Position numbers and translations under genes: made by a program
In this document: positions 1-64,000 of the stretch, one piece after another
How positions within the stretch are numbered: the first letter of the stretch is position 1
How the letters are laid out: each line of letters starts with the position of its first letter
Source of the DNA: an uncultured Flavobacteriaceae bacterium
Lineage (GTDB): Bacteria > Bacteroidota > Bacteroidia > Flavobacteriales > Flavobacteriaceae
DNA length: 64,000 nucleotides
Direction: 5' to 3'
Assembly: GCA_947502495.1 (NCBI GenBank)
Contig: CANNAC010000007.1
Span: forward strand, 124,001 to 188,000
The notes under the pieces: generated by a model
What the model saw: the letters and a program-made list of their open reading frames with translations, nothing else
The model's database searches: none
Told to the model about the DNA's origin: nothing

Positions 1-1128
1 CCATTCTATGCAGAAGGTGGCGGACAAGTAGGTGATAAAGGATATTTGGAAGATGAGCATGGTGACGTGGTTTATATTGTAGATACCAAGAGGGAAAATA
101 ATGTAATCATTCATCTTACTAAAAATTTACCAAAGCATTTAAACGAGAGTTTTAAAGCTGCTGTAGACGGGAAGCAACGTAATAGAACAGAATGTAATCA
201 TACAGCAACACATTTATTACACCAAGCGTTACGTGAGGTTTTAGGCGATCATGTAGAGCAAAAAGGTTCTGCAGTACACTCTAAATATTTACGTTTCGAT
301 TTCTCGCATTTCTCTAAAGTTACTGTAGAGCAACTTCGAGATGTAGAAAACTTTGTAAATGCCAGAATTGATGGCAAATTAGCTTTACAGGAAAATAGAA
401 ACGTGCCAATGGAAAAAGCTATTGAAGAAGGAGCAATGGCACTCTTTGGAGAAAAATACGGAGATACAGTGCGTACCATTCGTTTTGGACAATCCATGGA
501 GCTTTGCGGTGGAACACACGTGAAAAATACAGCAGATATTTGGCATTTTAAAATTACTTCAGAAGGAGCTGTTGCTTCCGGAATTCGTAGAATTGAAGCC
601 ATTACCAATGATGCGGTAAAAGATTTCTATTTTGAAAATAATAGATCTTATTTCGAAATGAAAGATTTGCTGAACAATGCTAAAGAGCCAGTAAAAGCAT
701 TACAAAATCTGCAAAACGAGAATATCGATTTAAAAAAGCAAATAGAAGGCTTACTAAAAGATAAAGCTAAAAATATTATAGGCGATTTAAAAAACGAATT
801 AACCGAAATAAATGGTGTTCAATTTTTGTCTAAGAAATTAGATTTGGATGCTGGAGGAATTAAAGATGTTTGCTTTAAGCTAGGCGAAAATCAAACCAAC
901 TTATTCCTTTTATTCGCAACCGAACAAAACGGAAAAGCATTACTTTCTTGTTATATTTCTAAAGAACTAGTAGCCGAAAAAGGCTTGAATGCTGGAACCG
1001 TAGTTCGAGAACTTGGTAAGCATATTCAAGGTGGCGGTGGCGGACAACCTTTCTTTGCAACTGCAGGAGGTAAAAATCCAGAAGGAATTCAAGCTGCACT
1101 TAACGAAGGAAAAAGTTATATCGAATAA
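1..1128 (+). CDS. alaS: Alanyl-tRNA synthetase, C-terminal part (5' end outside window)
   Basis: The frame is open from base 1 and its first residues ([12 protein letters not shown]) are the conserved AlaRS segment preceding the editing domain, so this is the last 375 residues of a protein usually about 870 long. The editing-site zinc signature HTATH lies at fragment residues 67-71 and its partner motif CGGTH starts at residue 169. A coiled-coil stretch (about 215-260) leads to the C-Ala domain with the glycine-rich GGGGGQPFF near the end. The enzyme charges tRNA-Ala in the cytoplasm and hydrolyses mischarged Ser- and Gly-tRNA-Ala. The catalytic aminoacylation domain is upstream of the window. 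The next gene follows after 33 bases on the same strand. Identification is secure. Confidence 0.98.
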
Positions 1129-1161
1129 TTTAGTTCTTTCTAACGGTATTCAGAACCCATT

Positions 1162-2121
1162 ATGAAACTACAAACACAAATACCATTACAGCAACAAGAG
1201 GATAATCGCATAGATTATGATGCTAAACTCTTGTTGTTGGGGTCGTGTTTTTCCGAAAATATAGGTAATAAATTTGGCTATTTTAAGTTTCAAAAAACAA
1301 TCAATCCTTTCGGTATTTTATTCCATCCAAAAGCTATTGAGTCCATAATAGTACATGCAGCACAAGGAAAAGTATATTCCGAAAAAGATGTCTTTTTTCA
1401 TCAAGAACAATGGCATTGTTTCGATGCGCATTCTAAATTAAGCAACGCGTCCAAAGAAAATATACTCGTAGATTTAAATACTGCTGTTGCATCCACAAAC
1501 AAACAAATAACCGAGGCTACACACGTTATCATTACGTTGGGAACCGCTTGGGTATATAAACATATAGAAACTAAGGCTGTTGTTGCTAATTGTCATAAAG
1601 TACCTCAAAAAGAGTTTACAAAGGAATTGCTTACAGTACCAGAAATTGTTGCATCCCTAGAAAATATGGTTGCAAGTCTTAAAGAAGTAAATACTAATGC
1701 TTCCGTGATTTTTACGGTTTCTCCGGTTCGTCATATAAAAGATGGTTTTGTAGAAAACACACAAAGCAAAGCGCATTTAATTGCGGCTATTCATGAGTTG
1801 TTGTCACCTCGAGCGCAGTCTAGAGGTCTAAGCTACTTTCCGTCTTACGAAATCATGTTAGATGAACTTCGAGACTATCGTTTCTATAAAGAAGACATGT
1901 TACACCCAAATAAAACAGCAATACAGTATATTTGGAATAAGTTTCAGGAAGTTTGGATTTCTTCCGAAGCAAGCAAAACCATGCAAGAAATAGATACAAT
2001 ACAAAGAGGATTATTGCATAAGCCATTCCATCCAAAAGCAAAAGCACATCTTCAATTTGTTGCTAAACTGGAAGAAAAAATTAAAAATCTCCAAATGAAA
2101 CATGATTTTGTAAGTTTTTAA
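1162..2121 (+). CDS. GSCFA-domain protein
   Basis: The 319-residue protein carries the family signature GSCFSEN at residues 27-33 and a C-terminal DxLHPN-type motif (MLHPNK), the layout of GSCFA proteins, which resemble SGNH/GDSL esterases; no substrate is established. There is no signal peptide, so it is probably cytoplasmic. It follows alaS closely and may share its transcript, ending at a hairpin terminator. Residues of the type SPRAQSRGLS (bases 1803-1833) are not family sequence. They are the in-frame translation of a dispersed intergenic repeat, placed just before the conserved SYFPSYEIM-LDELRDYRFY block. The gene is otherwise intact, so the insertion seems tolerated. Confidence 0.9.
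   Translation: MKLQTQIPLQQQEDNRIDYDAKLLLLGSCFSENIGNKFGYFKFQKTINPFGILFHPKAIESIIVHAAQGKVYSEKDVFFHQEQWHCFDAHSKLSNASKENILVDLNTAVASTNKQITEATHVIITLGTAWVYKHIETKAVVANCHKVPQKEFTKELLTVPEIVASLENMVASLKEVNTNASVIFTVSPVRHIKDGFVENTQSKAHLIAAIHELLSPRAQSRGLSYFPSYEIMLDELRDYRFYKEDMLHPNKTAIQYIWNKFQEVWISSEASKTMQEIDTIQRGLLHKPFHPKAKAHLQFVAKLEEKIKNLQMKHDFVSF
1803..1833 (+). repeat. Dispersed CGAGCGCAGTC-type repeat inside the GSCFA gene
   Basis: The bases read GTCACCTCGAGCGCAGTC, then TAGAGGTCTAAGC. They match the repeat type found between paaB and paaC (9948-9977) and before paaD (10926-10955). Here it lies in frame inside a coding region and adds about ten residues. Confidence 0.8.
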
Positions 2122-2237
2122 TTACAAATAGATTAGCAGCTTACGTGTCGTCTTTTTAATCCTCGTTTAGTCGAAAAAGTAAGGGTAGATAGTTAATTAA
2201 TGTTATATTTATCATGCTATTAATCAGTTATATACTA

Positions 2238-2290
2238 AACATCAACCACAAGCTTAAACCTTTTAAGTATTTGTTGTTGATGTTTTTTTT
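2238..2290 (+). terminator. Rho-independent terminator after the GSCFA gene
   Basis: The arms AACATCAACCACAA and TTGTTGTTGATGTT pair with one mismatch, enclose a smaller CTTAAA/TTTAAG stem, and are followed by eight T. It lies 116 bases after the GSCFA stop and overlaps the proposed promoter of the next gene. Confidence 0.75.
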
Positions 2291-2295
2291 ATGTG

Positions 2296-2303
2296 TATTT
2301 TTG
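2296..2303 (+). promoter_or_regulatory. Bacteroidota -7 element (TAnnTTTG) before the DUF4230 gene
   Basis: TATTTTTG fits the Bacteroidota consensus TAnnTTTG, and a TTG lies 19 bases upstream (2274-2276) as a possible -33 element. The start codon at 2308 is only four bases downstream, so a transcript from here would have almost no leader. Confidence 0.35.
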
Positions 2304-2307
2304 ATAT

Positions 2308-2922
2308 ATGCGAAAAATTCTTCTAGGTATCTGTATAGCAATTACTGTATTATTTACCTTTAAATACTGTGGTGATAAAAAGGAAGACAAAATGGTTCTT
2401 CAAGAAAGCTCTATGTTAATACAAGAGCAAATTAAAAACGTTGGAAAGCTTGTCGTTACAGAAGGTCATTTTAGCGAAGTCTTTAATTATAAAAATTCTA
2501 AAGAGATTTTTGGGCAATATTTTACTTCCGATAAAAAAGCGCTCGTTGTTGTAAATGCAGATGTGACCATTGCTTACGATTTAAGTAAAATGGAATACAA
2601 AATAGACGAAGTAACCAAAACACTTACCATTATACGTATTCCGGAAGAAGAAATTAAAATCAGTCCAGATTTTGAATATTATGATGTGCAATCTGATTTT
2701 TTGAATCCATTCGAAGCCAAAGACTACAACGCAATTAAAGAAACAGTAAAACAATCTTTAATGAAAAAAGTGGAGGCATCCGATTTAAAAACGAATGCCA
2801 AAAACAGACTAATTAGCGAGTTGTCTAAATTCTATATGCTAACCAATTCACTAGGTTGGACCTTGCAATACAACGAACAACCTATTAGTGATTTAGAAGT
2901 GTTAAAAGATTTTTCACTATAG
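2308..2922 (+). CDS. DUF4230 family protein
   Basis: The 204-residue protein has a short N-terminal hydrophobic segment (about residues 4-20) that should anchor it in or export it across the inner membrane. The rest is a soluble domain of DUF4230 type, recognised from the central LVVxxGHFSEV block, the strand-rich core around VVVNADVTIAYDLSKM, and the helical end with MLTNSLGW. The function of the family is unknown. The gene is convergent with the rhodanese gene and their last six bases overlap. The start at 2308 is kept because the hydrophobic segment begins right after it. Family assignment is from memory of conserved blocks. Confidence 0.75.
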   Translation: MRKILLGICIAITVLFTFKYCGDKKEDKMVLQESSMLIQEQIKNVGKLVVTEGHFSEVFNYKNSKEIFGQYFTSDKKALVVVNADVTIAYDLSKMEYKIDEVTKTLTIIRIPEEEIKISPDFEYYDVQSDFLNPFEAKDYNAIKETVKQSLMKKVEASDLKTNAKNRLISELSKFYMLTNSLGWTLQYNEQPISDLEVLKDFSL

Positions 2923-3222
2923 TTTTTTGCTCAAGCTTAGCCAGCCACCACCATTAATTGCTTCAATACCTTGTGCCTTTAAAATACTTGCTGCACTACC
3001 AGAACGCATACCGCTTGCACAACAGGTAATCACCGGTTTGTTGAGCTTTTTTATTTCGTTTAATTTTTCGGTTATTACTTGCAGTGGAATGTTTTTAGAC
3101 CCAGGAATCGCTCCTTGGCTATATTCTCCTTTCGTTCTAACATCTATTATTACTGCACCTCTAGATTGAAAATCTTTAATTTTGTCACTTTTATTTCCAG
3201 ATAAGAAACTAAATAATCCCAT
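2917..3222 (-). CDS. Single-domain rhodanese-like protein
   Basis: At 101 residues this is a single rhodanese domain. It has the entry motif VIIDVRTKGEYSQGAIPGSKNIP (about residues 24-46) and the active-site loop TCCASGMRSG, with the catalytic Cys in the CxSGxRS pattern. Such proteins hold a persulfide on the Cys and pass sulfur to acceptors such as cyanide or thiols. No signal peptide is seen, so it is cytoplasmic. The upstream region holds a GTAAC-N4-GTTAC palindrome that recurs before the TetR gene at 6538, suggesting control by a CRP/FNR-type regulator. Confidence 0.92.
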   Translation of the reverse strand: MGLFSFLSGNKSDKIKDFQSRGAVIIDVRTKGEYSQGAIPGSKNIPLQVITEKLNEIKKLNKPVITCCASGMRSGSAASILKAQGIEAINGGGWLSLSKKL

Positions 3223-3266
3223 AATTTTGTTTTTTACAAATTACATTCTATTTTTTCAAAAGATAA

Positions 3267-3280
3267 GTAACATAGGTTAC
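3267..3280 (-). promoter_or_regulatory. CRP/FNR-like palindrome upstream of the rhodanese gene
   Basis: GTAACATAGGTTAC has perfect 5-bp arms with a 4-bp spacer, 45-58 bases before the rhodanese start. It is embedded in a longer block (3262-3292) that recurs with one substitution at 6491-6521. Assignment to a CRP/FNR-family regulator rests on the shape of the site only. Confidence 0.5.
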
Positions 3281-3408
3281 AACATATTTTTTGTTTTCTA
3301 ATACTATAAAAGCAGAAATTCAAATTGTAGAAATAATAAATAAAAACAAATCTCATGGAATAATGATTTGATTTTTACTTTTAGCATTAATTAATAAACA
3401 AGATTAAA

Positions 3409-4755
3409 TTAGTCTATATCTATAGGTAAGGCAACTAAGTTTTTTCCAATAAATGCAGGATGGGTTTTTTTATATTTTTCAACTTTAAAAATAGAAATGT
3501 TTGTTTCTATTGGGTTTTGGTATTGCCAAATAATAGTTTCAGTTTGATCTATCTCATATAGTGTTCCTTTCATTCCATCTGTAATTAAAGTATTACCATT
3601 TGGAAGTCTTTGTGCTCCAGCAAGTCGCGAAGAATATATTATGTCATTTTCATAAGACCAGACATAAGTTTCAGGAAGGTTTATGCTGTTTGGTAATAAT
3701 TGGTATGTTCCATTTGCTGATTGTGGAATTAAAATTTCTTCAATCGCAGATTTATCTGCATATTTATTATTATTAAAAACCATGAAATTACCACCATTAT
3801 TTATGGTGTTTCCAATCCATTTAACATCGTGTTGTCCAAACAAAAGTTGGTCTTGAACTGTACCCATATCATATGCTTTTGGGTTTCCCCATCTATATAA
3901 TAAATCACCTCCTTTGTTGTTGTTCCCTCCTAAATGAGATGCAGCCTCTGCAGTAGTTGTGCTATGATCTATAATCCAAAACTCATTAAAATTTCGAGAA
4001 CTTACTACAATTTGGTCAAACTCTTCCATATAATCAATAGAGTTTAAATGGTTGAAGTTTGCGTCACCACCTGAAAAATTAATATTAATCAATTCGGGAT
4101 GATTAGAAATCACACCAAAATTTTCTTTTGTTGTATCGTAATCTTGAATTAAATGGTCCCAAACAGACCATTCCCAAACAATATTTGCTTGGTTATTAGC
4201 CAGTGGTTCTATCTCTATGATCTTACATGGCCAAACTTTGTTATCAAAAAGAAGGTTTGGATTTCTTCCTTTTGAAATAGCTTCATTTATAGATTTTTTC
4301 TCCCATACTATAGCTAATATGTTTCCATTGGGTAATAAGTTTAAATCATGGTGTAACACGTGATCAGAATCGTTATACTCCCAGAACCAAGTTTGATCAC
4401 CTTCAAAATTTAAAATTTCTATTGCTCCTGTAGATCCAGAACCAAATTCGGTGTTGGTTTGTCTTAGAGCTCTAACTAAATCTCCATCATCTGTTAAATA
4501 GGAAATTAAAGCCGAACTATTAGATTCCCATTTGTTAACCACAAAACCTTCGTTATTAATAAGGAAAGTGTTATTAGAACCTAATGGAGATAATAATGTA
4601 TAAGAATCATAAATAGCTGTATCATATATCACAATGTTTTCGTTTAAAACTATTGGAAGATTAATTGCTGTAGCATCATAATCATCATCATCTTTACAAT
4701 TGAATATAAATAGTGTGCAAAAGGAAAATAATAGTACTAATGTTGTTTTTTTCAT
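3409..4755 (-). CDS. Arylsulfotransferase (ASST)-like lipoprotein
   Basis: The 448-residue protein begins with a lipoprotein signal peptide ending at a lipobox Cys (residue 20, FIFNC) followed by acidic residues. The body has the repeated blades of the ASST beta-propeller: HHDLNLLPNGNILAIVWE, FNHLNSIDYMEEFDQIVVSSRNFNEFWIID, LLYRWGNP, FGQHDVKWIG and RLPNGNTLITDG. Family members transfer sulfate between phenols, but many Bacteroidota homologues are uncharacterised and the substrate cannot be inferred. It lies just downstream of the T9SS cargo gene on the same strand, with a 12-bp-arm hairpin between them. Confidence 0.8.
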   Translation of the reverse strand: MKKTTLVLLFSFCTLFIFNCKDDDDYDATAINLPIVLNENIVIYDTAIYDSYTLLSPLGSNNTFLINNEGFVVNKWESNSSALISYLTDDGDLVRALRQTNTEFGSGSTGAIEILNFEGDQTWFWEYNDSDHVLHHDLNLLPNGNILAIVWEKKSINEAISKGRNPNLLFDNKVWPCKIIEIEPLANNQANIVWEWSVWDHLIQDYDTTKENFGVISNHPELININFSGGDANFNHLNSIDYMEEFDQIVVSSRNFNEFWIIDHSTTTAEAASHLGGNNNKGGDLLYRWGNPKAYDMGTVQDQLLFGQHDVKWIGNTINNGGNFMVFNNNKYADKSAIEEILIPQSANGTYQLLPNSINLPETYVWSYENDIIYSSRLAGAQRLPNGNTLITDGMKGTLYEIDQTETIIWQYQNPIETNISIFKVEKYKKTHPAFIGKNLVALPIDID

Positions 4756-4783
4756 GATTTAATATGCTATTACTTTTAAAATT

Positions 4784-4832
4784 AGAATCCTGATAATACA
4801 TTAAGTATGGAATAACGTAATATCAGGATTCT
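4784..4832 (-). terminator. Hairpin between the T9SS cargo gene and the ASST-like gene
   Basis: Perfect 12-bp arms AGAATCCTGATA and TATCAGGATTCT flank a 25-base loop directly after the stop of the gene at 4865-6415. There is no clean T-run, so it may slow or process the transcript rather than end it. Confidence 0.5.
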
Positions 4833-4864
4833 ATAAAATAATTCTTATAAAAATGTACAGTATA

Positions 4865-6415
4865 CTATTTAATAAGTATTTTAAAAGTCTTGGTGCTATT
4901 TTCTATATTAACTTTAGCGAAATATATTCCTGTGTCAAAATTATTAAGATTCACTTCGTGAACATTTGTAGATAATTTAGAATGCAATACTTGCTGACCT
5001 AAGCTATTAAATAATTTGAAACCAGACATGTTTGAACTAGCCTTCAGTGTCAAAGTATTTGTGTCGTAATTTGTAAAGTGCTTAAAATTATCAACACTAA
5101 ATTCTTCTACACTTAGGTTTGGTGTTTCTGTAACTGCTAAATTAAAAACCATAAAAAGATTAGGAGATGCAGTCGTTGTTGCACGAATAGCTACATAATA
5201 TGTACCATTTGATGGGGGATTAAAAGTTTCTGTAGCTGTATACGCTTGAGTAATTAAATCGTTTCCAGTATTATCACCAAAAACTCCAGACTGAGTAATA
5301 CTAGTATATGTTCCTAATAAAGATTGATATGTTGCTGTAGACGATTGACTATCTGTAATGTATAGTTCAAAACTTTCATTAGAAGTAGTATTTAAATCAA
5401 ATGCATTATATAAGACATCTATTGCGTAATTGTTAGCTGTCGTCATATCCATTTTTTTAGAAAACAACCAATCATTTTTGGTAACTTCTGTTGTAGCTTG
5501 TGGAAAAACAGCCATAAAGCTATCATTAGTTCCATCACCATCTAAATCATTAACTTCTGTGTTGTAAGACCATACAGGGCTTGTTGCGTCTGCATTTTCA
5601 ATTAGCCAGCAATCTAATATGGTTCCGTCAGCAAAATTTTGTGAATATGGATATGTTACAGATGCAGTACAATCTCTTGCAGATCTAAACCCAACTGGTC
5701 CAACCCAATTACTATCTCCATTAGATCCATCACAATTAGCGCGAATATAGAAGTCATAAAGCGTATTAGGAGTCAATCCTGTAAATTGGTAATTTGCTGT
5801 TGCAATATTTGAAACTGTAGTTCCAGTACCTTGCGCAAAACCATCTGTTCCCCATTCTATCTCCCAAGTTGTAGAGCCCGTATTTATATCTGTCCAAATA
5901 ACATCAAAAGTAGAAGAAGAAGAACCATTACCAACAAAATTAGTTGGTTCAATACAAACAGAAGCAGCTTCCGTTAGATCAAATTGAAAACCAAAAGAAC
6001 TCCATCTATTATCCCAAACTATGTAATATGTAGTATTAGCGGTAGTATTAAAAGTAACTTCTGATAAGTAATTTCCACCTGTATAGTCTACATCGTCACT
6101 TCCCGTTACGCAAACGAGTGCCCCACATGTCCCTTCGTAAATATGAAGTCTTGTGTCTCCATTTACATTTTCTGGTAAAATATTAGAAGTAACCGTTGCA
6201 GATCCAGAGGCTGTTGGTGTATACGTGTACCATTCTGCAGCTACACCAGTTGTTGTTCCTCCAGAACAAATAACAGTTGTTCCTTCAGTTCCGTCTATTG
6301 TATTAATATTGTAAGAACCTGCAGTTATTGCTGTGGCAGCTGCGCAGGTGTCTTGAGCGACTCCTAAATACGGAAAGCTTAAAAAACAAAAAAGTAGTAA
6401 AGTAATTTTTTTCAT
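4865..6415 (-). CDS. Secreted T9SS type A cargo protein with fibronectin type III domain
   Basis: The 516-residue protein starts with a signal peptide (to about residue 20, GVAQ). A pre-peptidase-like beta region (about 24-150) with the HIYEGTCGALVCVTGSDD type repeat follows, then an fn3-like domain (about 153-247; GLTPNTLYDFYIRANC), then a jelly-roll-like region. It ends in a T9SS type A sorting domain (last 75 residues: GFKLFNSLGQQVLHSKL, then GIYFAKVNIENSTKTFKILIK). It should be secreted by the type IX system and attached to or released from the surface. No catalytic motif is evident, so adhesion or binding is the most that can be suggested. Confidence 0.85.
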   Translation of the reverse strand: MKKITLLLFCFLSFPYLGVAQDTCAAATAITAGSYNINTIDGTEGTTVICSGGTTTGVAAEWYTYTPTASGSATVTSNILPENVNGDTRLHIYEGTCGALVCVTGSDDVDYTGGNYLSEVTFNTTANTTYYIVWDNRWSSFGFQFDLTEAASVCIEPTNFVGNGSSSSTFDVIWTDINTGSTTWEIEWGTDGFAQGTGTTVSNIATANYQFTGLTPNTLYDFYIRANCDGSNGDSNWVGPVGFRSARDCTASVTYPYSQNFADGTILDCWLIENADATSPVWSYNTEVNDLDGDGTNDSFMAVFPQATTEVTKNDWLFSKKMDMTTANNYAIDVLYNAFDLNTTSNESFELYITDSQSSTATYQSLLGTYTSITQSGVFGDNTGNDLITQAYTATETFNPPSNGTYYVAIRATTTASPNLFMVFNLAVTETPNLSVEEFSVDNFKHFTNYDTNTLTLKASSNMSGFKLFNSLGQQVLHSKLSTNVHEVNLNNFDTGIYFAKVNIENSTKTFKILIK

Positions 6416-6495
6416 AATATTGATTTATAGTTTATATTTCAAATATAATATATAATTTTTAATATTTTTTTTTAACACTTTTTTTGAGATGATAA

Positions 6496-6509
6496 GTAAC
6501 ATAGGTTGC
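6496..6509 (+). promoter_or_regulatory. CRP/FNR-like palindrome upstream of the TetR regulator gene
   Basis: GTAACATAGGTTGC is the same site as before the rhodanese gene with one substitution in the right arm, 29-42 bases before the TetR start. The neighbouring bases (GATAA to the left, AACATATTTTTT to the right) are also conserved between the two. Confidence 0.5.
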
Positions 6510-6537
6510 AACATATTTTTTTATCTTCAGCAACTAT

Positions 6538-7107
6538 ATGATGCAGCCAACACGAAAAGACGAAATAATAAAAACAGCAGCCAAACTTTTTAAAGAGAAA
6601 GGTTATAGTGCGGTAACTATGCGAGATTTAGCAACCGCGATGGGAATGAAAGCAGCTAGTTTATATAATCATATAAGCTCAAAGCAAGAAATTCTTAAGA
6701 TTATCATCATTTCCATTGCCGAAGATTTTACACAAGGAATAGATGTTATTTATAATTCGGAAAGTAATAACTTGGGGAAACTAAGCCAAGTCATAGAACT
6801 TCATGTAAAAATAGCCACCAATAATACCTACGGAATGGCATCCTTAAATAACGATTGGATGCATTTAGAAGGACAATTGGATTATTATTTGTCCCTAAGA
6901 AACAAATATGAAGCTACTTTTTTAAATATTATAAAAGATGGTATTGCGTCTTCAGAAATTAAAGCGGTCAATCCCGAAATTATAATGTTTACCATGCTTT
7001 CCACTTTACGCTCCCTTTTTCTATGGATTCCTAAAAAGGAAGATCTTAACGCAAACGATTTAGCAAATAGCCTAAGTCGTATCCTAATTCAAGGAATTAA
7101 CAAATAG
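6538..7107 (+). CDS. TetR/AcrR family regulator, probable repressor of the phenylacetate operon
   Basis: The 189-residue protein has a TetR helix-turn-helix at about residues 8-55 (AAKLFKEKGYSAVTMRDLATAMGMKAASLYNHISSKQEIL), broken here by position: recognition helix around KAASLYNHI. The variable C-terminal part would bind the ligand. It lies 66 bases upstream of paaE on the same strand, and a 16-bp palindrome of TetR-operator shape sits between them. Flavobacteria lack PaaX, and TetR-type PaaR regulators are known for paa genes in other bacteria, so repression relieved by phenylacetyl-CoA is the likely logic, by inference. Upstream is a CRP/FNR-like site. Confidence 0.85.
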   Translation: MMQPTRKDEIIKTAAKLFKEKGYSAVTMRDLATAMGMKAASLYNHISSKQEILKIIIISIAEDFTQGIDVIYNSESNNLGKLSQVIELHVKIATNNTYGMASLNNDWMHLEGQLDYYLSLRNKYEATFLNIIKDGIASSEIKAVNPEIIMFTMLSTLRSLFLWIPKKEDLNANDLANSLSRILIQGINK

Positions 7108-7115
7108 TTATGAAA

Positions 7116-7123
7116 TAATTTTG
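7116..7123 (+). promoter_or_regulatory. Probable -7 element of the paa operon promoter
   Basis: TAATTTTG matches TAnnTTTG. The transcription start would fall near 7130, just before the TetR operator at 7140-7155, and the paaE start is 51 bases downstream. No clear TTG lies at the expected -33 distance. Confidence 0.45.
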
Positions 7124-7139
7124 TAGATTTGTAGAGCAG

Positions 7140-7155
7140 ACTAACAAGTGTTAGT
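7140..7155 (+). promoter_or_regulatory. TetR-type operator in front of paaE
   Basis: ACTAACAAGTGTTAGT has perfect 7-bp arms around a 2-bp spacer, a typical TetR-family site. It lies between the probable -7 element and the paaE start, so a bound repressor would block transcript initiation or clearance. The TetR gene directly upstream is the obvious candidate protein. Confidence 0.6.
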
Positions 7156-7173
7156 TTTGAATAAGTAACAACT

Positions 7174-8247
7174 ATGGCTCAATTTTACAAGCTTAAAATA
7201 AAGAATATATACAAGGAAACAGACGATTGTTCTGTCATCGATTTTCATGTTCCAGAAGCACTTGAAAACGAATTCAAATTCCGTCAAGGTCAGCATTTAA
7301 CATTAAAAGCAGATATTAACGGAGAAGATGTTCGACGCTCGTATTCGCTATGTTCAGGTCCTTTAGATAAACAATGGAAAGTCGCTGTTAAGGGAATTCC
7401 AGGAGGAAAATTTTCTACCTATGTTAACGAGGTTTTACAAATTGGTGACGAACTAGAAGTGATGTCGCCAAGTGGAAATTTCGGAGTTCCTGTACAACCA
7501 GAAGCATCTAAAAATTATCTGTTTTTTGCTGCAGGAAGTGGTGTTACACCAGTTTTGTCTATGCTTAAAGCGCATTTATCTGCAGAACCAAACGCAACAT
7601 GTAAACTGTTTTATGTAAATAAAACAGCAAAATCCATTATCTTTAAGGAAGAACTAGAACAACTTCGAAATGCATATTTCGGAAGACTAGAAATCTATTA
7701 CTTTTTAACTAAAGAACGTAGAGATATAGAATTGTTTAATGGGCGTTTCGACGATGATAAAATGAAAGTGCTTACAAAGACTTTTATCGATGTTCCAGAT
7801 ACCAGTGAAGTTTTCTTATGCGGACCAGAAAAAATGGTAAACTACGTAAGCGAATATTTGGTAGATGCAGGATTGCCAAAAGAATTAGTGCATTTTGAAC
7901 TTTTTGTAACCGGACTTTCAGATGAAGATATTAAAAGAGCAGAACGTCTAGCAAAACAAAATGTAGAAGGCGTCGAGGTAACCATTGTAGATGGAGGAAA
8001 AGAATTTTCTTTCACCATGACCAAAGACTATGATAATATTCTAGACGCAGCATTAGGTGCCGGAGCAGATTTACCATTCGCATGCAAAGGAGGCGTTTGT
8101 AGCACCTGCAAATGCGAAGTCAAAGAAGGCGCAGTCGAGATGAAAGTAAATTATGCATTAAGCGATAAAGAAGTCTCACAAAATCTGGTGTTAAGCTGTC
8201 AAGCAGTGCCAACAACAGATCGAGTAATTGTCGATTTTGATGTGTAA
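7174..8247 (+). CDS. paaE: Phenylacetyl-CoA epoxidase reductase subunit PaaE
   Basis: At 357 residues it has the standard layout: an FAD-binding barrel (RRSYSLCSGP near residue 52), an NAD(P)H-binding region (FFAAGSGVTPVLSML near 112), and a C-terminal plant-type [2Fe-2S] ferredoxin domain with ligands C304, C309, C312 and C342 (CKGGVCSTC and LSCQ). It passes electrons from NADPH to the PaaA di-iron centre for ring epoxidation of phenylacetyl-CoA. It is the first gene of the operon after the TetR gene and its operator. The following 251-bp gap contains repeats and no gene. Confidence 0.95.
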   Translation: MAQFYKLKIKNIYKETDDCSVIDFHVPEALENEFKFRQGQHLTLKADINGEDVRRSYSLCSGPLDKQWKVAVKGIPGGKFSTYVNEVLQIGDELEVMSPSGNFGVPVQPEASKNYLFFAAGSGVTPVLSMLKAHLSAEPNATCKLFYVNKTAKSIIFKEELEQLRNAYFGRLEIYYFLTKERRDIELFNGRFDDDKMKVLTKTFIDVPDTSEVFLCGPEKMVNYVSEYLVDAGLPKELVHFELFVTGLSDEDIKRAERLAKQNVEGVEVTIVDGGKEFSFTMTKDYDNILDAALGAGADLPFACKGGVCSTCKCEVKEGAVEMKVNYALSDKEVSQNLVLSCQAVPTTDRVIVDFDV

Positions 8248-8312
8248 AATCTCTTTGAAAAAAGGAATCTCATGAATAATAACAAATTTCATGAATTGAA
8301 ATAAAAATTTGG

Positions 8313-8412
8313 GCGTTACCCTTTTTTGCTTTTAATGGCAAAAAAACGTCAGGCTTTCCACTGTATCTTTTTTAAGAAAAATAAAAAAGGATGCCGTTGC
8401 AATCCTTAACGC
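8313..8412 (-). repeat. Flavobacterial GCGTTAGGG-type element, copy 1 (reverse orientation)
   Basis: Read on the minus strand it runs from GCGTTAAGGATTGCAACGG through CATCCTTTTTT, a short A/T loop, AAAAAAGATAC, GGAAAGCC and GGGTAACGC. These ends and the internal T6/A6 stem define the same element as at 15186-15343 and 16689-16808. This copy has an empty loop, while the other two carry another repeat inside it. Confidence 0.75.
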
Positions 8413-8415
8413 GCC

Positions 8416-8496
8416 AGCAGCTAAAGGCCAACAGCCATAGCTAATAAAATAAGTTTCACTAGCTAAAAGCCAAGAGCTAATAGCCAAAAGCTAAAA
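8416..8496 (+). repeat. Degenerate 7-bp tandem repeat (AGCTAAA/AGCCAAG units)
   Basis: From about 8459 the bases fall into heptamers AGCTAAA, AGCCAAG, AGCTAAT, AGCCAAA, AGCTAAA, with a decayed set at 8416-8444. The array ends two bases before the paaA start codon, so it forms the paaA leader. Confidence 0.7.
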
Positions 8497-8498
8497 AA

Positions 8499-9455
8499 AT
8501 GAGTGAAGAACAAATAAAAAACCTAGAAACGCAATTCGAAGCACGTATTGCGAGAGACGAGAAAATCGAACCAAAAGATTGGATGCCAGAAAAATATCGC
8601 AAAACGCATATTAGGCAAATGTCGCAACACGCACATTCCGAAATTGTAGGGATGCTTCCAGAAGGAAACTGGATAACTCGTGCGCCTTCCTTACGTCGTA
8701 AAGTTGCCCTATTGGCAAAAGTACAAGACGAAGCAGGACACGGATTATATTTGTATTCTGCTTGCGAAACCTTAGGTGTTTCTCGTGAAGAACTGTACGA
8801 ACAATTACACTCCGGAAAAGCAAAATACTCTTCCATTTTTAACTACCCAACAGTAACTTGGGCAGATATGGGAGCCGTAGGTTGGTTAGTAGATGGTGCA
8901 GCAATTATAAACCAAGTACCATTGTGTAATACGTCTTACGGACCATACGCAAGAGCAATGGTACGTGTATGTAAAGAAGAAAGTTTTCACCAACGTCAAG
9001 GTTATGAAATCATGATCAAGTTGGCTAACGGAACACCAGAACAAAAAGAATTAGCACAAGATGCTTTAAACCGTTGGTGGTGGCCAAGTCTTATGATGTT
9101 AGGACCTACAGATGCAGAGTCTATTCATACAGAGCAATCCATGAAATGGAAATTAAAACGTAAGTCTAACGACGATTTACGTCAGCAATTTATAGATCAA
9201 ACCGTACCACAAGCCGAGTTAATTGGATTGACTATTCCAGATCCCGATTTAAAATGGAACGAAGAACGTCAGAGTTACGATTTCGGTGAAATTAATTGGG
9301 ATGAGTTTTGGCAAGTCGTAAAAGGACATGGACCATGTAATAAAGAACGAATGAAAGCACGAGTTGGTGCTTGGGAAGAAGGAGAATGGGTTCGTGATGC
9401 TGCTATGGCATACGCCGAAAAGAAAAGAAACCGAAAGGAAAAGCTGGCAATTTAG
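8499..9455 (+). CDS. paaA: Phenylacetyl-CoA 1,2-epoxidase catalytic subunit PaaA
   Basis: The 318-residue protein is a ferritin-like di-iron oxygenase. Two metal-binding motifs are visible: DEAGHG starting at residue 77 and KEESFH ending at H164. With PaaB, PaaC and PaaE it inserts one oxygen atom into the aromatic ring of phenylacetyl-CoA to give the 1,2-epoxide. Length and the [15 protein letters not shown] block are typical of the family. It is followed by two tandem copies of a hairpin repeat before paaB. The leader is a heptamer tandem repeat with no clear ribosome binding site, as is common in Bacteroidota. Confidence 0.97.
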
Positions 9456-9462
9456 TTTTACT

Positions 9463-9591
9463 GTCAGTTCGAGTGAAATTGCCTTATGCAATTTTGTATC
9501 GAGAACAATAAGAAAGAAAATAAAAACAAGCAATTTAAATTTCATTGTCAGTTCGAGTGAAATTGCTCTTTTGCAATTTTGTATCGAGAAC
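9463..9591 (+). repeat. Two tandem copies of the GTCAGTTCGAG...TATCGAGAAC hairpin repeat between paaA and paaB
   Basis: Copies at 9463-9506 and 9547-9591 share GTCAGTTCGAGTGAAATTGC on the left and GCAATTTTGTATCGAGAAC on the right, so AATTGC pairs with GCAATT. They differ only in the loop. Both lie in the direction of operon transcription and fill most of the 160-bp gap. Confidence 0.85.
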
Positions 9592-9615
9592 AAGAAAAAA
9601 AAACACATATACATT

Positions 9616-9906
9616 ATGTCTGATAAAAAAAACTGGCCACTTTGGGAGGTCTTCGTAAGAAGTAAAAACGGATTAGAACATCGCCATTGCGGAAGTTTAC
9701 ACGCAGCAGATGAAGAAATGGCACTAGAAAATGCACGTGACGTGTACACCAGAAGAAGTGAAGGTGTTAGTATTTGGGTGGTAGAATCTAAAAACATCAC
9801 AGCATCCAATCCAGAGAATAATGGGGAAATGTTTGAGCCTGCGCACGATAAAGTATATCGTCATCCAACATTTTACGATTTACCAGACGAGGTGAAACAT
9901 ATGTAA
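9616..9906 (+). CDS. paaB: Phenylacetyl-CoA epoxidase subunit PaaB
   Basis: The start at 9616 gives a 96-residue protein beginning MSDKKNWPLWEVFVRSKNG, which matches the usual PaaB length of about 95. The open frame extends upstream only because it reads through the repeats at 9463-9591. PaaB is a small non-catalytic subunit of the multicomponent epoxidase, and the family block GLEHRHCGSLHAADEEMALENARD is cut here to GLEHRHCGSLHAAD at about residues 19-32. It sits between paaA and paaC as in all paa operons. Confidence in identity and start is high. Confidence 0.95.
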   Translation: MSDKKNWPLWEVFVRSKNGLEHRHCGSLHAADEEMALENARDVYTRRSEGVSIWVVESKNITASNPENNGEMFEPAHDKVYRHPTFYDLPDEVKHM

Positions 9907-9907
9907 A

Positions 9908-10042
9908 ATTCCTGCGAAGGCAGGAATCTCATAAATTGAAACTAAATGTCACCTTGAGCGCAGTCGAAAGGTCTCAATCGATTAAACATGAAAAACGAAA
10001 ATTGAATCTAAATGTCATGCTGAGCTTGTCGAAGCATCTCAA
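9908..10042 (+). repeat. Three hairpin repeats between paaB and paaC
   Basis: 9908-9932 is a palindrome (TTCCTGCG/AAGGCAGGAA) with the tail TCTCAT. 9948-9977 and 10014-10042 are CGAGCGCAGTC-type repeats (GTCACCTTGAGCGCAGTC and GTCATGCTGAGCTTGTCG). The first shares 21 identical bases with the right-end hairpin of the GIY-YIG unit at 31557-31580, in opposite orientation. Confidence 0.85.
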
Positions 10043-10052
10043 TCATTAGAAA

Positions 10053-10808
10053 ATGAAAAACAAAAATTTATATAATTACATTCTAGGTATAGCAGATAAT
10101 TCACTAATTCTCGGACAAAGATTAGGGTCGCTAACAGGTCATGGGCCAAGTCTAGAAACAGACATCGCTTGTACAAATATGTCTTTAGATTTATTCGGAC
10201 AAGTAAGAAGCTATTACCAATATGCAGCAAAAATTGCAGGTGACAATAGAACCGAAGATGATATTGCAATGCTTCGTAAAGAAAGAGAATATGTAAATGT
10301 ATTGTTGGTAGAACAACCAAATACAGATTTTGCATATACCATGGCACGTCAGTTTTTATTCGATGTATATCACTTGTCGTTTTTGCAAGAATTACAGAAA
10401 AGTAAAGATTTAACTTTGTCTGCAATAGCAAACAAATCCATTAAAGAAGTAAGTTATCATTTACGTTTCTCTTCCGATTGGATAAAACGTTTAGGAGATG
10501 GAACAGCAGTAAGCCATCAAAAAATGCAAGATGCAATCGATGGTTTATGGACCTATACCGACGAGTTATTTCATCAAACCGAAGCAGATAAGGCAATGGT
10601 TGCTGAAGGAATTGGAGTAGATGTTACTTTGTTAAAAGAAGCATATTATGAAAAAGTAAAAGCCATTCTAGACGAATCTACTTTACAAACTCCAGAATCT
10701 AAATGGTTTCAAAAAGGAGGAAAAGAAGGTGTTCATACAGAGCATTTAGGATATTTATTAGCAGAGCTTCAATACATGCAGCGCGCTTATCCTAATATGG
10801 AATGGTAG
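10053..10808 (+). CDS. paaC: Phenylacetyl-CoA epoxidase structural subunit PaaC
   Basis: The 251-residue protein is a ferritin-like paralogue of PaaA that pairs with it in the epoxidase but lacks a working di-iron site in characterised members. The N-terminal LGIADNSLILGQRLGSLTGHGP and the LEELDIACTNMSLDLFGQ-type helix (here DIACTNMSLDLFGQVRSYY) are typical; HTEHLGYLLAELQYMQRAYP closes the protein. The position between paaB and paaD is canonical. Three repeats precede and three follow it. Confidence 0.96.
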   Translation: MKNKNLYNYILGIADNSLILGQRLGSLTGHGPSLETDIACTNMSLDLFGQVRSYYQYAAKIAGDNRTEDDIAMLRKEREYVNVLLVEQPNTDFAYTMARQFLFDVYHLSFLQELQKSKDLTLSAIANKSIKEVSYHLRFSSDWIKRLGDGTAVSHQKMQDAIDGLWTYTDELFHQTEADKAMVAEGIGVDVTLLKEAYYEKVKAILDESTLQTPESKWFQKGGKEGVHTEHLGYLLAELQYMQRAYPNMEW

Positions 10809-10822
10809 AAAGCGCCTTTTTT

Positions 10823-10955
10823 GTCATTTCCGCGAAGGCGGAAATCTCATAAATTAAAGTAAAATGTCACTTCGAGTGATTCCGATTTTTTATCGGAATG
10901 GTATCGAGAACAAATAAAATAGAATGTCACCTCGAAAGCAGTCGAGAGGTCTCAA
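10823..10955 (+). repeat. Three hairpin repeats between paaC and paaD, one with a swapped stem
   Basis: 10823-10850 is a palindrome (TTTCCGCG/AAGGCGGAAA) with the tail TCTCAT. 10866-10911 has the same outer blocks as the repeats at 9463-9591 (TTCGAGTGA and TATCGAGAAC), but its inner stem is ATTCCGAT/ATCGGAAT instead of AATTGC/GCAATT. 10926-10955 is GTCACCTCGAAAGCAGTCGA plus AGGTCTCAA. Confidence 0.85.
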
Positions 10956-10960
10956 TAATT

Positions 10961-11461
10961 ATGACAACAACAGAACAAAACATAGACGAAATCTTAATTC
11001 CAATTCTGGAAAAAGTTTCAGATCCTGAAATTCCAGTATTATCTATTATGGATATGGGGGTTGTTCGTACAGCTGTTATAGAAAAGGATATGGTGAAAAT
11101 CCAAATAACACCAACTTATAGCGGTTGTCCTGCAATGGATGTTATTGGTGACGATATTAAAAGTGCTTTAAAAGCAGCAGGATATGATTCCGAAATAGAA
11201 TTAATCCTTGCCCCAGCTTGGACCACCGATTGGATTACACCAAGAGGTAGAAAAGCATTAGAAGATTATGGTATAGCAGCACCTTTAAACGCAGAAGCAG
11301 ATATAAGTGTTTTGTTAGAAGGAAAACGTTTGGTGAAATGTCCGCAATGTGGTTCTACCAATACAAGATTAGTAAGTCAGTTTGGTTCTACAGCTTGCAA
11401 AGCACAATTTCAGTGTGACGATTGTCAAGAACCATTTGATTATTTTAAATGTTTGAAATAA
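10961..11461 (+). CDS. paaD: PaaD, iron-sulfur assembly factor of the epoxidase
   Basis: The start MTTTEQNIDEILIPI at 10961 follows the repeat cluster; upstream in-frame codons come from repeats. The 166-residue protein has an N-terminal MIP18/DUF59 domain (PEIPVLSIMDMGVVRTAVI, about residues 25-43) and a C-terminal zinc ribbon with ligand pairs CPQC (127-130) and CDDC (152-155), plus C146 and C164. In other bacteria PaaD is needed for maturation of the Fe-S cluster of PaaE. Position and domain order are canonical. Confidence 0.94.
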   Translation: MTTTEQNIDEILIPILEKVSDPEIPVLSIMDMGVVRTAVIEKDMVKIQITPTYSGCPAMDVIGDDIKSALKAAGYDSEIELILAPAWTTDWITPRGRKALEDYGIAAPLNAEADISVLLEGKRLVKCPQCGSTNTRLVSQFGSTACKAQFQCDDCQEPFDYFKCLK

Positions 11462-11479
11462 CAACAAGATTTAAAGTAT

Positions 11480-11563
11480 GTCAGTTCGAGTGAAATTGCT
11501 TTTCTGCGATTTTGTATCGAGAACCAATAAAGAATTTGTCATTCCGCACTGGATGCGGAATCT
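11480..11563 (+). repeat. Two hairpin repeats between paaD and paaG
   Basis: 11480-11524 is a further copy of the TTCGAGTGAAATTGC...TATCGAGAAC repeat, with stem change GCGATTTT on the right. 11538-11563 is GTCATTCCGCACTGGATGCG plus GAATCT, nearly identical to 12427-12452. Confidence 0.85.
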
Positions 11564-11582
11564 AGAAATAAAAAAATAAGGT

Positions 11583-12368
11583 ATGAGTAGTAATTCAATT
11601 CTATTAAAAGTTGAAAACAAAGTAGCGTATATCACGCTAAATAGACCAGAAGTATTTAATAGTTTCAATCGTGAAATGGCATTTTTACTGCACGACACAT
11701 TAGATGCTTGTGAGAAAAATGAAGATGTGAGAGCAATTGTTCTTACAGGAAACGGAAAAGCATTTTGCGCCGGTCAAGATTTAAAAGAAGTTACAGATCC
11801 AGATTTAAATCCGGGATTTAAAAAAATATTAGAAGAACACTATAATCCAATAATCACTAGAATTAGAAATATTAAAAAACCAGTTATTGGTGCTATTAAT
11901 GGAGTAGCAGCAGGAGCAGGAGCAAATATAGCCTTGGCTTGTGATGTTGTTGTAGCACATGAAAAGGTAAGCTTTATTCAAGCTTTTAGTTTGATAGGTT
12001 TGGTTCCAGATAGTGCTGGGACTTTCTTTTTACCAAGATTAATCGGATTTCAAAAAGCATTAGCATTAGCCATGTTAGGAGATAAGATTGGTGCCGAAGA
12101 AGCTGAAAAAATGGGAATGATTTACAAATGTGTTCCTACGGAAGAATTTGAGGAAACCATTAGTAAACTAGCGTTAAAACTAGCAAACATGCCAACCAAA
12201 GCATTGGGTATGATTAAAGAATTATTCAATAAATCGATGACTAACGATTTAGAAGCGCAATTGGCTCTGGAATCTAAATTACAAATAGAAGCAGCACAAA
12301 GTAATGATTATGCAGAAGGCGTTGCGGCATTTATTGAAAAACGTAAACCAAATTTTAACGGAAATTAA
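11583..12368 (+). CDS. paaG: Ring 1,2-epoxyphenylacetyl-CoA isomerase PaaG
   Basis: The 261-residue crotonase-fold protein has the oxyanion-hole segment KAFCAGQDLKE (about residues 59-69) and NGVAAGAGANIALACD, and the FSLIGLVPDSAGTFFLPRLIG block whose Asp and missing second acid are typical of PaaG rather than of ordinary enoyl-CoA hydratases. PaaG isomerises the ring epoxide to the seven-membered oxepin-CoA and later shifts a double bond. Its position after paaD and before paaH supports this against PaaF, which is encoded at 19753. Confidence 0.88.
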   Translation: MSSNSILLKVENKVAYITLNRPEVFNSFNREMAFLLHDTLDACEKNEDVRAIVLTGNGKAFCAGQDLKEVTDPDLNPGFKKILEEHYNPIITRIRNIKKPVIGAINGVAAGAGANIALACDVVVAHEKVSFIQAFSLIGLVPDSAGTFFLPRLIGFQKALALAMLGDKIGAEEAEKMGMIYKCVPTEEFEETISKLALKLANMPTKALGMIKELFNKSMTNDLEAQLALESKLQIEAAQSNDYAEGVAAFIEKRKPNFNGN

Positions 12369-12377
12369 TTAGGACTT

Positions 12378-12452
12378 GTCATCCTGAACTTGATTCAGGA
12401 TCTCATGAAAATAAGTAATCAGTTTTGTCATTCCGCACTGGATGCGGAATCC
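12378..12452 (+). repeat. Two palindromic repeats between paaG and paaH
   Basis: 12378-12406 is GTCATCCTGAACTTGATTCA plus GGATCTCAT (arms ATCCTGAA/TTCAGGAT). 12427-12452 is GTCATTCCGCACTGGATGCG plus GAATCC. Both point along the operon. Confidence 0.85.
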
Positions 12453-12468
12453 ATAATAAAAGAAAAAT

Positions 12469-13638
12469 ATGAACGTAGGAATCATAGGAGGAGGAACCAT
12501 GGGAAGTGGCATCGCGCAAGTGGCTGCAACTTCTGGTTGTAAAGTGAAGTTATACGATACCAATCAAGCGGCTTTAGATAAAGCAAAAGGAAGCCTTGAA
12601 AAAGTATTATTGCGTTTAATAGAAAAAGGAAGAATAGATACTTCTGAAAAAGATAGAATTCAAACAAATATCGCTTATGTAAGCAATCTAAAAGATTTAG
12701 CAGATTCTAACCTTACTATTGAAGCAATTGTTGAAAATCTTGACATTAAGAAAAAAGTGTTTTCAGAATTAGAAAGCTATGTTGCAGAGGATTGTATTAT
12801 TGCATCAAACACATCTAGTTTGTCTATAGCATCCATTGCAGCAGCCCTTAAAAAACCAGAACGTTGTGTAGGGATTCACTTTTTTAATCCAGCACCTTTA
12901 ATGAAATTGGTGGAAGTAATTCCTGCCATACAAACTTCAAAAGAGGTTTTGGAGAAATCTATACAAACCATTAAAGATTGGAAAAAAATAGTAGCAGTTG
13001 CTAAAGATACACCAGGATTTATAGTGAATAGAGTTGCAAGACCATTTTACGGAGAAGCCTTAAGAATTTACGAAGAAGGAGTAGCCGATTTTGCAACCAT
13101 CGATCATAGTTTAAAATCTTTAGGAGGTTTTAGAATGGGACCATTCGAACTTATGGATTTCATAGGAAATGATGTGAATTATACGGTAACAGAAACGGTA
13201 TTCACCGCTTTCTATTTCGATCCAAGATATAAGCCTTCATTTACGCAAAAACGTTTTTCAGAAGCAGGTTATTTAGGACGCAAATCTGGAAAAGGGTTTT
13301 ATGATTATGATGCAAATGGTCGCATTGTCATTCCGAGCGACGCGAAGGAATCTCAAGATGAAAAACTAGCACAACAAATATTCAATCGTGTATTAGTAAT
13401 GCTAATCAACGAAGCAGCAGACGCACTATTTTTAAACATCGCATCTGCAGAAGATATGGATATTGCAATGACTAAAGGGGTTAACTATCCGAAAGGATTA
13501 TTGGCTTGGGCTGATGAAAAAGGAATCGATTGGTGTGTTGAAAAATTAGACGCATTGTATAACGAATACCACGAAGATAGATACCGTTGTAGTCCGTTAT
13601 TACGTAAAATGAATAGAGAGAATATAACGTTTTTTTAA
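12469..13638 (+). CDS. paaH: 3-hydroxyacyl-CoA dehydrogenase PaaH
   Basis: The 389-residue protein opens with the NAD-binding motif GIIGGGTMGSGIA (residues 4-16) and has the catalytic-His block VGIHFFNPAPLMKLVE and the GFIVNRVARPFYGEA helix. A C-terminal helical domain includes NEAADALFLNIASAEDMD. It oxidises 3-hydroxyadipyl-CoA to 3-oxoadipyl-CoA with NAD. Residues IVIPSDAKESQ, in the linker between the two helical domains, are encoded by a dispersed repeat (13327-13356) that lies in frame. Homologues I know do not have this peptide. The gene is otherwise intact. Confidence 0.93.
   Translation: MNVGIIGGGTMGSGIAQVAATSGCKVKLYDTNQAALDKAKGSLEKVLLRLIEKGRIDTSEKDRIQTNIAYVSNLKDLADSNLTIEAIVENLDIKKKVFSELESYVAEDCIIASNTSSLSIASIAAALKKPERCVGIHFFNPAPLMKLVEVIPAIQTSKEVLEKSIQTIKDWKKIVAVAKDTPGFIVNRVARPFYGEALRIYEEGVADFATIDHSLKSLGGFRMGPFELMDFIGNDVNYTVTETVFTAFYFDPRYKPSFTQKRFSEAGYLGRKSGKGFYDYDANGRIVIPSDAKESQDEKLAQQIFNRVLVMLINEAADALFLNIASAEDMDIAMTKGVNYPKGLLAWADEKGIDWCVEKLDALYNEYHEDRYRCSPLLRKMNRENITFF
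13327..13356 (+). repeat. Dispersed repeat inserted in frame in paaH
   Basis: GTCATTCCGAGCGACGCGAA plus GGAATCTCAA is the same kind of palindrome with TCTCAA tail as in the intergenic regions (arms ATTCC/GGAAT). It encodes IVIPSDAKESQ within PaaH. Confidence 0.8.
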
Positions 13639-13645
13639 TGTGATT

Positions 13646-13769
13646 TCAGTTCGATTGAAATTGCTTTTTTAGCAATTTTGTATCTAGCACAAAATAGAAA
13701 CTATATGTCACTCTGAGCTTGTCGAAGAGTCTCAATAATAATTAAATAAGATTCCCACTTTCGTGGGAA
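13646..13769 (+). repeat. Three hairpin repeats between paaH and paaI
   Basis: 13646-13690 is a diverged TTCGATTGAAATTGC...TATCTAGCAC copy. 13707-13735 is GTCACTCTGAGCTTGTCGAA plus GAGTCTCAA. 13750-13769 is GATTCCCACTTTCGTGGGAA, whose reverse complement is identical over 20 bases to the left-end hairpin of the GIY-YIG unit at 19381-19405. Confidence 0.85.
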
Positions 13770-13775
13770 ATAAAT

Positions 13776-14180
13776 ATGAAAGGAGAACAAATCCCACATA
13801 AAATGCTATCCCAAGATGCATACAGTACTTGGCTAGGAATAGAAATTCTAGAATGTGAAATCGGACGCTGTAAAGTCGGAATGACCATTAGAAAAGAAAT
13901 GCTAAATAGCATGAAAAAAGCGCATGGTGGAATTAGTTATTCTTTAGCAGATACTGCTTTCGGATTTGCGGCAAATACCCATGGGAAATATGCTGTTTCT
14001 ATTGAAACAAGTATTAACCATATTGAAGCATTAAACGAAGGCGATTATATTGTTGCAGAATCTGTAATAGAAACAGTAAAGAATAGATTAGGCTTTAATA
14101 TTATTGAAGTGAAACGAGGAGATGAAATGGTCGCGCTTTTTAAAGGTGTGGTGTATCGTACCCAGAAAGATTGGGAATAA
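13776..14180 (+). CDS. paaI: Hotdog-fold acyl-CoA thioesterase PaaI
   Basis: The 134-residue protein has the PaaI thioesterase motif HGGISYSLADTAFGFAAN at residues 50-67, with the catalytic Asp at residue 59. PaaI hydrolyses phenylacetyl-CoA or ring-hydroxylated CoA esters and is thought to rescue CoA when the pathway stalls. The length is typical (about 140). It lies seven bases after a palindrome and 34 bases before the metallopeptidase gene. Confidence 0.93.
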   Translation: MKGEQIPHKMLSQDAYSTWLGIEILECEIGRCKVGMTIRKEMLNSMKKAHGGISYSLADTAFGFAANTHGKYAVSIETSINHIEALNEGDYIVAESVIETVKNRLGFNIIEVKRGDEMVALFKGVVYRTQKDWE

Positions 14181-14214
14181 AACAAAACAAGTAAAGTAAT
14201 AAATTGTTTAAAGT

Positions 14215-15075
14215 ATGAAATGGCAAGGTAGAAGAAAAAGTGGAAATCTGGAAGACCAACGTGGTATGGGAAGTAAAGGTAAATTAGTAGCAGGCGGAGG
14301 AGTAGTTGCTGTGGTTGTTATTCTTTTACAACTTTTTGGAGGAGAAACAGGTCAGCAAATAGCACCATTAATAGAGCAAGTAGCAAATAGCCAGACTACA
14401 CAACAAGTAGAACAACGCGAATTAACCAATGAGGAAAAAGTCATGGGTGATTTTATGGCTACTGTTTTAGCAGATACCGAAGATGTATGGAATCAGATTT
14501 TTAGAGATTATAATTTAGGGGATTATAAAGAACCAAAAATGGTCTTATTCACAGATGCCGTTTCTACAGCTTGTGGAAGTGCAACGTCTGCTTCTGGACC
14601 TTTTTACTGTCCGGGGGATCAAAAATTATATATGGATTTAGCTTTTTTCGACGAACTTAAAACGAGATTCGGAGCAAAAGGTGGTGATTTTGCGATTGCT
14701 TATGTTACAGCGCATGAAATTGGTCATCATATTCAAACGATTACCGGAACATCACAAAAAGTAAGACAGTTACAACAGCAAGGCGGACAAGTAGAAGCTA
14801 ATAAATTATCTGTAGCACAAGAATTACAAGCCGATTTTTATGCAGGAGTTTGGGCACATCACAATAAAAAATATTTACAAGCTGGAGATATTGAAGAAGC
14901 GATGAGTGCTGCCAATGCAGTTGGCGACGATGCGATTCAGAAAAGAACAAGCGGAAGTGTGAATTCCGATAGTTTTACGCATGGTACATCAGAGCAACGT
15001 ATGGAGTGGTTTATGAAAGGCTACAATACAGGAGATATTAGAAATGGAGATACATTCTCTGCACTTATAAATTAA
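14215..15075 (+). CDS. Neutral zinc metallopeptidase (YpfJ family)
   Basis: The 286-residue protein has a basic, cytoplasmic N-terminus with KWQGRRKSGNLEDQRG, one membrane helix (about residues 24-42, GGGVVAVVVILLQLFGG) and a periplasmic domain with the zinc motif HEIGHH at residues 167-172, followed by the AQELQADFYAG acid segment. This is the putative neutral zinc metallopeptidase family; its substrate is unknown. It sits inside the paa operon between paaI and paaJ on the same strand, although it has no known role in the pathway. The following 339-bp stretch holds repeats only. Confidence 0.9.
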   Translation: MKWQGRRKSGNLEDQRGMGSKGKLVAGGGVVAVVVILLQLFGGETGQQIAPLIEQVANSQTTQQVEQRELTNEEKVMGDFMATVLADTEDVWNQIFRDYNLGDYKEPKMVLFTDAVSTACGSATSASGPFYCPGDQKLYMDLAFFDELKTRFGAKGGDFAIAYVTAHEIGHHIQTITGTSQKVRQLQQQGGQVEANKLSVAQELQADFYAGVWAHHNKKYLQAGDIEEAMSAANAVGDDAIQKRTSGSVNSDSFTHGTSEQRMEWFMKGYNTGDIRNGDTFSALIN

Positions 15076-15185
15076 ATTCCTACGAGGTTTTTAAAATCTG
15101 GTAGGTATTAAAGGAGAATAGAGACAAGAAAAACATTAGTTAAGAAAATAAACCTTGACTAATAAAAAAGACATAGCAAGTACCT
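15076..15185 (+). other. Gene-free stretch before paaJ (first part)
   Basis: No gene is visible in 15076-15414. This first part begins with an imperfect hairpin CCTACGAG...CTGGTAGG (15081-15107), which may be a weak terminator or another repeat type, followed by A-rich sequence with a TTAGTTAAG/CTTGACTAA inverted repeat (15137-15163). The rest is the nested element at 15186-15343 and the 71-bp paaJ leader. Confidence 0.5.
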
Positions 15186-15343
15186 GCGTTAGGGATTGAA
15201 ACGGCATCCTTTTTTATGTCAGTTCGAGTGAAATTGCTTTTTTGCAATTTAGTATCGAGAACAAGTAAAAAAGACCTGCCTGCCGGAAGGCAGGTACAGA
15301 GAAAAGCCCGGCACTACGTAGCTTTAGCGAAGTAGTGTAACGC
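15186..15343 (+). repeat. GCGTTAGGG-type element, copy 2, with two repeats nested inside
   Basis: The outer element runs from GCGTTAGGGATTGAAACGGC, through CATCCTTTTTT, to AAAAAAG and AAAGCCCGG...GTAACGC. Its loop contains a TTCGAGTGAAATTGC...TATCGAGAAC repeat (15218-15262), and its right arm contains the palindrome ACCTGCCTGCC/GGAAGGCAGGT (15274-15295). The last stem CACTAC/GTAGTG is intact. Confidence 0.8.
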
Positions 15344-15414
15344 CAAAAAAAATAATATTAATTTGAAATAAGAAGTTTCAATTTTCGACTTCCATTTCAA
15401 TTTCAATTTCAAAT

Positions 15415-16626
15415 ATGGAAGCATACATAATAGACGGAATTAGAACACCAATAGGGAACTACAAAGGCACATTATCTGCTGTGAGAACAGATGATTTGGG
15501 TGCATTAGTAATTTCAGAAATCGTAAAAAGAAACCCAAGCATACCAAAGGAAGCCTATGACGATGTGATAATGGGTTGCGCAAACCAAGCAGGAGAAGAT
15601 AATCGTAATGTTGCGAGGATGTCATCCTTATTAGCAGGTTTGCCATTTACCGTGCCTGGAGAAACTGTAAACCGTTTATGTAGTTCGGGATTATCGGCAA
15701 TCATTCACGCAAATAGAGCTATAAAAGCAGGGGATGGCGACGTGTTTATTTCTGGTGGCGTGGAGAATATGACGCGCGGACCATACGTAATGGCAAAACC
15801 ATCTACAGCATTTGGAGGCGATTCTAAAATGTACGATTCTACTTTCGGATGGCGTTTTATCAATCCGAAAATGCAACAAATGTATGGCACAGACGGCATG
15901 GGAATGACAGCTGAAAATCTGGTGGAAAAATATAATATATCAAGAGAAGATCAAGATAAGTTCGCACTTTGGAGTCAGGAGAAAGCAACCAAAGCACAAG
16001 AAAACGGACGCTTAGCAAAGGAAATCGTAACGGTAGAAATTCCGCAACGCAAAAAAGATCCAATTCTTTTTTCTAAGGATGAATTTGTAAAACCAACAAG
16101 CTCTTTGGAGATCTTAGGAAAACTAAGACCGGCATTCAAAAAAGAAGGTGGAAGTGTAACTGCAGGAAACTCTTCAGGATTAAACGACGGAGCAGCAGCA
16201 ACTATTATAGCCTCAGCAGATGCAGTAAAAAAATACAATTTAAAACCATTAGCACGAATAGTAAGTTCTGCAGTGGTTGGTGTCGAGCCTAGAATTATGG
16301 GAATTGGTCCTGTGCAAGCTTCTAATAAAGCATTGGCAAAAGCAGGATTGACCATGGACGATATGGATATTATCGAGCTTAACGAAGCCTTTGCAGCGCA
16401 AGCATTAGCATGCATTCGCGCTTGGGGATTGGCAGATAACGACCCGAGAATAAATCCAAACGGAGGCGCAATTGCTATTGGTCATCCGCTTGGTGTTACA
16501 GGTGCAAGAGTCGCTTTTTCAGCAGCTTTAGAGTTGCAAGAAACCAACAAGCGTTACGCGTTAATCACGATGTGTATTGGTGTTGGACAAGGTTATGCGG
16601 CGATTATTGAACGAATTCCTGCGTAG
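15415..16626 (+). CDS. paaJ: 3-oxoadipyl-CoA thiolase PaaJ (PcaF-like)
   Basis: The 403-residue thiolase has the acyl-accepting Cys at residue 89 (NRLCSSGLSAI), the general-base His in GGAIAIGHPLGVTGAR, and the second catalytic Cys in MCIGVGQG. In PaaJ and PcaF it cleaves 3-oxoadipyl-CoA to succinyl-CoA and acetyl-CoA, and also 3-oxo-5,6-dehydrosuberyl-CoA. The last codons and stop (ERIPA then TAG) come from a palindromic repeat that overlaps the gene end. Two direct copies of the GCGTTAGGG element flank the gene. Confidence 0.93.
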   Translation: MEAYIIDGIRTPIGNYKGTLSAVRTDDLGALVISEIVKRNPSIPKEAYDDVIMGCANQAGEDNRNVARMSSLLAGLPFTVPGETVNRLCSSGLSAIIHANRAIKAGDGDVFISGGVENMTRGPYVMAKPSTAFGGDSKMYDSTFGWRFINPKMQQMYGTDGMGMTAENLVEKYNISREDQDKFALWSQEKATKAQENGRLAKEIVTVEIPQRKKDPILFSKDEFVKPTSSLEILGKLRPAFKKEGGSVTAGNSSGLNDGAAATIIASADAVKKYNLKPLARIVSSAVVGVEPRIMGIGPVQASNKALAKAGLTMDDMDIIELNEAFAAQALACIRAWGLADNDPRINPNGGAIAIGHPLGVTGARVAFSAALELQETNKRYALITMCIGVGQGYAAIIERIPA

Positions 16627-16637
16627 GCAGGAATCTC
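16615..16637 (+). repeat. Palindromic repeat overlapping the paaJ stop codon
   Basis: ATTCCTGCGTAGGCAGGAAT plus CTC. The TAG inside the palindrome loop is the stop codon of paaJ, so this repeat supplies both the last three codons and the stop. Confidence 0.8.
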
Positions 16638-16688
16638 TTAGCAAAAAGAAAATAAACTTTAGTTAAGAAATAAACATAATAAATAAGT

Positions 16689-16808
16689 GCGTTAGGGATT
16701 AAAGTGGCATCCTTTTTTACGTCAGTTCGAGTGAAATTGCTTTTTTGCAATTTTGTATCGAGAACAAGTAAAAAAGATATAGCGGAAAGCCCGACCTTTA
16801 GGTAACGC
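16689..16808 (+). repeat. GCGTTAGGG-type element, copy 3, with a nested hairpin repeat
   Basis: GCGTTAGGGATTAAAGTGGC and CATCCTTTTTT on the left, AAAAAAGATATAGCGGAAAG and CCCGACC...GGTAACGC on the right. The loop carries the TTCGAGTGAAATTGC...TATCGAGAAC repeat (16721-16765) at the same point as in copy 2. Confidence 0.82.
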
Positions 16809-16860
16809 CAAAAAACAGAACAAATAATTAATAAGATACCTGATTTCGCAGGCATTGGTT

Positions 16861-19362
16861 ATGAAAAAAATACAGCATTACGTTCAAGGACAATGGACAA
16901 CAGGTAAAGAAGAAGGAACACCAATTCTAGATGCAGTAACTGGCGAAGCTTTTGCTAGCATCGCTATTGAAGGATTAGACGTTCCAGAAATTCTAAACTA
17001 CGGAAGAACAAAAGGAGGCGAAGTCCTTCGTAAAATGACTTTCCAAGAACGTGGAAACATGCTTAAAAGTTTAGCGTTACATCTTACCAAAAGAAAAAAT
17101 GCGTTTTACGAATTAAGTTATAGAACTGGGGCAACCAAAGTGGATAGTTGGATAGACATCGAAGGAGGTTTCGGAAACTTATTTGCTAATGCTTCCTTAC
17201 GTAAACTTTTTCCAAATCAACCGTATCACGTAGAAGGTGATGCTATCGATTTATCTCGTGGCGGACGCTTTATGGCGCATCATATTATGGTGCCTAAAAA
17301 AGGAGTAGCAGTGCATATTAATGCATTCAATTTTCCGGTTTGGGGAATGTTAGAAAAATGTGCAGTAAACTGGATGGCTGGAGTTCCTGCTGTGGTTTTA
17401 CCAGCACCTTCCACTTCGTATTTAGCCGAAGCGGTAGCAAAAGAAATAATCGCTTCCGGTATTTTACCAGAAGGCGCATTACAAATCATAAACGGAACCG
17501 TAAAAAATATTTTGGATACTGTAGAATCTCAAGATGTTGTTACATTTACGGGGTCTGCAAAAGTAGGACGCTTATTAAAAGCGCATCCGCAATTGATACA
17601 AGAATCTGTGCCATTTACCATGGAAGCCGATTCGTTAAACGCATCCATCTTAGGAGAAGATGCCGTTCCTGGAACACCAGAATTCGACTTGTTTATTAAA
17701 GAAGTCCGAAAAGAAATGACAGTGAAAGCTGGGCAAAAATGTACTGCAATACGTAGAATTATTGTTCCACAAAATTTAGTGGAAGATGTGCAAACTGCAT
17801 TATCTAAAGCATTAGATAAAGTAACTATTGGAGATCCAAGATTGAAAGAAGTTAGAATGGGGTCGCTAGTAAGTCATCAACAAGTACAAGCAGTTAGAGA
17901 TTCGGTAAATGATTTATCCAAAGAAGCACAAATCGTTTATGGAAGTTTAGATGAAATAAACACCATTGGAGCAGATGCTAAAAAAGGAGCTTTTATTAGT
18001 CCGATTTTATTACGTTCCGATCATCCTTTTGAAAATACCGTTATTCATGAACGCGAAGCCTTTGGTCCTGTAAGTACCATTATGCCTTATAAGAATCTCG
18101 ACGAAGCGATTACTTTAGCGCAAATGGGGAAAGGTTCATTAGTGTCATCTATTGCCACAAATGATGATAAAATAGCTAAAGAGTATGTGATAAACGCAGC
18201 ATCTCATCACGGTCGTATTATGGTGGTTAATCGCGATATGGCTAAAGAAAGTACTGGTCATGGTTCGCCATTGCCATATTTAGTGCATGGAGGTCCAGGA
18301 CGTGCTGGTGGCGGAGAAGAAATGGGAGGAATGCGTGGAATAAAACATTATTTGCAACGCACAGCAATCCAAGGTTCACCAACTACAATTACAGAAATTA
18401 CGGGTATATACCAACAAAACGCAAAGTATAAGGAAGCAGAAATGCATCCATTTAAATACCATTGGGAAGACATCCAACCAGGAATGTCTATGAAAACCCA
18501 CAGACGTACATTTACCGATACCGATATTATCAATTTTGCAAATGTTACTTGGGATCATTTCTATGCACATACCGATATTACTTCTTTAGACGGAAGTATT
18601 TTCGAACAAAGAACTGCGCATGGTTATTTCATTATTTCAGCTGCAGCAGGATTATTCGTCTACCCAAATAAAGGACCCGTTTCTGCGAATTACGGATTAG
18701 AAGAATGCAGATTTTTACGTCCGTTATATCACAACGATACAATTTATGTACGACTTACTTGTAAGCAAAAAGTAGATAGAGATGTCGCTTCAGCGGAACA
18801 TCCAAGCGGAATTGTAAAATGGTATGCCGAAATTTTTGACGCTAATACGGATGAGAAAGTAGCATTCGCAACAGTCTTAACCATGGTTCAGAAGAAGCAA
18901 GAAGTTTTAACCGAAATGACGGAGGATAAAATCAATGCATGTCTTTCTGCATTAAAAGAAGATGCAAAACCTGAATGGGGAATGATGACGCCACAGCACA
19001 TGATTGAGCATTTAGAATATACCTACAAAATCGCATCCGGTGAAATTCAAGATTTTGAAATCGCAACACCTTCAACCATTTTAGATAAAGTGCATAATAG
19101 TTTATGGAACTATGACAAGTTTCCAAAGAACTCTCAATTTCCTCAATTGGAAAAAGATACTTTAGAACCTTTAAAACATGCCGATTTAGCAACAGCTATT
19201 GAAAAGTTTAAAGCACAACGTGAAAAGTATTTAGCGTATTTTAAAGAAAATCCAGAGGCTAAACTAAAGAATTTAGTTTTCGGGGAATTGAATAAATACG
19301 AATCGTATTTACTAGAAAGAAAACATTTGAATCATCACTTTGAACAATTCCATCTTTTATAA
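16861..19362 (+). CDS. paaZ: PaaZ (oxepin-CoA hydrolase / aldehyde dehydrogenase) fused to a DUF1569-like domain
   Basis: Using the ATG at 16861 (an in-frame TTG six bases earlier is less likely) the protein has 833 residues, against about 680 for typical PaaZ. The N-terminal aldehyde dehydrogenase has its catalytic Cys at residue 294 (AGQKCTAIRR). The MaoC-type hydratase has the D565/H570 dyad in WDHFYAH. PaaZ opens oxepin-CoA and oxidises the resulting semialdehyde. Residues from about 686 on (MTEDKINACLSALKED ... KHLNHHFEQF) resemble DUF1569, a DinB-like helical domain with conserved His, and are extra. The gene end forms a 42-base inverted repeat next to the GIY-YIG unit. Confidence 0.92.
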   Translation: MKKIQHYVQGQWTTGKEEGTPILDAVTGEAFASIAIEGLDVPEILNYGRTKGGEVLRKMTFQERGNMLKSLALHLTKRKNAFYELSYRTGATKVDSWIDIEGGFGNLFANASLRKLFPNQPYHVEGDAIDLSRGGRFMAHHIMVPKKGVAVHINAFNFPVWGMLEKCAVNWMAGVPAVVLPAPSTSYLAEAVAKEIIASGILPEGALQIINGTVKNILDTVESQDVVTFTGSAKVGRLLKAHPQLIQESVPFTMEADSLNASILGEDAVPGTPEFDLFIKEVRKEMTVKAGQKCTAIRRIIVPQNLVEDVQTALSKALDKVTIGDPRLKEVRMGSLVSHQQVQAVRDSVNDLSKEAQIVYGSLDEINTIGADAKKGAFISPILLRSDHPFENTVIHEREAFGPVSTIMPYKNLDEAITLAQMGKGSLVSSIATNDDKIAKEYVINAASHHGRIMVVNRDMAKESTGHGSPLPYLVHGGPGRAGGGEEMGGMRGIKHYLQRTAIQGSPTTITEITGIYQQNAKYKEAEMHPFKYHWEDIQPGMSMKTHRRTFTDTDIINFANVTWDHFYAHTDITSLDGSIFEQRTAHGYFIISAAAGLFVYPNKGPVSANYGLEECRFLRPLYHNDTIYVRLTCKQKVDRDVASAEHPSGIVKWYAEIFDANTDEKVAFATVLTMVQKKQEVLTEMTEDKINACLSALKEDAKPEWGMMTPQHMIEHLEYTYKIASGEIQDFEIATPSTILDKVHNSLWNYDKFPKNSQFPQLEKDTLEPLKHADLATAIEKFKAQREKYLAYFKENPEAKLKNLVFGELNKYESYLLERKHLNHHFEQFHLL

Positions 19363-19380
19363 AAGATGTAATTGTTCAAA
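19339..19380 (+). repeat. 42-base inverted repeat at the paaZ 3' end
   Basis: The left arm (TTTGAACAATTCCATCTTTT, then A) contains the last paaZ codons and most of its stop codon. The right arm is its reverse complement with one mismatch over 21 bases. It directly abuts the left hairpin of the GIY-YIG unit. There is no T-run, so it is not a standard terminator, although it could stabilise the mRNA end. Confidence 0.75.
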
Positions 19381-19743
19381 GTTCCCACGAAAGTGGGAAT
19401 CTTATAAAAGAAGTTCAAAATATGAAGTATTACGTCTACATAATTACAAATAAAAAAGATGGTGTTTTGTATATTGGAGAGACGAAAAATTTAAAGAAAA
19501 GAATTTATCAACATAAAAATAAAGTCCATCCGACCACTTTTTCTGCAAGATATAATTTAGATAAGCTTGTTTATTTTGAAGAATATAATACTGAAGCAGA
19601 AGCTAAATTAAGAGAAAAGCAAATGAAGAAATGGAATAGAGCTTGGAAAATTGAATTAATAGAGCAGTTCAATCCGGACTGGAAGGATTTATATAAAGAT
19701 TTATAATACTAACTAAAAATGAGATTCCCTTTTTCAAGGGAAC
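19381..19743 (+). mobile_element. Candidate GIY-YIG mobile unit 1 (hairpin - nuclease gene - inverted hairpin)
   Basis: The left end is the palindrome GTTCCCACGAAAGTGGGAAT with tail CTTAT (19381-19405). The right end, read on the minus strand, is GTTCCCTTGAAAAAGGGAAT with tail CTCAT (19719-19743). Both tails face the nuclease gene between them, so the unit has inverted hairpin ends. It separates paaZ from paaF in the middle of the operon. The left hairpin is identical over 20 bases to a solitary repeat at 13750-13769. No flanking direct repeat is visible. Calling it mobile is inference from the similar unit at 31196-31580. Confidence 0.55.
19422..19706 (+). CDS. Small GIY-YIG nuclease family protein
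   Basis: The 94-residue protein is a stand-alone GIY-YIG domain: YVYIITNK and YIGET form the GIY...YIG pair (residues 3-20), followed by the helix with Arg (KKRIYQHKNK), the Tyr/Phe block YNLDKLVYFEEYNTEAEAKL and REKQMKKWNRAWK. It resembles the UPF0213/YhbQ-type small nucleases, whose biological role is unclear. It is about half identical to the protein at 31234-31554. The gene is inserted between paaZ and paaF within a pair of inverted hairpins. Confidence 0.93.
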   Translation: MKYYVYIITNKKDGVLYIGETKNLKKRIYQHKNKVHPTTFSARYNLDKLVYFEEYNTEAEAKLREKQMKKWNRAWKIELIEQFNPDWKDLYKDL

Positions 19744-19752
19744 GCTAAAGCG

Positions 19753-20505
19753 ATGAACACACCATACGTAAAACTAGACATACAAAACGAAGTAGGATAC
19801 ATCGAGTTTTTCCATCCTGCACACAACTCCTTACCAGGAGATGTTTTAGCTAAACTAGCGCAAACCATTACAGACGCTGGAACTAACGACGCTATTAAAG
19901 TTGTGGTTCTTAAAAGTGGCGGAGATAGAACTTTTTGCGCAGGAGCAAGTTTCGAAGAACTAATAAATATCAACGATGCAGCAACAGGGAAAGTATTCTT
20001 TTCAGGATTCGCAAACGTGATTAATGCGATGCGTAAATGTCCGAAATTTATTATTGGACGCATTCAAGGGAAAACCGTTGGCGGTGGTGTTGGACTAGCA
20101 GCTGCAACCGATTATTGTATGGCTTCCAAATTCGCAGCTATTAAATTATCCGAATTAAATATTGGTATTGGACCATTTGTAGTAGGACCAGCAATAGAGC
20201 GTAAAATGGGTTTAAGCGCTATGTCGCAAATCGCAATAGACGCAAATACATTTTATCCTGCAGAATGGGCAAAACAAAAAGGCTTATTCACGCAAGTGTA
20301 TGAAAGTACCGAAGTACTAGACGATGCTGTAAAAACAACAGCAGAGCATTTATGTACGTATAATACAGAAGCGATGCTAGAAATGAAAAAAGTATTCTGG
20401 CAAGGAACAGATCATTGGGATGCATTATTAGCAGAACGCGCAGCGACTAGTGGTAAACTTGTGTTGAGTGATTTTACAAAAGAAAAATTAAAAGGATTTA
20501 AATAG
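19753..20505 (+). CDS. paaF: 2,3-dehydroadipyl-CoA hydratase PaaF (enoyl-CoA hydratase family)
   Basis: The 250-residue crotonase-fold protein has the oxyanion-hole block TFCAGASFEELI (about residues 58-69) and IQGKTVGGGVGLAAATDY. In the pathway PaaF hydrates 2,3-dehydroadipyl-CoA to 3-hydroxyadipyl-CoA for PaaH. Assignment as PaaF rather than a second isomerase rests on context, as the operon already has PaaG. The stop codon touches the start of the next gene. Upstream is the right hairpin of the GIY-YIG unit, which ends 9 bases before the start. Confidence 0.8.
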   Translation: MNTPYVKLDIQNEVGYIEFFHPAHNSLPGDVLAKLAQTITDAGTNDAIKVVVLKSGGDRTFCAGASFEELININDAATGKVFFSGFANVINAMRKCPKFIIGRIQGKTVGGGVGLAAATDYCMASKFAAIKLSELNIGIGPFVVGPAIERKMGLSAMSQIAIDANTFYPAEWAKQKGLFTQVYESTEVLDDAVKTTAEHLCTYNTEAMLEMKKVFWQGTDHWDALLAERAATSGKLVLSDFTKEKLKGFK

Positions 20506-20844
20506 ATGTTTCATTATAATGATAAAAAATTTAAAGCTGTAAAGAACACTAGCAATGGTGAGACTTCAGAAGAGACTATTTTTCATTATAAGCAAACAAA
20601 TAATATAGTAACAGCCACATATTCTGGAGGCCAAATTATAGAAGGTCATCTCCTAGGGTTAGTTTCCAAAGATGGAGAAATAAACATGAGATACCACCAG
20701 GTGAATGCGAATTGCGATTTAATGACAGGCGAATGCAAATCTATTCCAGAAATGGGTTCCAATGGGAAAATTAGATTACATGAAACATGGCAATGGACCT
20801 CAGGAGATAAAAGTAAAGGCAATTCAATAATAGAAGAATTATAA
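20506..20844 (+). CDS. Conserved hypothetical protein of the phenylacetate operon
   Basis: The start directly follows the paaF stop and the gene ends one base before paaY, so it is translated as part of the operon. The 112-residue protein has no signal peptide or membrane helix. Conserved-looking blocks are VKNTSNGETSEETIFHYKQ, ATYSGGQIIEGHLLG and IRLHETWQWTSGD near the C-terminus. Similar small proteins are often labelled N-acetylglutamate synthase in databases, but no acetyltransferase motif is visible and I do not accept that label. A strand-rich fold with repeated Gly and Trp is all that can be said. Confidence 0.75.
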   Translation: MFHYNDKKFKAVKNTSNGETSEETIFHYKQTNNIVTATYSGGQIIEGHLLGLVSKDGEINMRYHQVNANCDLMTGECKSIPEMGSNGKIRLHETWQWTSGDKSKGNSIIEEL

Positions 20845-20845
20845 T

Positions 20846-21442
20846 ATGATTTACAGTTTTAAAGGCTACACACCAGTGGTTCACGAATCGAGTTTCGTGC
20901 ACCCGCTTGCGGCAGTAACAGGAAACGTCATCATTGGCAAAAACTGTTATGTTGGCCCGGGAGCAGCCATTCGTGGCGATTGGGGACAAATCATTTTAGA
21001 AGATGGCGTCAACGTGCAAGAGAATTGTACAGTACACATGTTTCCTGGAAAATCTATTACACTTAAAGAAAGTGCACATGTTGGTCATGGAGCCATTATT
21101 CACGGCGCAAATTTGGGCAGAAATTGCTTGATTGGTATGAACACCGTAATCATGGATGATGCCGAAATTGGAGATGAATCCATAGTAGGAGCCATGGCAT
21201 TTGTAAAAGCCGAAACTAAAATTCCGAATCGAAGTTTGGTGGTTGGTAATCCTGCAAAAGTAATCAAGCAAGTTAGTGATGAGATGATCGCTTGGAAAAC
21301 AAAAGGCACGCAATTATACCAGCAATTACCAGCAGATTGCCACGGGAGTTTAAAAGCTGTAGAGCCATTAAGAGAAGTTCCAGAAAATATGAAAATGCAA
21401 GAAGACGTTTATAAAACGTTGCGGGAATCTTTTAAAAAATAA
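20846..21442 (+). CDS. paaY: PaaY, left-handed beta-helix (gamma-carbonic anhydrase-like) protein
   Basis: The 198-residue protein consists of hexapeptide repeats (GNVIIGKNCYVGPGAAIRGD, about residues 25-44) with the metal-binding His set in VHMFPG, HVGHGAIIHG, as in gamma-class carbonic anhydrases, and a helical C-terminus. PaaY thioesterase removes inhibitory 2-hydroxycyclohepta-1,4,6-triene-1-formyl-CoA in characterised bacteria. It is the last operon gene, and a convergent AraC-type gene begins two bases downstream of its stop. Confidence 0.9.
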   Translation: MIYSFKGYTPVVHESSFVHPLAAVTGNVIIGKNCYVGPGAAIRGDWGQIILEDGVNVQENCTVHMFPGKSITLKESAHVGHGAIIHGANLGRNCLIGMNTVIMDDAEIGDESIVGAMAFVKAETKIPNRSLVVGNPAKVIKQVSDEMIAWKTKGTQLYQQLPADCHGSLKAVEPLREVPENMKMQEDVYKTLRESFKK

Positions 21443-21444
21443 TC

Positions 21445-22344
21445 TTAGATAACAGCTTTTGTATTTGATAATAATTTCTTCTTATACGCCATAGGAGAAA
21501 TTCCTTCTATCTTTTTAAACGATTTACAAAAATGTACATAGGTGTTAAAACCACTTTGAAAGGCAACACTTTGCAGATTGTCAATCCCTTCAATTATTTT
21601 AATGGAATACTTTATGCGTTCCTTCATTATATAATTAACAGGAGTAACGCCTAGCGTATCTTTAAAACGGTTAAATAGTTTTGTTTTTCCAAATCCAGAA
21701 ATACTAACAAGATCATCGATGGTTATTTTATTTCTTAAATTAGTCATTATATAACTAATTGTCTTTTCTAAATTCTTATCCTTTATATTGCTCTTTATAT
21801 TATTAATGAGAAGTGATCCTGCTTCCGTTTGAAGAACTCTTAATATCAATTCTCTTAATATTGCATTATTAACATGCGTGTCTAATCCTGAATTTCCAGC
21901 TTTTAAATATTTATAAAAACGTTCAAAGCTTTCAATGGTATTTGTATCGTTAGAAATAAAATGAGAATGTTCTTCGCTTAATAGATATTCAAAATTTGCG
22001 CTCCAATCTTTATCTTCCATTAATTCTAAGACAAGCTTTTCAATAAATTCAGGCGAAATATCTAGTACTAAACATTTGGTTGGGTTTGTGAAACTTGCAT
22101 TACTAATTTCTACTTTTTGAACGACATCTTTTTCCGGGATAAAAACCATTCCAGGAAAGAATTCCACTTTAGCATTTTTAGAAACCACTGTTTTATGTCC
22201 GGATAACATGATGGTAATCATGTGTTTGTCGAATGTAAAAGAGATGTCTTTACAAGGAGAGTTTGTTTCATATATGGTTAAAAGACCATCATCAAACTTA
22301 TATTCCGTGCTTTTTTCAATAAATGTCTTTCTTTCGGGTTTCAT
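21445..22344 (-). CDS. AraC family regulator, probable activator of the amine oxidation genes
   Basis: The 299-residue protein has the AraC double helix-turn-helix at the C-terminus (about residues 195-292: KITIDDLVSISGFGKTKLFNRFKDTL and LQSVAFQSGFNTYVHFCKSFKK, quoted in part) and an N-terminal effector domain. It is transcribed divergently from the aldehyde dehydrogenase gene, and the 202-bp space holds five ATAATTCA motifs. In enterobacteria the phenylethylamine genes are also controlled by an AraC protein (FeaR), so an equivalent role here is inferred, not shown. Confidence 0.88.
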   Translation of the reverse strand: MKPERKTFIEKSTEYKFDDGLLTIYETNSPCKDISFTFDKHMITIMLSGHKTVVSKNAKVEFFPGMVFIPEKDVVQKVEISNASFTNPTKCLVLDISPEFIEKLVLELMEDKDWSANFEYLLSEEHSHFISNDTNTIESFERFYKYLKAGNSGLDTHVNNAILRELILRVLQTEAGSLLINNIKSNIKDKNLEKTISYIMTNLRNKITIDDLVSISGFGKTKLFNRFKDTLGVTPVNYIMKERIKYSIKIIEGIDNLQSVAFQSGFNTYVHFCKSFKKIEGISPMAYKKKLLSNTKAVI

Positions 22345-22348
22345 ATTG

Positions 22349-22493
22349 TGAATTATAGTTAATAAAATCGGTCAATAATTCAAATATATTGAAAATAATT
22401 CACAAATTAATAGTAATCGTGTTATAGTTTATCTATTGTGTATGATAATTCAATTATTATAGGGTTAACCATAGTAATTTGGTTGATAATTCA
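22349..22493 (+). promoter_or_regulatory. Cluster of ATAATTCA motifs in the divergent AraC / aldehyde dehydrogenase promoter
   Basis: The octamer occurs at 22375-22382, 22395-22402, 22445-22452 and 22486-22493 on the plus strand and at 22349-22356 on the minus strand. AraC proteins bind directly repeated half-sites, so these are candidate sites. The region is very AT-rich, which lowers the weight of the count. Confidence 0.4.
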
Positions 22494-22546
22494 TAGGAAC
22501 TCATTTAGAGATAATTAAAACGAATATTAATTTATAAACCAAAACA

Positions 22547-23962
22547 ATGAAAACGTATCATACTATAATTGGAGGAAAACAAATTATTTCAAAAAACACA
22601 TTCGAAGTTAAGAATCCAGCAACAGAAGAACTTATTGGTCATGCTCCAATTTCTACAAAAACAGATGTAGCGGAAGCGGTAGCTGCAGCAAAAAAGGCAC
22701 AACCTGATTGGGCTGCTCTAGACGATGATAAAAGAAAAGAATACATCATGAAAGTAGCAGAAGTGCTAACTAATAACACGGAGGAATTAGCAACGTGGAT
22801 TACAAAAGAACAAGGAAAGCCTCTTGGTGGACCAGGTTCTATGTTCGAGATGCAAGCTTGTGTAGGTTGGACTCAGGTTCCGGCATCTTTAGACTTGCCT
22901 GTAGAAGTTGTTTTTGAAGATGAAACGAGACGCGATGAATTACATAGGAAAGCTATTGGTGTTGTAGGAGCGATTGCGCCATGGAATTGGCCCTTAATGA
23001 TTGCTATTTGGCAAATCATTCCTGCGCTTAGAGTTGGAAATACAGTGGTTTTAAAGCCTTCTGAATACACAACAATTGGAACTTTAGAAATGGTTAGGAT
23101 GATTAATGAAGTGTTGCCAGCTGGTGTTTTAAATACCATTAGCGGTCCGGGAGAAATTGGAGCAGAATTAGTTGGTAATAAAGATGTCAAAAAAATAATG
23201 TTCACGGGTTCTAATAGTACAGGGCAAAAAATTATTGAAGCTTCTGCCGGTAATATGACACGTTTAACATTAGAATTAGGTGGTAATGATGCAGCTATTG
23301 TTATGGAAGATGTAGATCCGAATGCAATTGCGGAAGGTTTATTCTGGGGAGCCTTTTTAAATATGGGACAAACTTGTGCCTGTGCAAAACGTTTGTATGT
23401 GCACGAAAGTAAATATGAAGGTGTAATAAATGCACTTAGTGATTTGGCAGAAAAAATGCCAATGGGAAATGGTTTAGAAGACGGAATTGTTTTAGGGCCA
23501 ATTCAAAATAAAATGCAATATGATAAAGTAGTAGACTTAGTTGAAGATGCTAAGGCAAATAATGCCAGAATAGTTTGTGGTGGATCTCCTAAAGAAGGAA
23601 AAGGCTTTTTCTACCCAATTACTATTGTTGCGGATGTAGCAGACGGATTAAGGTTAGTGGATGAAGAACAGTTTGGTCCCGTTTTACCAATTATAAAGTA
23701 TTCTAATATCGAAGAGGCTATAAAAAGCGCAAATAGATTGGAAGCAGGTTTAGGAGCTTCAGTTTGGTCTTCTAATTTGGAAGAAGCTAAAAAGGTAGCA
23801 GCAAGAGTTGAAGCTGGTACAGTTTGGATTAATCAGCATGGTGCAATTCATCCTATGGTGCCATTTGGAGGTGTTAAAGGTTCTGGTTATGGTGTAGAGT
23901 TTGGATTAGATGGTCTGAAATCAGTAACACAACCTCAGGTGATTAGTATTAATAAAGCTTAA
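22547..23962 (+). CDS. Aldehyde dehydrogenase, probably for phenylacetaldehyde
   Basis: The 471-residue NAD(P)-dependent aldehyde dehydrogenase has the N-terminal cofactor region GAIAPWNWPLMIAIW, the catalytic Glu in LTLELGGNDAAIV and the catalytic Cys at residue 277 (MGQTCACAKR). On sequence alone it could act on many aldehydes. Its place ahead of PaaK ligase, a TonB receptor and a copper amine oxidase indicates oxidation of phenylacetaldehyde, the product of the oxidase, to phenylacetate. It starts the operon opposite the AraC regulator, and the ligase gene follows after nine bases. Confidence 0.85.
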   Translation: MKTYHTIIGGKQIISKNTFEVKNPATEELIGHAPISTKTDVAEAVAAAKKAQPDWAALDDDKRKEYIMKVAEVLTNNTEELATWITKEQGKPLGGPGSMFEMQACVGWTQVPASLDLPVEVVFEDETRRDELHRKAIGVVGAIAPWNWPLMIAIWQIIPALRVGNTVVLKPSEYTTIGTLEMVRMINEVLPAGVLNTISGPGEIGAELVGNKDVKKIMFTGSNSTGQKIIEASAGNMTRLTLELGGNDAAIVMEDVDPNAIAEGLFWGAFLNMGQTCACAKRLYVHESKYEGVINALSDLAEKMPMGNGLEDGIVLGPIQNKMQYDKVVDLVEDAKANNARIVCGGSPKEGKGFFYPITIVADVADGLRLVDEEQFGPVLPIIKYSNIEEAIKSANRLEAGLGASVWSSNLEEAKKVAARVEAGTVWINQHGAIHPMVPFGGVKGSGYGVEFGLDGLKSVTQPQVISINKA

Positions 23963-23971
23963 TTTCTTGAT

Positions 23972-25258
23972 ATGATTTACAATAAGGCAATAGAAACATT
24001 ACCCATAAAGGAGCTTCGAAAGTTGCAAAATGAACGTTTAGAAACCATGCTAAACCGAATTTATACGAAGGTGTCTTTTTATAAAAATAAATTCGATGCA
24101 CTTGGTTTGAAGCCAGGAGATATAAAAGGTGTTCAAGATTTGCATCGGTTACCATTTACAAAGAAAACCGATTTAAGAGATAATTATCCATTCGGACTTT
24201 TCACTTGCGATGTGAGTAAGTTAAATCGTATTCATTGTTCTAGTGGTACCACAGGAAAGCCAACGGTTGTTGGTTATACTAAAAATGATTTAGATGTTTT
24301 TGATGAAGTAGTAGCGAGGTCCTTAGCATGTGCCGGAGCTAAACCAGGAATGCGTTTGCATAATGCATATGGTTATGGTCTGTTTACTGGCGGTTTAGGA
24401 ATGCATGGTGGAGCAACAAAATTGGGTATGGCAGTTATACCGATATCTGGAGGAATGACAGATAGACAACTTCAGCTTTTAGAAGATTTTCAATCGGAAG
24501 TCATTTGTTGTACGCCTTCTTATGCGCAAACCATTGCAAATGAATGTGAGAAAAGAGGTATCGATACTTCTAGATTTAATTTGAAATATGCAATTCTAGG
24601 AGCAGAACCTTGGACAGACGGAATTCGAAAAGAAATAGAACAAAAACTAAATCTGAAAGCTACAAATATTTATGGCTTAAGTGAGATTATTGGTCCTGGT
24701 GTTTCTCAAGAAGATTATGAAGAACAAGGAACTGGAAGTTATATCTGGGAAGATCATTTTTATCCAGAAATTGTAGATAAAGATACTGGTGAGCCATTGC
24801 CATATGGAGAAGAAGGTGTTTTAGTGATAACCACATTAACTAAAGAAGCCTTTCCGGTTTTGAGATATTGGACAAATGATATTTGTAGTTTATCCTACGA
24901 TCATAGTATAAAACGTACGCATGTAAAAATGAGTACCATAAAAGGGCGATCAGATGATATGTTAATCATAAGAGGTGTTAATCTTTTTCATACACAAGTT
25001 GAAGATGTTATCTCTAATATAGAAGCGTTGTCTGCAAATTATCAGCTTATTGTAACCAAGCAAAATGCTATGGATACTGTAGAAGTGAAAGTAGAAGTGG
25101 TTAATAATGAACTGCTAAACAATGAAGAGCTGATTAAAAAATTCTCTAAAAAAATAAAAGATAACATTGGATTGTCTATGAAAGTTACCCTTCAGCCCGT
25201 AGGAGAAATACCTAGAAGTGAAGGTGGTAAATTAAGTAGAATTATAGATAAAAGATAA
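23972..25258 (+). CDS. paaK: Phenylacetate-CoA ligase PaaK
   Basis: The 428-residue adenylate-forming enzyme has the nucleotide motif SSGTTGKPTVVGYT (about residues 90-103), the YGLSEIIGPG block, and the C-terminal GRSDDMLIIRGVNLF hinge segment typical of PaaK. It activates phenylacetate to phenylacetyl-CoA with ATP and CoA. This is the only ligase in the window, so it supplies substrate to the epoxidase even though the gene lies in the amine oxidation cluster rather than the paa operon. The length is normal. Confidence 0.96.
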   Translation: MIYNKAIETLPIKELRKLQNERLETMLNRIYTKVSFYKNKFDALGLKPGDIKGVQDLHRLPFTKKTDLRDNYPFGLFTCDVSKLNRIHCSSGTTGKPTVVGYTKNDLDVFDEVVARSLACAGAKPGMRLHNAYGYGLFTGGLGMHGGATKLGMAVIPISGGMTDRQLQLLEDFQSEVICCTPSYAQTIANECEKRGIDTSRFNLKYAILGAEPWTDGIRKEIEQKLNLKATNIYGLSEIIGPGVSQEDYEEQGTGSYIWEDHFYPEIVDKDTGEPLPYGEEGVLVITTLTKEAFPVLRYWTNDICSLSYDHSIKRTHVKMSTIKGRSDDMLIIRGVNLFHTQVEDVISNIEALSANYQLIVTKQNAMDTVEVKVEVVNNELLNNEELIKKFSKKIKDNIGLSMKVTLQPVGEIPRSEGGKLSRIIDKR

Positions 25259-25287
25259 AACTAACTAACTAACTAACCGAATTAATC

Positions 25288-27771
25288 ATGAAAAAAAATA
25301 AAATAACTTTAGTTCTATTATTGCTAATTAATTTTGCGGGTTATGCGCAAAAACAAGTTGGTGGTAAAGTGACAGACCAAGAAACTAGTCAGCCTTTATT
25401 AGGTGTTAATGTTATAGTAAAAGGAACCTCAAAAGGAGTAGCTACCGATTTTGATGGGAATTATAGTATTGAAGTGAGCGATAATGATGTTTTAGAATTT
25501 ATATACCTAGGTTATAAACCAAGCACACTTGTAGTTTCAGATGGTGCGAACTATAACGTTAAGATGGAAGAATCTGCACAATCCTTAGGGGAAGTGCTAT
25601 TGACTTCTCGTAAAAAAGCAGAATACGCTAAAGATATTCCTATTAGTATTACAGCTATCGGAGCGAAAGAATTGAAAAAAAGTGGTTCTTTTGAGTTTAG
25701 TGATTATGCTTCAAAAGTGCCAAACTTATCTTTCGGTAAGCAAGGTGGTGGTGGAGATCTTGCAGATGGTAGAACTTCTAATTCTATATCTATTCGGGGT
25801 ATTACGGGTAATGCAACTACCGCTTTTTATTTAGATGAAGTGCCTTTGCCAGAAACCGTAGATCCTAAATTGGTAGATGTAAAACAAATTGAAGTTTTAA
25901 GAGGGCCACAAGGAACTTTATACGGTTCTAGTGCTATGGGAGGCGCGTTAAAAGTAATCACAAATGAACCTACAACTTATGCTTTTTCTGGTAATGCTGG
26001 TATGGAAGTGAGTTCTGTAGATGAAGGCGGTATTAATTACTCCGGAGATCTTACACTTAATATTCCTGTTGTTAAAGATAAATTGGCGGTGCGTACCGTA
26101 GCGTTTTATAATTTTAAAAGCGGAATTTTTGATAAAGTGCCATTGACTTCCGAAGATACCCCGATTACCTTACTTAACGATAACCATTCCTTATTAACCA
26201 AAACAAAGAAGGATGTGGATGATGAAACTACTTTTGGATTTCATCTAGGAGCAAAATGGACGCCAACAGAAAGACTAACCATACTTCCTAAATTTATTTA
26301 TCAAAGTACAGAAGCAGATGGATATAATTTAGCAGATGCAGAACCAGGTAATTTTAATCAGGTACGATTTGCAGATATAGACGAAAATTTTGAAGATAGA
26401 TTTAGTAATTTAAGTTTAACCACAAAATATAAATTAGATAAGGGAGAATTCGTGCTAGCAATGTCTTCATTTGATAGATATTATTATGAGAAAGAAGATT
26501 TTTCAGAATGGTTAACCTATACGGCTTTCGAGATTCCGCAATCTGATGATGCAGGATATCCAGTAGAGATATGGAGAGAAGCAGATTTTGAAAAGTTTGT
26601 AACAGAGTTTCGTTATGTATCTGATTTAGATGGTAAATTCAATTTTTCATCTGGTGTTTTTTATGCGAAAGAAAAGAGTAATGAAAGAGGAGAAAGTTAT
26701 TCCTCTGGTTTGGGAGAGTTTATAGGGGAAACGAGTCCGGAATTTGACTACGTTTATGAATTTGTGAATGGTGTAGAAATTAAGGAGATTTCTGTATTTA
26801 CAGAGATGTATTATGATATATCTGATAAATTAAAAGCAACATTCGGACTGCGTTGGTTTGATGCGGAAAGTTCAAGGTCTAGAACGGTATTCTCTTCGCT
26901 GGTTTCTGGATATGAAGATATAACAGGAGATTTACCAGCAAATAAAGCTAGTGGTTTTAACCCGAAATTTGGTTTGAAATACAAGTTCAATGATAATAAT
27001 ATGATGTATGTTAGTGCGTCAAAAGGATATCGTTTAGGTGGTGTTAACGGTGTTTTACCAGCGTACAGTGAATCGGAAGCTGTAGATCTTTTAGGTACAA
27101 TAAACGTTCCAGCAACGTATAAGGATGATTATTTATGGAGTTATGAGCTTGGTGCAAAAACAGGGCTTTCTAATAAGAAGTTGTTAGTAAACGCTGCTCT
27201 TTTTTATAACGATTGGCATAACATTCAGCAAAGAACAAATTTACCAGTATCTGGATATAATTTTATAATGAATATTGATAAAGCATATAGTTATGGTCTA
27301 GAAATGGATGTACATGCATACCCAACAAGTCAATTAACATTATCTGGAAGTATTGGTTTAATCAAATCTGAAATTACAGAAGTAGGTGAAGATGCACATT
27401 TAACCGAAGCAGAAAATGGAGATGAAATATTACTTATCCCAGATGTTACTGCTTCTGCCACTGCCGAGTATAGGTTTAAAGCATTTAGTAAAAAAGATAT
27501 GTTTGTAAGAGCAGATCTTCAGCATTCTGGAACAAGATATAGTAACTATGATAGATCACCAGCGCGTACTTTAGATGCATATACATTATTGAATGCGAGA
27601 GTGGGAATTAGCTTAAATAAGTTTGATGTGTCTTTGTTTGCAAATAACTTGACCAATGAAAATGCTAACTTCGGAGATATTATTTCTCTTGCAGCAGAAT
27701 TAGAAGGCAGAACAAGATATGCAACAAGTAGACCTTTTACAGCGGGAATCTCTTTAAGAGCAAAATTCTAA
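25288..27771 (+). CDS. TonB-dependent outer membrane receptor
   Basis: The 827-residue protein has a signal peptide (to about residue 20, AGYAQ), a carboxypeptidase-regulatory-like N-terminal domain (QVGGKVTDQETSQPLLGVNV, about 22-41), a plug domain (SIRGITGNATTAFYLDEVPL and VLRGPQGTLYGSSAMGG), and a barrel ending in an aromatic residue (AGISLRAKF). No SusD partner gene is present, so it is not a standard polysaccharide uptake pair. The context between PaaK and amine oxidase suggests uptake of an aromatic amine or a copper-related compound, which remains inference. Confidence 0.92.
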   Translation: MKKNKITLVLLLLINFAGYAQKQVGGKVTDQETSQPLLGVNVIVKGTSKGVATDFDGNYSIEVSDNDVLEFIYLGYKPSTLVVSDGANYNVKMEESAQSLGEVLLTSRKKAEYAKDIPISITAIGAKELKKSGSFEFSDYASKVPNLSFGKQGGGGDLADGRTSNSISIRGITGNATTAFYLDEVPLPETVDPKLVDVKQIEVLRGPQGTLYGSSAMGGALKVITNEPTTYAFSGNAGMEVSSVDEGGINYSGDLTLNIPVVKDKLAVRTVAFYNFKSGIFDKVPLTSEDTPITLLNDNHSLLTKTKKDVDDETTFGFHLGAKWTPTERLTILPKFIYQSTEADGYNLADAEPGNFNQVRFADIDENFEDRFSNLSLTTKYKLDKGEFVLAMSSFDRYYYEKEDFSEWLTYTAFEIPQSDDAGYPVEIWREADFEKFVTEFRYVSDLDGKFNFSSGVFYAKEKSNERGESYSSGLGEFIGETSPEFDYVYEFVNGVEIKEISVFTEMYYDISDKLKATFGLRWFDAESSRSRTVFSSLVSGYEDITGDLPANKASGFNPKFGLKYKFNDNNMMYVSASKGYRLGGVNGVLPAYSESEAVDLLGTINVPATYKDDYLWSYELGAKTGLSNKKLLVNAALFYNDWHNIQQRTNLPVSGYNFIMNIDKAYSYGLEMDVHAYPTSQLTLSGSIGLIKSEITEVGEDAHLTEAENGDEILLIPDVTASATAEYRFKAFSKKDMFVRADLQHSGTRYSNYDRSPARTLDAYTLLNARVGISLNKFDVSLFANNLTNENANFGDIISLAAELEGRTRYATSRPFTAGISLRAKF

Positions 27772-27781
27772 GTGTTGTTAT

Positions 27782-27825
27782 AGTTGCTAATTTGCTTAGG
27801 TGTAATTTGGCAACTTTAATTTTTT
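27782..27825 (+). terminator. Possible terminator between the TonB receptor and the amine oxidase
   Basis: AGTTGC and GCAACT arms with a partly paired interior, followed by TTTAATTTTTTT. It could attenuate rather than end the transcript, as the next gene is on the same strand 83 bases after the receptor stop. Confidence 0.4.
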
Positions 27826-27854
27826 TAAAAGATTTTAATATAGAGTAAAAGAAT

Positions 27855-29861
27855 ATGAAAAAAATAAGAATAGTAATGCGTGTAAAAAAAATGTCTTTTG
27901 TGCTTCTAGCTATTTTGCTAAGCTTTAGTTCGTGTGATAAAACCGAACAAGAAACAAAGACGGAAAAATTTGAGGTAGTGGTGTCTAATGAAATTGTGCA
28001 TCCTATGGATGCTTTAAGTCAGTTAGAATTAACAGCAGTAAAAACAATTCTTTTAGATGCTAAAAAAGTAAAAGAAGCATCCCGTTTTCCTGAGATTACC
28101 TTAATGGAACCTGAAAAAGAAGCAATGTATGCTTGGAAAGTAGGAAACGCTATCGAGAGACATGCGAATGTTGTTATTAGGCAAGATAAAAAGACTTACG
28201 AAGCCATTGTAGATATCACTAATGAAAAGTTGTTAGATTGGAAAGAGATAAGTAACGTACAGCCTGCATTGCTTATGGAAGAGTGGATGCAAGCTGGTGA
28301 GTTATGGAAGAAAGATAAACGCGTTATTGAAGCTTTAAGAAAACGTGGCTACACCAATTTGGATGAAGTCGCTGGTGCGCCATTAACAACAGGTTATTTC
28401 GGAACAGAAAGTACAGATCAAAGACTTTTAAAGGTTTGGTTATTGGATGTAAAAGGAGTGAAAACAAATCTTTTTGCAAAGCCAATTAATGGCATTACTC
28501 CAGTTGTAGACGTAAATAAAGGAGAAGTTGTAGATGTTTTAATTGAAGAAATGGTAGCAAGAAATGATAAGGTTTATGATTATGATGAAGCGTCTGTAGG
28601 TGCATATAAATTAAAACCAGTACTTATAACGTCACCGGAAGGAGATAATTTTTCGTTTAAAGATGGGAAAATTGAATGGGATAGATGGAAGTTTCATTTT
28701 AGAATGGATAAGCGTTTTGGAGCAATCATTTCCTTAGCGGAATTTGACGGACAATCCGTAGCATATCAATTATCGGCAAATGAAATGTTTGTGCCTTATA
28801 TGGATGCTGCTGAAGATTGGAAATATCGTTCGTACATGGATATTGGAGAATATGGTTTTGGTTTATTGTCCTCACCAATAGAATTAGGAACCGATGTTCC
28901 TGGGAATGCAACCTTATTAAATGCTGTGATTCCTATGGATGATGGTACGCCATTATTACAAGAAAATGTAGTTGGTGTTTTTGAACGTAATACAGGAAGA
29001 CCGCTTTGGAGGCATTCCGAGTTTTTAAACGGAACACATGAGAGTAGAGCCGAAGTGGAATTGGTAGTAAGAACCATTCCTGTAGTAGGAAACTATGATT
29101 ATGTAATTGATTATGTTTTTAGTACTAAAGGTTTATTGAAAATAGAAGTAGGCGCAACGGGAATGGATGCTGCAAAAGCTGTGGAGTCTAAAACAATGGA
29201 CGATCCTAAAGCAATGCACGAAACTAAGGTTGGGAATTTAATAGCGCCAAATTTAATAGGTGTTTTTCATGATCACTTTCTGTCATTTCGATTAGATTTA
29301 GATGTGGATGGTATTAACAATTCTTTTGCAACAGATGAGGTTGTGCCTGTGAAATACCCAAATAATTCAAGAAAAAGTGGTTGGGAAGTAGTAGAACATC
29401 CAGAATTAAAAGAAGGGCCAATTGTAGAAAGTAGTGAAGGGCATGATGGCTATTGGAAAGTGGTAAATAAAAATTCTAAAAACAGTTTAGGACAATATAA
29501 AAGCTATCAAATATTAGGACATTCTTATTTGTCTGTTTTAGATGATGAAGATTTCCCTCAAAAAAGAGCAGCTTGGTCGAAAGAGCAACTTTGGGTAACG
29601 CCTTATGATAGGTCCGAATTGTACCCTTCTGGGAAATACCCAAATCAAAGCCAAGGAAAAGACGGAATCTTAAAGTGGGTAGCGCAAGATAGAAATATCA
29701 ATAATGAAGATATTGTATGTTGGTATACTATGGGATTCCATCATATTTCATTACCAGAAGATTGGCCAGTTTTACCAACGGTTTGGCATTCTGTGACCTT
29801 GAGGCCGGCGAAGAGTTTTGATCGTAATCCAGCAATAGTTATCGGGAAACAAAATGAATAG
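27855..29861 (+). CDS. Copper-containing amine oxidase (lipoprotein)
   Basis: The 668-residue protein has all hallmarks of topaquinone copper amine oxidases. The cofactor Tyr is residue 414 in GNYDYV, the catalytic-base Asp is 329 in YMDIGEYG, and copper-ligand His residues are in HDHF (472 and 474) and GFHHIS (629 or 630) near the end. It oxidises primary amines such as phenylethylamine or tyramine to aldehyde, ammonia and peroxide. An N-terminal signal with a lipobox (SFSSC, Cys 27) indicates a membrane-anchored lipoprotein. Its last eight bases overlap the SCO gene. Substrate is inferred from the neighbouring PaaK and aldehyde dehydrogenase. Confidence 0.95.
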   Translation: MKKIRIVMRVKKMSFVLLAILLSFSSCDKTEQETKTEKFEVVVSNEIVHPMDALSQLELTAVKTILLDAKKVKEASRFPEITLMEPEKEAMYAWKVGNAIERHANVVIRQDKKTYEAIVDITNEKLLDWKEISNVQPALLMEEWMQAGELWKKDKRVIEALRKRGYTNLDEVAGAPLTTGYFGTESTDQRLLKVWLLDVKGVKTNLFAKPINGITPVVDVNKGEVVDVLIEEMVARNDKVYDYDEASVGAYKLKPVLITSPEGDNFSFKDGKIEWDRWKFHFRMDKRFGAIISLAEFDGQSVAYQLSANEMFVPYMDAAEDWKYRSYMDIGEYGFGLLSSPIELGTDVPGNATLLNAVIPMDDGTPLLQENVVGVFERNTGRPLWRHSEFLNGTHESRAEVELVVRTIPVVGNYDYVIDYVFSTKGLLKIEVGATGMDAAKAVESKTMDDPKAMHETKVGNLIAPNLIGVFHDHFLSFRLDLDVDGINNSFATDEVVPVKYPNNSRKSGWEVVEHPELKEGPIVESSEGHDGYWKVVNKNSKNSLGQYKSYQILGHSYLSVLDDEDFPQKRAAWSKEQLWVTPYDRSELYPSGKYPNQSQGKDGILKWVAQDRNINNEDIVCWYTMGFHHISLPEDWPVLPTVWHSVTLRPAKSFDRNPAIVIGKQNE

Positions 29862-30504
29862 TAAAACAATAATAGTAGCAATTAGCTTTTTGTTGTGTTT
29901 GGTGAGTTGTAATAATGCAGCTCACCAAAAACAGCAAGATGGAAGCAATCCGGAATTACCAATATTATCACCAAAAAAAGATGGTAAATATCAAAGGATA
30001 GCAGATTTTGAATTTAAAAACCAATACAATCAAACTGTTACTCAAAATACGGTACAAGGAAAAATCTATATCGCAGAATTCTTTTTTACTAGTTGCCCGT
30101 CTATTTGTCCTATCGTTTCGGTGCAGTTAAAAGAAGTGTATACTACTTTTAAAGACGAAGCGAGCTTTGTGATTTTATCACATTCTATAGATCCAGAAAA
30201 CGATACGGTAAAGGTTTTACAAGATTACTATACAAATACATTAGGAATCGATACGCCTTCCAATTGGCAACTGTTAACCGGAGAAAAAGAAAAGGTGCAC
30301 GACTTAGCGAACTTTAGCTATGGAACGGTTGTGTACGAAGATTTAGATCGATTAAAAGATAATATTATGCATAGTGGTGCATTGTTGTTGGTAGATGAAA
30401 ACGGATTAATTCGTGGGATGTATGATGGTAAAGATAATACACATACCAAACGATTAATTAAAGATGTAAAGCATTTGTTAGCAGCTTTAAAGGAAAAAAA
30501 TTAA
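29854..30504 (+). CDS. SCO1/SenC family copper chaperone lipoprotein
   Basis: The 216-residue protein has a lipobox (LCLVSC, Cys 19) and a thioredoxin-like SCO domain with the copper-binding CPSIC motif (Cys 81 and 85) and the partner His in NIMHSGALLLVDENG. SCO proteins normally deliver copper to the CuA site of cytochrome oxidase or act as thiol reductases. Here the gene overlaps the copper amine oxidase gene by eight bases and no oxidase genes are nearby, so copper supply to the amine oxidase is a plausible role. It converges with the Lrp gene with a four-base overlap. Confidence 0.9.
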   Translation: MNSKTIIVAISFLLCLVSCNNAAHQKQQDGSNPELPILSPKKDGKYQRIADFEFKNQYNQTVTQNTVQGKIYIAEFFFTSCPSICPIVSVQLKEVYTTFKDEASFVILSHSIDPENDTVKVLQDYYTNTLGIDTPSNWQLLTGEKEKVHDLANFSYGTVVYEDLDRLKDNIMHSGALLLVDENGLIRGMYDGKDNTHTKRLIKDVKHLLAALKEKN

Positions 30505-30971
30505 AGCCCTAAATTAATCACGTTTGTTTCTTTTCCAGTAGAAAGTGTAATTAAACTTTGCACATTTCCGAGGTATGGAAGCAATGTGAGTTTTGATATG
30601 ATAAAGGTTTCATAAGCCTCAATATCTTCTACTACTAATTTTAGTAAATAATCAAAATTTCCACTTATTCGATGGCATTCTACGACTTCGGGGAAATTAT
30701 TTATTTCTTTTACAAACTTCTCTAGGTAGCTTCTGGTGTGGCCTTGCAAAGTGATGCCTATAAATACGGTGAGTTTTAGTCCTATCTTCTTATTGTCTAA
30801 AACAGCAACGTATTTTTTAATATATCCTTCTTTTTCTAGTTTTTTAATTCGCTCAAAAATAGGTGAAGTTGTCATGCCTAATTCTTTAGCAATACTTTTC
30901 GTGGTTCTATTGCTGTCCGTTTGAAGAATGTTTAGGATTTGTGTGTCAATTTTATCTAGTGTTTGAGACAT
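30501..30971 (-). CDS. Lrp/AsnC family transcriptional regulator
   Basis: The 156-residue protein has an N-terminal winged helix-turn-helix (LDKIDTQILNILQTDSNRTT, then IAKELGMTTSPIFERIKKLEKEGYI in part) and a C-terminal RAM ligand-binding domain (about residues 65-145). It is divergent from the 2-oxoacid dehydrogenase E2 gene. In Pseudomonas the Lrp homologue BkdR is likewise divergent from the branched-chain keto acid dehydrogenase genes, so control of the neighbouring E2-E1 genes by branched-chain amino acids is a reasonable inference. The tail overlaps the SCO gene by four bases. Confidence 0.9.
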   Translation of the reverse strand: MSQTLDKIDTQILNILQTDSNRTTKSIAKELGMTTSPIFERIKKLEKEGYIKKYVAVLDNKKIGLKLTVFIGITLQGHTRSYLEKFVKEINNFPEVVECHRISGNFDYLLKLVVEDIEAYETFIISKLTLLPYLGNVQSLITLSTGKETNVINLGL

Positions 30972-31040
30972 AAGGAAATAGTGTTTTTAATAGCTTCAAA
31001 TGTAACTATAAAAGCAAAATAAACTTTATTTATTTATAAT

Positions 31041-31059
31041 AAAAGAATTAAATTCTTTT
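31041..31059 (+). promoter_or_regulatory. Palindrome in the Lrp - E2 divergent promoter region
   Basis: AAAAGAATTAAATTCTTTT has perfect 9-bp arms around one base and is AT-rich, which suits Lrp-family operators. It lies about 70 bases upstream of the Lrp start and about 100 bases before the E2 remnant. Confidence 0.45.
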
Positions 31060-31138
31060 CTGAATTAATTTACAAGTTTTTAACAATCGAAAATCTTATT
31101 ATATCTTATCTTTAATTCTTGAAATAAAAACAACTAGC

Positions 31139-31234
31139 TTGAAGAATTACGAATTAAAAATGCCTAAAATGGGCGAAAGTATAACCAAAGTATCCAACTT
31201 CCTGCGTATGCAGGAATCTCATACTGTAAGGTAA
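31139..31234 (+). pseudogene. Remnant of the original 5' end of the E2 gene
   Basis: The frame from TTG 31139 (or ATG 31160) reads KNYELKMPKMGESIT, identical to the start of the intact E2 lipoyl domain at 31579, then diverges and stops at 31232-31234 after 31 codons. The stop TAA overlaps the ATG of the GIY-YIG gene (TAATG). This is the original translation start of the E2 gene, cut off by insertion of the nuclease unit. It may now serve as a leader peptide coupling translation to the nuclease gene. Confidence 0.7.
31147..31186 (+). repeat. Left copy of a 40-bp direct repeat flanking the GIY-YIG unit
   Basis: The 40 bases beginning TTACGAATTAAAAATGCCTA are identical to 31579-31618. They are part of the E2 coding sequence, so the host gene segment was duplicated when the unit between them arrived. 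The repeat-to-repeat distance is 432 bases. Confidence 0.9.
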
Positions 31235-31580
31235 TGCAGTTTTGGTATGTATACATCATGACTAATAAATCTAATGGGACAATTTATATTGGAGTTACTG
31301 ATGAGATACAAGAGAGAGTAAAAGAACATAAAATAAAATATAGACCCAATTCATTTACAGCCAAGTATAATTGTGATAAGCTAGTTTATTTTGAAGAGTA
31401 TATTGCAGCTGCTCCTGCTATAATTCGGGAAAGGCAAATGAAGAAGTGGAAAAGAGGGTGGAAAGTAAAATTAATAGAGGCTATGAATCCGAATTGGATA
31501 GATATATCAATAAATTGGAATTTAAACTATAATAAGTTTAGAAATGAAAGATAAACAGATTCCTGCCTTCGCAGGAAGTT
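31196..31580 (+). mobile_element. Candidate GIY-YIG mobile unit 2 inserted in the E2 gene
   Basis: The left end is AACTTCCTGCGTATGCAGGA plus ATCTCAT (31196-31222). The right end, read on the minus strand, is AACTTCCTGCGAAGGCAGGA plus ATCT (31557-31580). The tails face the nuclease gene, as in unit 1. Nine bases separate the left hairpin from the left 40-bp direct repeat, and the right hairpin meets the right repeat directly. The right hairpin shares 21 identical bases with the solitary repeat at 9908-9932. The duplication of host sequence is direct evidence of an insertion event. Confidence 0.7.
31234..31554 (+). CDS. Small GIY-YIG nuclease family protein in the E2 insertion
   Basis: The 106-residue protein shows YVYIMTNK and YIGVTD (GIY...YIG pair, residues 4-24), then QERVKEHKIKYRPNSF, YNCDKLVYFEEYI and RERQMKKWKRGWK. 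It is clearly related to the protein at 19422-19706, with an extra C-terminal tail (NWNLNYNKFRNER). Its start overlaps the stop of the E2 remnant, and its last 11 bases overlap the present start of E2. It looks intact, including the Tyr, Arg and Glu positions of the family. Confidence 0.92.
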   Translation: MQFWYVYIMTNKSNGTIYIGVTDEIQERVKEHKIKYRPNSFTAKYNCDKLVYFEEYIAAAPAIIRERQMKKWKRGWKVKLIEAMNPNWIDISINWNLNYNKFRNER

Positions 31581-32881
31581 ACGAATTAAAAATGCCTAAA
31601 ATGGGCGAAAGTATAACCGAGGGAACTATAATCAATTGGTTAGTAGCAGAAGGAGGCTCTTTTGAAGAAGGAGATATCATTCTAGAAGTTGCAACAGATA
31701 AAGTGGATAATGAAGTGCCAGCACCAGCTGCAGGAACTTTAATGAAAATATTATTTCAAGCAAAAGATGTTGTGCCTGTTGGAGAAGTAATGGCTATTCT
31801 GGAAGTTTCAGAAGAAATTAAATCTTCGAAAAATAAAGATGTCACTCTGAGTGCAGTCGAAGAATCGAAGACTAAGAAGAAAGATACTAAAAGACCAAAG
31901 CTAGTGCAGCAGCCTTCAGTTTCAAGTTCAGCTTCATTTTCAACTTCAAACACAAACGCTTTCTTTTCACCATTAGTAATCAAAATTGCAAAAGAGCATC
32001 ACATTAGTTTTGAAGAATTGGCACGAATTCCTGCAACAGGAAATGAAGGCCGTTTGCGTAAAAGTGATGTGTTTCAATATATAGAAGATGGTCGCCCGAA
32101 TAAATTTGCGCAACCAGTAGCAGAAAAAGACCCAACTGCATATAGAATTCCGCAATTGAATTTCGATAAAGGAAAAGGGAAAGTCATTGAAATGGATCGA
32201 ATGCGTCAAATGATTGCAGATCACATGGTGTATTCTAAACATACTTCGCCGCACGTTACTGCTTATGTAGAAGCAGATATGACGAATATGGTGCATTGGA
32301 GAAATGCAAACAAAGTCGCTTTTCAAGAAAAACATGGAGAACGTTTAACATTCACGCCATTGTTTGTAGAAGCAGTAGCGAAAGCTGTGAAAGATTTTCC
32401 GAATATAAATGCATCTGTCGACGGCAATAATATCATTGTAAAAGAAGATATAAATATTGGTATGGCGACTGCATTACCAAGCGGGAACTTAATTGTTCCT
32501 GTGGTGAAAAATGCGGATACTAAAGATTTAAAAACTATAGCAGCTAACGTAAATGAATTAGCAGGAAAAGCTAGAGAAAACAAATTAGCAGGAGACGATA
32601 TTAAAGGAAGTACGTTCACTATCTCAAACGTTGGTACTTTTGGAAGTGTGATGGGAACTCCAATTATCAATCAACCTGAGGTTGCTATTTTGGCTTTAGG
32701 AATTATTAAAAAAAGACCAGAAGTTATTACAACCGAAAAAGGAGATGAAATTGCTATTCGAAGTATGATGTACTTATCGCTTTCTTTTGATCATCGTGTT
32801 GTTGATGGCTTTTTAGGAGGAAGCTTTGTGAGAAGAGTAGCCGATTATTTCGAGCAATTTGATGTAGATAGAAAAATATAA
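31544..32881 (+). CDS. 2-oxoacid dehydrogenase E2 (dihydrolipoamide acyltransferase)
   Basis: The 445-residue protein has a lipoyl domain with lipoyl-Lys at residue 53 (ATDKVDN), a peripheral subunit-binding domain (SPLVIKIAKEHHISFEELARI, about 141-161, given in part), and the acyltransferase domain with the HRVVDG motif (His 417, Asp 421). With E1 downstream it forms the core of a branched-chain 2-oxoacid dehydrogenase. The first residues MKDKQIPAFAGS come from the end of the GIY-YIG unit. A shorter start at ATG 31592 (MPKMGESI) is also possible. Residues DVTLSAVEES in the linker are encoded by a dispersed repeat. Confidence 0.92.
   Translation: MKDKQIPAFAGSYELKMPKMGESITEGTIINWLVAEGGSFEEGDIILEVATDKVDNEVPAPAAGTLMKILFQAKDVVPVGEVMAILEVSEEIKSSKNKDVTLSAVEESKTKKKDTKRPKLVQQPSVSSSASFSTSNTNAFFSPLVIKIAKEHHISFEELARIPATGNEGRLRKSDVFQYIEDGRPNKFAQPVAEKDPTAYRIPQLNFDKGKGKVIEMDRMRQMIADHMVYSKHTSPHVTAYVEADMTNMVHWRNANKVAFQEKHGERLTFTPLFVEAVAKAVKDFPNINASVDGNNIIVKEDINIGMATALPSGNLIVPVVKNADTKDLKTIAANVNELAGKARENKLAGDDIKGSTFTISNVGTFGSVMGTPIINQPEVAILALGIIKKRPEVITTEKGDEIAIRSMMYLSLSFDHRVVDGFLGGSFVRRVADYFEQFDVDRKI
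31579..31618 (+). repeat. Right copy of the 40-bp direct repeat flanking the GIY-YIG unit
   Basis: Identical to 31147-31186. This copy continues into the functional E2 lipoyl domain (EGTIINWLVAEGG), so it is the working copy. Confidence 0.9.
31841..31870 (+). repeat. Dispersed repeat inside the E2 linker
   Basis: GTCACTCTGAGTGCAGTCGA plus AGAATCGAAG belongs to the CGAGCGCAGTC type. It encodes VTLSAVEESK in the flexible linker after the lipoyl domain, where extra residues should do little harm. Confidence 0.75.
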
Positions 32882-32888
32882 TTGAAAT

Positions 32889-32953
32889 GTCATTCAGAGT
32901 GAAGCGAAGAATCTCAACATGAGATTGCCACGTCGTTTCTCTTCTCACAATGA
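32889..32953 (+). repeat. Paired repeat between E2 and E1
   Basis: GTCATTCAGAGTGAAGCGAA plus GAATCTCA is followed by TGAGATTGCCACGTCGTTTC and TCTTCTCACAATGAC. The two halves are inverted, so the unit starts with GTCATT and ends with AATGAC. The ATG in the last bases is in frame with E1. Confidence 0.75.
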
Positions 32954-32967
32954 CAAAGCATATAAAG

Positions 32968-35019
32968 ATGAATAAAGACATACTAAAAAAAGGATTTTCA
33001 AAATTGTGTACCGCCAAAGCAATGGCAGAATTGTACGAAGCTAATTTTAAACAAGTATCCAAATACGTGCATGCAACATCTCGTGGACATGAAGCAATTC
33101 AGATTGCTTTAGGAATGCAGTTATTACCTCAAGATTATGCGTTTCCATATTATAGAGATGACGCCATGTTATTATCCTTCGGTTTAGAACCTTATGATTT
33201 AATGTTACAGTTGTTAGCTAAAAAAGACGATCCGTTTTCTGGAGGAAGAACCTATTATGCGCATCCAAGTTTAAAGGATGACGATAAGCCTAAAATTCCA
33301 CATCAATCTTCAGCAACAGGAATGCAAACGATTCCTGCTACAGGAGTTGCTATGGGGATGCAGTACAAAGAATTACAAGGTTTAGATGATAAAATGCTTA
33401 AAGATTTACCGTTTGTGGTGTGTTCTTTAGGGGATGCTTCTGTAACCGAAGGAGAAATTGCAGAAGCCTTTCAAATGGCGGCTTTAAAGCAAATGCCGAT
33501 TTTATATTTAGTACAAGATAACGGTTGGGATATTTCAGCAAATGCAGCAGAAACAAGAGCGCAAAATGCTTTTGAATATGCTAGAGGATTTAACGGATTA
33601 GAAGCTATTTCTATTGACGGTGCAAACTTTATAGAAAGTTATGAAGCCGTAGAAAAAGTGATAAAAACAATTCGTGAAGAACGAAGACCATTTTTAATTC
33701 ATGCCAAAGTACCGTTATTAAACCATCATACTTCTGGTGTGAGAATGGAATGGTATCGTGATGATTTAGAAGAAGCACGTTCTCGTGATCCGTATCCAGT
33801 TATAAAAAAGCAGTTAGTGGATAATGGCTTTACGGAAACGGAAATGGAAGCTATAGAAAATTCCGCGAAAGCGAAAGTACAAACAGACTTCGAAAAAGCA
33901 TTATTAGCTGAAGATCCAAAACCGGAAGATTTATTTACCAACGATTTTGTACCAACACCAATAACGGAAGAAAAAGGAACGCGTGCGCCAGAAGGGGCAG
34001 AAAAAGTAGTGATGGTAGATTGCGCTTTATTTGCTGTGGAAGAACTGATGCGAAAGCACAAAGAATGTTTGCTTTACGGACAAGATGTAGGTGGAAGACT
34101 TGGTGGTGTTTTTAGAGAAGCAGCAACATTAGCCCAGAAATTTGGAGACGATCGCGTGTTTAATACACCAATTCAAGAAGCATTTATTGTTGGTTCTACC
34201 GTTGGTATGAGTGCGGTTGGATTGAAACCAATTGTTGAGGTGCAGTTTGCCGATTATATTTGGCCTGGACTAAATCAGTTATTCACAGAAGTAAGTAGAA
34301 GTTGTTATTTGTCTAATGGAAAATGGCCAGTTTCTATGATTCTTCGTGTGCCAATTGGGGCTTATGGAAGTGGTGGACCTTATCATTCGTCTTCTGTAGA
34401 AAGTGTGATTACTAATATTCGTGGTATTAAAATAGCGTACCCAAGTAATGGTGCCGATTTAAAAGGTTTGATGAAGGCCGCGTACTACGACCCGAATCCA
34501 GTGGTGATTTTAGAACATAAAGGTTTGTATTGGTCTAAAGTTGCAGGAACGCAAGGTGCAACCTCTGTAGAGCCAAGTGAAGATTATGTATTGCCTTTTG
34601 GGAAAGCATGGGTTTTACAAGAAATTTGGAAACAAGAAAATGTAGAAACATTAACTATTGTTACTTACGGAATGGGCGTGCATTGGGCAATGAATGCATC
34701 GGAAGAATTAGGAATGCAAGACCAAATTGAAGTGATCGATTTACGAACTTTATTTCCTTTAGACGAAGAAACCATTATGAAATCGGTGAAGAAAACCGGA
34801 AAGTGTTTGGTGGTGACGGAAGAGCCTTCCAATAATAGTTTTGCTAGAGCGTTGTCTGGAAAGATTCAAGAAGAATGTTTTCAATATTTAGATGCACCAG
34901 TAATGACTATTGGTAGTGAGAATATGCCAGCGATTCCGTTGAATTCTATTTTAGAGGAAACCATGATTCCTTCGACGGAAAAGGTGAAAGCAAAAATAAA
35001 AGAACTTTTAAGCTATTAA
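32968..35019 (+). CDS. Fused E1 alpha-beta subunit of a (probably branched-chain) 2-oxoacid dehydrogenase
   Basis: The single chain of 683 residues joins an E1-alpha half, with the thiamine diphosphate motif GDASVTEGEIAEAFQMAALKQ (quoted to GDASVTEGE at about residue 153), to an E1-beta half beginning near residue 345 (MVDCALFAVEELMRKH). It decarboxylates 2-oxoacids and acylates the lipoyl group of E2. The fusion is common in Bacteroidota. Start 32968 (MNKDILKKGF) is preferred, because the in-frame ATG at 32950 lies in a repeat. No E3 gene is nearby, so E3 would be shared. Confidence 0.92.
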   Translation: MNKDILKKGFSKLCTAKAMAELYEANFKQVSKYVHATSRGHEAIQIALGMQLLPQDYAFPYYRDDAMLLSFGLEPYDLMLQLLAKKDDPFSGGRTYYAHPSLKDDDKPKIPHQSSATGMQTIPATGVAMGMQYKELQGLDDKMLKDLPFVVCSLGDASVTEGEIAEAFQMAALKQMPILYLVQDNGWDISANAAETRAQNAFEYARGFNGLEAISIDGANFIESYEAVEKVIKTIREERRPFLIHAKVPLLNHHTSGVRMEWYRDDLEEARSRDPYPVIKKQLVDNGFTETEMEAIENSAKAKVQTDFEKALLAEDPKPEDLFTNDFVPTPITEEKGTRAPEGAEKVVMVDCALFAVEELMRKHKECLLYGQDVGGRLGGVFREAATLAQKFGDDRVFNTPIQEAFIVGSTVGMSAVGLKPIVEVQFADYIWPGLNQLFTEVSRSCYLSNGKWPVSMILRVPIGAYGSGGPYHSSSVESVITNIRGIKIAYPSNGADLKGLMKAAYYDPNPVVILEHKGLYWSKVAGTQGATSVEPSEDYVLPFGKAWVLQEIWKQENVETLTIVTYGMGVHWAMNASEELGMQDQIEVIDLRTLFPLDEETIMKSVKKTGKCLVVTEEPSNNSFARALSGKIQEECFQYLDAPVMTIGSENMPAIPLNSILEETMIPSTEKVKAKIKELLSY

Positions 35020-35094
35020 ATAATTCTATTAGAGATTTCAATTTATTTTGTATATTGAACTCTTAAAATTATAACTATAATATTTAAAATAATT

Positions 35095-35451
35095 ATGAAA
35101 AAGTATATTACATTTTTAAGCCTTATTGCTGTATTTTTTATTGGGATGCAAGAATCTCAAGCTCAAGACGCTACGGCGGCTAAAGGAGACGCTCCAATGG
35201 TTATTGCTAAAACACAGACTCATGAGTTACATCAATTAGTAGGATTAACAGGAAAACAACAAAGTAGCGCGTATAAAGTGTTTGTTGATTTGCAACAAAA
35301 CCTTCAAGGTGTAAGTGATAATAATGATGTTGCTACGGTTCAAAAAATAAAAGCTGCAGTGTCAGAAACTACAAAAGTTAGGTTGAAAAGTATTTTAACG
35401 AAAGAACAATTTGAAATTTATTTAAAGTCTTTAGAAAATTCTAAAGAATAA
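35095..35451 (+). CDS. Small secreted protein of unknown function
   Basis: The 118-residue protein has a signal peptide ending around AQA (residues 1-24) and a mature part of about 94 residues that is alpha-helical, Lys- and Gln-rich. The segments VGLTGKQQSSAYKVFVDLQ and RLKSILTKEQFEIYLKSLE resemble the helices of Spy/CpxP-like or DUF-type periplasmic proteins, but no family is certain. It stands alone between E1 and a shared terminator. Confidence 0.7.
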   Translation: MKKYITFLSLIAVFFIGMQESQAQDATAAKGDAPMVIAKTQTHELHQLVGLTGKQQSSAYKVFVDLQQNLQGVSDNNDVATVQKIKAAVSETTKVRLKSILTKEQFEIYLKSLENSKE

Positions 35452-35466
35452 AAAATAAGTACATAT

Positions 35467-35500
35467 AAAAAAACCACTCTAGTTTAGAGTGGTTTTTTTA
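35467..35500. terminator. Bidirectional terminator
   Basis: AAAAACCACTCTA and TAGAGTGGTTTTT arms with a four-base loop give a near-perfect stem with A-run on the left and T-run on the right, between two convergent genes. Confidence 0.9.
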
Positions 35501-35506
35501 TGCTTA

Positions 35507-36040
35507 CTATTGTTGTAAGCCTGGAGGATATTTTTCCATGATTTTGGTAACAAATTCTTGTATTCGTTCTTCCTTTTTGTTTTGCGATAGATAGCCAGTT
35601 CCTTGTCCTTGCCATACTAACTCTTTTTTGCTAGCATCAATTAAATCGATGTACAGAATGCCTTCTGTAGATTTAGAGACTGTATTGTAGTTGTTCCAGT
35701 AATACGGACTCCATCCCCAACCATAGCCATAAGGACTAAAGTTATTGTTGTGTACATTTATTTTTTCTCTAGATTTTGTAAAAATACTAACTAGTAAATC
35801 TGGGTTTTCCGATTTTGTAAAGCCCTTCGTTAATAATTCTGCTTCAATAGCACGAAGAATTCTACGTTTGTCTAGATCATTAATTTCTGCTTTGTCAATT
35901 CCTGTTTTGTAGAAAGCAAAGGTTTTATAATCATTAAAATTTGCTTGCTTGTCATAATCGGATGCTACTCGCACAGAGCTGCAAGAGGTAGTTACTACTA
36001 ATAGAAGTAATACGGATGTGATGGTGAATAGGTGTTTCAT
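35507..36040 (-). CDS. DUF4136 family lipoprotein
   Basis: The 177-residue protein has a signal peptide with lipobox (VVTTSC, Cys 20) and the DUF4136 fold: VASDYDKQANFNDYKTFAFY near the N-terminus, DLDKRRILRAIEAELLTKGF in the middle, and LYIDLIDASKKELVWQGQG near the end. These outer-membrane-associated lipoproteins have no known function. The Gly/Tyr/Trp-rich loop SPYGYGWGWSPYYWNNYN is typical. It follows hutU by 21 bases on the same strand. Confidence 0.85.
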   Translation of the reverse strand: MKHLFTITSVLLLLVVTTSCSSVRVASDYDKQANFNDYKTFAFYKTGIDKAEINDLDKRRILRAIEAELLTKGFTKSENPDLLVSIFTKSREKINVHNNNFSPYGYGWGWSPYYWNNYNTVSKSTEGILYIDLIDASKKELVWQGQGTGYLSQNKKEERIQEFVTKIMEKYPPGLQQ

Positions 36041-36061
36041 AGTTGCAATTTTTAAATTTTT

Positions 36062-38041
36062 CTAATTGAATAAAGCATCGTCTACGTGATTAGGAAGTGT
36101 AACCTTTAAGTTTGGTTCTGCTTCCATTGCTCGTTTAATAGCAAATTCTGCTCCTGAATTTCGTGCCCAACTTCGTCTTGAAATCCCGTTGTTTACGTCC
36201 CAGAATAGCATGGATTTTAAACGTTTAGATGCTTCTGTACTACCATCAAGAACCATACCAAATCCGCCATTTATAACTTCTCCCCAGCCAACACCACCAC
36301 CATTGTGAATGCTTACCCAAGTTGCTCCTCTAAAGCTATCTCCAATTACATTTTGTATCGCCATATCTGCTGTGAATCGAGAACCATCATAGATATTACT
36401 GGTTTCTCTGTATGGGGAATCGGTTCCAGATACATCATGATGATCACGACCTAAAACTACATAGCCTATTTCTTGTTTTGCAATGGCATCATTAAAAGCT
36501 TGTGCTATTTTCATGCGTCCTTCAGCATCGGCATAAAGTATTCTGGCTTGTGAGCCTACCACTAGTTTGTTTTCTTGTGCTCCTTTAATCCATTGTATAT
36601 TATCCGCCATTTGTTGTTGAATCTCTTCTGGCGAATTCTTTTTTATTTCCTCTAAAACCGCACATGCAATAGCGTCTGTTTTTGCTAAATCTTCTGGTTT
36701 TCCAGAAGCACAAACCCAACGGAATGGCCCAAAACCATAATCGAAACACATCGGTCCCATGATATCTTGCACGTAGCTTGGGTATCTAAAATCAATGCCG
36801 TTGTTTGCCATGATATCTGCTCCAGCTCGTGATGCTTCTAAAAGGAAGGCGTTACCATAATCGAAAAAGTAAGTTCCTTTTGCAGTGTGTTTATTTATAG
36901 CTTCGGTATGACGACAAAGTGTTTTTTGAACTTCTATTTTAAACTGTTCCGGATTGTTTGCCATCATTTCATTGGCATTTTCAAAAGAAATATCTGCAGG
37001 ATAATAACCGCCAGCCCACGGATTATGAAGTGAGGTTTGATCGCTTCCTAAGTCGATATGCACGTTTGCTTCATCAAATTTTTCCCAGACATCTACAATA
37101 TTTCCTAGGTATGCTATGGAAATGGTTTCTTTTTCGGCTTTCGCTTTATTAACACGAGATACTAGTTCGTCTAAATCTGTGATTTTTTCGTCGATCCAAC
37201 CTTGATCTAATCGTACTTGTGTGATTTTAGGATTTACTTCTGCACAAACGGTAATACAGCCAGCAATGTTTCCTGCTTTTGGTTGTGCACCAGACATGCC
37301 ACCTAAGCCAGAGGTTACAAAAAGATTTCCTTGCGGTTCCTTTTTTATTTTTCTAAAACCATTTAAAACGGTAATTGTTGTTCCGTGAACAATTCCTTGC
37401 GGTCCAATATACATGAAACTTCCTGCAGTCATTTGTCCGTATTGGGTAACACCAAGCGCATTAAATTTTTCCCAATCGTCCGGTTTAGAATAATTAGGGA
37501 TCATCATGCCGTTAGTCACTACAACACGTGGTGCATTTTTATGACTAGGAAATAATCCCATTGGATGCCCAGAGTACATCGCTAGTGTTTGCTCGTCATT
37601 CATTTCGGCTAAATACTTCATGGTTAATCGGTATTGTGCCCAATTGGAGAATACTGCTCCATTACCTCCGTAGGTAATTAATTCGTGTGGATGTTGTGCT
37701 ACAGCATAATCTAAATTATTCTGAATCATCAACATAATAGCAGCGGCCTGTTTTGTTTTAGCAGGATATTCCTCTATTGGTCTTGCGTACATTTTGTAAT
37801 CCGGACGTAGACGATACATATAAATTCTTCCGTAGGTTTCTAATTCGTTTTTAAACTCGGGAAGTAATTCTGCATGATGCTTTTTGTTAAAATAGCGTAG
37901 TGCATTACGAAGTGCTAGTTTTTTTTCTTCCGCAGATAAAATCGCTTTACGCTTTGGTGCATGATTTATATCTGCTTCGTATGCTTTTGGCTGAGGTAAT
38001 ATTTCTGGAATGCCTTCTAATATTTGATTTTTGAATGTCAT
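36062..38041 (-). CDS. hutU: Urocanate hydratase
   Basis: The 659-residue protein has the family blocks QYRLTMKYLAEMN, YGQMTAGSFMYIGPQGIVHGTT (cut: YGQMTAGSFMYIGPQG), TSGLGGMSGAQPKAGN, and the NAD-binding region LGSDQTSLHNPWAGGYYPA. It converts urocanate to imidazolone propionate in histidine catabolism. It is about 100 residues longer than the 550-residue proteobacterial form, as is usual in Bacteroidota. No other hut gene is in the window, so the pathway is scattered. A small DUF5522 gene precedes it by 23 bases. Confidence 0.95.
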   Translation of the reverse strand: MTFKNQILEGIPEILPQPKAYEADINHAPKRKAILSAEEKKLALRNALRYFNKKHHAELLPEFKNELETYGRIYMYRLRPDYKMYARPIEEYPAKTKQAAAIMLMIQNNLDYAVAQHPHELITYGGNGAVFSNWAQYRLTMKYLAEMNDEQTLAMYSGHPMGLFPSHKNAPRVVVTNGMMIPNYSKPDDWEKFNALGVTQYGQMTAGSFMYIGPQGIVHGTTITVLNGFRKIKKEPQGNLFVTSGLGGMSGAQPKAGNIAGCITVCAEVNPKITQVRLDQGWIDEKITDLDELVSRVNKAKAEKETISIAYLGNIVDVWEKFDEANVHIDLGSDQTSLHNPWAGGYYPADISFENANEMMANNPEQFKIEVQKTLCRHTEAINKHTAKGTYFFDYGNAFLLEASRAGADIMANNGIDFRYPSYVQDIMGPMCFDYGFGPFRWVCASGKPEDLAKTDAIACAVLEEIKKNSPEEIQQQMADNIQWIKGAQENKLVVGSQARILYADAEGRMKIAQAFNDAIAKQEIGYVVLGRDHHDVSGTDSPYRETSNIYDGSRFTADMAIQNVIGDSFRGATWVSIHNGGGVGWGEVINGGFGMVLDGSTEASKRLKSMLFWDVNNGISRRSWARNSGAEFAIKRAMEAEPNLKVTLPNHVDDALFN

Positions 38042-38064
38042 AATGGTAACCGGCTTTACTTTTT

Positions 38065-38229
38065 TTATGTTGTTTTACGTGAAGTGGAGGTATTGTAACC
38101 GTAAGGACAATGTCTGCAACCGCTTTCGCAACAGTAACCACGTTTTAAATGGTATTGCGCTGTAAAGCATTTGTAGCCTTCGGGTGTTAGGTAGTAATCA
38201 CCTTCTTCAAGAGGTATAAATTTCTTCAT
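38065..38229 (-). CDS. Small Cys-rich DUF5522-like protein
   Basis: The 54-residue protein reads MKKFIPLEEGDYYLTPEGYK at its start and has GYCCESGCRHCPYGY at residues 31-45. The Cys-Cys-x3-Cys-x2-His-Cys group resembles a metal site and matches the DUF5522 family of small proteins. Its role is unknown. It precedes hutU on the same strand at 23 bases and is probably cotranscribed. The start is the only ATG that gives the full family length. Confidence 0.8.
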   Translation of the reverse strand: MKKFIPLEEGDYYLTPEGYKCFTAQYHLKRGYCCESGCRHCPYGYNTSTSRKTT

Positions 38230-38276
38230 CTCACAAATATAATGTAATTTGGATTGATTTTTGAATGGTATAAAAT

Positions 38277-38600
38277 ATGATTTTTATTTCAAAATATATG
38301 GTTCCTAAAGGATATACGGGAATCGCCATTTTTCCTTTTATATTTTTAAAATATAGAAGTTTAAAGGAGGATATTGTTTTATTAAATCACGAGAAAATTC
38401 ATTTAAGACAACAGTTAGAATTGTTGATTGTTCCGTTTTATATCTTGTATTTTTTGGAGTTTTTTGTGCGGTTTATTGGATGTCGAAATTGGCAGCAAGC
38501 GTATCGAAATATTTCCTTTGAAAGAGAAGCTTATATAAATGAAAAAGACCTTAATTATTTAAAATTAAGGCCTCTTTGGAATTTTGTAAAGTATTATTAA
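38277..38600 (+). CDS. Small membrane protein with HExxH-like motif
   Basis: The 107-residue protein has HEKIH at about residues 38-42 followed by a hydrophobic helix (LLIVPFYILYFLEFFVRFI) and a later Glu-rich motif FEREAYINEKD. The HExxH plus downstream Glu arrangement recalls minimal zinc metallopeptidases, but the protein is too short to assign to a family. It is convergent with the large CUB protein gene, overlapping by four bases. It may be a small membrane-bound peptidase, or a degenerate relative without activity. Confidence 0.55.
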   Translation: MIFISKYMVPKGYTGIAIFPFIFLKYRSLKEDIVLLNHEKIHLRQQLELLIVPFYILYFLEFFVRFIGCRNWQQAYRNISFEREAYINEKDLNYLKLRPLWNFVKYY

Positions 38601-41600
38601 TGTTTTAAAACTACTTTTTGAATTTTTTGTTTTCCGCTAGAAAGTATTGCTTTAACCATATAGGTTCCTTCCGAGAAATTGGGATTATTAATGCGAATTT
38701 CTGAAGCATTAATTTCTGTTTTGTTCATTAGAACTCTTCCTAAAAGATCATAAACTATCACTGTGCTAATGTTATTGTTTCCTGATTTCACTTTAATATA
38801 AGAATTACTCGGAGCTATAATTTCTAATCCAGATAATTCATAATCCTCGATGCTTAAAGCATTATCGGTATATCTTAATATGAATCTATCATTATAGGTG
38901 CCAGCATTTATATTAAAGCTATACGGATTAAAACGTAAATTATGTATGATATTAGTATAGGTGTCTTCAATAAAAATAGCTTGATTGGTATCTTGAAATA
39001 AACCATCTAACGTGTTTATTGCAATGGAATAATTTCCGTTTTCAGGAATTACGATTCCTAAAGGTACCGTGTCTGTATCTTGAAAAGGAAGTGCTTTACC
39101 TTGAATTGACATTTTCTCTTCTTCAATTAAGGAGTAAAAACTAATAGTTCCTCCAGCAAATTCATAACCGTCATATAATCTGTCATTATTGTTGGTAGCT
39201 CCTTCCACATAACCAACTAAAATAGAAGTTCCTATTTCATTTGGAGCAATAAGGTCTAGCCAAATTCTATGGCGTTCTATGTCTGAAGATTGTCTCGCAA
39301 TGGATTCATTTGTTCTATAGAAATTACTGTTAATTAGTGTTTCATTACGCATACTATTATTAAAAATAACATCTTCATTTTGCGTTGCATTATCTAACAT
39401 TAATACAAAGAAAGCTTGTCCTGCAGCAATGTCACCTCCAAAAGTAGCTGGATTAGAACCCGTAAAATTGTTGTCAATATATTCGTCACTATAATTATAG
39501 ATGAAATCATAATAAAACGGACTGTCTTGATAACTTGGAGCAGTTTGATGTGTCCAAAAATAAATAGTACCATCTATATTCGGATTTGCAGCTATAAAGT
39601 CGGTATAAGATATTGCAGAAGGATAAGGATTACCAATTAAGTTCCAATTATCATCTTCGTTAGTAGCTTGAAAATCTCCAGAAGATGTATAAGGTCCACT
39701 TGTATGTGTGCCTCGGTTTATAGGAACCGTGATCATGCCATTTTGTGGTTTTCCGGAAAATTCGGTTGTATTGGTTGGTAAGCCAGTATCAGGAACCAAA
39801 CCTCTTACAATATATCCTTTACCTTTACTCATGTTTCCAGAAGCAGCAACCCAATCACCGTGTGTGACTCCATTTAATGTTGGATTCCACTCGTAAATTA
39901 GTTCTCCTGTTGCCGCTGAAATATCGGTAACATTAAAATCTTCATCGGTTGGTGAACACCAGTAAATATAATCGTATGAATTTACGCCACTAGGCACTGT
40001 GCGTTGCATATTGATAATTCCATTACCTGTGTTGTTGTTTATATTAGGTCCAGATTCATAAACTTGAATTAAGCTTCCGGAATCTCTTATGTCTATAATT
40101 CCATCCAAATGAATCCAATCCATAACTTGTAAATTTGTGCCGGACAGAATTTCAACATAACCATTGGTATCTACGGTTAAATTTAATGCAGAAGCCAAAA
40201 TTGGAGGAATTGGAATACCTGTCGGAATGTTGGTGTTATCTGCAATAGGGGAACGATTATTTGATAAGGCTATGTCTGGAATAAGAACACAATCACTAAG
40301 GTTTGGTACTCCAGAAGGTGTCCAGTTATCATGAACATACCAATTTGTATCAATAGAACCGTTCCATGTTTTACTGTTTTTAGTGACAGTAGCATCTATA
40401 GTACAGTTATTTTGATCTGTAGCTGTATATGTTTGTGTGCCGTTAGGGGCAGCATAAACAGTGTCAGTAAATCCTCCAGTATAAGGAGTGGTTAGTGTTG
40501 CGTCTGTATATAATCCAGCAATAGGAGACCATGTTATTTGTGGAATAGCAGGTTGGTCACCAGTTACTGTTACATTATCAATAGACCAAGAAATCATACC
40601 AAATGTTTCTCCCGTAAAACGAAACCTTATATAGAGTGTTGTGTTGCCATCTTGAGTAGAAATATCTAAATTTAAGGCAGTTGCTGTTATATCAGCATTT
40701 ACAGGGGTAACATTGTAATGAGTAGTCCATGTAGCATTATTCGGAGAGGTTTCGATATAAATAGAATGCGGATAAGCTGCGCTATACCAATTAAAAGCAT
40801 GTCTTAAATCTAATTGTAAATTTGTATAGGTATTAATATTTATGGCAGCAGAAGTTAGTGTCCAAGTTCCATCGTCAAATCCGGTATCCCATTCTAAAAG
40901 TGCTTCAGAAGCTGTTCCTCCAGCATTTGAAGTCGGAGAACTTAGCCATTGTGTGTCTGTTGTTGCGTTTACTGCTGTCCATCCAGAAATCCCACTACTA
41001 AAGTCATCAGAGAATAAAGTATTGGTACCGCTAGATCCGCCAGTAGCAGTTGCAATAAGTTCGGTGTAAATTAAAGTGCAATTATCTGCTCCAATTGGGC
41101 TGGTTGTTTCTGTTATTGTCATATTACAAAGTATACTACAGGTAATATCTGCAGCCCAACCAGATTGAGTGTTACTTCCATTACTAATAAATACAAAGGT
41201 CAATTCTCCATTAGGATTTGTAGCTGTGAAAGGCCCTGGAATTGTTGTTCCAGTGAATACACCTAAGGAAGTTGCTCCGTCTAGGACTTCTAAAGTGTCA
41301 CCATTAGCAAGGTTAAAATCTGTGAAGGTCGTAGTTACGGCATCTCCAGTAGTTGTTGGAGAAAGAATGGTAGTTTCATTTTCACTGTTGGAATAATTTC
41401 CTCCAGCTCCACCGCTATCGTAAAAAGTTTCGCCACAGGATGGAATATTTGTAGTGCAGGTAATATCTGCGGCCCACCCAGCGTCTGTATATAAAAAGTC
41501 ACTTTCAAATACAAAAGTTAATGCTCCCGAAGGATCTGTAGAGGTGAAAGGTCCGGGGATGCCTGTTCCTGCATAAGTTCCAATTAACGGATATGTATCA

Positions 41601-43327
41601 TTAGGACCATCATAAACAAATAATTCGTCGCAACATGCTTCCGAATCGAAGGATGTAAATGTTACGGTTATTATTTCTCCAGGATTATCAGGAAAGAAGG
41701 TAGTTGTTTGATCTTCATCATTAGAATAGTTGCCGCCGGCACCACCACTATCGTAAAAAGTTGAACCACAAATAATAGGAGCAACATAAGGTGCGCAAGT
41801 AATGCTAGCTTCCCAACCATCATAAGTTATGGAGCTATCACTATCAAAAACAAAGGTTAATGCGCCTGTTGGATGAGACGATGTAAAAGGACCGGGAACT
41901 GTTGTACCGTTAAAAGCGCCTAGTAGAGTTGATGTGTTATTTGGACCATCATAGACATATAAATCGTCAGCATATTCTAGGTCAAATAATGTAAAAGTAA
42001 CAGTAACGGCGTCTGTTGCAATATCTGGGTAGAAGGTGGTTGTTGTTAATTCGTTGTTTGTATAACTTCCTGTAGAGCCACCGCTATCAAAAAAGAAAGA
42101 GCTACAAGTTGGGGGTATGGTACAAGAAACATCGGCTTCCCATCCATCACTTGTACCTGTGCTATTACTTGTGAAAACAAAGGTTAGATCTCCATACGCA
42201 TTAGTGGACGTATAAGAGGAAGGGGCAGTAGTTACATTGCCAAGACTAGGGGAAGTAGCATCCGGCCCATCATATACGGTTAAAACATCTCCTGCGAGTA
42301 TATTGAATGCTGTGAAGTCCACGGTGACAGTACCTCCAGTTGTGGTTGGGGAGATAGTGGTAGTTGTAGTTTCGTTATTTAGATAATCTCTAGAATTTCC
42401 TCCTATGTCATAAAAATTCGTGCCACAAGTTGGTGGCGGTGGCGGCATAGTACATGTAACATCTGTTTCCCAACCAGTACCTACATCAGAAGCATTGCTG
42501 GTAAATACAAATGTTAATGTTCCTGTGGCATCTGTAGAGTTAAAAGATGCAGGAGCACTTGTTACTGTGCCTAAACTTGGAAAGGTGTTATCTGGACCAT
42601 TATATACTGTTAAATTGTCACCAGAAAGTACATTAAAGGCCGTGAAATCTACGGTAATCGTGCCTCCAACAGTATCTGGATAAATAGTTGTGGTAGTTGT
42701 TTCATTGTTAGAATAACTTCCTGCATTTCCTCCAGAATCGTAAAAATTCCCACCACACACAGGAATGTCTGCGCAACTTGTAGTTCCTGTACCTCCTGTT
42801 TGTTGTAGTGTTATAAAACCTGGGTCATCACTGTAATTCGTTATTAAAACAACATAGATTTGACCAGATAAGCCACCTGAGATAGTCATGTCTTCCGTAG
42901 GTGCTATACTAAAACTGCAATCTGTAATGTCGTCTGTAGCATATGGGTAAAACGCTGGGTTAGTAGTGTTGTTGGGACATGCTGTTGGGGTGCAGGCAGT
43001 TAATGTAATGGCTGCATTGGCTGCGGCAAGTGAAGGAAATGGTCCCCAAGAAATGAAATCAACATCTAGACCTACTCCTCCAGCAGTTTCTTGAGAGATG
43101 GTGAAAAATAAATCACCAGGTTGTTCGACTTGTAGGAAATAATAAGCAGGGTTCGGAATAGTACCTAAGCATCCAACATTTGTTAGATTTGGGTTTCCTG
43201 TAACATTTGGAAATACTAATCCAGAGCCTCCAGAACAAAATTGGTCTGCAGTCGCTACCGAGTTTCCTTGAGAAAAAGTGGTTTGTATAAAAAAGCTACA
43301 TATAAGTAGAAGTGTAATTTTTTTCAT
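38597..43327 (-). CDS. Large secreted protein with five CUB-type repeats and T9SS sorting domain
   Basis: The 1576-residue protein has a signal peptide (to about residue 19, TTFSQ). Five repeats of about 110 residues follow (roughly 185-735), each starting CxxxFYDSGG...YSNNE and ending GWxADxTC, which is the CUB pattern with DxLxVYDGP inside. Next are a MAM/jelly-roll-like segment (DDGTWTLTSA and ATALNLDISTQDGNTTLYIR), a further beta region, and a C-terminal type A sorting domain (KVKSGNNNISTVIVYDLLGR ... KQKIQKVVLKH). It should be exported by T9SS. A surface adhesin or calcium-binding role is inferred. Confidence 0.88.
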   Translation of the reverse strand: MKKITLLLICSFFIQTTFSQGNSVATADQFCSGGSGLVFPNVTGNPNLTNVGCLGTIPNPAYYFLQVEQPGDLFFTISQETAGGVGLDVDFISWGPFPSLAAANAAITLTACTPTACPNNTTNPAFYPYATDDITDCSFSIAPTEDMTISGGLSGQIYVVLITNYSDDPGFITLQQTGGTGTTSCADIPVCGGNFYDSGGNAGSYSNNETTTTTIYPDTVGGTITVDFTAFNVLSGDNLTVYNGPDNTFPSLGTVTSAPASFNSTDATGTLTFVFTSNASDVGTGWETDVTCTMPPPPPTCGTNFYDIGGNSRDYLNNETTTTTISPTTTGGTVTVDFTAFNILAGDVLTVYDGPDATSPSLGNVTTAPSSYTSTNAYGDLTFVFTSNSTGTSDGWEADVSCTIPPTCSSFFFDSGGSTGSYTNNELTTTTFYPDIATDAVTVTFTLFDLEYADDLYVYDGPNNTSTLLGAFNGTTVPGPFTSSHPTGALTFVFDSDSSITYDGWEASITCAPYVAPIICGSTFYDSGGAGGNYSNDEDQTTTFFPDNPGEIITVTFTSFDSEACCDELFVYDGPNDTYPLIGTYAGTGIPGPFTSTDPSGALTFVFESDFLYTDAGWAADITCTTNIPSCGETFYDSGGAGGNYSNSENETTILSPTTTGDAVTTTFTDFNLANGDTLEVLDGATSLGVFTGTTIPGPFTATNPNGELTFVFISNGSNTQSGWAADITCSILCNMTITETTSPIGADNCTLIYTELIATATGGSSGTNTLFSDDFSSGISGWTAVNATTDTQWLSSPTSNAGGTASEALLEWDTGFDDGTWTLTSAAININTYTNLQLDLRHAFNWYSAAYPHSIYIETSPNNATWTTHYNVTPVNADITATALNLDISTQDGNTTLYIRFRFTGETFGMISWSIDNVTVTGDQPAIPQITWSPIAGLYTDATLTTPYTGGFTDTVYAAPNGTQTYTATDQNNCTIDATVTKNSKTWNGSIDTNWYVHDNWTPSGVPNLSDCVLIPDIALSNNRSPIADNTNIPTGIPIPPILASALNLTVDTNGYVEILSGTNLQVMDWIHLDGIIDIRDSGSLIQVYESGPNINNNTGNGIINMQRTVPSGVNSYDYIYWCSPTDEDFNVTDISAATGELIYEWNPTLNGVTHGDWVAASGNMSKGKGYIVRGLVPDTGLPTNTTEFSGKPQNGMITVPINRGTHTSGPYTSSGDFQATNEDDNWNLIGNPYPSAISYTDFIAANPNIDGTIYFWTHQTAPSYQDSPFYYDFIYNYSDEYIDNNFTGSNPATFGGDIAAGQAFFVLMLDNATQNEDVIFNNSMRNETLINSNFYRTNESIARQSSDIERHRIWLDLIAPNEIGTSILVGYVEGATNNNDRLYDGYEFAGGTISFYSLIEEEKMSIQGKALPFQDTDTVPLGIVIPENGNYSIAINTLDGLFQDTNQAIFIEDTYTNIIHNLRFNPYSFNINAGTYNDRFILRYTDNALSIEDYELSGLEIIAPSNSYIKVKSGNNNISTVIVYDLLGRVLMNKTEINASEIRINNPNFSEGTYMVKAILSSGKQKIQKVVLKH

Positions 43328-43356
43328 GTTTATGCTGTTTTAGGGTTGTTGTTCCA

Positions 43357-43815
43357 TTATAGGAAACTAGAAAATTGCCACTCCGTGTAGCTTGTATCTG
43401 AGTTGGTGTCTATTTTGGCACGCCATTTAAAGCATTTGCTATTTAGTTCTGAAAATCCTAAAGTAAGATTGCTCTTATAATTCGTAGAAAAACCTTGTAT
43501 GTTGTGTGTGATTTTTTCAGAGCGATTGGTGCCGTTCAATTTATTCCAGCAAGCATTAAGAGGTTGTACTTCAATAGCTAATGAAAGTTGTTCTTTGTTG
43601 TTTACCTGTGTGAAATCCCAAGAAATAAGGATGTCTGGTATCTGGCTGTTATCACTTCTAACAGTTTTTGTATTAAAGTTGTGTCCTTCAGCTAGGTTTG
43701 TAGTATTTTGTGCTCTAGAATTTAAGCTTAATAAAATAAGGAGAAGGAATATGAAGTATTTCCTTTTTTTGGTTTCCTTCTTTTTAAATTGTGTAAGGTG
43801 TAATTTTTTCATCAT
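43357..43815 (-). CDS. Secreted hypothetical protein
   Basis: The 152-residue protein starts with an unusually long basic N-terminal region (Lys-rich, about 20 residues) before the hydrophobic signal core FIFLLLILLSLNSRAQ, so the true start may be the second or a later codon. The mature part (about 115 residues) has no recognised domain and contains two Cys (CWNKLNG and KCFKWRAK). It lies 29 bases upstream of the large CUB protein gene on the same strand, so a joint transcript is likely. It may assist or accompany that protein. Confidence 0.6.
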   Translation of the reverse strand: MMKKLHLTQFKKKETKKRKYFIFLLLILLSLNSRAQNTTNLAEGHNFNTKTVRSDNSQIPDILISWDFTQVNNKEQLSLAIEVQPLNACWNKLNGTNRSEKITHNIQGFSTNYKSNLTLGFSELNSKCFKWRAKIDTNSDTSYTEWQFSSFL

Positions 43816-43844
43816 AAACTTTAATTTTGGAACATAAGTTTATG
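43813..43844 (-). promoter_or_regulatory. Inverted repeat at the start of the hypothetical gene 43357-43815
   Basis: CATAAACTT and AAGTTTATG form perfect 9-bp arms around a 14-base loop. The left arm contains the start codon of the gene on the minus strand, so the hairpin could act as an operator or restrict initiation. Confidence 0.4.
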
Positions 43845-44009
43845 TCAAAAAGACATTATAAGGAAAGGTAAATCGTAGATTTTGGGGAATCTATAAAGGA
43901 TGAAGTATTTGTAATTAATTTAACGTTTTTATTAAATTAAATTCAATCTATTAACATCTTTAGCTAAAATAGTATAATTATTAACAATAATAGAAAAATT
44001 TTTGTTTAA

Positions 44010-44900
44010 ATGAAGACTTCGACTGTTAAAGTGGGTTTGAATGCTGATTGTCAGATTTTTGTAAGAAAAACGTATCTGAATCATGCATTTGTTTCTGGGA
44101 ATAAATTAAGTAAGCTGAAGTATAATATCATAGAAGCTAAGCGTCAGGGTAAAACGACTTTGGTGACTTTTGGAGGTGCTTTTTCAAATCATATTGCAGC
44201 TGTTGCAGCTGTAGGAAAAGAATATGGTTTTAATACGGTTGGTGTTATTCGTGGGGAAGAGTTAGCAAATAAGGTAAGCGAAAATCCTACCTTGAGCTTT
44301 GCTAAACAACAAGGCATGCAATTTCAATTTGTGTCACGAGAAGCGTTTAGAAGTAAAACATCTGATTTATTTATAAAGGAATTAAAAGATCTGTTTGGTG
44401 ACTTTTATTTAATTCCTGAAGGAGGAACAAACGCCCTAGCAGTAAAAGGTTGTGAAGAAATTTTAGTTGAAGGCGATGAGGAATATGATTATATATGTTG
44501 CCCTGTAGGAACCGGAGGAACGATTTCTGGGATTATTAACGCTAGTTTTCCGCATCAAAGAATTCTAGGATTTCCGGCATTAAAAGGAGACTTTTTACAA
44601 GAAGAAATTAGTAAATTTACCAACGGAACAAATTGGGAGTTGATAACGGATTATCATTTTGGTGGTTATGCTAAAATAAATCCGGCTTTAATAACGTTTA
44701 TCAATAGCTTTAAAAAAGAAAATAATATACCATTAGATCCAGTGTATACAGGGAAAATGCTGTTCGGTATTCAAGATTTAATAGCAAAAGGATTTTTTCC
44801 GAAGCATTCCAAAATATTAGTCATCCATACTGGAGGATTACAAGGAATTGAAGGCATGAATACCGTTTTAAAAAAGAAGAATTTACCATTGATTGAATAA
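44010..44900 (+). CDS. 1-aminocyclopropane-1-carboxylate deaminase / D-cysteine desulfhydrase family enzyme
   Basis: The 296-residue PLP enzyme has the pyridoxal-Lys segment SGNKLSKLKYN (Lys 32), the phosphate-binding block FGGAFSNHIAAVAAVGKEYG, and the glycine-rich CPVGTGGTISGI. The family includes ACC deaminase and D-cysteine desulfhydrase, which cannot be separated on these motifs. Many Bacteroidota homologues are of unknown substrate. It starts a three-gene group with the glucosaminidase (3-base gap) and hemL (5-base gap). Confidence 0.87.
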   Translation: MKTSTVKVGLNADCQIFVRKTYLNHAFVSGNKLSKLKYNIIEAKRQGKTTLVTFGGAFSNHIAAVAAVGKEYGFNTVGVIRGEELANKVSENPTLSFAKQQGMQFQFVSREAFRSKTSDLFIKELKDLFGDFYLIPEGGTNALAVKGCEEILVEGDEEYDYICCPVGTGGTISGIINASFPHQRILGFPALKGDFLQEEISKFTNGTNWELITDYHFGGYAKINPALITFINSFKKENNIPLDPVYTGKMLFGIQDLIAKGFFPKHSKILVIHTGGLQGIEGMNTVLKKKNLPLIE

Positions 44901-44903
44901 AAA

Positions 44904-45701
44904 ATGAAGAAAATAATTATTGTAAGCTGTTTAGCGTTGTTTATGTTTAGTTGTGGGACAAGTAAAAAAGTAGTTCCTAAAAAAAATAAAAGAGAGGTAG
45001 TGGTTAAAAACAGGGAGAAAGAGCCAGAACCAGAAACGGTAACTACTCCTGAAATTACACCAGCTACTCCAGAGGTTTATGCAAACTCTACCGAAGAATA
45101 TGTTGCCATTTATAGCGATATAGCGCAAGATGAAATGCGTAAATATGGTATTCCTGCCAGTATTACTTTGGCGCAAGGGATTTTAGAATCGGGCTCTGGA
45201 AAAGGAAGACTTTCCGTAGAAGCGAATAATCATTTCGGAATTAAATGCCACGATTGGACTGGAGCAAAAATTTATCACGATGATGATGCGTCACAGGAAT
45301 GTTTCCGTAAATATAATAACTCTAAATATTCGTTTAGAGATCACTCCCTTTTCCTAACAGGAAGAAGTCGTTATAGCAAATTGTTTGATTTTGAAAAAGA
45401 TGATTATGAATCTTGGGCAAAAGGATTGCGTGCTGCAGGTTATGCAACCGATAGAAAGTATCCAACTAAATTGATTAGTTTAATTGAGCGTTATCAATTA
45501 CATAGATTTGATGCAGAAGTATTAGGGAAAACTGCAGATAATAATGATAAACACACCGTAGCAAAAGGAGATACATTATATTCTATTTCTAAAAAACATA
45601 AAATTACAGTAAAAGAACTTCAAGAATTAAATGGTTTAGAAGGTACAGGCTTATTTGTAGGTCAGGTGCTTTTTGTAAAACCAATGCCAAAAGATTATTA
45701 A
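44904..45701 (+). CDS. Glucosaminidase-LysM lipoprotein
   Basis: The 265-residue protein has a lipobox (LFMFSC, Cys 17), a Pro/Glu-rich spacer, a glucosaminidase domain (about 70-200: [20 protein letters not shown], then [11 protein letters not shown] and [17 protein letters not shown]), and a C-terminal LysM domain (about 218-262, [20 protein letters not shown]). It should cut the glycan of peptidoglycan at the cell surface, probably during growth or division. The catalytic Glu is in GILESGSG. It is embedded between a PLP enzyme and hemL with minimal gaps. Confidence 0.93.
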
Positions 45702-45706
45702 ATTTC

Positions 45707-46993
45707 ATGAACTATACACGTAGTAGCGCATTATTTGCGCAAGCAGAAAAAGTGATTCCCGGAGGAGTAAATTCTCCTGTAAGAGCATTCAATGCCGTAG
45801 GAGGAACGCCCGTATTTATTAAAGAAGCAAAAGGAGCTTACTTAATAGATGAAGATAATAACCAATACATAGATTATATAAACTCTTGGGGACCAATGAT
45901 ACTTGGTCATGCTTTTCAGCCCGTTGTAGATGCGGTTGTAGAGAAAACCAAAAAAGGAACTTCTTTTGGTACACCAACAGAGATCGAAACGCAAATTGCG
46001 GAGTTAGCAGTTGCTATGGTTCCGAATATAGAAATGATTCGTTTTGTAAATTCAGGAACAGAAGCTTGCATGAGTGCTGTGCGTCTCGCTCGTGGTTTTA
46101 CAGGAAAAGACAAAATTATCAAGTTTGCGGGGTGTTATCACGGACATAGCGATTCGTTTTTAATACAAGCAGGAAGTGGTGCCGTTACTTTTGGGTCACC
46201 AAATAGTCCAGGAGTTACAGCCGGTACTGCAAAAGATACTTTGCTTGCAACTTACAATGATATAGCAAATGTTGCTCAAATTGTGGAAGCGAATAAAGGC
46301 GAAATAGCTTGTGTTATTTTAGAGCCTGTTGCTGGAAATATGGGTTGTATTCCTCCGAAGAATAATTTTTTACAAGAGTTACGAAAGCTTTGTACTGCTA
46401 ATAATATTCTTTTAGTTTTTGATGAGGTTATGACCGGTTTCCGATTAGCAAAAGGTGGTGCGCAAGAACTATATGATATAAAAGCAGATATTGTTTGTTT
46501 TGGAAAAGTAATTGGTGGTGGTCTGCCAGTAGGTGCATTTGCGGCGAATAAAGAAATTATGAGTTATTTAGCGCCTCTTGGTCCTGTGTATCAAGCTGGA
46601 ACTTTAAGCGGAAATCCGTTAGCAATGGCTGCTGGTTTGGCGATGTTGCAAGAATTAAATGGCGACAATGAAATCTATAACCGTCTAGCGGAAAAAACCG
46701 AATATTTACACAAAGGTATTGCTGAAGTATTAATCCAAAATAATATTACACATACCATAAATAGAATAGGTTCTATGATTTCTGTGCATTTTGCAGCAGG
46801 TGAAGTGTTAGATTTTAAAACTTCTGCGGAAGGAAATAACGAAACTTTTAAAAAGTTCTTTCACGGTATGTTAAATGAAGGCGTTTACATTGCGCCAAGC
46901 GCTTTTGAGACTTGGTTTATAACAGATGCTTTGACGTATGAAGATTTAGATAAAACAATTGGTGCTGTAGCTGCAGTTACTAAGACTCTATAA
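45707..46993 (+). CDS. hemL: Glutamate-1-semialdehyde 2,1-aminomutase
   Basis: The 428-residue PLP enzyme has the HemL blocks [18 protein letters not shown] (residues 17-34) and [21 protein letters not shown], with the pyridoxal Lys at residue 267 ([10 protein letters not shown]). It makes 5-aminolevulinate from glutamate-1-semialdehyde for heme and siroheme. It closes the three-gene group and is followed by a strong terminator. Length and motif spacing are standard. Confidence 0.97.
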
Positions 46994-47000
46994 AATAAAA

Positions 47001-47031
47001 AGCACCTTAAAAGATATTCTTTTAAGGTGCT
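47001..47031. terminator. Terminator after hemL
   Basis: AGCACCTTAAAAGA and TCTTTTAAGGTGCT pair perfectly around a three-base loop, with T and A runs outside. It lies eight bases after the hemL stop, and the facing gene ends 27 bases further on. Confidence 0.92.
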
Positions 47032-47057
47032 TTAAAAAAAACTAAAAACTAACTATA

Positions 47058-47501
47058 CTACTCTTCTTTAGATTCGCGATCGCGATCTCCTTTTTTACCT
47101 TTTCCTTTTTTGTGGTGTTTTTTACCTTGCTTAGATTCCCATTTTGCATATTGCTCTGCATTTAAAATACTTTTCATTTTTTTCTTTGTTGCAATTTGAG
47201 CATCCAATCTGTCATTTTTCATTTGAAGCCTTTCTTCTTTACTTGGTTTTTCTTCCGAGTCTTTTTTGCTTTTTCTAGCTTCCATTTGTGCTTTTCTAGC
47301 AATTGCATTTTCTAAATTAATAGCGCCAACTTCTTTTTGTTGTGCTTCCGTTAGATCTAAATCTAAAGTCATTTTTTTAGTTTGTAATTGTGCCATTTCT
47401 TCTGGAGCTAAATTTACTTTTCTACCTTTTTCTCCTCTTTTTTCCTGCGCACTAACTTGTATAGTTACTAAGGCTAATGCTATAATTAATAATTTTTTCA
47501 T
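47058..47501 (-). CDS. DUF4890/Spy-like periplasmic protein
   Basis: The 147-residue protein has a signal peptide (to about residue 18, VSAQ), a helical core with LAPEEMAQLQTKKMTLDLDL and LNAEQYAKWESKQ, and a very basic C-terminus (GKKHHKKGKGKKGDRDRESK). It resembles the Spy/CpxP family and its Bacteroidota relative DUF4890. These are thought to act as periplasmic chaperones or metal-response proteins. Function here is unproven. Confidence 0.75.
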   Translation of the reverse strand: MKKLLIIALALVTIQVSAQEKRGEKGRKVNLAPEEMAQLQTKKMTLDLDLTEAQQKEVGAINLENAIARKAQMEARKSKKDSEEKPSKEERLQMKNDRLDAQIATKKKMKSILNAEQYAKWESKQGKKHHKKGKGKKGDRDRESKEE

Positions 47502-47579
47502 TTGTTTATGTTTTATTGTTATTTGTATCTAAGACGTTGAAAAAATCAAATGGTTTAATAGCGAAAATGTTTTTAACAA

Positions 47580-49091
47580 CTAATTAACGAACTGTACTTG
47601 TTCAATTAAGCGCAGCGTGGTTTCCAATAAAGCTCTTTTTTCCATCTTGCTTTTTAGCCAAGCATAGAAGCTTATTACAAAAATGTCTTCTTGTTTTGCA
47701 GGAATCCATTCAAAAGAATCTTCCACTAAATTCTTGAATTTATCTGTTGTAATAATTTCTGGTTGCTTGTAGAATTTTTCCACAAAACTTAAATAGGTGG
47801 TGACACGTTCTTGATTAATTTCTTTTAAATATGCATTGTATTGCCTTTTGAAACTTTGAAGCCTGGATTCTATAATGTCAATATCACCAAGTTCTACTTG
47901 TAATAATATTTCGGTAAGGTTCTTTTTGATAGTCCATTCTATTCCGGCTTTTTCTATGTAATAGTTGTCGGTGTGGTAAAATTTAGAAAAAACTTGCTTT
48001 GCTTTCGTTAGGTTCTCGTTTTGAATGTAAAACATAATTAAGCTTAAACGAATATCTAATAACGTTTCTGTGTCTGTATGTTTTGCATGTAAGTAAGGTG
48101 CTAAATAAGATATTGCTTCTTCTTGTTTATTGGAGTAATTTAAATTTAGAGCGATAAGTAAATCGTGTTTTAATATAAAGGTGTTGTAGTGCTTCCTTTT
48201 ATTGCTAAGCATAAGGTTATGCATGACTTCTAAGTGTGCCTTCGATGGTTTGAATTTTTTATTTCGGAATAACGCATTTGCAATCATATAAACCACTTGA
48301 ATATGATAGAATAATTCTTTCTCATTTGTTTTACGAAGCTTTATAATAGCGTAGGTTTTCATTAAGAAAGATTCGATTTTTAAATAATCTTTAGTAACAA
48401 AGGCCGAAATACTTACAATATGCATTAATTGGTATAGCGATTTAAAAGAAATAGAATCGTGTATATTAATATGATGTTCTTTTAGCGTATCATTCAATAA
48501 GGTTTCAAAATCTACAATTTCTTTCTTATAAGCAATGTTATTCAATGCTTGTCGGATTTTTGCATAAACAATATTGAGTTGATCCTCTAAATAGTGTTTC
48601 TTTTGATTACTATTATATTTTAAAATCAGTTGCTCCATATCTACGGATGGATTTGTGTAAGCATACTGAATTTTTATACTGTAAATCTCATTGAGTATCG
48701 CGAATAAATGGTGTTCTGTTGCAAGAGTTTCCGCTTTGTCTAAAATGTGATAGGCAACTTTAGCTTCTTTCATTAAAAAGAAGTTTCGCGAAGCAAGAAT
48801 GAATTTTATGATTTGCATGTCAATCGAATTCTCTTCCTCTAGATTGGTGTTTGCAATAAAATCAATGATCGATAAGTATAGTCTTTTTCGTAATGCGTGA
48901 TATGCATTTTTGCTAGATGTATTATAAAGGCTTGTAAAAATAGCATCAGACGAAAGCGCATTCTTCGCAATTAACTTAAATAAAGCCACATTTTTGATAT
49001 CGTTTCTTTTGTTCTTTTTCTTAAGATATATAAGGAATCGTTGCTGTTCTTCGGAAGAAAATGTAGAAATGATCGTGTTTAAATTAGTCAT
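47580..49091 (-). CDS. Helical-repeat protein of unknown function
   Basis: The 503-residue protein has no signal peptide or membrane helix and is rich in Leu, Lys and Ile with long predicted helices. A TPR-like or related alpha-solenoid is likely, though no repeat consensus is clear. It begins MTNLNTIISTFSSEEQQRFL. In Bacteroidota, proteins of similar shape sit near chromatin- or replication-related genes, but that pattern cannot be tested here. It stands alone between the DUF4890 and YiaA/B genes, transcribed away from the latter. Confidence 0.6.
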   Translation of the reverse strand: MTNLNTIISTFSSEEQQRFLIYLKKKNKRNDIKNVALFKLIAKNALSSDAIFTSLYNTSSKNAYHALRKRLYLSIIDFIANTNLEEENSIDMQIIKFILASRNFFLMKEAKVAYHILDKAETLATEHHLFAILNEIYSIKIQYAYTNPSVDMEQLILKYNSNQKKHYLEDQLNIVYAKIRQALNNIAYKKEIVDFETLLNDTLKEHHINIHDSISFKSLYQLMHIVSISAFVTKDYLKIESFLMKTYAIIKLRKTNEKELFYHIQVVYMIANALFRNKKFKPSKAHLEVMHNLMLSNKRKHYNTFILKHDLLIALNLNYSNKQEEAISYLAPYLHAKHTDTETLLDIRLSLIMFYIQNENLTKAKQVFSKFYHTDNYYIEKAGIEWTIKKNLTEILLQVELGDIDIIESRLQSFKRQYNAYLKEINQERVTTYLSFVEKFYKQPEIITTDKFKNLVEDSFEWIPAKQEDIFVISFYAWLKSKMEKRALLETTLRLIEQVQFVN

Positions 49092-49244
49092 TTAATCGTC
49101 AGTATTATTTAAATATAAGTACTAAATATAAGAAATATGTTTATTTGTTATGTAAAAATATCGTCAGTATTATTAGAATTTTGTGTTTGGATACTTTCTG
49201 AAGTGTTACATATTTGTCCCAATAATCATTTAAAACAAAATAAT

Positions 49245-49730
49245 ATGGATTATCAAACAACGGTTTCAGGAAATGAAACAAAAAACAAGAAGAAGATTAA
49301 AAAAGAAGTAAAAGCATTCGATCAAAAACCAACCAACGCATTTATAGGTGCTTCCTGGTCTGTTTTATTAGTCGGCGTAGTTTCCTATTGCATCGGTTTA
49401 TGGAATGCAGGAATGGAATTAAACGAAAAAGGCTATTACTTCACCGTTTTACTTTTTGGTTTGTTCTCGGTTATTTCTGTTCAAAAAGCAGTTAGAGACA
49501 AAATGGAAAATATTCAGGTTACCGAAATGTATTACAGTATCAGTTGGTTTACAACCATTGTATCTATTGCATTATTAGTGGTAGGTCTATGGAATGCCGA
49601 TTTAGAACTTAGTGAAAAAGGTTTTTATGCCATGTCCTTTGTATTGAGTTTGTTTGCCGCAATTGCAGTGCAAAAAAACACAAGAGATGTTGCATTTATA
49701 GATAATAACAACGAAACAGAAGAGCTTTAA
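49245..49730 (+). CDS. YiaA/B family inner membrane protein
   Basis: The start at 49245 ([14 protein letters not shown]) gives 161 residues. Upstream in-frame codons have no typical N-terminus and cross the promoter region. The protein has two copies of the YiaAB two-helix domain: [20 protein letters not shown] with [15 protein letters not shown], and the second with [19 protein letters not shown]. The function of this family is unknown; it is a small inner membrane protein. Confidence 0.88.
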
Positions 49731-49763
49731 AACTTTGTTTTGATGATTGGTTTTTATAAACCC

Positions 49764-49793
49764 AAAGCCTCGCAATTCGTTTTGCGAGGTTTT
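49764..49793. terminator. Terminator after the YiaA/B gene
   Basis: CCTCGCAA and TTGCGAGG arms around a short loop, with AAAG on the left and TTTT on the right, 34 bases after the stop codon. Confidence 0.8.
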
Positions 49794-49838
49794 AAACCAA
49801 AGAACTATCGCTATCTTTAAATTTTAAATGAAGAAGTC

Positions 49839-51122
49839 ATGCACTCAAAAATTATAAAAGAATTACCAGATTTGATTAAAAATGAAGTGATTTCAAAAGA
49901 AGTCGCTTTAAAAATCGAATCGTATTATAGATCCAAGGAAGAAAATGCACCTAATAAACTGTTCTTAGTTTTTGGCGTATTTGGTTCTTTATTAATAGGA
50001 CTAGGTCTTATTTTAATGCTTGCCCATAACTGGGATCAATTTTCAAGAGCTATTAAAACGATATTCGCTTTTCTGCCTTTGGTTATCGGACAACTTTTTG
50101 TTGGCTATTCTATCTTGAAAAAGAAAAGTCGCACCTGGAAAGAAGCTTCCGGAACCTTTCTCTTTTTTGCCGTTGGTGCTAGTATTGCTTTGGTGAGTCA
50201 GATTTATCATCTACCAGGAGATTTAAGTAGCTTTTTATTAACTTGGATAGTACTTTGTTTACCTGTAATTTATTTACTAAAATCACATGTTTTAGCAATA
50301 TTACATATTGTTTTTGCAACCTATTTTGCTTGTGAAAGTGGTTATGGCTATTCCTCTTCAGGGAACTCACCTTGGTTGTACATTCTAATGATTGCTTTGG
50401 TTTTACCGCACTATTATATGCTGTTGAAACAAAATCCTAAAGCAAATATTACATCGCTTTTAAATTGGTTTATTCCTTTAAGTGCAACGATTGTTCTTGG
50501 CGCATTTGTAGAAATAAATTATAGTATTGGTTTCTTATTGTATATAATTCTTTTCGGATTGTTTTACAATATTGGGAAAATTCCTTTTTTCTATACCCAG
50601 CAATTAAGACGAAATGGATATATCATTATTGGTTCTATAGGAACTATTATCATTCTGTTATGGACGAGCTTTACATGGATTTGGGAAGATTTAATACGAG
50701 AAGTGGTTTTCTTTTCGAACGAGTTTTACATTGCTATTGCTTTATTTTTAGGAGCTCTTGCGGTTCTAGGCTATTCCTATTACAAGAAATGGATGAAAGG
50801 GTTTCATTTGTTTCAATATGTGTTTATCTTTTTTAGTATGCTCTTTTTCTTCGGATTTTCTTCGGAAACCATACCAACCATTTTAGTGAACGTTTTTCTA
50901 TTTGTCTTAGGATTAATAACCATAAAAATAGGAGCAGATCGCTTTCATTTTGGGGTTTTAAATTATGGATTATTCATTATAACAAGCTTAGTGGTTTGTA
51001 GATTTTTTGACACAAACATGTCTTTTGTTATAAGAGGATTATTGTTTGTAACCGTTGGTTTCGGATTTTTTATAACCAATTATTGGATGCTTAAAAAACA
51101 AAAACAAACAGTTAAAAAATAA
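49839..51122 (+). CDS. DUF2157 integral membrane protein
   Basis: The 427-residue protein has a cytoplasmic N-terminal domain (about residues 1-40), then about ten to twelve hydrophobic helices to the end. LVFGVFGSLLIGLGLILMLA (about 46-65) and the following HNWDQFSRAIKTIFAF are the characteristic DUF2157 start. The function is unknown. It is followed after seven bases by a GDYXXLXY protein gene, a pair often found together in Bacteroidota and other bacteria. Confidence 0.88.
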   Translation: MHSKIIKELPDLIKNEVISKEVALKIESYYRSKEENAPNKLFLVFGVFGSLLIGLGLILMLAHNWDQFSRAIKTIFAFLPLVIGQLFVGYSILKKKSRTWKEASGTFLFFAVGASIALVSQIYHLPGDLSSFLLTWIVLCLPVIYLLKSHVLAILHIVFATYFACESGYGYSSSGNSPWLYILMIALVLPHYYMLLKQNPKANITSLLNWFIPLSATIVLGAFVEINYSIGFLLYIILFGLFYNIGKIPFFYTQQLRRNGYIIIGSIGTIIILLWTSFTWIWEDLIREVVFFSNEFYIAIALFLGALAVLGYSYYKKWMKGFHLFQYVFIFFSMLFFFGFSSETIPTILVNVFLFVLGLITIKIGADRFHFGVLNYGLFIITSLVVCRFFDTNMSFVIRGLLFVTVGFGFFITNYWMLKKQKQTVKK

Positions 51123-51129
51123 GGTACAC

Positions 51130-51687
51130 ATGAAAACAATTCCCCTATTTATTTTATTCGTCCTAGTAGCACTTATACAATTATTTGTACCTGCTCAAAT
51201 GATTTTTAATCAAGAAAACACGCTAGAAGAAGGTACAGCGTATAAGTTTAGAACGCAGCCTATTGATCCCACAGATCCTTTCCGTGGAAAATATATAACA
51301 CTTCGCTATGATATAAATGCATACCCAACAACAGATTCTATTTGGGAACCACAACAAGATATTTTTGTCTATCTAAAAACAGACAGTTTAGGGTTTGGAA
51401 AAATTGACCAAGTAAGTAAAATACCTTTAGAAGCGGAAGCGGAATATATTATTGCTAAAGTGAATGTGTATGATAAATATCAAGACGTACTGCGTATTCA
51501 TTTGCCTTTTGATCGTTTTTATATGAAGGAAACAAAAGCTAAAGATGCTGAAATTGCACATAGAAAAGCACAGCGTGATAGCTTGCCAAATAATACGTAC
51601 GCTTTAGTTTTTGTTAAGGATGGCGCTTCGGTTTTAGAGAATGTATTTATAAATGATATTCCTATATCTGATTATGTTGAAAAGTAG
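51130..51687 (+). CDS. GDYXXLXY-domain protein
   Basis: The 185-residue protein has one N-terminal membrane helix (about 4-22) and a periplasmic domain starting TYKFRTQPIDPTDPFRGKYI, where RGKYITLRYD fits the GDYXXLXY signature with the Gly-Asp replaced by Gly-Lys. It is the usual partner of DUF2157 proteins and the two genes are seven bases apart. The function of the pair is unknown. A membrane enzyme or transport helper is conceivable. Confidence 0.85.
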   Translation: MKTIPLFILFVLVALIQLFVPAQMIFNQENTLEEGTAYKFRTQPIDPTDPFRGKYITLRYDINAYPTTDSIWEPQQDIFVYLKTDSLGFGKIDQVSKIPLEAEAEYIIAKVNVYDKYQDVLRIHLPFDRFYMKETKAKDAEIAHRKAQRDSLPNNTYALVFVKDGASVLENVFINDIPISDYVEK

Positions 51688-51709
51688 CATATTATTGGCT
51701 AACTTTGAA

Positions 51710-51717
51710 TATAAACT
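51710..51717 (+). promoter_or_regulatory. Possible -7 element before the M49-like peptidase gene
   Basis: TAACTTTG fits TAnnTTTG and lies 15 bases before the start codon at 51733. No well-placed TTG was found upstream. Confidence 0.35.
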
Positions 51718-51732
51718 AATCTAGATATAAAA

Positions 51733-53373
51733 ATGAAACAATTTATAATTCTTTTAATTACTGCTTCTTTTGTGTTTTCTTGTAAAACAGATAAAAAGAA
51801 CATCGATGAAATAGTAGAAGTAACCCAAACAGAAATGGAACAGAATTTAAATAAATACGTGTCGGTGAAACTTACTGCAGATGTAAGTGTCCTTACCGAA
51901 AACGAACAAAAAATGCTTCCTATTTTAATCGATGCAGCAAATAAAATGAACGATTTGTTTTGGTATGAATCTTATGGCGATTGTGATGCTTTGTTAAATA
52001 CTATTTCAGATAAAGACACCAAGCAATTTGTGAAAATTAATTATGGACCTTGGGATAGGTTAAATGGAAATATCTCTTTTGTAGAAGGAATCGAAGCGAA
52101 GCCTTTAGGTGCAAACTTTTATCCGAAAGACATGACAAAAGAAGAGTTTGAAGCAGCGGATATGGTAGATAAGTCTAGCATTTATAATTTTGTGCGTCGT
52201 GATGAAAACGGAAAATTATTTACTATTCCATATCATGAAAAGTTTAAACATGAAGTAGAGGAGGTTTCCGAGTTATTATTAGAAGCTTCTACGCTTGCTG
52301 AGGATGCAGGATTAAAAAACTATTTAGAATTACGTGCGGCAGCAATGTTGAATGACGAATACCAAAAAAGTGATTTTGCTTGGATGGATATGAAAACAAA
52401 TACATTGGATATTGTTATCGGTCCAATTGAAACCTACGAAGACCAAATGTTTGGAAACAAAGCGTCTCATGAAGGCTATGTGCTTATTAAAGATCAAGCG
52501 TGGAGTAAACGTTTAGAGAAGTTTTCGGCATACTTACCAGAACTTCAAAAAGGATTACCTGTAGATGCTGCTTATAAAAAAGAAACGCCGGGAACCGATA
52601 GCGATTTAAATGCGTATGATGTGGTGTTTTATGCTGGAGATTGTAATTCTGGTGGAAAAACGATCGCAATAAATTTACCAAATGACGAAGAAGTACAATT
52701 AGCAAAAGGAACGAGAAGATTGCAACTTAAAAATGCAATGCAAGCGAAGTTTGATAAAATATTAGTTCCAATTTCGGAAGTGTTAATAGATGAAAGTCAG
52801 CGTAAACACATCACCTTTGATGCCTTTTTTGCAAATACGATGTTTCATGAAGTTGCTCATGGTTTAGGAATTAAAAATACGATTGATGGAAAAGGGACCG
52901 TTAGAGAATCTTTAAAAGAACATTCTAGTGCACTAGAAGAAGGTAAAGCAGATATTCTTGGTTTATATATGATTCAGCAATTACACGCTAAAGGCGAATT
53001 GGAAGAAGATATTAAAGATAATATGGTGACTTTTATGGCTGGTATTTTTAGATCGGTACGTTTCGGAGCTTCTTCAGCACATGGAAAAGCAAATATGATT
53101 CGTTTTAATTTCTTTAAAGAAAAAGGCGCTTTTACTAGAAATGAAGATGGTACTTTTAAAGTGAACTTTGATAAAATGGAAGTTGCGATGACCGATTTGT
53201 CGAATCTTATTTTAACGCTTCAAGGAAATGGAGATTATGATGGTGTAGCAAAATTGGTAGCAGATAAAGGCGTTATTTCTTCCGGATTACAAGCCGATTT
53301 AGATCGATTAAGTGCTGCTAATATTCCTGTAGATGTTGTTTTTGAACAAGGAAAAAAGGTGCTTGGTTTATAG
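51733..53373 (+). CDS. Dipeptidyl-peptidase III (M49)-like zinc peptidase lipoprotein
   Basis: The 546-residue protein has a lipobox (SFVFSC, Cys 16). The zinc site is HEVAH at residues 372-376 with the second motif EEGKAD at 402-407; in M49 dipeptidyl-peptidase III these are HELLGH and EECRAE. The spacing is that of M49 and the fold is expected to match, but the shorter HExxH spacing (one residue less) is a distinct variant. It may remove dipeptides from peptide N-termini in the periplasm. Zinc-dependent activity is inferred. Confidence 0.82.
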   Translation: MKQFIILLITASFVFSCKTDKKNIDEIVEVTQTEMEQNLNKYVSVKLTADVSVLTENEQKMLPILIDAANKMNDLFWYESYGDCDALLNTISDKDTKQFVKINYGPWDRLNGNISFVEGIEAKPLGANFYPKDMTKEEFEAADMVDKSSIYNFVRRDENGKLFTIPYHEKFKHEVEEVSELLLEASTLAEDAGLKNYLELRAAAMLNDEYQKSDFAWMDMKTNTLDIVIGPIETYEDQMFGNKASHEGYVLIKDQAWSKRLEKFSAYLPELQKGLPVDAAYKKETPGTDSDLNAYDVVFYAGDCNSGGKTIAINLPNDEEVQLAKGTRRLQLKNAMQAKFDKILVPISEVLIDESQRKHITFDAFFANTMFHEVAHGLGIKNTIDGKGTVRESLKEHSSALEEGKADILGLYMIQQLHAKGELEEDIKDNMVTFMAGIFRSVRFGASSAHGKANMIRFNFFKEKGAFTRNEDGTFKVNFDKMEVAMTDLSNLILTLQGNGDYDGVAKLVADKGVISSGLQADLDRLSAANIPVDVVFEQGKKVLGL

Positions 53374-53395
53374 ATGGAATAGAAAATAGAAAAGA

Positions 53396-53423
53396 GAGAA
53401 TAGAGAATAGAGAATAGAGAATA
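53396..53423 (+). repeat. Four perfect 7-bp tandem repeats (GAGAATA)
   Basis: GAGAATA occurs four times in a row just after the M49-like gene and before its terminator. The preceding AGAAAATAGAAAAGA looks like a decayed extension. The unit length equals that of the array before paaA. Confidence 0.9.
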
Positions 53424-53428
53424 TAAAA

Positions 53429-53461
53429 AAAAGGCTTCCGTGAAAACGAAAGCCTTTTTTT
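53429..53461. terminator. Terminator between the M49-like and diheme genes
   Basis: AAAGGCTTCCG and CGAAAGCCTTT arms with one mismatch, an A-run on the left and a T-run on the right. It serves both convergent genes. Confidence 0.9.
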
Positions 53462-53481
53462 TGTGTTTATTTTAATGTAAA

Positions 53482-54723
53482 CTATAAAGAATCTACAAAT
53501 TGTTCAATTAAATCATAACCTTCATCATGTATGATTGTTGTTCCAATATACGGCATAGAATACCCATTTAAATAGTTTTGGGTTCTAGCTAAAATGGTGT
53601 ATCTAAACGTGTAAATGTCGGTATTATCAAAAGGCGTTTCATATCTAAAATCTAGACTGCTAAGCAGGTCACAAGTTCCTCCTGGTTGGTGACAATGTGC
53701 GCAGTTTACATCAAAATAAGCTCTAGTTCTTTCCATTAAACTATAATCATCTCTGTTGGTCCAATCTGGTAAAACAGATACAATAGAAGGATCTGTAAGG
53801 TTAGAAAGGTAATTGTTATCTATAAAATCTTGTAGTTGGTTATTAAAATGCATAGAACGTAATTTTGGTCCTAAGGGAAGTATCTGCTCGTTATTACTAT
53901 GGCACTGAAAACAATCTGTGTTAGACGGTATTTGGTAATTTAAATTCTTTGTGTCTCCACTATTATCGACATAGCTATAAGCAACTACACTTCCATCGGT
54001 ATCTAAAGTTGCTTCGGTTTGAGCAGCATTCCATTTATAATTTCCTGTAACCCAAGCGCCACTTTGTTTTATTAAAACTCTAGTTTCCATAATTCGCTTT
54101 CCTAATGTTTCATCACGTTCATCATTAAAATAGTAGAATGTTTTTGCAATAACAGTATTGTCAGGAAATGCTGGTAAACCATTATCTACATATTGCATCG
54201 TTTCGCCAGAAGGCAAAGCAATTAAGCGTTGTTTATGTGAGTAATCTGTAAATAAAGGAGTTGTTAAGTCATATTCAAAAGCATAAATACTCGGTGTTAA
54301 ATCTTCAAGAGTACCAGAAAAGATATTAAGATCGGAAAGATTATTTAGCAGTTGAGGAATAACTGCGGGAGCTGCTGTAGTAAAGGTTACAACTTCTGTT
54401 TGCATACTCACATTATCGCTACAAATAGATTGTATATATACTTGGTATGTAGTGTTTGCTTCTAAGTTCACTAAAGTTGCGGTTGTTTCTGTGACTTGTA
54501 CAACTTCGCCTAAGCCTAACATAAAACCAGAAATACCATATTCTAAATTATAGGTTGCAGAAGTATTACTGTCTTCCCAAGAAATGATAGCACTTTCATG
54601 GGGTGTATCACTAATTTGAATGTTGGTTGGTACGGTGCATTGCGTGATAAAGTCGTCGTCAAGATCATTAAAACAAGACACTAATGTAAATGCAAATAAT
54701 AGGGTGAAAATTACTTTCTTCAT
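53482..54723 (-). CDS. Diheme cytochrome c-like lipoprotein with fibronectin type III domain
   Basis: The 413-residue protein has a lipobox (TLVSC, Cys 17), an fn3 domain (about 31-117; ATYNLEYG, LEANTTYQVYIQSIC), and two CxxCH heme motifs at residues 271-275 (CFQCH) and 341-345 (CAHCH) in the SO_2930-type layout with LGPKLRSM and VNCAHCHQPGG. It should carry two c-type hemes at the cell envelope. Electron transfer is likely; the partner is unknown. An fn3 domain on such a cytochrome is unusual. Confidence 0.85.
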   Translation of the reverse strand: MKKVIFTLLFAFTLVSCFNDLDDDFITQCTVPTNIQISDTPHESAIISWEDSNTSATYNLEYGISGFMLGLGEVVQVTETTATLVNLEANTTYQVYIQSICSDNVSMQTEVVTFTTAAPAVIPQLLNNLSDLNIFSGTLEDLTPSIYAFEYDLTTPLFTDYSHKQRLIALPSGETMQYVDNGLPAFPDNTVIAKTFYYFNDERDETLGKRIMETRVLIKQSGAWVTGNYKWNAAQTEATLDTDGSVVAYSYVDNSGDTKNLNYQIPSNTDCFQCHSNNEQILPLGPKLRSMHFNNQLQDFIDNNYLSNLTDPSIVSVLPDWTNRDDYSLMERTRAYFDVNCAHCHQPGGTCDLLSSLDFRYETPFDNTDIYTFRYTILARTQNYLNGYSMPYIGTTIIHDEGYDLIEQFVDSL

Positions 54724-54780
54724 GATATTAGATTAAATAGCAGTCGTGAAAGTAATAAAATGGTTGTTAAAATGAATAAA

Positions 54781-54811
54781 AAATGCCTATAAATTCAATT
54801 TATAGGCATTT
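54781..54811 (-). terminator. Terminator after the M28 peptidase gene
   Basis: AAATGCCTATAAATT and AATTTATAGGCATTT pair perfectly around one base, with A-run and T-run flanks. It lies 27 bases after the stop of the peptidase gene on the minus strand. Confidence 0.9.
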
Positions 54812-54837
54812 TTTAAAAGAAATGAATACCGTTTTTC

Positions 54838-55998
54838 TTAATTCAGTATTAGTTTTTTAGTCGTTGTTTTAGCATTCGTCTTAACAACCGCTATATAAAC
54901 TCCTTTTTGTAAATGCTTTAGATTTATGGATTCTACGGTCTGTAGGTTTGTTTTTGTGTATACTTCTTTTCCTAATACATCATAGATCGTTATGGAATTA
55001 TTCATACTGTTGTTATCTGAAATATTAAGATGCACCATACCATTTGTACTCGGATTTGGATATATTTTAAATGTATTCTGTTCGTTTTCATTAATACTTA
55101 ATGGATTCGAACTAGCAAATTCTAATAAAGCACCCAAAGCACCTTTAGTGACTTCGGTTAAAAATGCAGGATCCATATTTGCTAAAGTATCTGTCGGTGA
55201 GTGCGGATGTGAGGATTCGTTTGTTTCATACAAACCCGTTATAATTTCACCGTTATTTTCAAAAGGAATATAATCGGATGCATAGGCATAAGAGATTTGT
55301 GTGTCTAGGCTAGAATAAAATTCTATAGAATTAGCAAGAATTGTTGTCATTGCTGATGAAGCACTATTGTTTGCTGGAGGATTACTTCTATCTTCTTCGC
55401 AAGTAATCGTATTGTTTGTTTCTCCACTAACACCGCCTACTTGATCAATATTAAAAACCAAATGAATATCTAAATTATCTATGTTTACGGTATTATCTAC
55501 ATAATAATTACTACCAACTAAACCATCTTCTTCTCCACTAAAGTGTATAAATTTTATAGAATACTCGGTATTTATATCTTTTAATAATCTGGCTATTTCT
55601 AGTAATAAAACAGTGCCACTACCATTGTCATTAGTTCCAGGGCCATTAATAGTGTCATAATGCGCGTCAATAATTATAAAGGTATTTGGATAAACAGTTC
55701 CCGTTTTAGTAATAATGATATTATTGCTTGTTCCAGAAGAATAGGTGAAAGGTTGTAAAACAACATCGGTATAACCTAAAGAAGTATAGCGTGAAGAAAT
55801 CCAGTTTTCTGCATCGGTTAAATTAGTAGAACCAACATCTTTTACTCCAAAACCCTCAAAGGTAGTTAAGTCTGCAAGTATATTTGTAGCAGAAACATTG
55901 TCTACAACACTTTGGTAGTAGGTGTTGTAATTTTGAGCGTAGGTTGTTACACTTATAAAAAGTAGTAATATCGTTTTTGTAAATTTGGATTTCATCAA
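54838..55998 (-). CDS. M28 family metallopeptidase with T9SS sorting domain
   Basis: The 386-residue protein has a signal peptide (to about residue 22, TTYAQ), an M28 peptidase domain with the co-catalytic zinc motifs DAHYDT and GTNDNGSGT, HFSGEEDGLVGS and NIDQVGG, then HSPTDT near residue 270. The last 75 residues form a T9SS type A sorting domain (FKIYPNPSTNGMVHLNISD ... TTKKLILN). It is a secreted aminopeptidase, probably nutrient-scavenging. Confidence 0.93.
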   Translation of the reverse strand: MMKSKFTKTILLLFISVTTYAQNYNTYYQSVVDNVSATNILADLTTFEGFGVKDVGSTNLTDAENWISSRYTSLGYTDVVLQPFTYSSGTSNNIIITKTGTVYPNTFIIIDAHYDTINGPGTNDNGSGTVLLLEIARLLKDINTEYSIKFIHFSGEEDGLVGSNYYVDNTVNIDNLDIHLVFNIDQVGGVSGETNNTITCEEDRSNPPANNSASSAMTTILANSIEFYSSLDTQISYAYASDYIPFENNGEIITGLYETNESSHPHSPTDTLANMDPAFLTEVTKGALGALLEFASSNPLSINENEQNTFKIYPNPSTNGMVHLNISDNNSMNNSITIYDVLGKEVYTKTNLQTVESINLKHLQKGVYIAVVKTNAKTTTKKLILN

Positions 55999-56034
55999 TA
56001 GTAATTTTATGCTAAAGTATAATAATTTTTACTA

Positions 56035-56565
56035 CTAGTTAAGTACGCAGGTTATAGTTACGGTTGCTTCTGTGCCAACTCGCATGGTACCAAACTCTTC
56101 GCCTATTTTATAATCGAATCTATTGATTACTAAATTACCTGTAAATGTGTTTTCTGAAAAAGTAAAGGGAATTTCAACATCTTTACTAACTCCGTGAATT
56201 GTTAGGTTTCCTGTAGTTTGATATCCACTGGATGTTTTTGTGATGGACGAAGATTCAAAACAAATCTTTGGATATTTTTCAACATCAAAGAAATCGGATG
56301 TGCGTAAATGAGTATCTCTTTTATTATTTTTAGTATTTATAGTAGCTGCATCTACACAAATATCAAAGTTTGCAGATTGTAAATCGGCCGTGTCTAAATG
56401 GAAATCGCCTTGCATTCCTGTAAACGTTCCTTTTACTTTAAAGATGCCGCCTCCAGTAATATGAAAGTTGATTTTAGATTTTTCTTTGTTTATCGTTTGC
56501 TGTGCTCTACTTGTAGAAGTGCTACAAATAAACAATAAGGCCAATAAAAATGCGATGTTTTTCAT
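56035..56565 (-). CDS. YceI family protein, copy 1
   Basis: The 176-residue protein has a signal peptide (to about residue 21) and a YceI lipocalin-like beta barrel: GGGIFKVKGTFTGMQGDF, KRDTHLRTSDFFDVEKYP and GNLTIHGVSKDVEIPFTF. YceI proteins bind isoprenoid-like lipids in the periplasm. It is about half identical to the next upstream gene, so the two are tandem duplicates, 73 bases apart on the same strand. Confidence 0.92.
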   Translation of the reverse strand: MKNIAFLLALLFICSTSTSRAQQTINKEKSKINFHITGGGIFKVKGTFTGMQGDFHLDTADLQSANFDICVDAATINTKNNKRDTHLRTSDFFDVEKYPKICFESSSITKTSSGYQTTGNLTIHGVSKDVEIPFTFSENTFTGNLVINRFDYKIGEEFGTMRVGTEATVTITCVLN

Positions 56566-56638
56566 GTTTTCTAATTATTATATACAAATAGTCGAATTAA
56601 AAGGATAATAATTTCAACGGCATTCATTAAAACGAACG

Positions 56639-57163
56639 CTAAAGAGCAACGCAGGTTATTTTAATTTTTACCATAGTACCAATAACGAAAGGGTTTTGGT
56701 TTTCACCAAGATGATAATCGGTTCTATTTATTTTAAATTCTCCAACAAAGGTTTTGTTTTTATAGGTAAACGGAATACTAACATCTCGCGTAACACCTAA
56801 CATAGTTAGTTTTCCAGTTGCTGTATAACCAGTTTCTGCTCTTTTTATAGTGGAAGATGTAAAACAAATGGTTGGATTATTAGCGACATAAAAGAAATCT
56901 TCCGAACGTAAATGTGTGTCTCTTTTTTCGTTTTCGGTATCTACCGTTTCTGCAGCAATACAGACATTAATGTTAGACGTGCTCCAATCTTCCGGATCTA
57001 TATTTAGGGTTCCTGTCATTTCTTTAAATGTGCCTTTCACGTTACTTAAAACCAAATTGTTAATTTTAAAATCAACAACAGATTTTTCTGTATTCACATT
57101 TTGAGCTTGAAATGCAATTGGAAATAAAAATAAAAGCACTAGTAAAAGGGATAACTTTTTCAT
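56639..57163 (-). CDS. YceI family protein, copy 2
   Basis: The 174-residue protein has a signal peptide (to about residue 20, AFQAQ) and the same barrel pattern as copy 1: VKGTFKEMTGTLNIDPEDW, KRDTHLRSEDFFYVANNP and GKLTMLGVTRDVSIPFTY. Divergence between the copies suggests old duplication and separate ligands. It is the first gene of the pair in the direction of transcription. Confidence 0.92.
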   Translation of the reverse strand: MKKLSLLLVLLFLFPIAFQAQNVNTEKSVVDFKINNLVLSNVKGTFKEMTGTLNIDPEDWSTSNINVCIAAETVDTENEKRDTHLRSEDFFYVANNPTICFTSSTIKRAETGYTATGKLTMLGVTRDVSIPFTYKNKTFVGEFKINRTDYHLGENQNPFVIGTMVKIKITCVAL

Positions 57164-57317
57164 TTTTAAAAGTTTTAATTCTAGTTATTGCTTAGGGAGT
57201 AATTAGAACTAAATATAATAAAAAAAAAGGAACTACATTTCTGTAATTCCTTTAGTTTCCACATTTTTCCTGTTTGTTTTTTGAAAGTCTTTGCTTTAAA
57301 AATGAAATGTTCTGTGA

Positions 57318-58172
57318 TTAGCAACCCAATAATCCGAAAGAGACTACAAGTTCTTGATCTATTTTTTCTCCTTTTTCATTTTCAGCAGGTTTCCATTTTT
57401 GATTGGTTTTAGTAATAAGTTCGATCATCGCTTTATCTACTAAAGGATAATTGGAGGTTCTATCTAATCTAGTATTTTCTATGTTTCCTTCTTTAGTAAC
57501 CGTAAAATATAGTTTTGCGGCTTGTAGTTTATTTTGATCTACTTCTTTTCTAGCTTCTTTGCTGTTTTCTTTTAAATAGTTTTGCAAAGCGTCTTTACCT
57601 TCTATATAGACTGCTTGCTTTTCTGGAACAATGGTAAGATGCGGCGAAGCATAGTTGTATTCTAATTTTCCGGTGGTGTTGTTCTTTTCTTGATAATCTA
57701 TTCTAATTAAAAAATTAGTGGCATAATTAGCTGTTTGCAAAAGTTCTAATTGCGCTTTGGTTAATGTTTTGCTATATCCAATTGCTCGTTTTTGGGTTTG
57801 TATATCATTTTCAATAATAATAACTTCAACCGATTTTAATATTTCAATATTCCATAATTCTTCCCAACTAAAGAAATCTTCAATAGAGGTTGCCTTGGCA
57901 ATGTCTCCTTTTTTAATAGGACTAAATCTAGGGCCAACATTATAATTAAAATCTTCTGTTGGTATTGTTGCTTCGGTGTAGTTTATTAATATAGGACCAA
58001 TAGGTGGTTTAAAATGTGAATTGGAATTTATTGGTTCTTCCGTAGTTGTATTAACGGCAAGGTCGCTTTTAGCAGAAGCTTCCGTTTTTGAATCCTTCCA
58101 ATTTAGTACTCCAAAAGCGGTTAGACTTAACATAATAAGAACTGCACATAATATAATAAGGCTCTTTTTCAT
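57318..58172 (-). CDS. TonB C-terminal domain protein
   Basis: The 284-residue protein has an N-terminal membrane helix (about residues 5-24) and a C-terminal TonB-like domain (about 205-280, QAAKLYFTVTKEGNIENTRL and KWKPAENEKGEKIDQELVVSF). Energy-transducing TonB proteins couple the proton gradient to outer membrane transport. The middle region (ESLSxx..., EDFFSWEELWNIEILKSVEVI) is long and atypical, so it may instead be a signalling relative. It is divergent from the membrane-tethered winged-helix regulator at 58320. Confidence 0.82.
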   Translation of the reverse strand: MKKSLIILCAVLIMLSLTAFGVLNWKDSKTEASAKSDLAVNTTTEEPINSNSHFKPPIGPILINYTEATIPTEDFNYNVGPRFSPIKKGDIAKATSIEDFFSWEELWNIEILKSVEVIIIENDIQTQKRAIGYSKTLTKAQLELLQTANYATNFLIRIDYQEKNNTTGKLEYNYASPHLTIVPEKQAVYIEGKDALQNYLKENSKEARKEVDQNKLQAAKLYFTVTKEGNIENTRLDRTSNYPLVDKAMIELITKTNQKWKPAENEKGEKIDQELVVSFGLLGC

Positions 58173-58319
58173 AATAGGTATATTTAATGATTAATAATTA
58201 ATTCCTTTTTGAACTACTGTAAAACTACAAGATGGATATATGGAAAATGTCAAAAGAATGTAAAAGAAGTGTCAACTATTGTAAAAAGTCCTGAAATTGT
58301 ATGTTATTTACCAATACTT

Positions 58320-59183
58320 ATGAATAATATGATGATACCTTTATGGAAGCGCTTTTCTTTATGCGCACTTTTTATTTGCATTTTATCTTGTAATAAAGAG
58401 ACTAATGACCACTTTCCGGAACTCGTAAAAGTGTCTTTGCGTGAAGTCGGACATCAATTATTACTCACAAATGGAGACAGTACTTCTGTGGTTAGTCCGG
58501 TAATTGCTTTAGATGAAAATAAATTTCAAGTAACCTTTGAAAACACCTTAAGCATTCAGCCAGATAGTTTGGTAGCTATTATTAAACGTAGTTTTGAAAA
58601 AGCAGATTTACCCCAACATTATATAACCGAAGTAACACAATGTGAAGATTTTGAAGTTGCCTACAGTTATGCCATGCAAGAAAATAATGAGAAAGGAATT
58701 ATACCTTGCCGCGGGAGAGAATTAATAAAAGGATGTTATCAGGTTGCCGTACAGTTTACCAAAGTCACCGCACAAAATAAAACTCAAACCAAAATTCTAT
58801 ATATATTGTTTTTAGTGTTTTTGTTACTGCTTGTTGTTTTTTCGTATAGACGTACATCGAAACAAAAAGTAGAAGCAGATGCTGTTGATTTTACCGCTTT
58901 AGGAAGATTTAAATTTTATCCAGAACAAAATAAATTGATAAAAGAAGCTACCGAGATTAGCCTGTCTAAAAAAGAATGTGAATTACTAGCACTTTTTGTA
59001 GCACAGCCCAATCAAGTAATTAAACGAGAAGAGCTAACTAAAAAAGTTTGGGAAGACAAAGGCGTTATTGTTGGTAGAAGTTTAGATACCTATATTTCTA
59101 AATTGCGAAACAAGTTAAAAGAGGATAGCTCTATTAAAATAATTAATGTACATGGTGTTGGTTATAAGTTAGAGGTTCATTAG
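58320..59183 (+). CDS. Membrane-tethered winged-helix transcriptional regulator
   Basis: Starting at ATG 58320 (MNNMMIPLWKRF) the protein has 287 residues; an upstream frame lacks an ATG. An N-terminal signal or anchor (ending near LSCNKE, possible lipobox) leads to a periplasmic domain (about 25-155) with three or four Cys (ECDFE, PCRGRELIKGCY). A membrane helix follows (ILYILFLVFLLLLVVFSY), then a cytoplasmic OmpR-type winged helix (about 192-287, CELLALFVAQPNQVIKREEL, SLDTYISKLRNKL). The layout suggests a one-component regulator sensing an envelope signal, perhaps with the divergent TonB protein. Confidence 0.8.
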   Translation: MNNMMIPLWKRFSLCALFICILSCNKETNDHFPELVKVSLREVGHQLLLTNGDSTSVVSPVIALDENKFQVTFENTLSIQPDSLVAIIKRSFEKADLPQHYITEVTQCEDFEVAYSYAMQENNEKGIIPCRGRELIKGCYQVAVQFTKVTAQNKTQTKILYILFLVFLLLLVVFSYRRTSKQKVEADAVDFTALGRFKFYPEQNKLIKEATEISLSKKECELLALFVAQPNQVIKREELTKKVWEDKGVIVGRSLDTYISKLRNKLKEDSSIKIINVHGVGYKLEVH

Positions 59184-59206
59184 TAATATAAACTGCTAGG
59201 CTATTT

Positions 59207-60940
59207 TTAACGCTTTAATGTAAAATGCCCACTAAATATTTTTTCTTCGTTTTCATCGTCTACATAGTGAAGCGTAAACCAATAGTCGTCGGTTGGGGCA
59301 AAATCGCCATTAAAAGTACCATCCCATCCATGGCTATTACTGCCAATTTGTTTTAATAATTTACCGTACCTATTATATATGGAGACTTTTAAAACTTGAA
59401 GTGATGCTGCACTTTCAATGTGCCAATAATCATGTATAGTATCTCCGTTTGGCGTGAAGAAACTCGGGTAATTAAAAAACAGTTTCTCTAGAATAATTTC
59501 ATGGCAGTCCAAATTATTTCGGATATAAAAATGATGCAGTCCTTGACCAATATTATTAAAAATATTGGAGGATTGATATGCACCTTCATCCAAACGGAAC
59601 TCAAATTCGCCATCTCCAACAACAATAATTTCTACAGCATTGTTTATAGCAAATAATGGAGAAGTCACTTTTAATGTAGCATCAAAAGGAGTGAAGCTAC
59701 TTAAAATCTCTATTTGGGTATCGATTTCGTTTTCACAAAGAGCATCTGTGAAAGTGAAATTAGAATAGGTGCCAGAGGCTAAGCTACTAAGAGTAATGCT
59801 TCCATTGGTATTTGCTGTATAAACTTCTGGAGTGCTTGGCATTCCATTAAAGGTATATCCAACCGTATAGTTTTCATTTGGGTCTAAACCAATAGCTATA
59901 ATTTGACCCGTATCCGGTTCGCATGGAAGTGGGTTTACATGTGAAATATTTATGACTGGCGGCGGATCAAAACTTACATCCAGTTCTTCTAGAATATAAT
60001 AATATGTAAAAACTGCGGTTTCGTCTGGTGCAATATTTCCTAGATTGAAAGCGATAGAAATAGCCTCATCTACTTGTGTCGATGTACTACCTTCTGCGGT
60101 AGTAAATGCATAGCCATTCCAAACCTCGGAAGCCATGCGATTAAAAAAACCACCATAACTAACTCTCGATCTACTATCTAAAGCATAAAAACTAACCACA
60201 GATCCATCAGAATCGTCAATGAATCCTAAGTCATTTACATTAAAACTTGGTGGTTGCGAAGCGCTAACAAAGCTAATGTTATTTGTAGAAGACCCTTGCG
60301 AAATTATTTCCATATCGGTATTAAATTCATACGGATTTAAGATAACCTGATTGTTGTCAGGATCTACACTATGCATAAAAAAAAGGTTTCGTTTTGTTTC
60401 CGAGGATGCATTATAAATAATGGTAGACATCTTAATAAAGAGACCGTCTGAGGTAATATTGTAAAACCTTTTAACTTGAAGATTTTCTATTTCTCCTTCC
60501 CAAAAAAGTTGGGAATAGTCGGAGTAACAGCTGGAAAGTAGCGTAGAAGCACTACTTACTTTTCCTGGTATATCAAAAGAGACATTTCTAGGATTCGAGT
60601 TATTGCTGTAATTCACACCATTTATTTCTAGCGTAAATCCTTCTTCCGCTATTCCTGGTGTAAAAAAATCACCATCATAATCTATCCAATTATCTTTTTG
60701 CGGATTCGCGATAAACCCAAACTTATTCGTTAGGTATTCTCTGTTTTCGTGAAAGCTTGCAGGTTTGTTTTCTGTTCTAGCACCAAAACTTCCAGGTCTT
60801 CCAATTCCAATTTCTATGTAATTACCTTTGGCCCATCCTTCATTATCTATAATTACGGCTTCCACTTGGCAATAACTAAACTCGAAAAAGAAAAATAGAA
60901 AAACAAATAAATAAGTATATCGCTTATTTGTCAATAGCAT
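59207..60940 (-). CDS. T9SS type B secreted protein (gliding-motility C-terminal-type domain)
   Basis: The 577-residue protein has a signal peptide (to about residue 24) and a long beta-rich region without clear domains, including GIGRPGSFGARTENKPASFH and LFFMHSVDPDNNQVILNPYE. The last 90 residues form a T9SS type B sorting domain: FFTPNGDTIHDYWHI, VSIYNRYGKLLKQI, WDGTFNGDFAPTDDYWFTLHY, FSGHFTLKR. It should be exported to the surface. No function beyond secretion is supported. Confidence 0.88.
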   Translation of the reverse strand: MLLTNKRYTYLFVFLFFFFEFSYCQVEAVIIDNEGWAKGNYIEIGIGRPGSFGARTENKPASFHENREYLTNKFGFIANPQKDNWIDYDGDFFTPGIAEEGFTLEINGVNYSNNSNPRNVSFDIPGKVSSASTLLSSCYSDYSQLFWEGEIENLQVKRFYNITSDGLFIKMSTIIYNASSETKRNLFFMHSVDPDNNQVILNPYEFNTDMEIISQGSSTNNISFVSASQPPSFNVNDLGFIDDSDGSVVSFYALDSRSRVSYGGFFNRMASEVWNGYAFTTAEGSTSTQVDEAISIAFNLGNIAPDETAVFTYYYILEELDVSFDPPPVINISHVNPLPCEPDTGQIIAIGLDPNENYTVGYTFNGMPSTPEVYTANTNGSITLSSLASGTYSNFTFTDALCENEIDTQIEILSSFTPFDATLKVTSPLFAINNAVEIIVVGDGEFEFRLDEGAYQSSNIFNNIGQGLHHFYIRNNLDCHEIILEKLFFNYPSFFTPNGDTIHDYWHIESAASLQVLKVSIYNRYGKLLKQIGSNSHGWDGTFNGDFAPTDDYWFTLHYVDDENEEKIFSGHFTLKR

Positions 60941-60990
60941 GTTTTTGCTATAAATATAGAGAATTAAATATAAAAGAGGAGCTACAAAAC

Positions 60991-61159
60991 TGTCATTTTG
61001 AGCATAGCCGAAAAATGGCTATAATTATAAATAGGTGAAATGGATTTCTCCACTTTGGTGGAAAGGACAGCGGGATTTAAAAGTGTATCAAACAAAAAAA
61101 GGAACTACAATTTGTAGTTCCTTTTTTATTATTAGATACTGAAACAAGTTCAGTATGAC
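60991..61159. repeat. Repeats between the T9SS type B gene and lysS
   Basis: 60991-61069 is an inverted pair starting TGTCATTTTGAGCATAGCCG and ending CTTTGGTGGAAAGGACA, like the E2-E1 repeat at 32889-32953. 61134-61159, read on the minus strand, is GTCATACTGAACTTGTTTCA plus GTATCT, directly after the lysS stop and along its transcription. Confidence 0.75.
61094..61128. terminator. Terminator after lysS
   Basis: AAAAAAAGGAACTACAA and TTGTAGTTCCTTTTTT pair almost perfectly with A and T runs outside, 37 bases after the lysS stop. Confidence 0.92.
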
Positions 61160-61165
61160 AAATCG

Positions 61166-62860
61166 TTATACTATTTCAACAAACAAACCATCCTCCGTTT
61201 TATTCACTTTGGCAAGATTGTTTTTAGTCAGTTCTTTTATGGTTTTATCCCATTTTTTATTCGATAAACCAGACTTTCCTTTTAAATCATTAAGTGCTAA
61301 TTTTTCAGCAGCTTTTAATATTTTTAAAACATCTTTGGCTTCCTCACTAATTGCTAATGCTTTTTTCTCTGGTCGCATTTGCGGAAAGAATAAAACTTCC
61401 TGTATACTTTGGTTATTGGTTAAAAACATGATTAATCGATCCATACCAATACCCATTCCAGAAGTTGGAGGCATACCATATTCTAAAGCACGTAAAAAGT
61501 CATGATCAATAAACTCGGTAGCTTCATCATCTCCTTTTGCAGCCAGTTTTAATTGGTGCTCAAAACGCTCACGTTGATCAATTGGGTCATTTAATTCCGA
61601 ATATGCATTCGCAATTTCTTTACCACAAACCATTAACTCAAAACGTTCTGTTAATTCTGGGTTGTCTCTATGTTCTTTACATAACGGACTCATCTCTTTC
61701 GGGTAGTCTGTAATATAGGTTGGCTGTATGTAGTTTCCTTCACACTTTTCCCCAAAAATTTCATCAATAAGCTTTCCTTTCCCCATGGTTGCATCAACAG
61801 CAATTCCCATTCCTTTTGCAGCTTCTCTAATTTCATCTTCACTTTTATCCGAAATATCAAAACCAGTAAAATGCTTAATAGAATCTGCCATAGTAACTCT
61901 AGCATAAGGCGCTTTAAAGTCTATTTCATGTTCTCCAAAAGTAGCTTTACTTGTTCCGTTTACGGCAATAGCACAATGTTCTAGTAAGCGCTCACAGAAA
62001 TCCATCATCCAGTTGTAATCTTTATAAGACACATAAATTTCCATTGCTGTAAATTCCGGATTGTGCGTTCGGTCCATTCCTTCGTTTCTAAAGTTTTTAG
62101 AAAACTCATACACACCATCAAAACCACCAACAATTAAACGTTTTAGGTATAACTCATTAGCAATTCGCATATATAACGGAATGTCTAAAGAGTTGTGATG
62201 CGTAGTAAAAGGTCGTGCAGCTGCTCCACCAGGAATTGGCTGTAAGATTGGCGTTTCTACTTCAAAATATCCAGCCTCATTAAAGAATGAGCGCATCGCA
62301 TTAAAAAGTTTGGTTCTTTTTACAAAAACCTCTTTTACTTTTGGGTTTACCACTAAATCGGCATAACGTTGTCTGTAACGTAATTCCGGATCGTTAAATG
62401 CATCGTGTAAATTACCATCTGCATCTTCTTTTGGTAATGGTAATGGTTTTAAAGCTTTACTTAAAAGTGTAAAGTTGGTAACTCTAACACTTTTTTGTCC
62501 CACTTTAGTAGTGAACAATTCCCCTTCAATACCAATGAAATCACCAATATCTAGTAATTTTTTATATACCTCATTGTACTTGGTTTTATCCTCACCAGCA
62601 CAAATTTCGTCTCTATTAAAATATACTTGTATTCTACCTTCACTATCTTGAAGTTCGGCAAAACTCGCATTACCTTGAATACGTCTTGACATTAATCGTC
62701 CAGCGATATTTACTTTTTCACCTTCTTTAAATTCCTTCTTTATCTTACTAGAAAGATGGGTTAAAGGGTATAAATCTGCTGGATATGGGTTAATGCCTAA
62801 TTCGCGTAATTTGGCTAACTTATCTCTTCGTACTAATTCTTGTTCCGATAATTGCGACAT
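61166..62860 (-). CDS. lysS: Lysyl-tRNA synthetase (class II)
   Basis: The start at 62860 (MSQLSEQELVRRDKLAKLRE) gives 564 residues; ten further in-frame codons upstream are not typical. The N-terminal OB-fold tRNA-binding domain (about 55-150) is followed by the class II catalytic core: motif 1 FEVETPILQPIPGGAAARPF, motif 2 FRNEGMDRTHNPEF (about residue 258) and motif 3 GMGIGMDRLIMFLT. The C-terminal extension after motif 3 (about 60 residues, LALNDLKGKSGLSNKKWDKT) is found in Bacteroidota. It charges tRNA-Lys. Identification is secure. Confidence 0.97.
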   Translation of the reverse strand: MSQLSEQELVRRDKLAKLRELGINPYPADLYPLTHLSSKIKKEFKEGEKVNIAGRLMSRRIQGNASFAELQDSEGRIQVYFNRDEICAGEDKTKYNEVYKKLLDIGDFIGIEGELFTTKVGQKSVRVTNFTLLSKALKPLPLPKEDADGNLHDAFNDPELRYRQRYADLVVNPKVKEVFVKRTKLFNAMRSFFNEAGYFEVETPILQPIPGGAAARPFTTHHNSLDIPLYMRIANELYLKRLIVGGFDGVYEFSKNFRNEGMDRTHNPEFTAMEIYVSYKDYNWMMDFCERLLEHCAIAVNGTSKATFGEHEIDFKAPYARVTMADSIKHFTGFDISDKSEDEIREAAKGMGIAVDATMGKGKLIDEIFGEKCEGNYIQPTYITDYPKEMSPLCKEHRDNPELTERFELMVCGKEIANAYSELNDPIDQRERFEHQLKLAAKGDDEATEFIDHDFLRALEYGMPPTSGMGIGMDRLIMFLTNNQSIQEVLFFPQMRPEKKALAISEEAKDVLKILKAAEKLALNDLKGKSGLSNKKWDKTIKELTKNNLAKVNKTEDGLFVEIV

Positions 62861-62966
62861 GTTAATTTTATGTTTTTTAAGAAGCCACAAAGATACATTA
62901 AAGCTAGTAATTAGAAAATGCTTTTTTGGGCAATCCCTCTTTCGCTTAAAAAAAAGCTTCAGAGGG

Positions 62967-63056
62967 CCGCGCTATTCGTTATATCTTTTTTTCAGGAGAG
63001 GAATAAACCGAAACTTTTTACAAAAAAAAAAGGATGCCACTACTATCGCTATTGCA
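62967..63056 (-). repeat. Degenerate GCGTTAGGG-type element, copy 4
   Basis: Read on the minus strand it has GGATGCC-adjacent TTTTTT tracts: AGTGGCATCCTTTTTTTTTT on one side and GAAAAAAAGATATAACGAAT, AGCGCGGCCC on the other, with a 27-base loop. The outer GCGTTAGGG and GTAACGC ends have decayed. The order matches copy 1 at 8313-8412. Confidence 0.5.
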
Positions 63057-63154
63057 AATTGTAACAAATCATAAACACTTGCGTCCAATAAGTATCATCA
63101 ATCAATCTTCCTACGCATTATAAAGCTTCGGAAGACAAATTAAAATCAAATCAA

Positions 63155-63313
63155 ATGAGTTTTTGGAGAGTCTTACTATCAATATTATGTCCACCTTTAG
63201 CCGTCTTAGATAAAGGCTGCGGATCGATACTAATTGTTTTTATATTATGGATCTGCGGATGGGTTCCTGGTGTAATTGCAGCATTAGTAATTTTAAATAA
63301 TCCGGAAAGATAA
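63155..63313 (+). CDS. YqaE/Pmp3 family small membrane protein
   Basis: The 52-residue protein reads MSFWRVLLSILCPPLAVLDK, then GCGSILIVFILWICGWVPGV, then IAALVILNNPER. It has the family pattern of two membrane helices with PPLAV and GWVPGVIAAL blocks (UPF0057/Pmp3). In yeast and plants these proteins affect membrane potential and stress tolerance; the bacterial role is unclear. The start codon is clear, and the next gene starts 37 bases later. Confidence 0.93.
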   Translation: MSFWRVLLSILCPPLAVLDKGCGSILIVFILWICGWVPGVIAALVILNNPER

Positions 63314-63349
63314 AATACGTACCTTTGTTTCACATTAAAATCTTTAAGA

Positions 63350-64000
63350 ATGAAACAATTTTTACTAGCAATTGCAAGCGTTTTTTTATTAACCAGTTGT
63401 AATTTTACCGAAGAAATAAGCTTTAATCCAGATGGTTCTGGAGAATTTATCATGCGTTATGATATGAGTGAAGTGATGAAAACCATGGAAGAAATGGGTG
63501 GCGGAAAAAAAGACGATGGAAAAGAGAAAATAAAGCTAGATAGCGTCATGTACTTTAAAGATATGTTGGTAGAAAAAGCAGATAGTATCGCTACTTTACC
63601 ACAAGAAGAACAAGCGAAACTAAAGAATTTGGAAAACATTGTTATTAAAATGAAAATGGATGAAGAAGCTGGTGTTTTCGACTTAGGCTTTGGTTCTACA
63701 TTTACTAATTTAAAAGAATTACCAGAAGCTTTATCAAAAATTGAAGAAGCCAAAAAGATGAATTCCGAAAGTAATTCACAATTTGGTCAAATGGGTGAAA
63801 GTGCAGTGGCTAAAGCATCGGAAAGTGTTTTTGAGTATGTAGATTTTACTTATGACGGAAAAACTTTTTCTCGATTTATCAAAGAAGATTATGAGATTGC
63901 TCCCGAAGACATGGAAACCTTAGACGCCGAAATAAGCGAAATGGGAGATTCTAAAGAAGTGTTTGAAGCCATGAGTTATACCTTGGTATATAACTTCCCA
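63350..64000 (+). CDS. Lipoprotein of unknown function (3' end outside window)
   Basis: The frame runs from ATG 63350 to the window edge (217 codons) with no stop. The N-terminus MKQFLLAIASVFLLTSCNFT has a lipobox (LLTSC, Cys 17). The mature part begins with a short strand motif (EISFNPDGSGEFIMRYDMS) followed by Lys-, Glu- and Met-rich helical sequence. No domain is recognised. It follows the YqaE gene on the same strand and may be cotranscribed with it. Confidence 0.85.
   Translation, partial: MKQFLLAIASVFLLTSCNFTEEISFNPDGSGEFIMRYDMSEVMKTMEEMGGGKKDDGKEKIKLDSVMYFKDMLVEKADSIATLPQEEQAKLKNLENIVIKMKMDEEAGVFDLGFGSTFTNLKELPEALSKIEEAKKMNSESNSQFGQMGESAVAKASESVFEYVDFTYDGKTFSRFIKEDYEIAPEDMETLDAEISEMGDSKEVFEAMSYTLVYNFP

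Follow-up and report, generated by a model that had tools for sequence, protein, structure and literature searches.

A GIY-YIG gene between inverted REP-like hairpins at a flavobacterial E2 gene, a candidate homing-type unit

How can a nuclease gene come to lie inside the coding sequence of a 2-oxoacid dehydrogenase E2 gene and leave an intact E2 downstream of itself? The question is raised by a locus in an uncultured Flavobacteriaceae bacterium, within a 64-kb stretch of one contig that was analyzed as a whole (64,000 nt; hereafter “the window”).

The unit and its empty site

A sequence-only reading of the window had described a GIY-YIG gene framed by inverted hairpins between two identical 40-bp stretches of E2, and coordinates, repeat, and Pfam assignment all agree with that description. 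The two copies (31147–31186 and 31579–31618; all features given here are on the forward strand) are identical in sequence and lie at the positions first reported, and no other 40-mer is repeated in the 64 kb, so that chance is a poor account of the duplication. Between them, a 24-nt inverted repeat (31196–31219 and 31557–31580; 92%) with two TTCCTGCnnnnGCAGGAA hairpins, the left one reading TTCCTGC-GTAT-GCAGGAA and followed by TCTCAT, encloses a 106-aa ORF (31234–31554) that belongs to the GIY-YIG family (Pfam, E = 9.6e-15). This is the only ORF of at least 50 aa wholly inside the unit, in keeping with the earlier observation that the unit encodes a GIY-YIG protein only, with no transposase or integrase ORF; no domain beyond GIY-YIG was found in the 106-aa protein, and a PDB sequence search with it gave no match at E 0.1. 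The right copy forms the start of an intact lipoyl domain, as had been read, and the E2 gene to which it belongs (31544–32881) is complete by Pfam (lipoyl, E3-binding, and catalytic domains).

The left copy had been thought to run into unrelated sequence. That is too simple: no stop interrupts the E2 frame across the left hairpin until a TAA (31232–31234) that overlaps the nuclease ATG. The whole 5′ fragment (31139–31234), whose native start region is as in the nearest congener, is a possible leader ORF, presumably with a TTG start. At the other end of the unit, the new E2 start codon (31544–31546) falls within the nuclease 3′ end, and the right hairpin encodes, in the E2 frame, the peptide IPAFAG at the N-terminus of E2.

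That a discrete unit entered E2 is borne out by relatives in which the site is empty. All six same-genus genomes within a sample of 60 relatives have a single E2 core match at the E2 locus (each locus compared) and no GIY-YIG motif in six frames over the 700 nt before E2; they carry neither the duplication nor the arrangement. In the nearest of them (G003; E2 89% identical), the upstream regulator side and spacer are kept, and the alignment score is 586 when the window flanks are joined directly after the left copy, versus 488 with the insert. A second same-genus pair (filled G283, empty G034) has left flanks identical at 258 of 279 positions. An empty allele at the same place in relatives, a feature of free-standing homing endonucleases, is therefore present, and the exact 40-bp repeat, set beside congeners with one E2 start, upholds the claim that host sequence was duplicated.

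Three other origins were considered and rejected: an assembly artefact, because like structures are present in other assemblies; classical transposition, because the unit has no transposase or integrase ORF; and a group I or group II intron, because an Rfam search of 30900–31900 returned one match (E = 0.86), to an sRNA, and no intron.

Recurrence at E2 and how the unit may have entered

A unique event is not what the data support: other genera have the same site filled, tRNA genes harbor related units, and the hairpins are members of dispersed REP families. When GTDB genomes were scanned for nuclease homologues and the best 80 of 125 relatives were kept, 10 of these 80 lay at the E2 site, in the genera Winogradskyella, Lacinutrix, Aequorivita, Marixanthomonas, Xanthomarina, Gelidibacter, Hanstruepera, and Mesonia; together with the window and genomes G186, G283, and G092 they give 14 E2-site loci. 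The right hairpin stands immediately 5′ of the codons for ELKMPKMGES, or their equivalent, in most of the 14, the Mesonia unit (L158) lying further upstream. A strict hairpin-plus-E2 pattern matched 2 of 397 genomes of the family, a lower bound that misses known variants. In G186, the unit occupies a different E2 paralogue (LPKMGESVAEATIT), at the homologous place and with its own local copy; neither the window's own genome nor G366 has a unit in this paralogue. Two units stand in series, a truncated older one and an intact one, at G186 and at Xanthomarina locus L152. More than one entry into E2 is likely, mainly on account of the paralogue case and the empty congeners.

Other sites are also shared among the best 80 of 125 homologues. 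A sugar-nucleotidyltransferase-like gene adjoins 44 of the 80, across genera, a pattern suggestive of long residence more than of frequent jumping, and 43 of the 80 come after dut. Neighbors resembling paaB, paaA, and paaY accompany 10, 9, and 9 of the 80, respectively (names from NCBIfam, one example each; neighbor sets overlap).

Around E2 itself, a TTCCCAC-type hairpin or near variant is found in frame in the E2 N-terminus, near the window unit's spot, at L038 (G019), L131, L152, L158, and L161. At L038 the nuclease gene is absent directly at the E2 hairpin in the stretch shown, perhaps a remnant. Elsewhere (L069, in G016) a GIY-YIG unit lies between E2 and E1, with two hairpins inside the E1 coding sequence.

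The reading to which we give slightly better than an even chance is that of a free-standing, homing-type selfish unit—REP-like hairpin, GIY-YIG gene, inverted REP-like hairpin—whose nuclease targets the E2 5′ end. The nuclease would recognize that conserved end (the codons for ELKMPKMGES or similar) and break or nick it, and repair would then install the unit, often duplicating some 25–50 bp of E2; the break in E2 would thereby drive both entry and re-entry. Position, recurrence, and structure support a homing-endonuclease-like way of working, though membership of the free-standing homing family is incomplete, since cleavage is putative and the target is rebuilt rather than destroyed. A homing insertion classically destroys its target and leaves the host allele immune. 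The rebuilt E2, unlike a classical homing target, should be recut, which counts against the reading that we favor.

The junctions bear on how entry took place. The left E2 fragment is kept at 9 of the 14 loci and absent at five (L130, L144, L150, L158, and L217); given these five, and the few host repeats among other GIY-YIG genes, a long host duplication as a general rule was rejected. The longest exact repeat across the unit is 40 bp in the window, 29 in G283, 21 in L166, 15 in L161, and 14 in L146; with hairpin sequence included, it is 48 bp in L131, 40 in L213, and 32 in L152, and in L136 it is the hairpin itself. When the first 24 nt of the left and right E2 copies were compared for eight units, pairs from the same locus totaled eight mismatches, a value as low being reached by 4 of 40,320 pairings (the true one included), with kinship among genomes uncorrected and the stretches picked by eye. 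The copies thus match best within their own genome, which indicates that each genome's duplication is its own. Five units have their left junction, as judged by inspection, at GG(C/A)GAA or immediately beyond it; in L131, L152, and probably the window it lies farther along, close to GAAGGAAC. In the window, 9 nt separate the left copy from the inverted repeat, the same length as the E2-like sequence found there in L131 and L152 (by inspection). These 9 nt are either derived from E2 or a slipped duplicate of the AAAGTAT before them; the original duplication in the window may have exceeded 40 bp.

The sequence-only reading had taken the length of the duplication to suggest staggered cutting or repair synthesis rather than classical transposition. 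The part that stands is that no transposase ORF is present and that staggered cutting is possible; other possible causes of the duplication are recombination and selection favoring insertions in which E2 is rebuilt. Such passive movement is the foremost rival. Foreign DNA would recombine at E2 through homology on one side and chance joining on the other, the nuclease would have no part in targeting E2, and only insertions that rebuild E2 would survive. Selection for an intact E2 would account for both the reading-frame overlaps described below and the duplication, five of the 14 units have no left fragment, and the right copy of G283 opens with codons like those of the element (SYELK) where the native start has KFELK. 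We nevertheless hold this explanation to be unlikely: chance joining would scatter the left junctions more widely than the two narrow places where they lie (five units at the first and two to three at the second), and a second E2 paralogue is filled at the homologous place.

The reading frames overlap at both ends of the unit. In seven of the nine left fragments, the frame runs uninterrupted across the left hairpin, and the stop codon that ends it starts at most 13 nt ahead of the nuclease start and at most 1 nt past it, the overlap being TAATG in both the window and G283; L161 and L166 have an earlier stop, and the left fragment of L136 is broken upstream. On the right, the ATG of the rebuilt E2 precedes the nuclease stop codon by 5, 8, or 11 nt at 12 of 14 loci (the exceptions are L146 and L158), and the right hairpin is read in frame as IPAFAG, FLPAQ, FPLSW, or similar peptides. 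We infer from this arrangement that translation is probably coupled, i.e., that the native E2 start would serve the nuclease and the element's start would serve the rebuilt E2. The overlaps may have been kept by selection for E2 and not made by the insertion reaction.

In the nuclease protein, residues Y7, Y18, G20, R28, H32, and E66 are common to 25 aligned sequences, and Y7, Y18, R28, H32, and E66 are those that we take to correspond to GIY-YIG catalytic roles; by Pfam and invariant residues, the predicted protein has the complete catalytic set. In 10 of 11 pairs dN/dS is 0.07–0.27 (dS is zero in the eleventh), and the nuclease gene is therefore under purifying selection. On a poorly resolved tree (72 proteins, 105 columns), E2-site rows need five site changes, at least two of them forced by well-supported branches and one spurious (L211, a duplicate of L130 that was labeled “other”).

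The tree also bears on a second rival, in which a single ancient insertion in E2 was inherited vertically and lost in most lineages, its copies being kept alike by gene conversion. Twelve of the 14 E2-site proteins do fall in two tree groups, and recombination between direct repeats would remove a unit cleanly. Against this history stand the six of six empty congeners, the different paralogue filled in G186, the Mesonia L158 protein, which clusters with Flavobacterium dut-site rows (support 92/91), and the window protein, on a fairly long branch, whose highest identity in the tree (74%) is to a paaAB-site row; taken together, they make a single ancient insertion improbable.

Hairpin families and other GIY-YIG genes

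The hairpins of the window unit are members of a dispersed family. The window's own genome holds 29 exact TTCCTGC-N4-GCAGGAA sites and none of the reversed pattern, and a longer form of TTCCTGC (at most two mismatches) turns up in 20 of 60 relatives, covers 14 of 50 genera, and is densest in the window's genus. Two solo copies lie in the window (9909–9926 and 16616–16633; hairpin scan). Several of the 15 solo TTCCTGC copies that were looked at, of the 29 (L014–L028), directly precede an ATG or directly follow a stop triplet, an arrangement that full units also have. These REPs are numerous also in genomes in which no intact cognate gene was found (e.g., G004), which fits old remnants and is no proof of trans-mobilization. 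A second family, GTCATTCYGC, has nine sites in the window's own genome, eight in G003, nine in G004, and three in G001, at most one in each of 33 other genomes, and none in the reversed control. Two copies of the GTCATTCCGC REP family lie in the window (11538–11562 and 12427–12451; converted coordinates).

Other GIY-YIG genes are bounded in a similar way. The window's own genome has 13 PF01541 matches, of which eight (L001–L008), by inspection, have REP-like palindromes on both sides, the families differing; L009 and L013 have none, and L010–L012 are longer proteins. One of the eight (L001; 19422–19706) is a second GIY-YIG gene in the window, identified by Pfam and flank comparison, with another hairpin family at about 19382–19399 and 19725–19742 (all converted from locus coordinates). 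Two GIY-YIG genes (L008 and L081) lie within tandem arrays of paired REPs, with a period of about 131 bp in L008.

An inverted-repeat score of at least 26 between 200-nt flanks was reached by 27 of 42 small GIY-YIG genes versus 7 of 107 control ORFs (Fisher, 6e-13), the 42 genes, from the window's own and related genomes, being partly dependent (orthologues, one duplicated copy). A null of mismatched GIY-YIG flanks, which recurring families inflate, has a median of 17, a 95% point of 29, and a 99% point of 39. An ORF filter had retained 43 genes from 78 loci (L002, L003, and L009 of the window's own genome were among those dropped), and the 43rd, with short flanks, was left out of the flank and tag tests. 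A GTC tag with an 8-bp stem on both sides was found for 7 of the 42 genes and for none of the control ORFs, of which there were only 11; eight other tags with an 8-bp stem on both sides were each found for 0 of 42. The window unit is not among the seven, its own two hairpins being without the GTC tag. Further afield, flanks are strong in Pedobacter (L201 and L202; scores of 79 and 76), and of nine alphaproteobacterial loci, four passed the motif filter, one with clear REP flanks (L252, 30) and three weak (L254, L255, and L257; 18–19).

The sequence-only reading had also proposed a search for other GIY-YIG units with flanking direct repeats, and its outcome was mixed. Scores of at least 22 were reached by 21 of 43 genes, but by inspection the repeat is clearly host sequence only in the window unit and in a tRNA unit (L076); one (L118) is ambiguous, and the repeats of the remaining 18 look like REP repeats. 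In other genomes of the family and order, GIY-YIG units lie in genes for tRNA-Val (L076 and L129), tRNA-Met (L121), and tRNA-Pro (L246), those at L129, L121, and L246 in tandem. Each comprises one ARAGORN-named tRNA and at least one partial copy, with a hairpin at the anticodon arm in the partial copies (by inspection); ARAGORN calls two of the partial copies tRNA-SeC. The arrangement resembles that at E2; the intact copy may be the left or the right one.

That the genome's Y1 (RAYT-type) transposase spreads the hairpins, with the GIY-YIG gene as a passenger, is very improbable: the single Y1_Tnp match over cut-off (L059) does have the highest flank score of the 107 controls (60) and so serves as a natural positive control, but the palindrome on its flanks is another one (of the GCGGATTTGCAATCCG kind), and several GIY-YIG genes have their own hairpin family on both sides. 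We infer instead that the GIY-YIG family itself may spread its cognate REP hairpins in trans.

Relation to known systems

The accessible part of the literature on Penelope-like elements describes a GIY-YIG endonuclease in a mobile element, but the window unit has no reverse transcriptase. Closer are the Seg genes of T-even phages (intronless homing), for which the available portions of two reports (PMC1564403, PMC13096335) describe GIY-YIG genes outside introns and inteins, beside or in their presumed targets, and tRNA-associated tandem units; catalytically active SegB, a free-standing GIY-YIG nuclease, is given there as required for tandem amplification of tRNA-segB units in phage T6 (PMC13096335). 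The window unit differs from the Seg family in being chromosomal, in its size (106 aa), and in its REP-like hairpin ends, in-frame splitting of a host gene, target duplication, and overlapping frames. It departs from classical homing in that the right copy rebuilds E2, and in the units in series at G186 and L152. The E2 unit suggests a way for a selfish gene to insert in frame into a conserved gene, make use of the start signals there, and restore the gene; such restoration would make repeated invasion of the same site tolerable.

REP palindromes are widespread bacterial repeats, and RAYTs are thought to spread those with a GTAG tag. With the RAYT/REPIN system, as the available part of one report presents it (PMC3733652), the units share a gene set between inverted copies of a short, dispersed palindrome; here, however, the enzyme is GIY-YIG and not a Y1 (HUH) transposase, and the tag, where present, is GTC and not GTAG. 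Some of the families found here are like the CGTC-tagged REPs (including dRS3 and RPE-4/6), which the accessible descriptions characterize by a [CT]GTC tag, an 8-bp stem starting A:T, a 4–5-nt loop, and copies inside genes. They differ in that the palindromes here bound a nuclease gene, and the window's two hairpins are without the tag. According to the part of a 2013 report that was available, CGTC REPs with this tag and stem are apparently without a dedicated transposase (PMC3733652). Among the titles and opening lines of abstracts searched, in which few subscription papers are covered, we found no later report of a CGTC REP transposase and none linking GIY-YIG genes with REPs, dRS3, or RPEs.

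A tentative proposal, to which we would give somewhat less than an even chance, is that small GIY-YIG nucleases are the missing mobilizers of the CGTC-tagged REP superfamily, each nuclease lineage spreading a cognate hairpin family of its own in the way proposed for RAYTs and GTAG REPs. The gene would move between paired hairpins into conserved genes (E2, tRNA), rebuild its target, and pass translation from the host start to the nuclease and on to the rebuilt gene. If this nuclease family is indeed the partner of the CGTC REPs, the question of what mobilizes them becomes a simple bench test.
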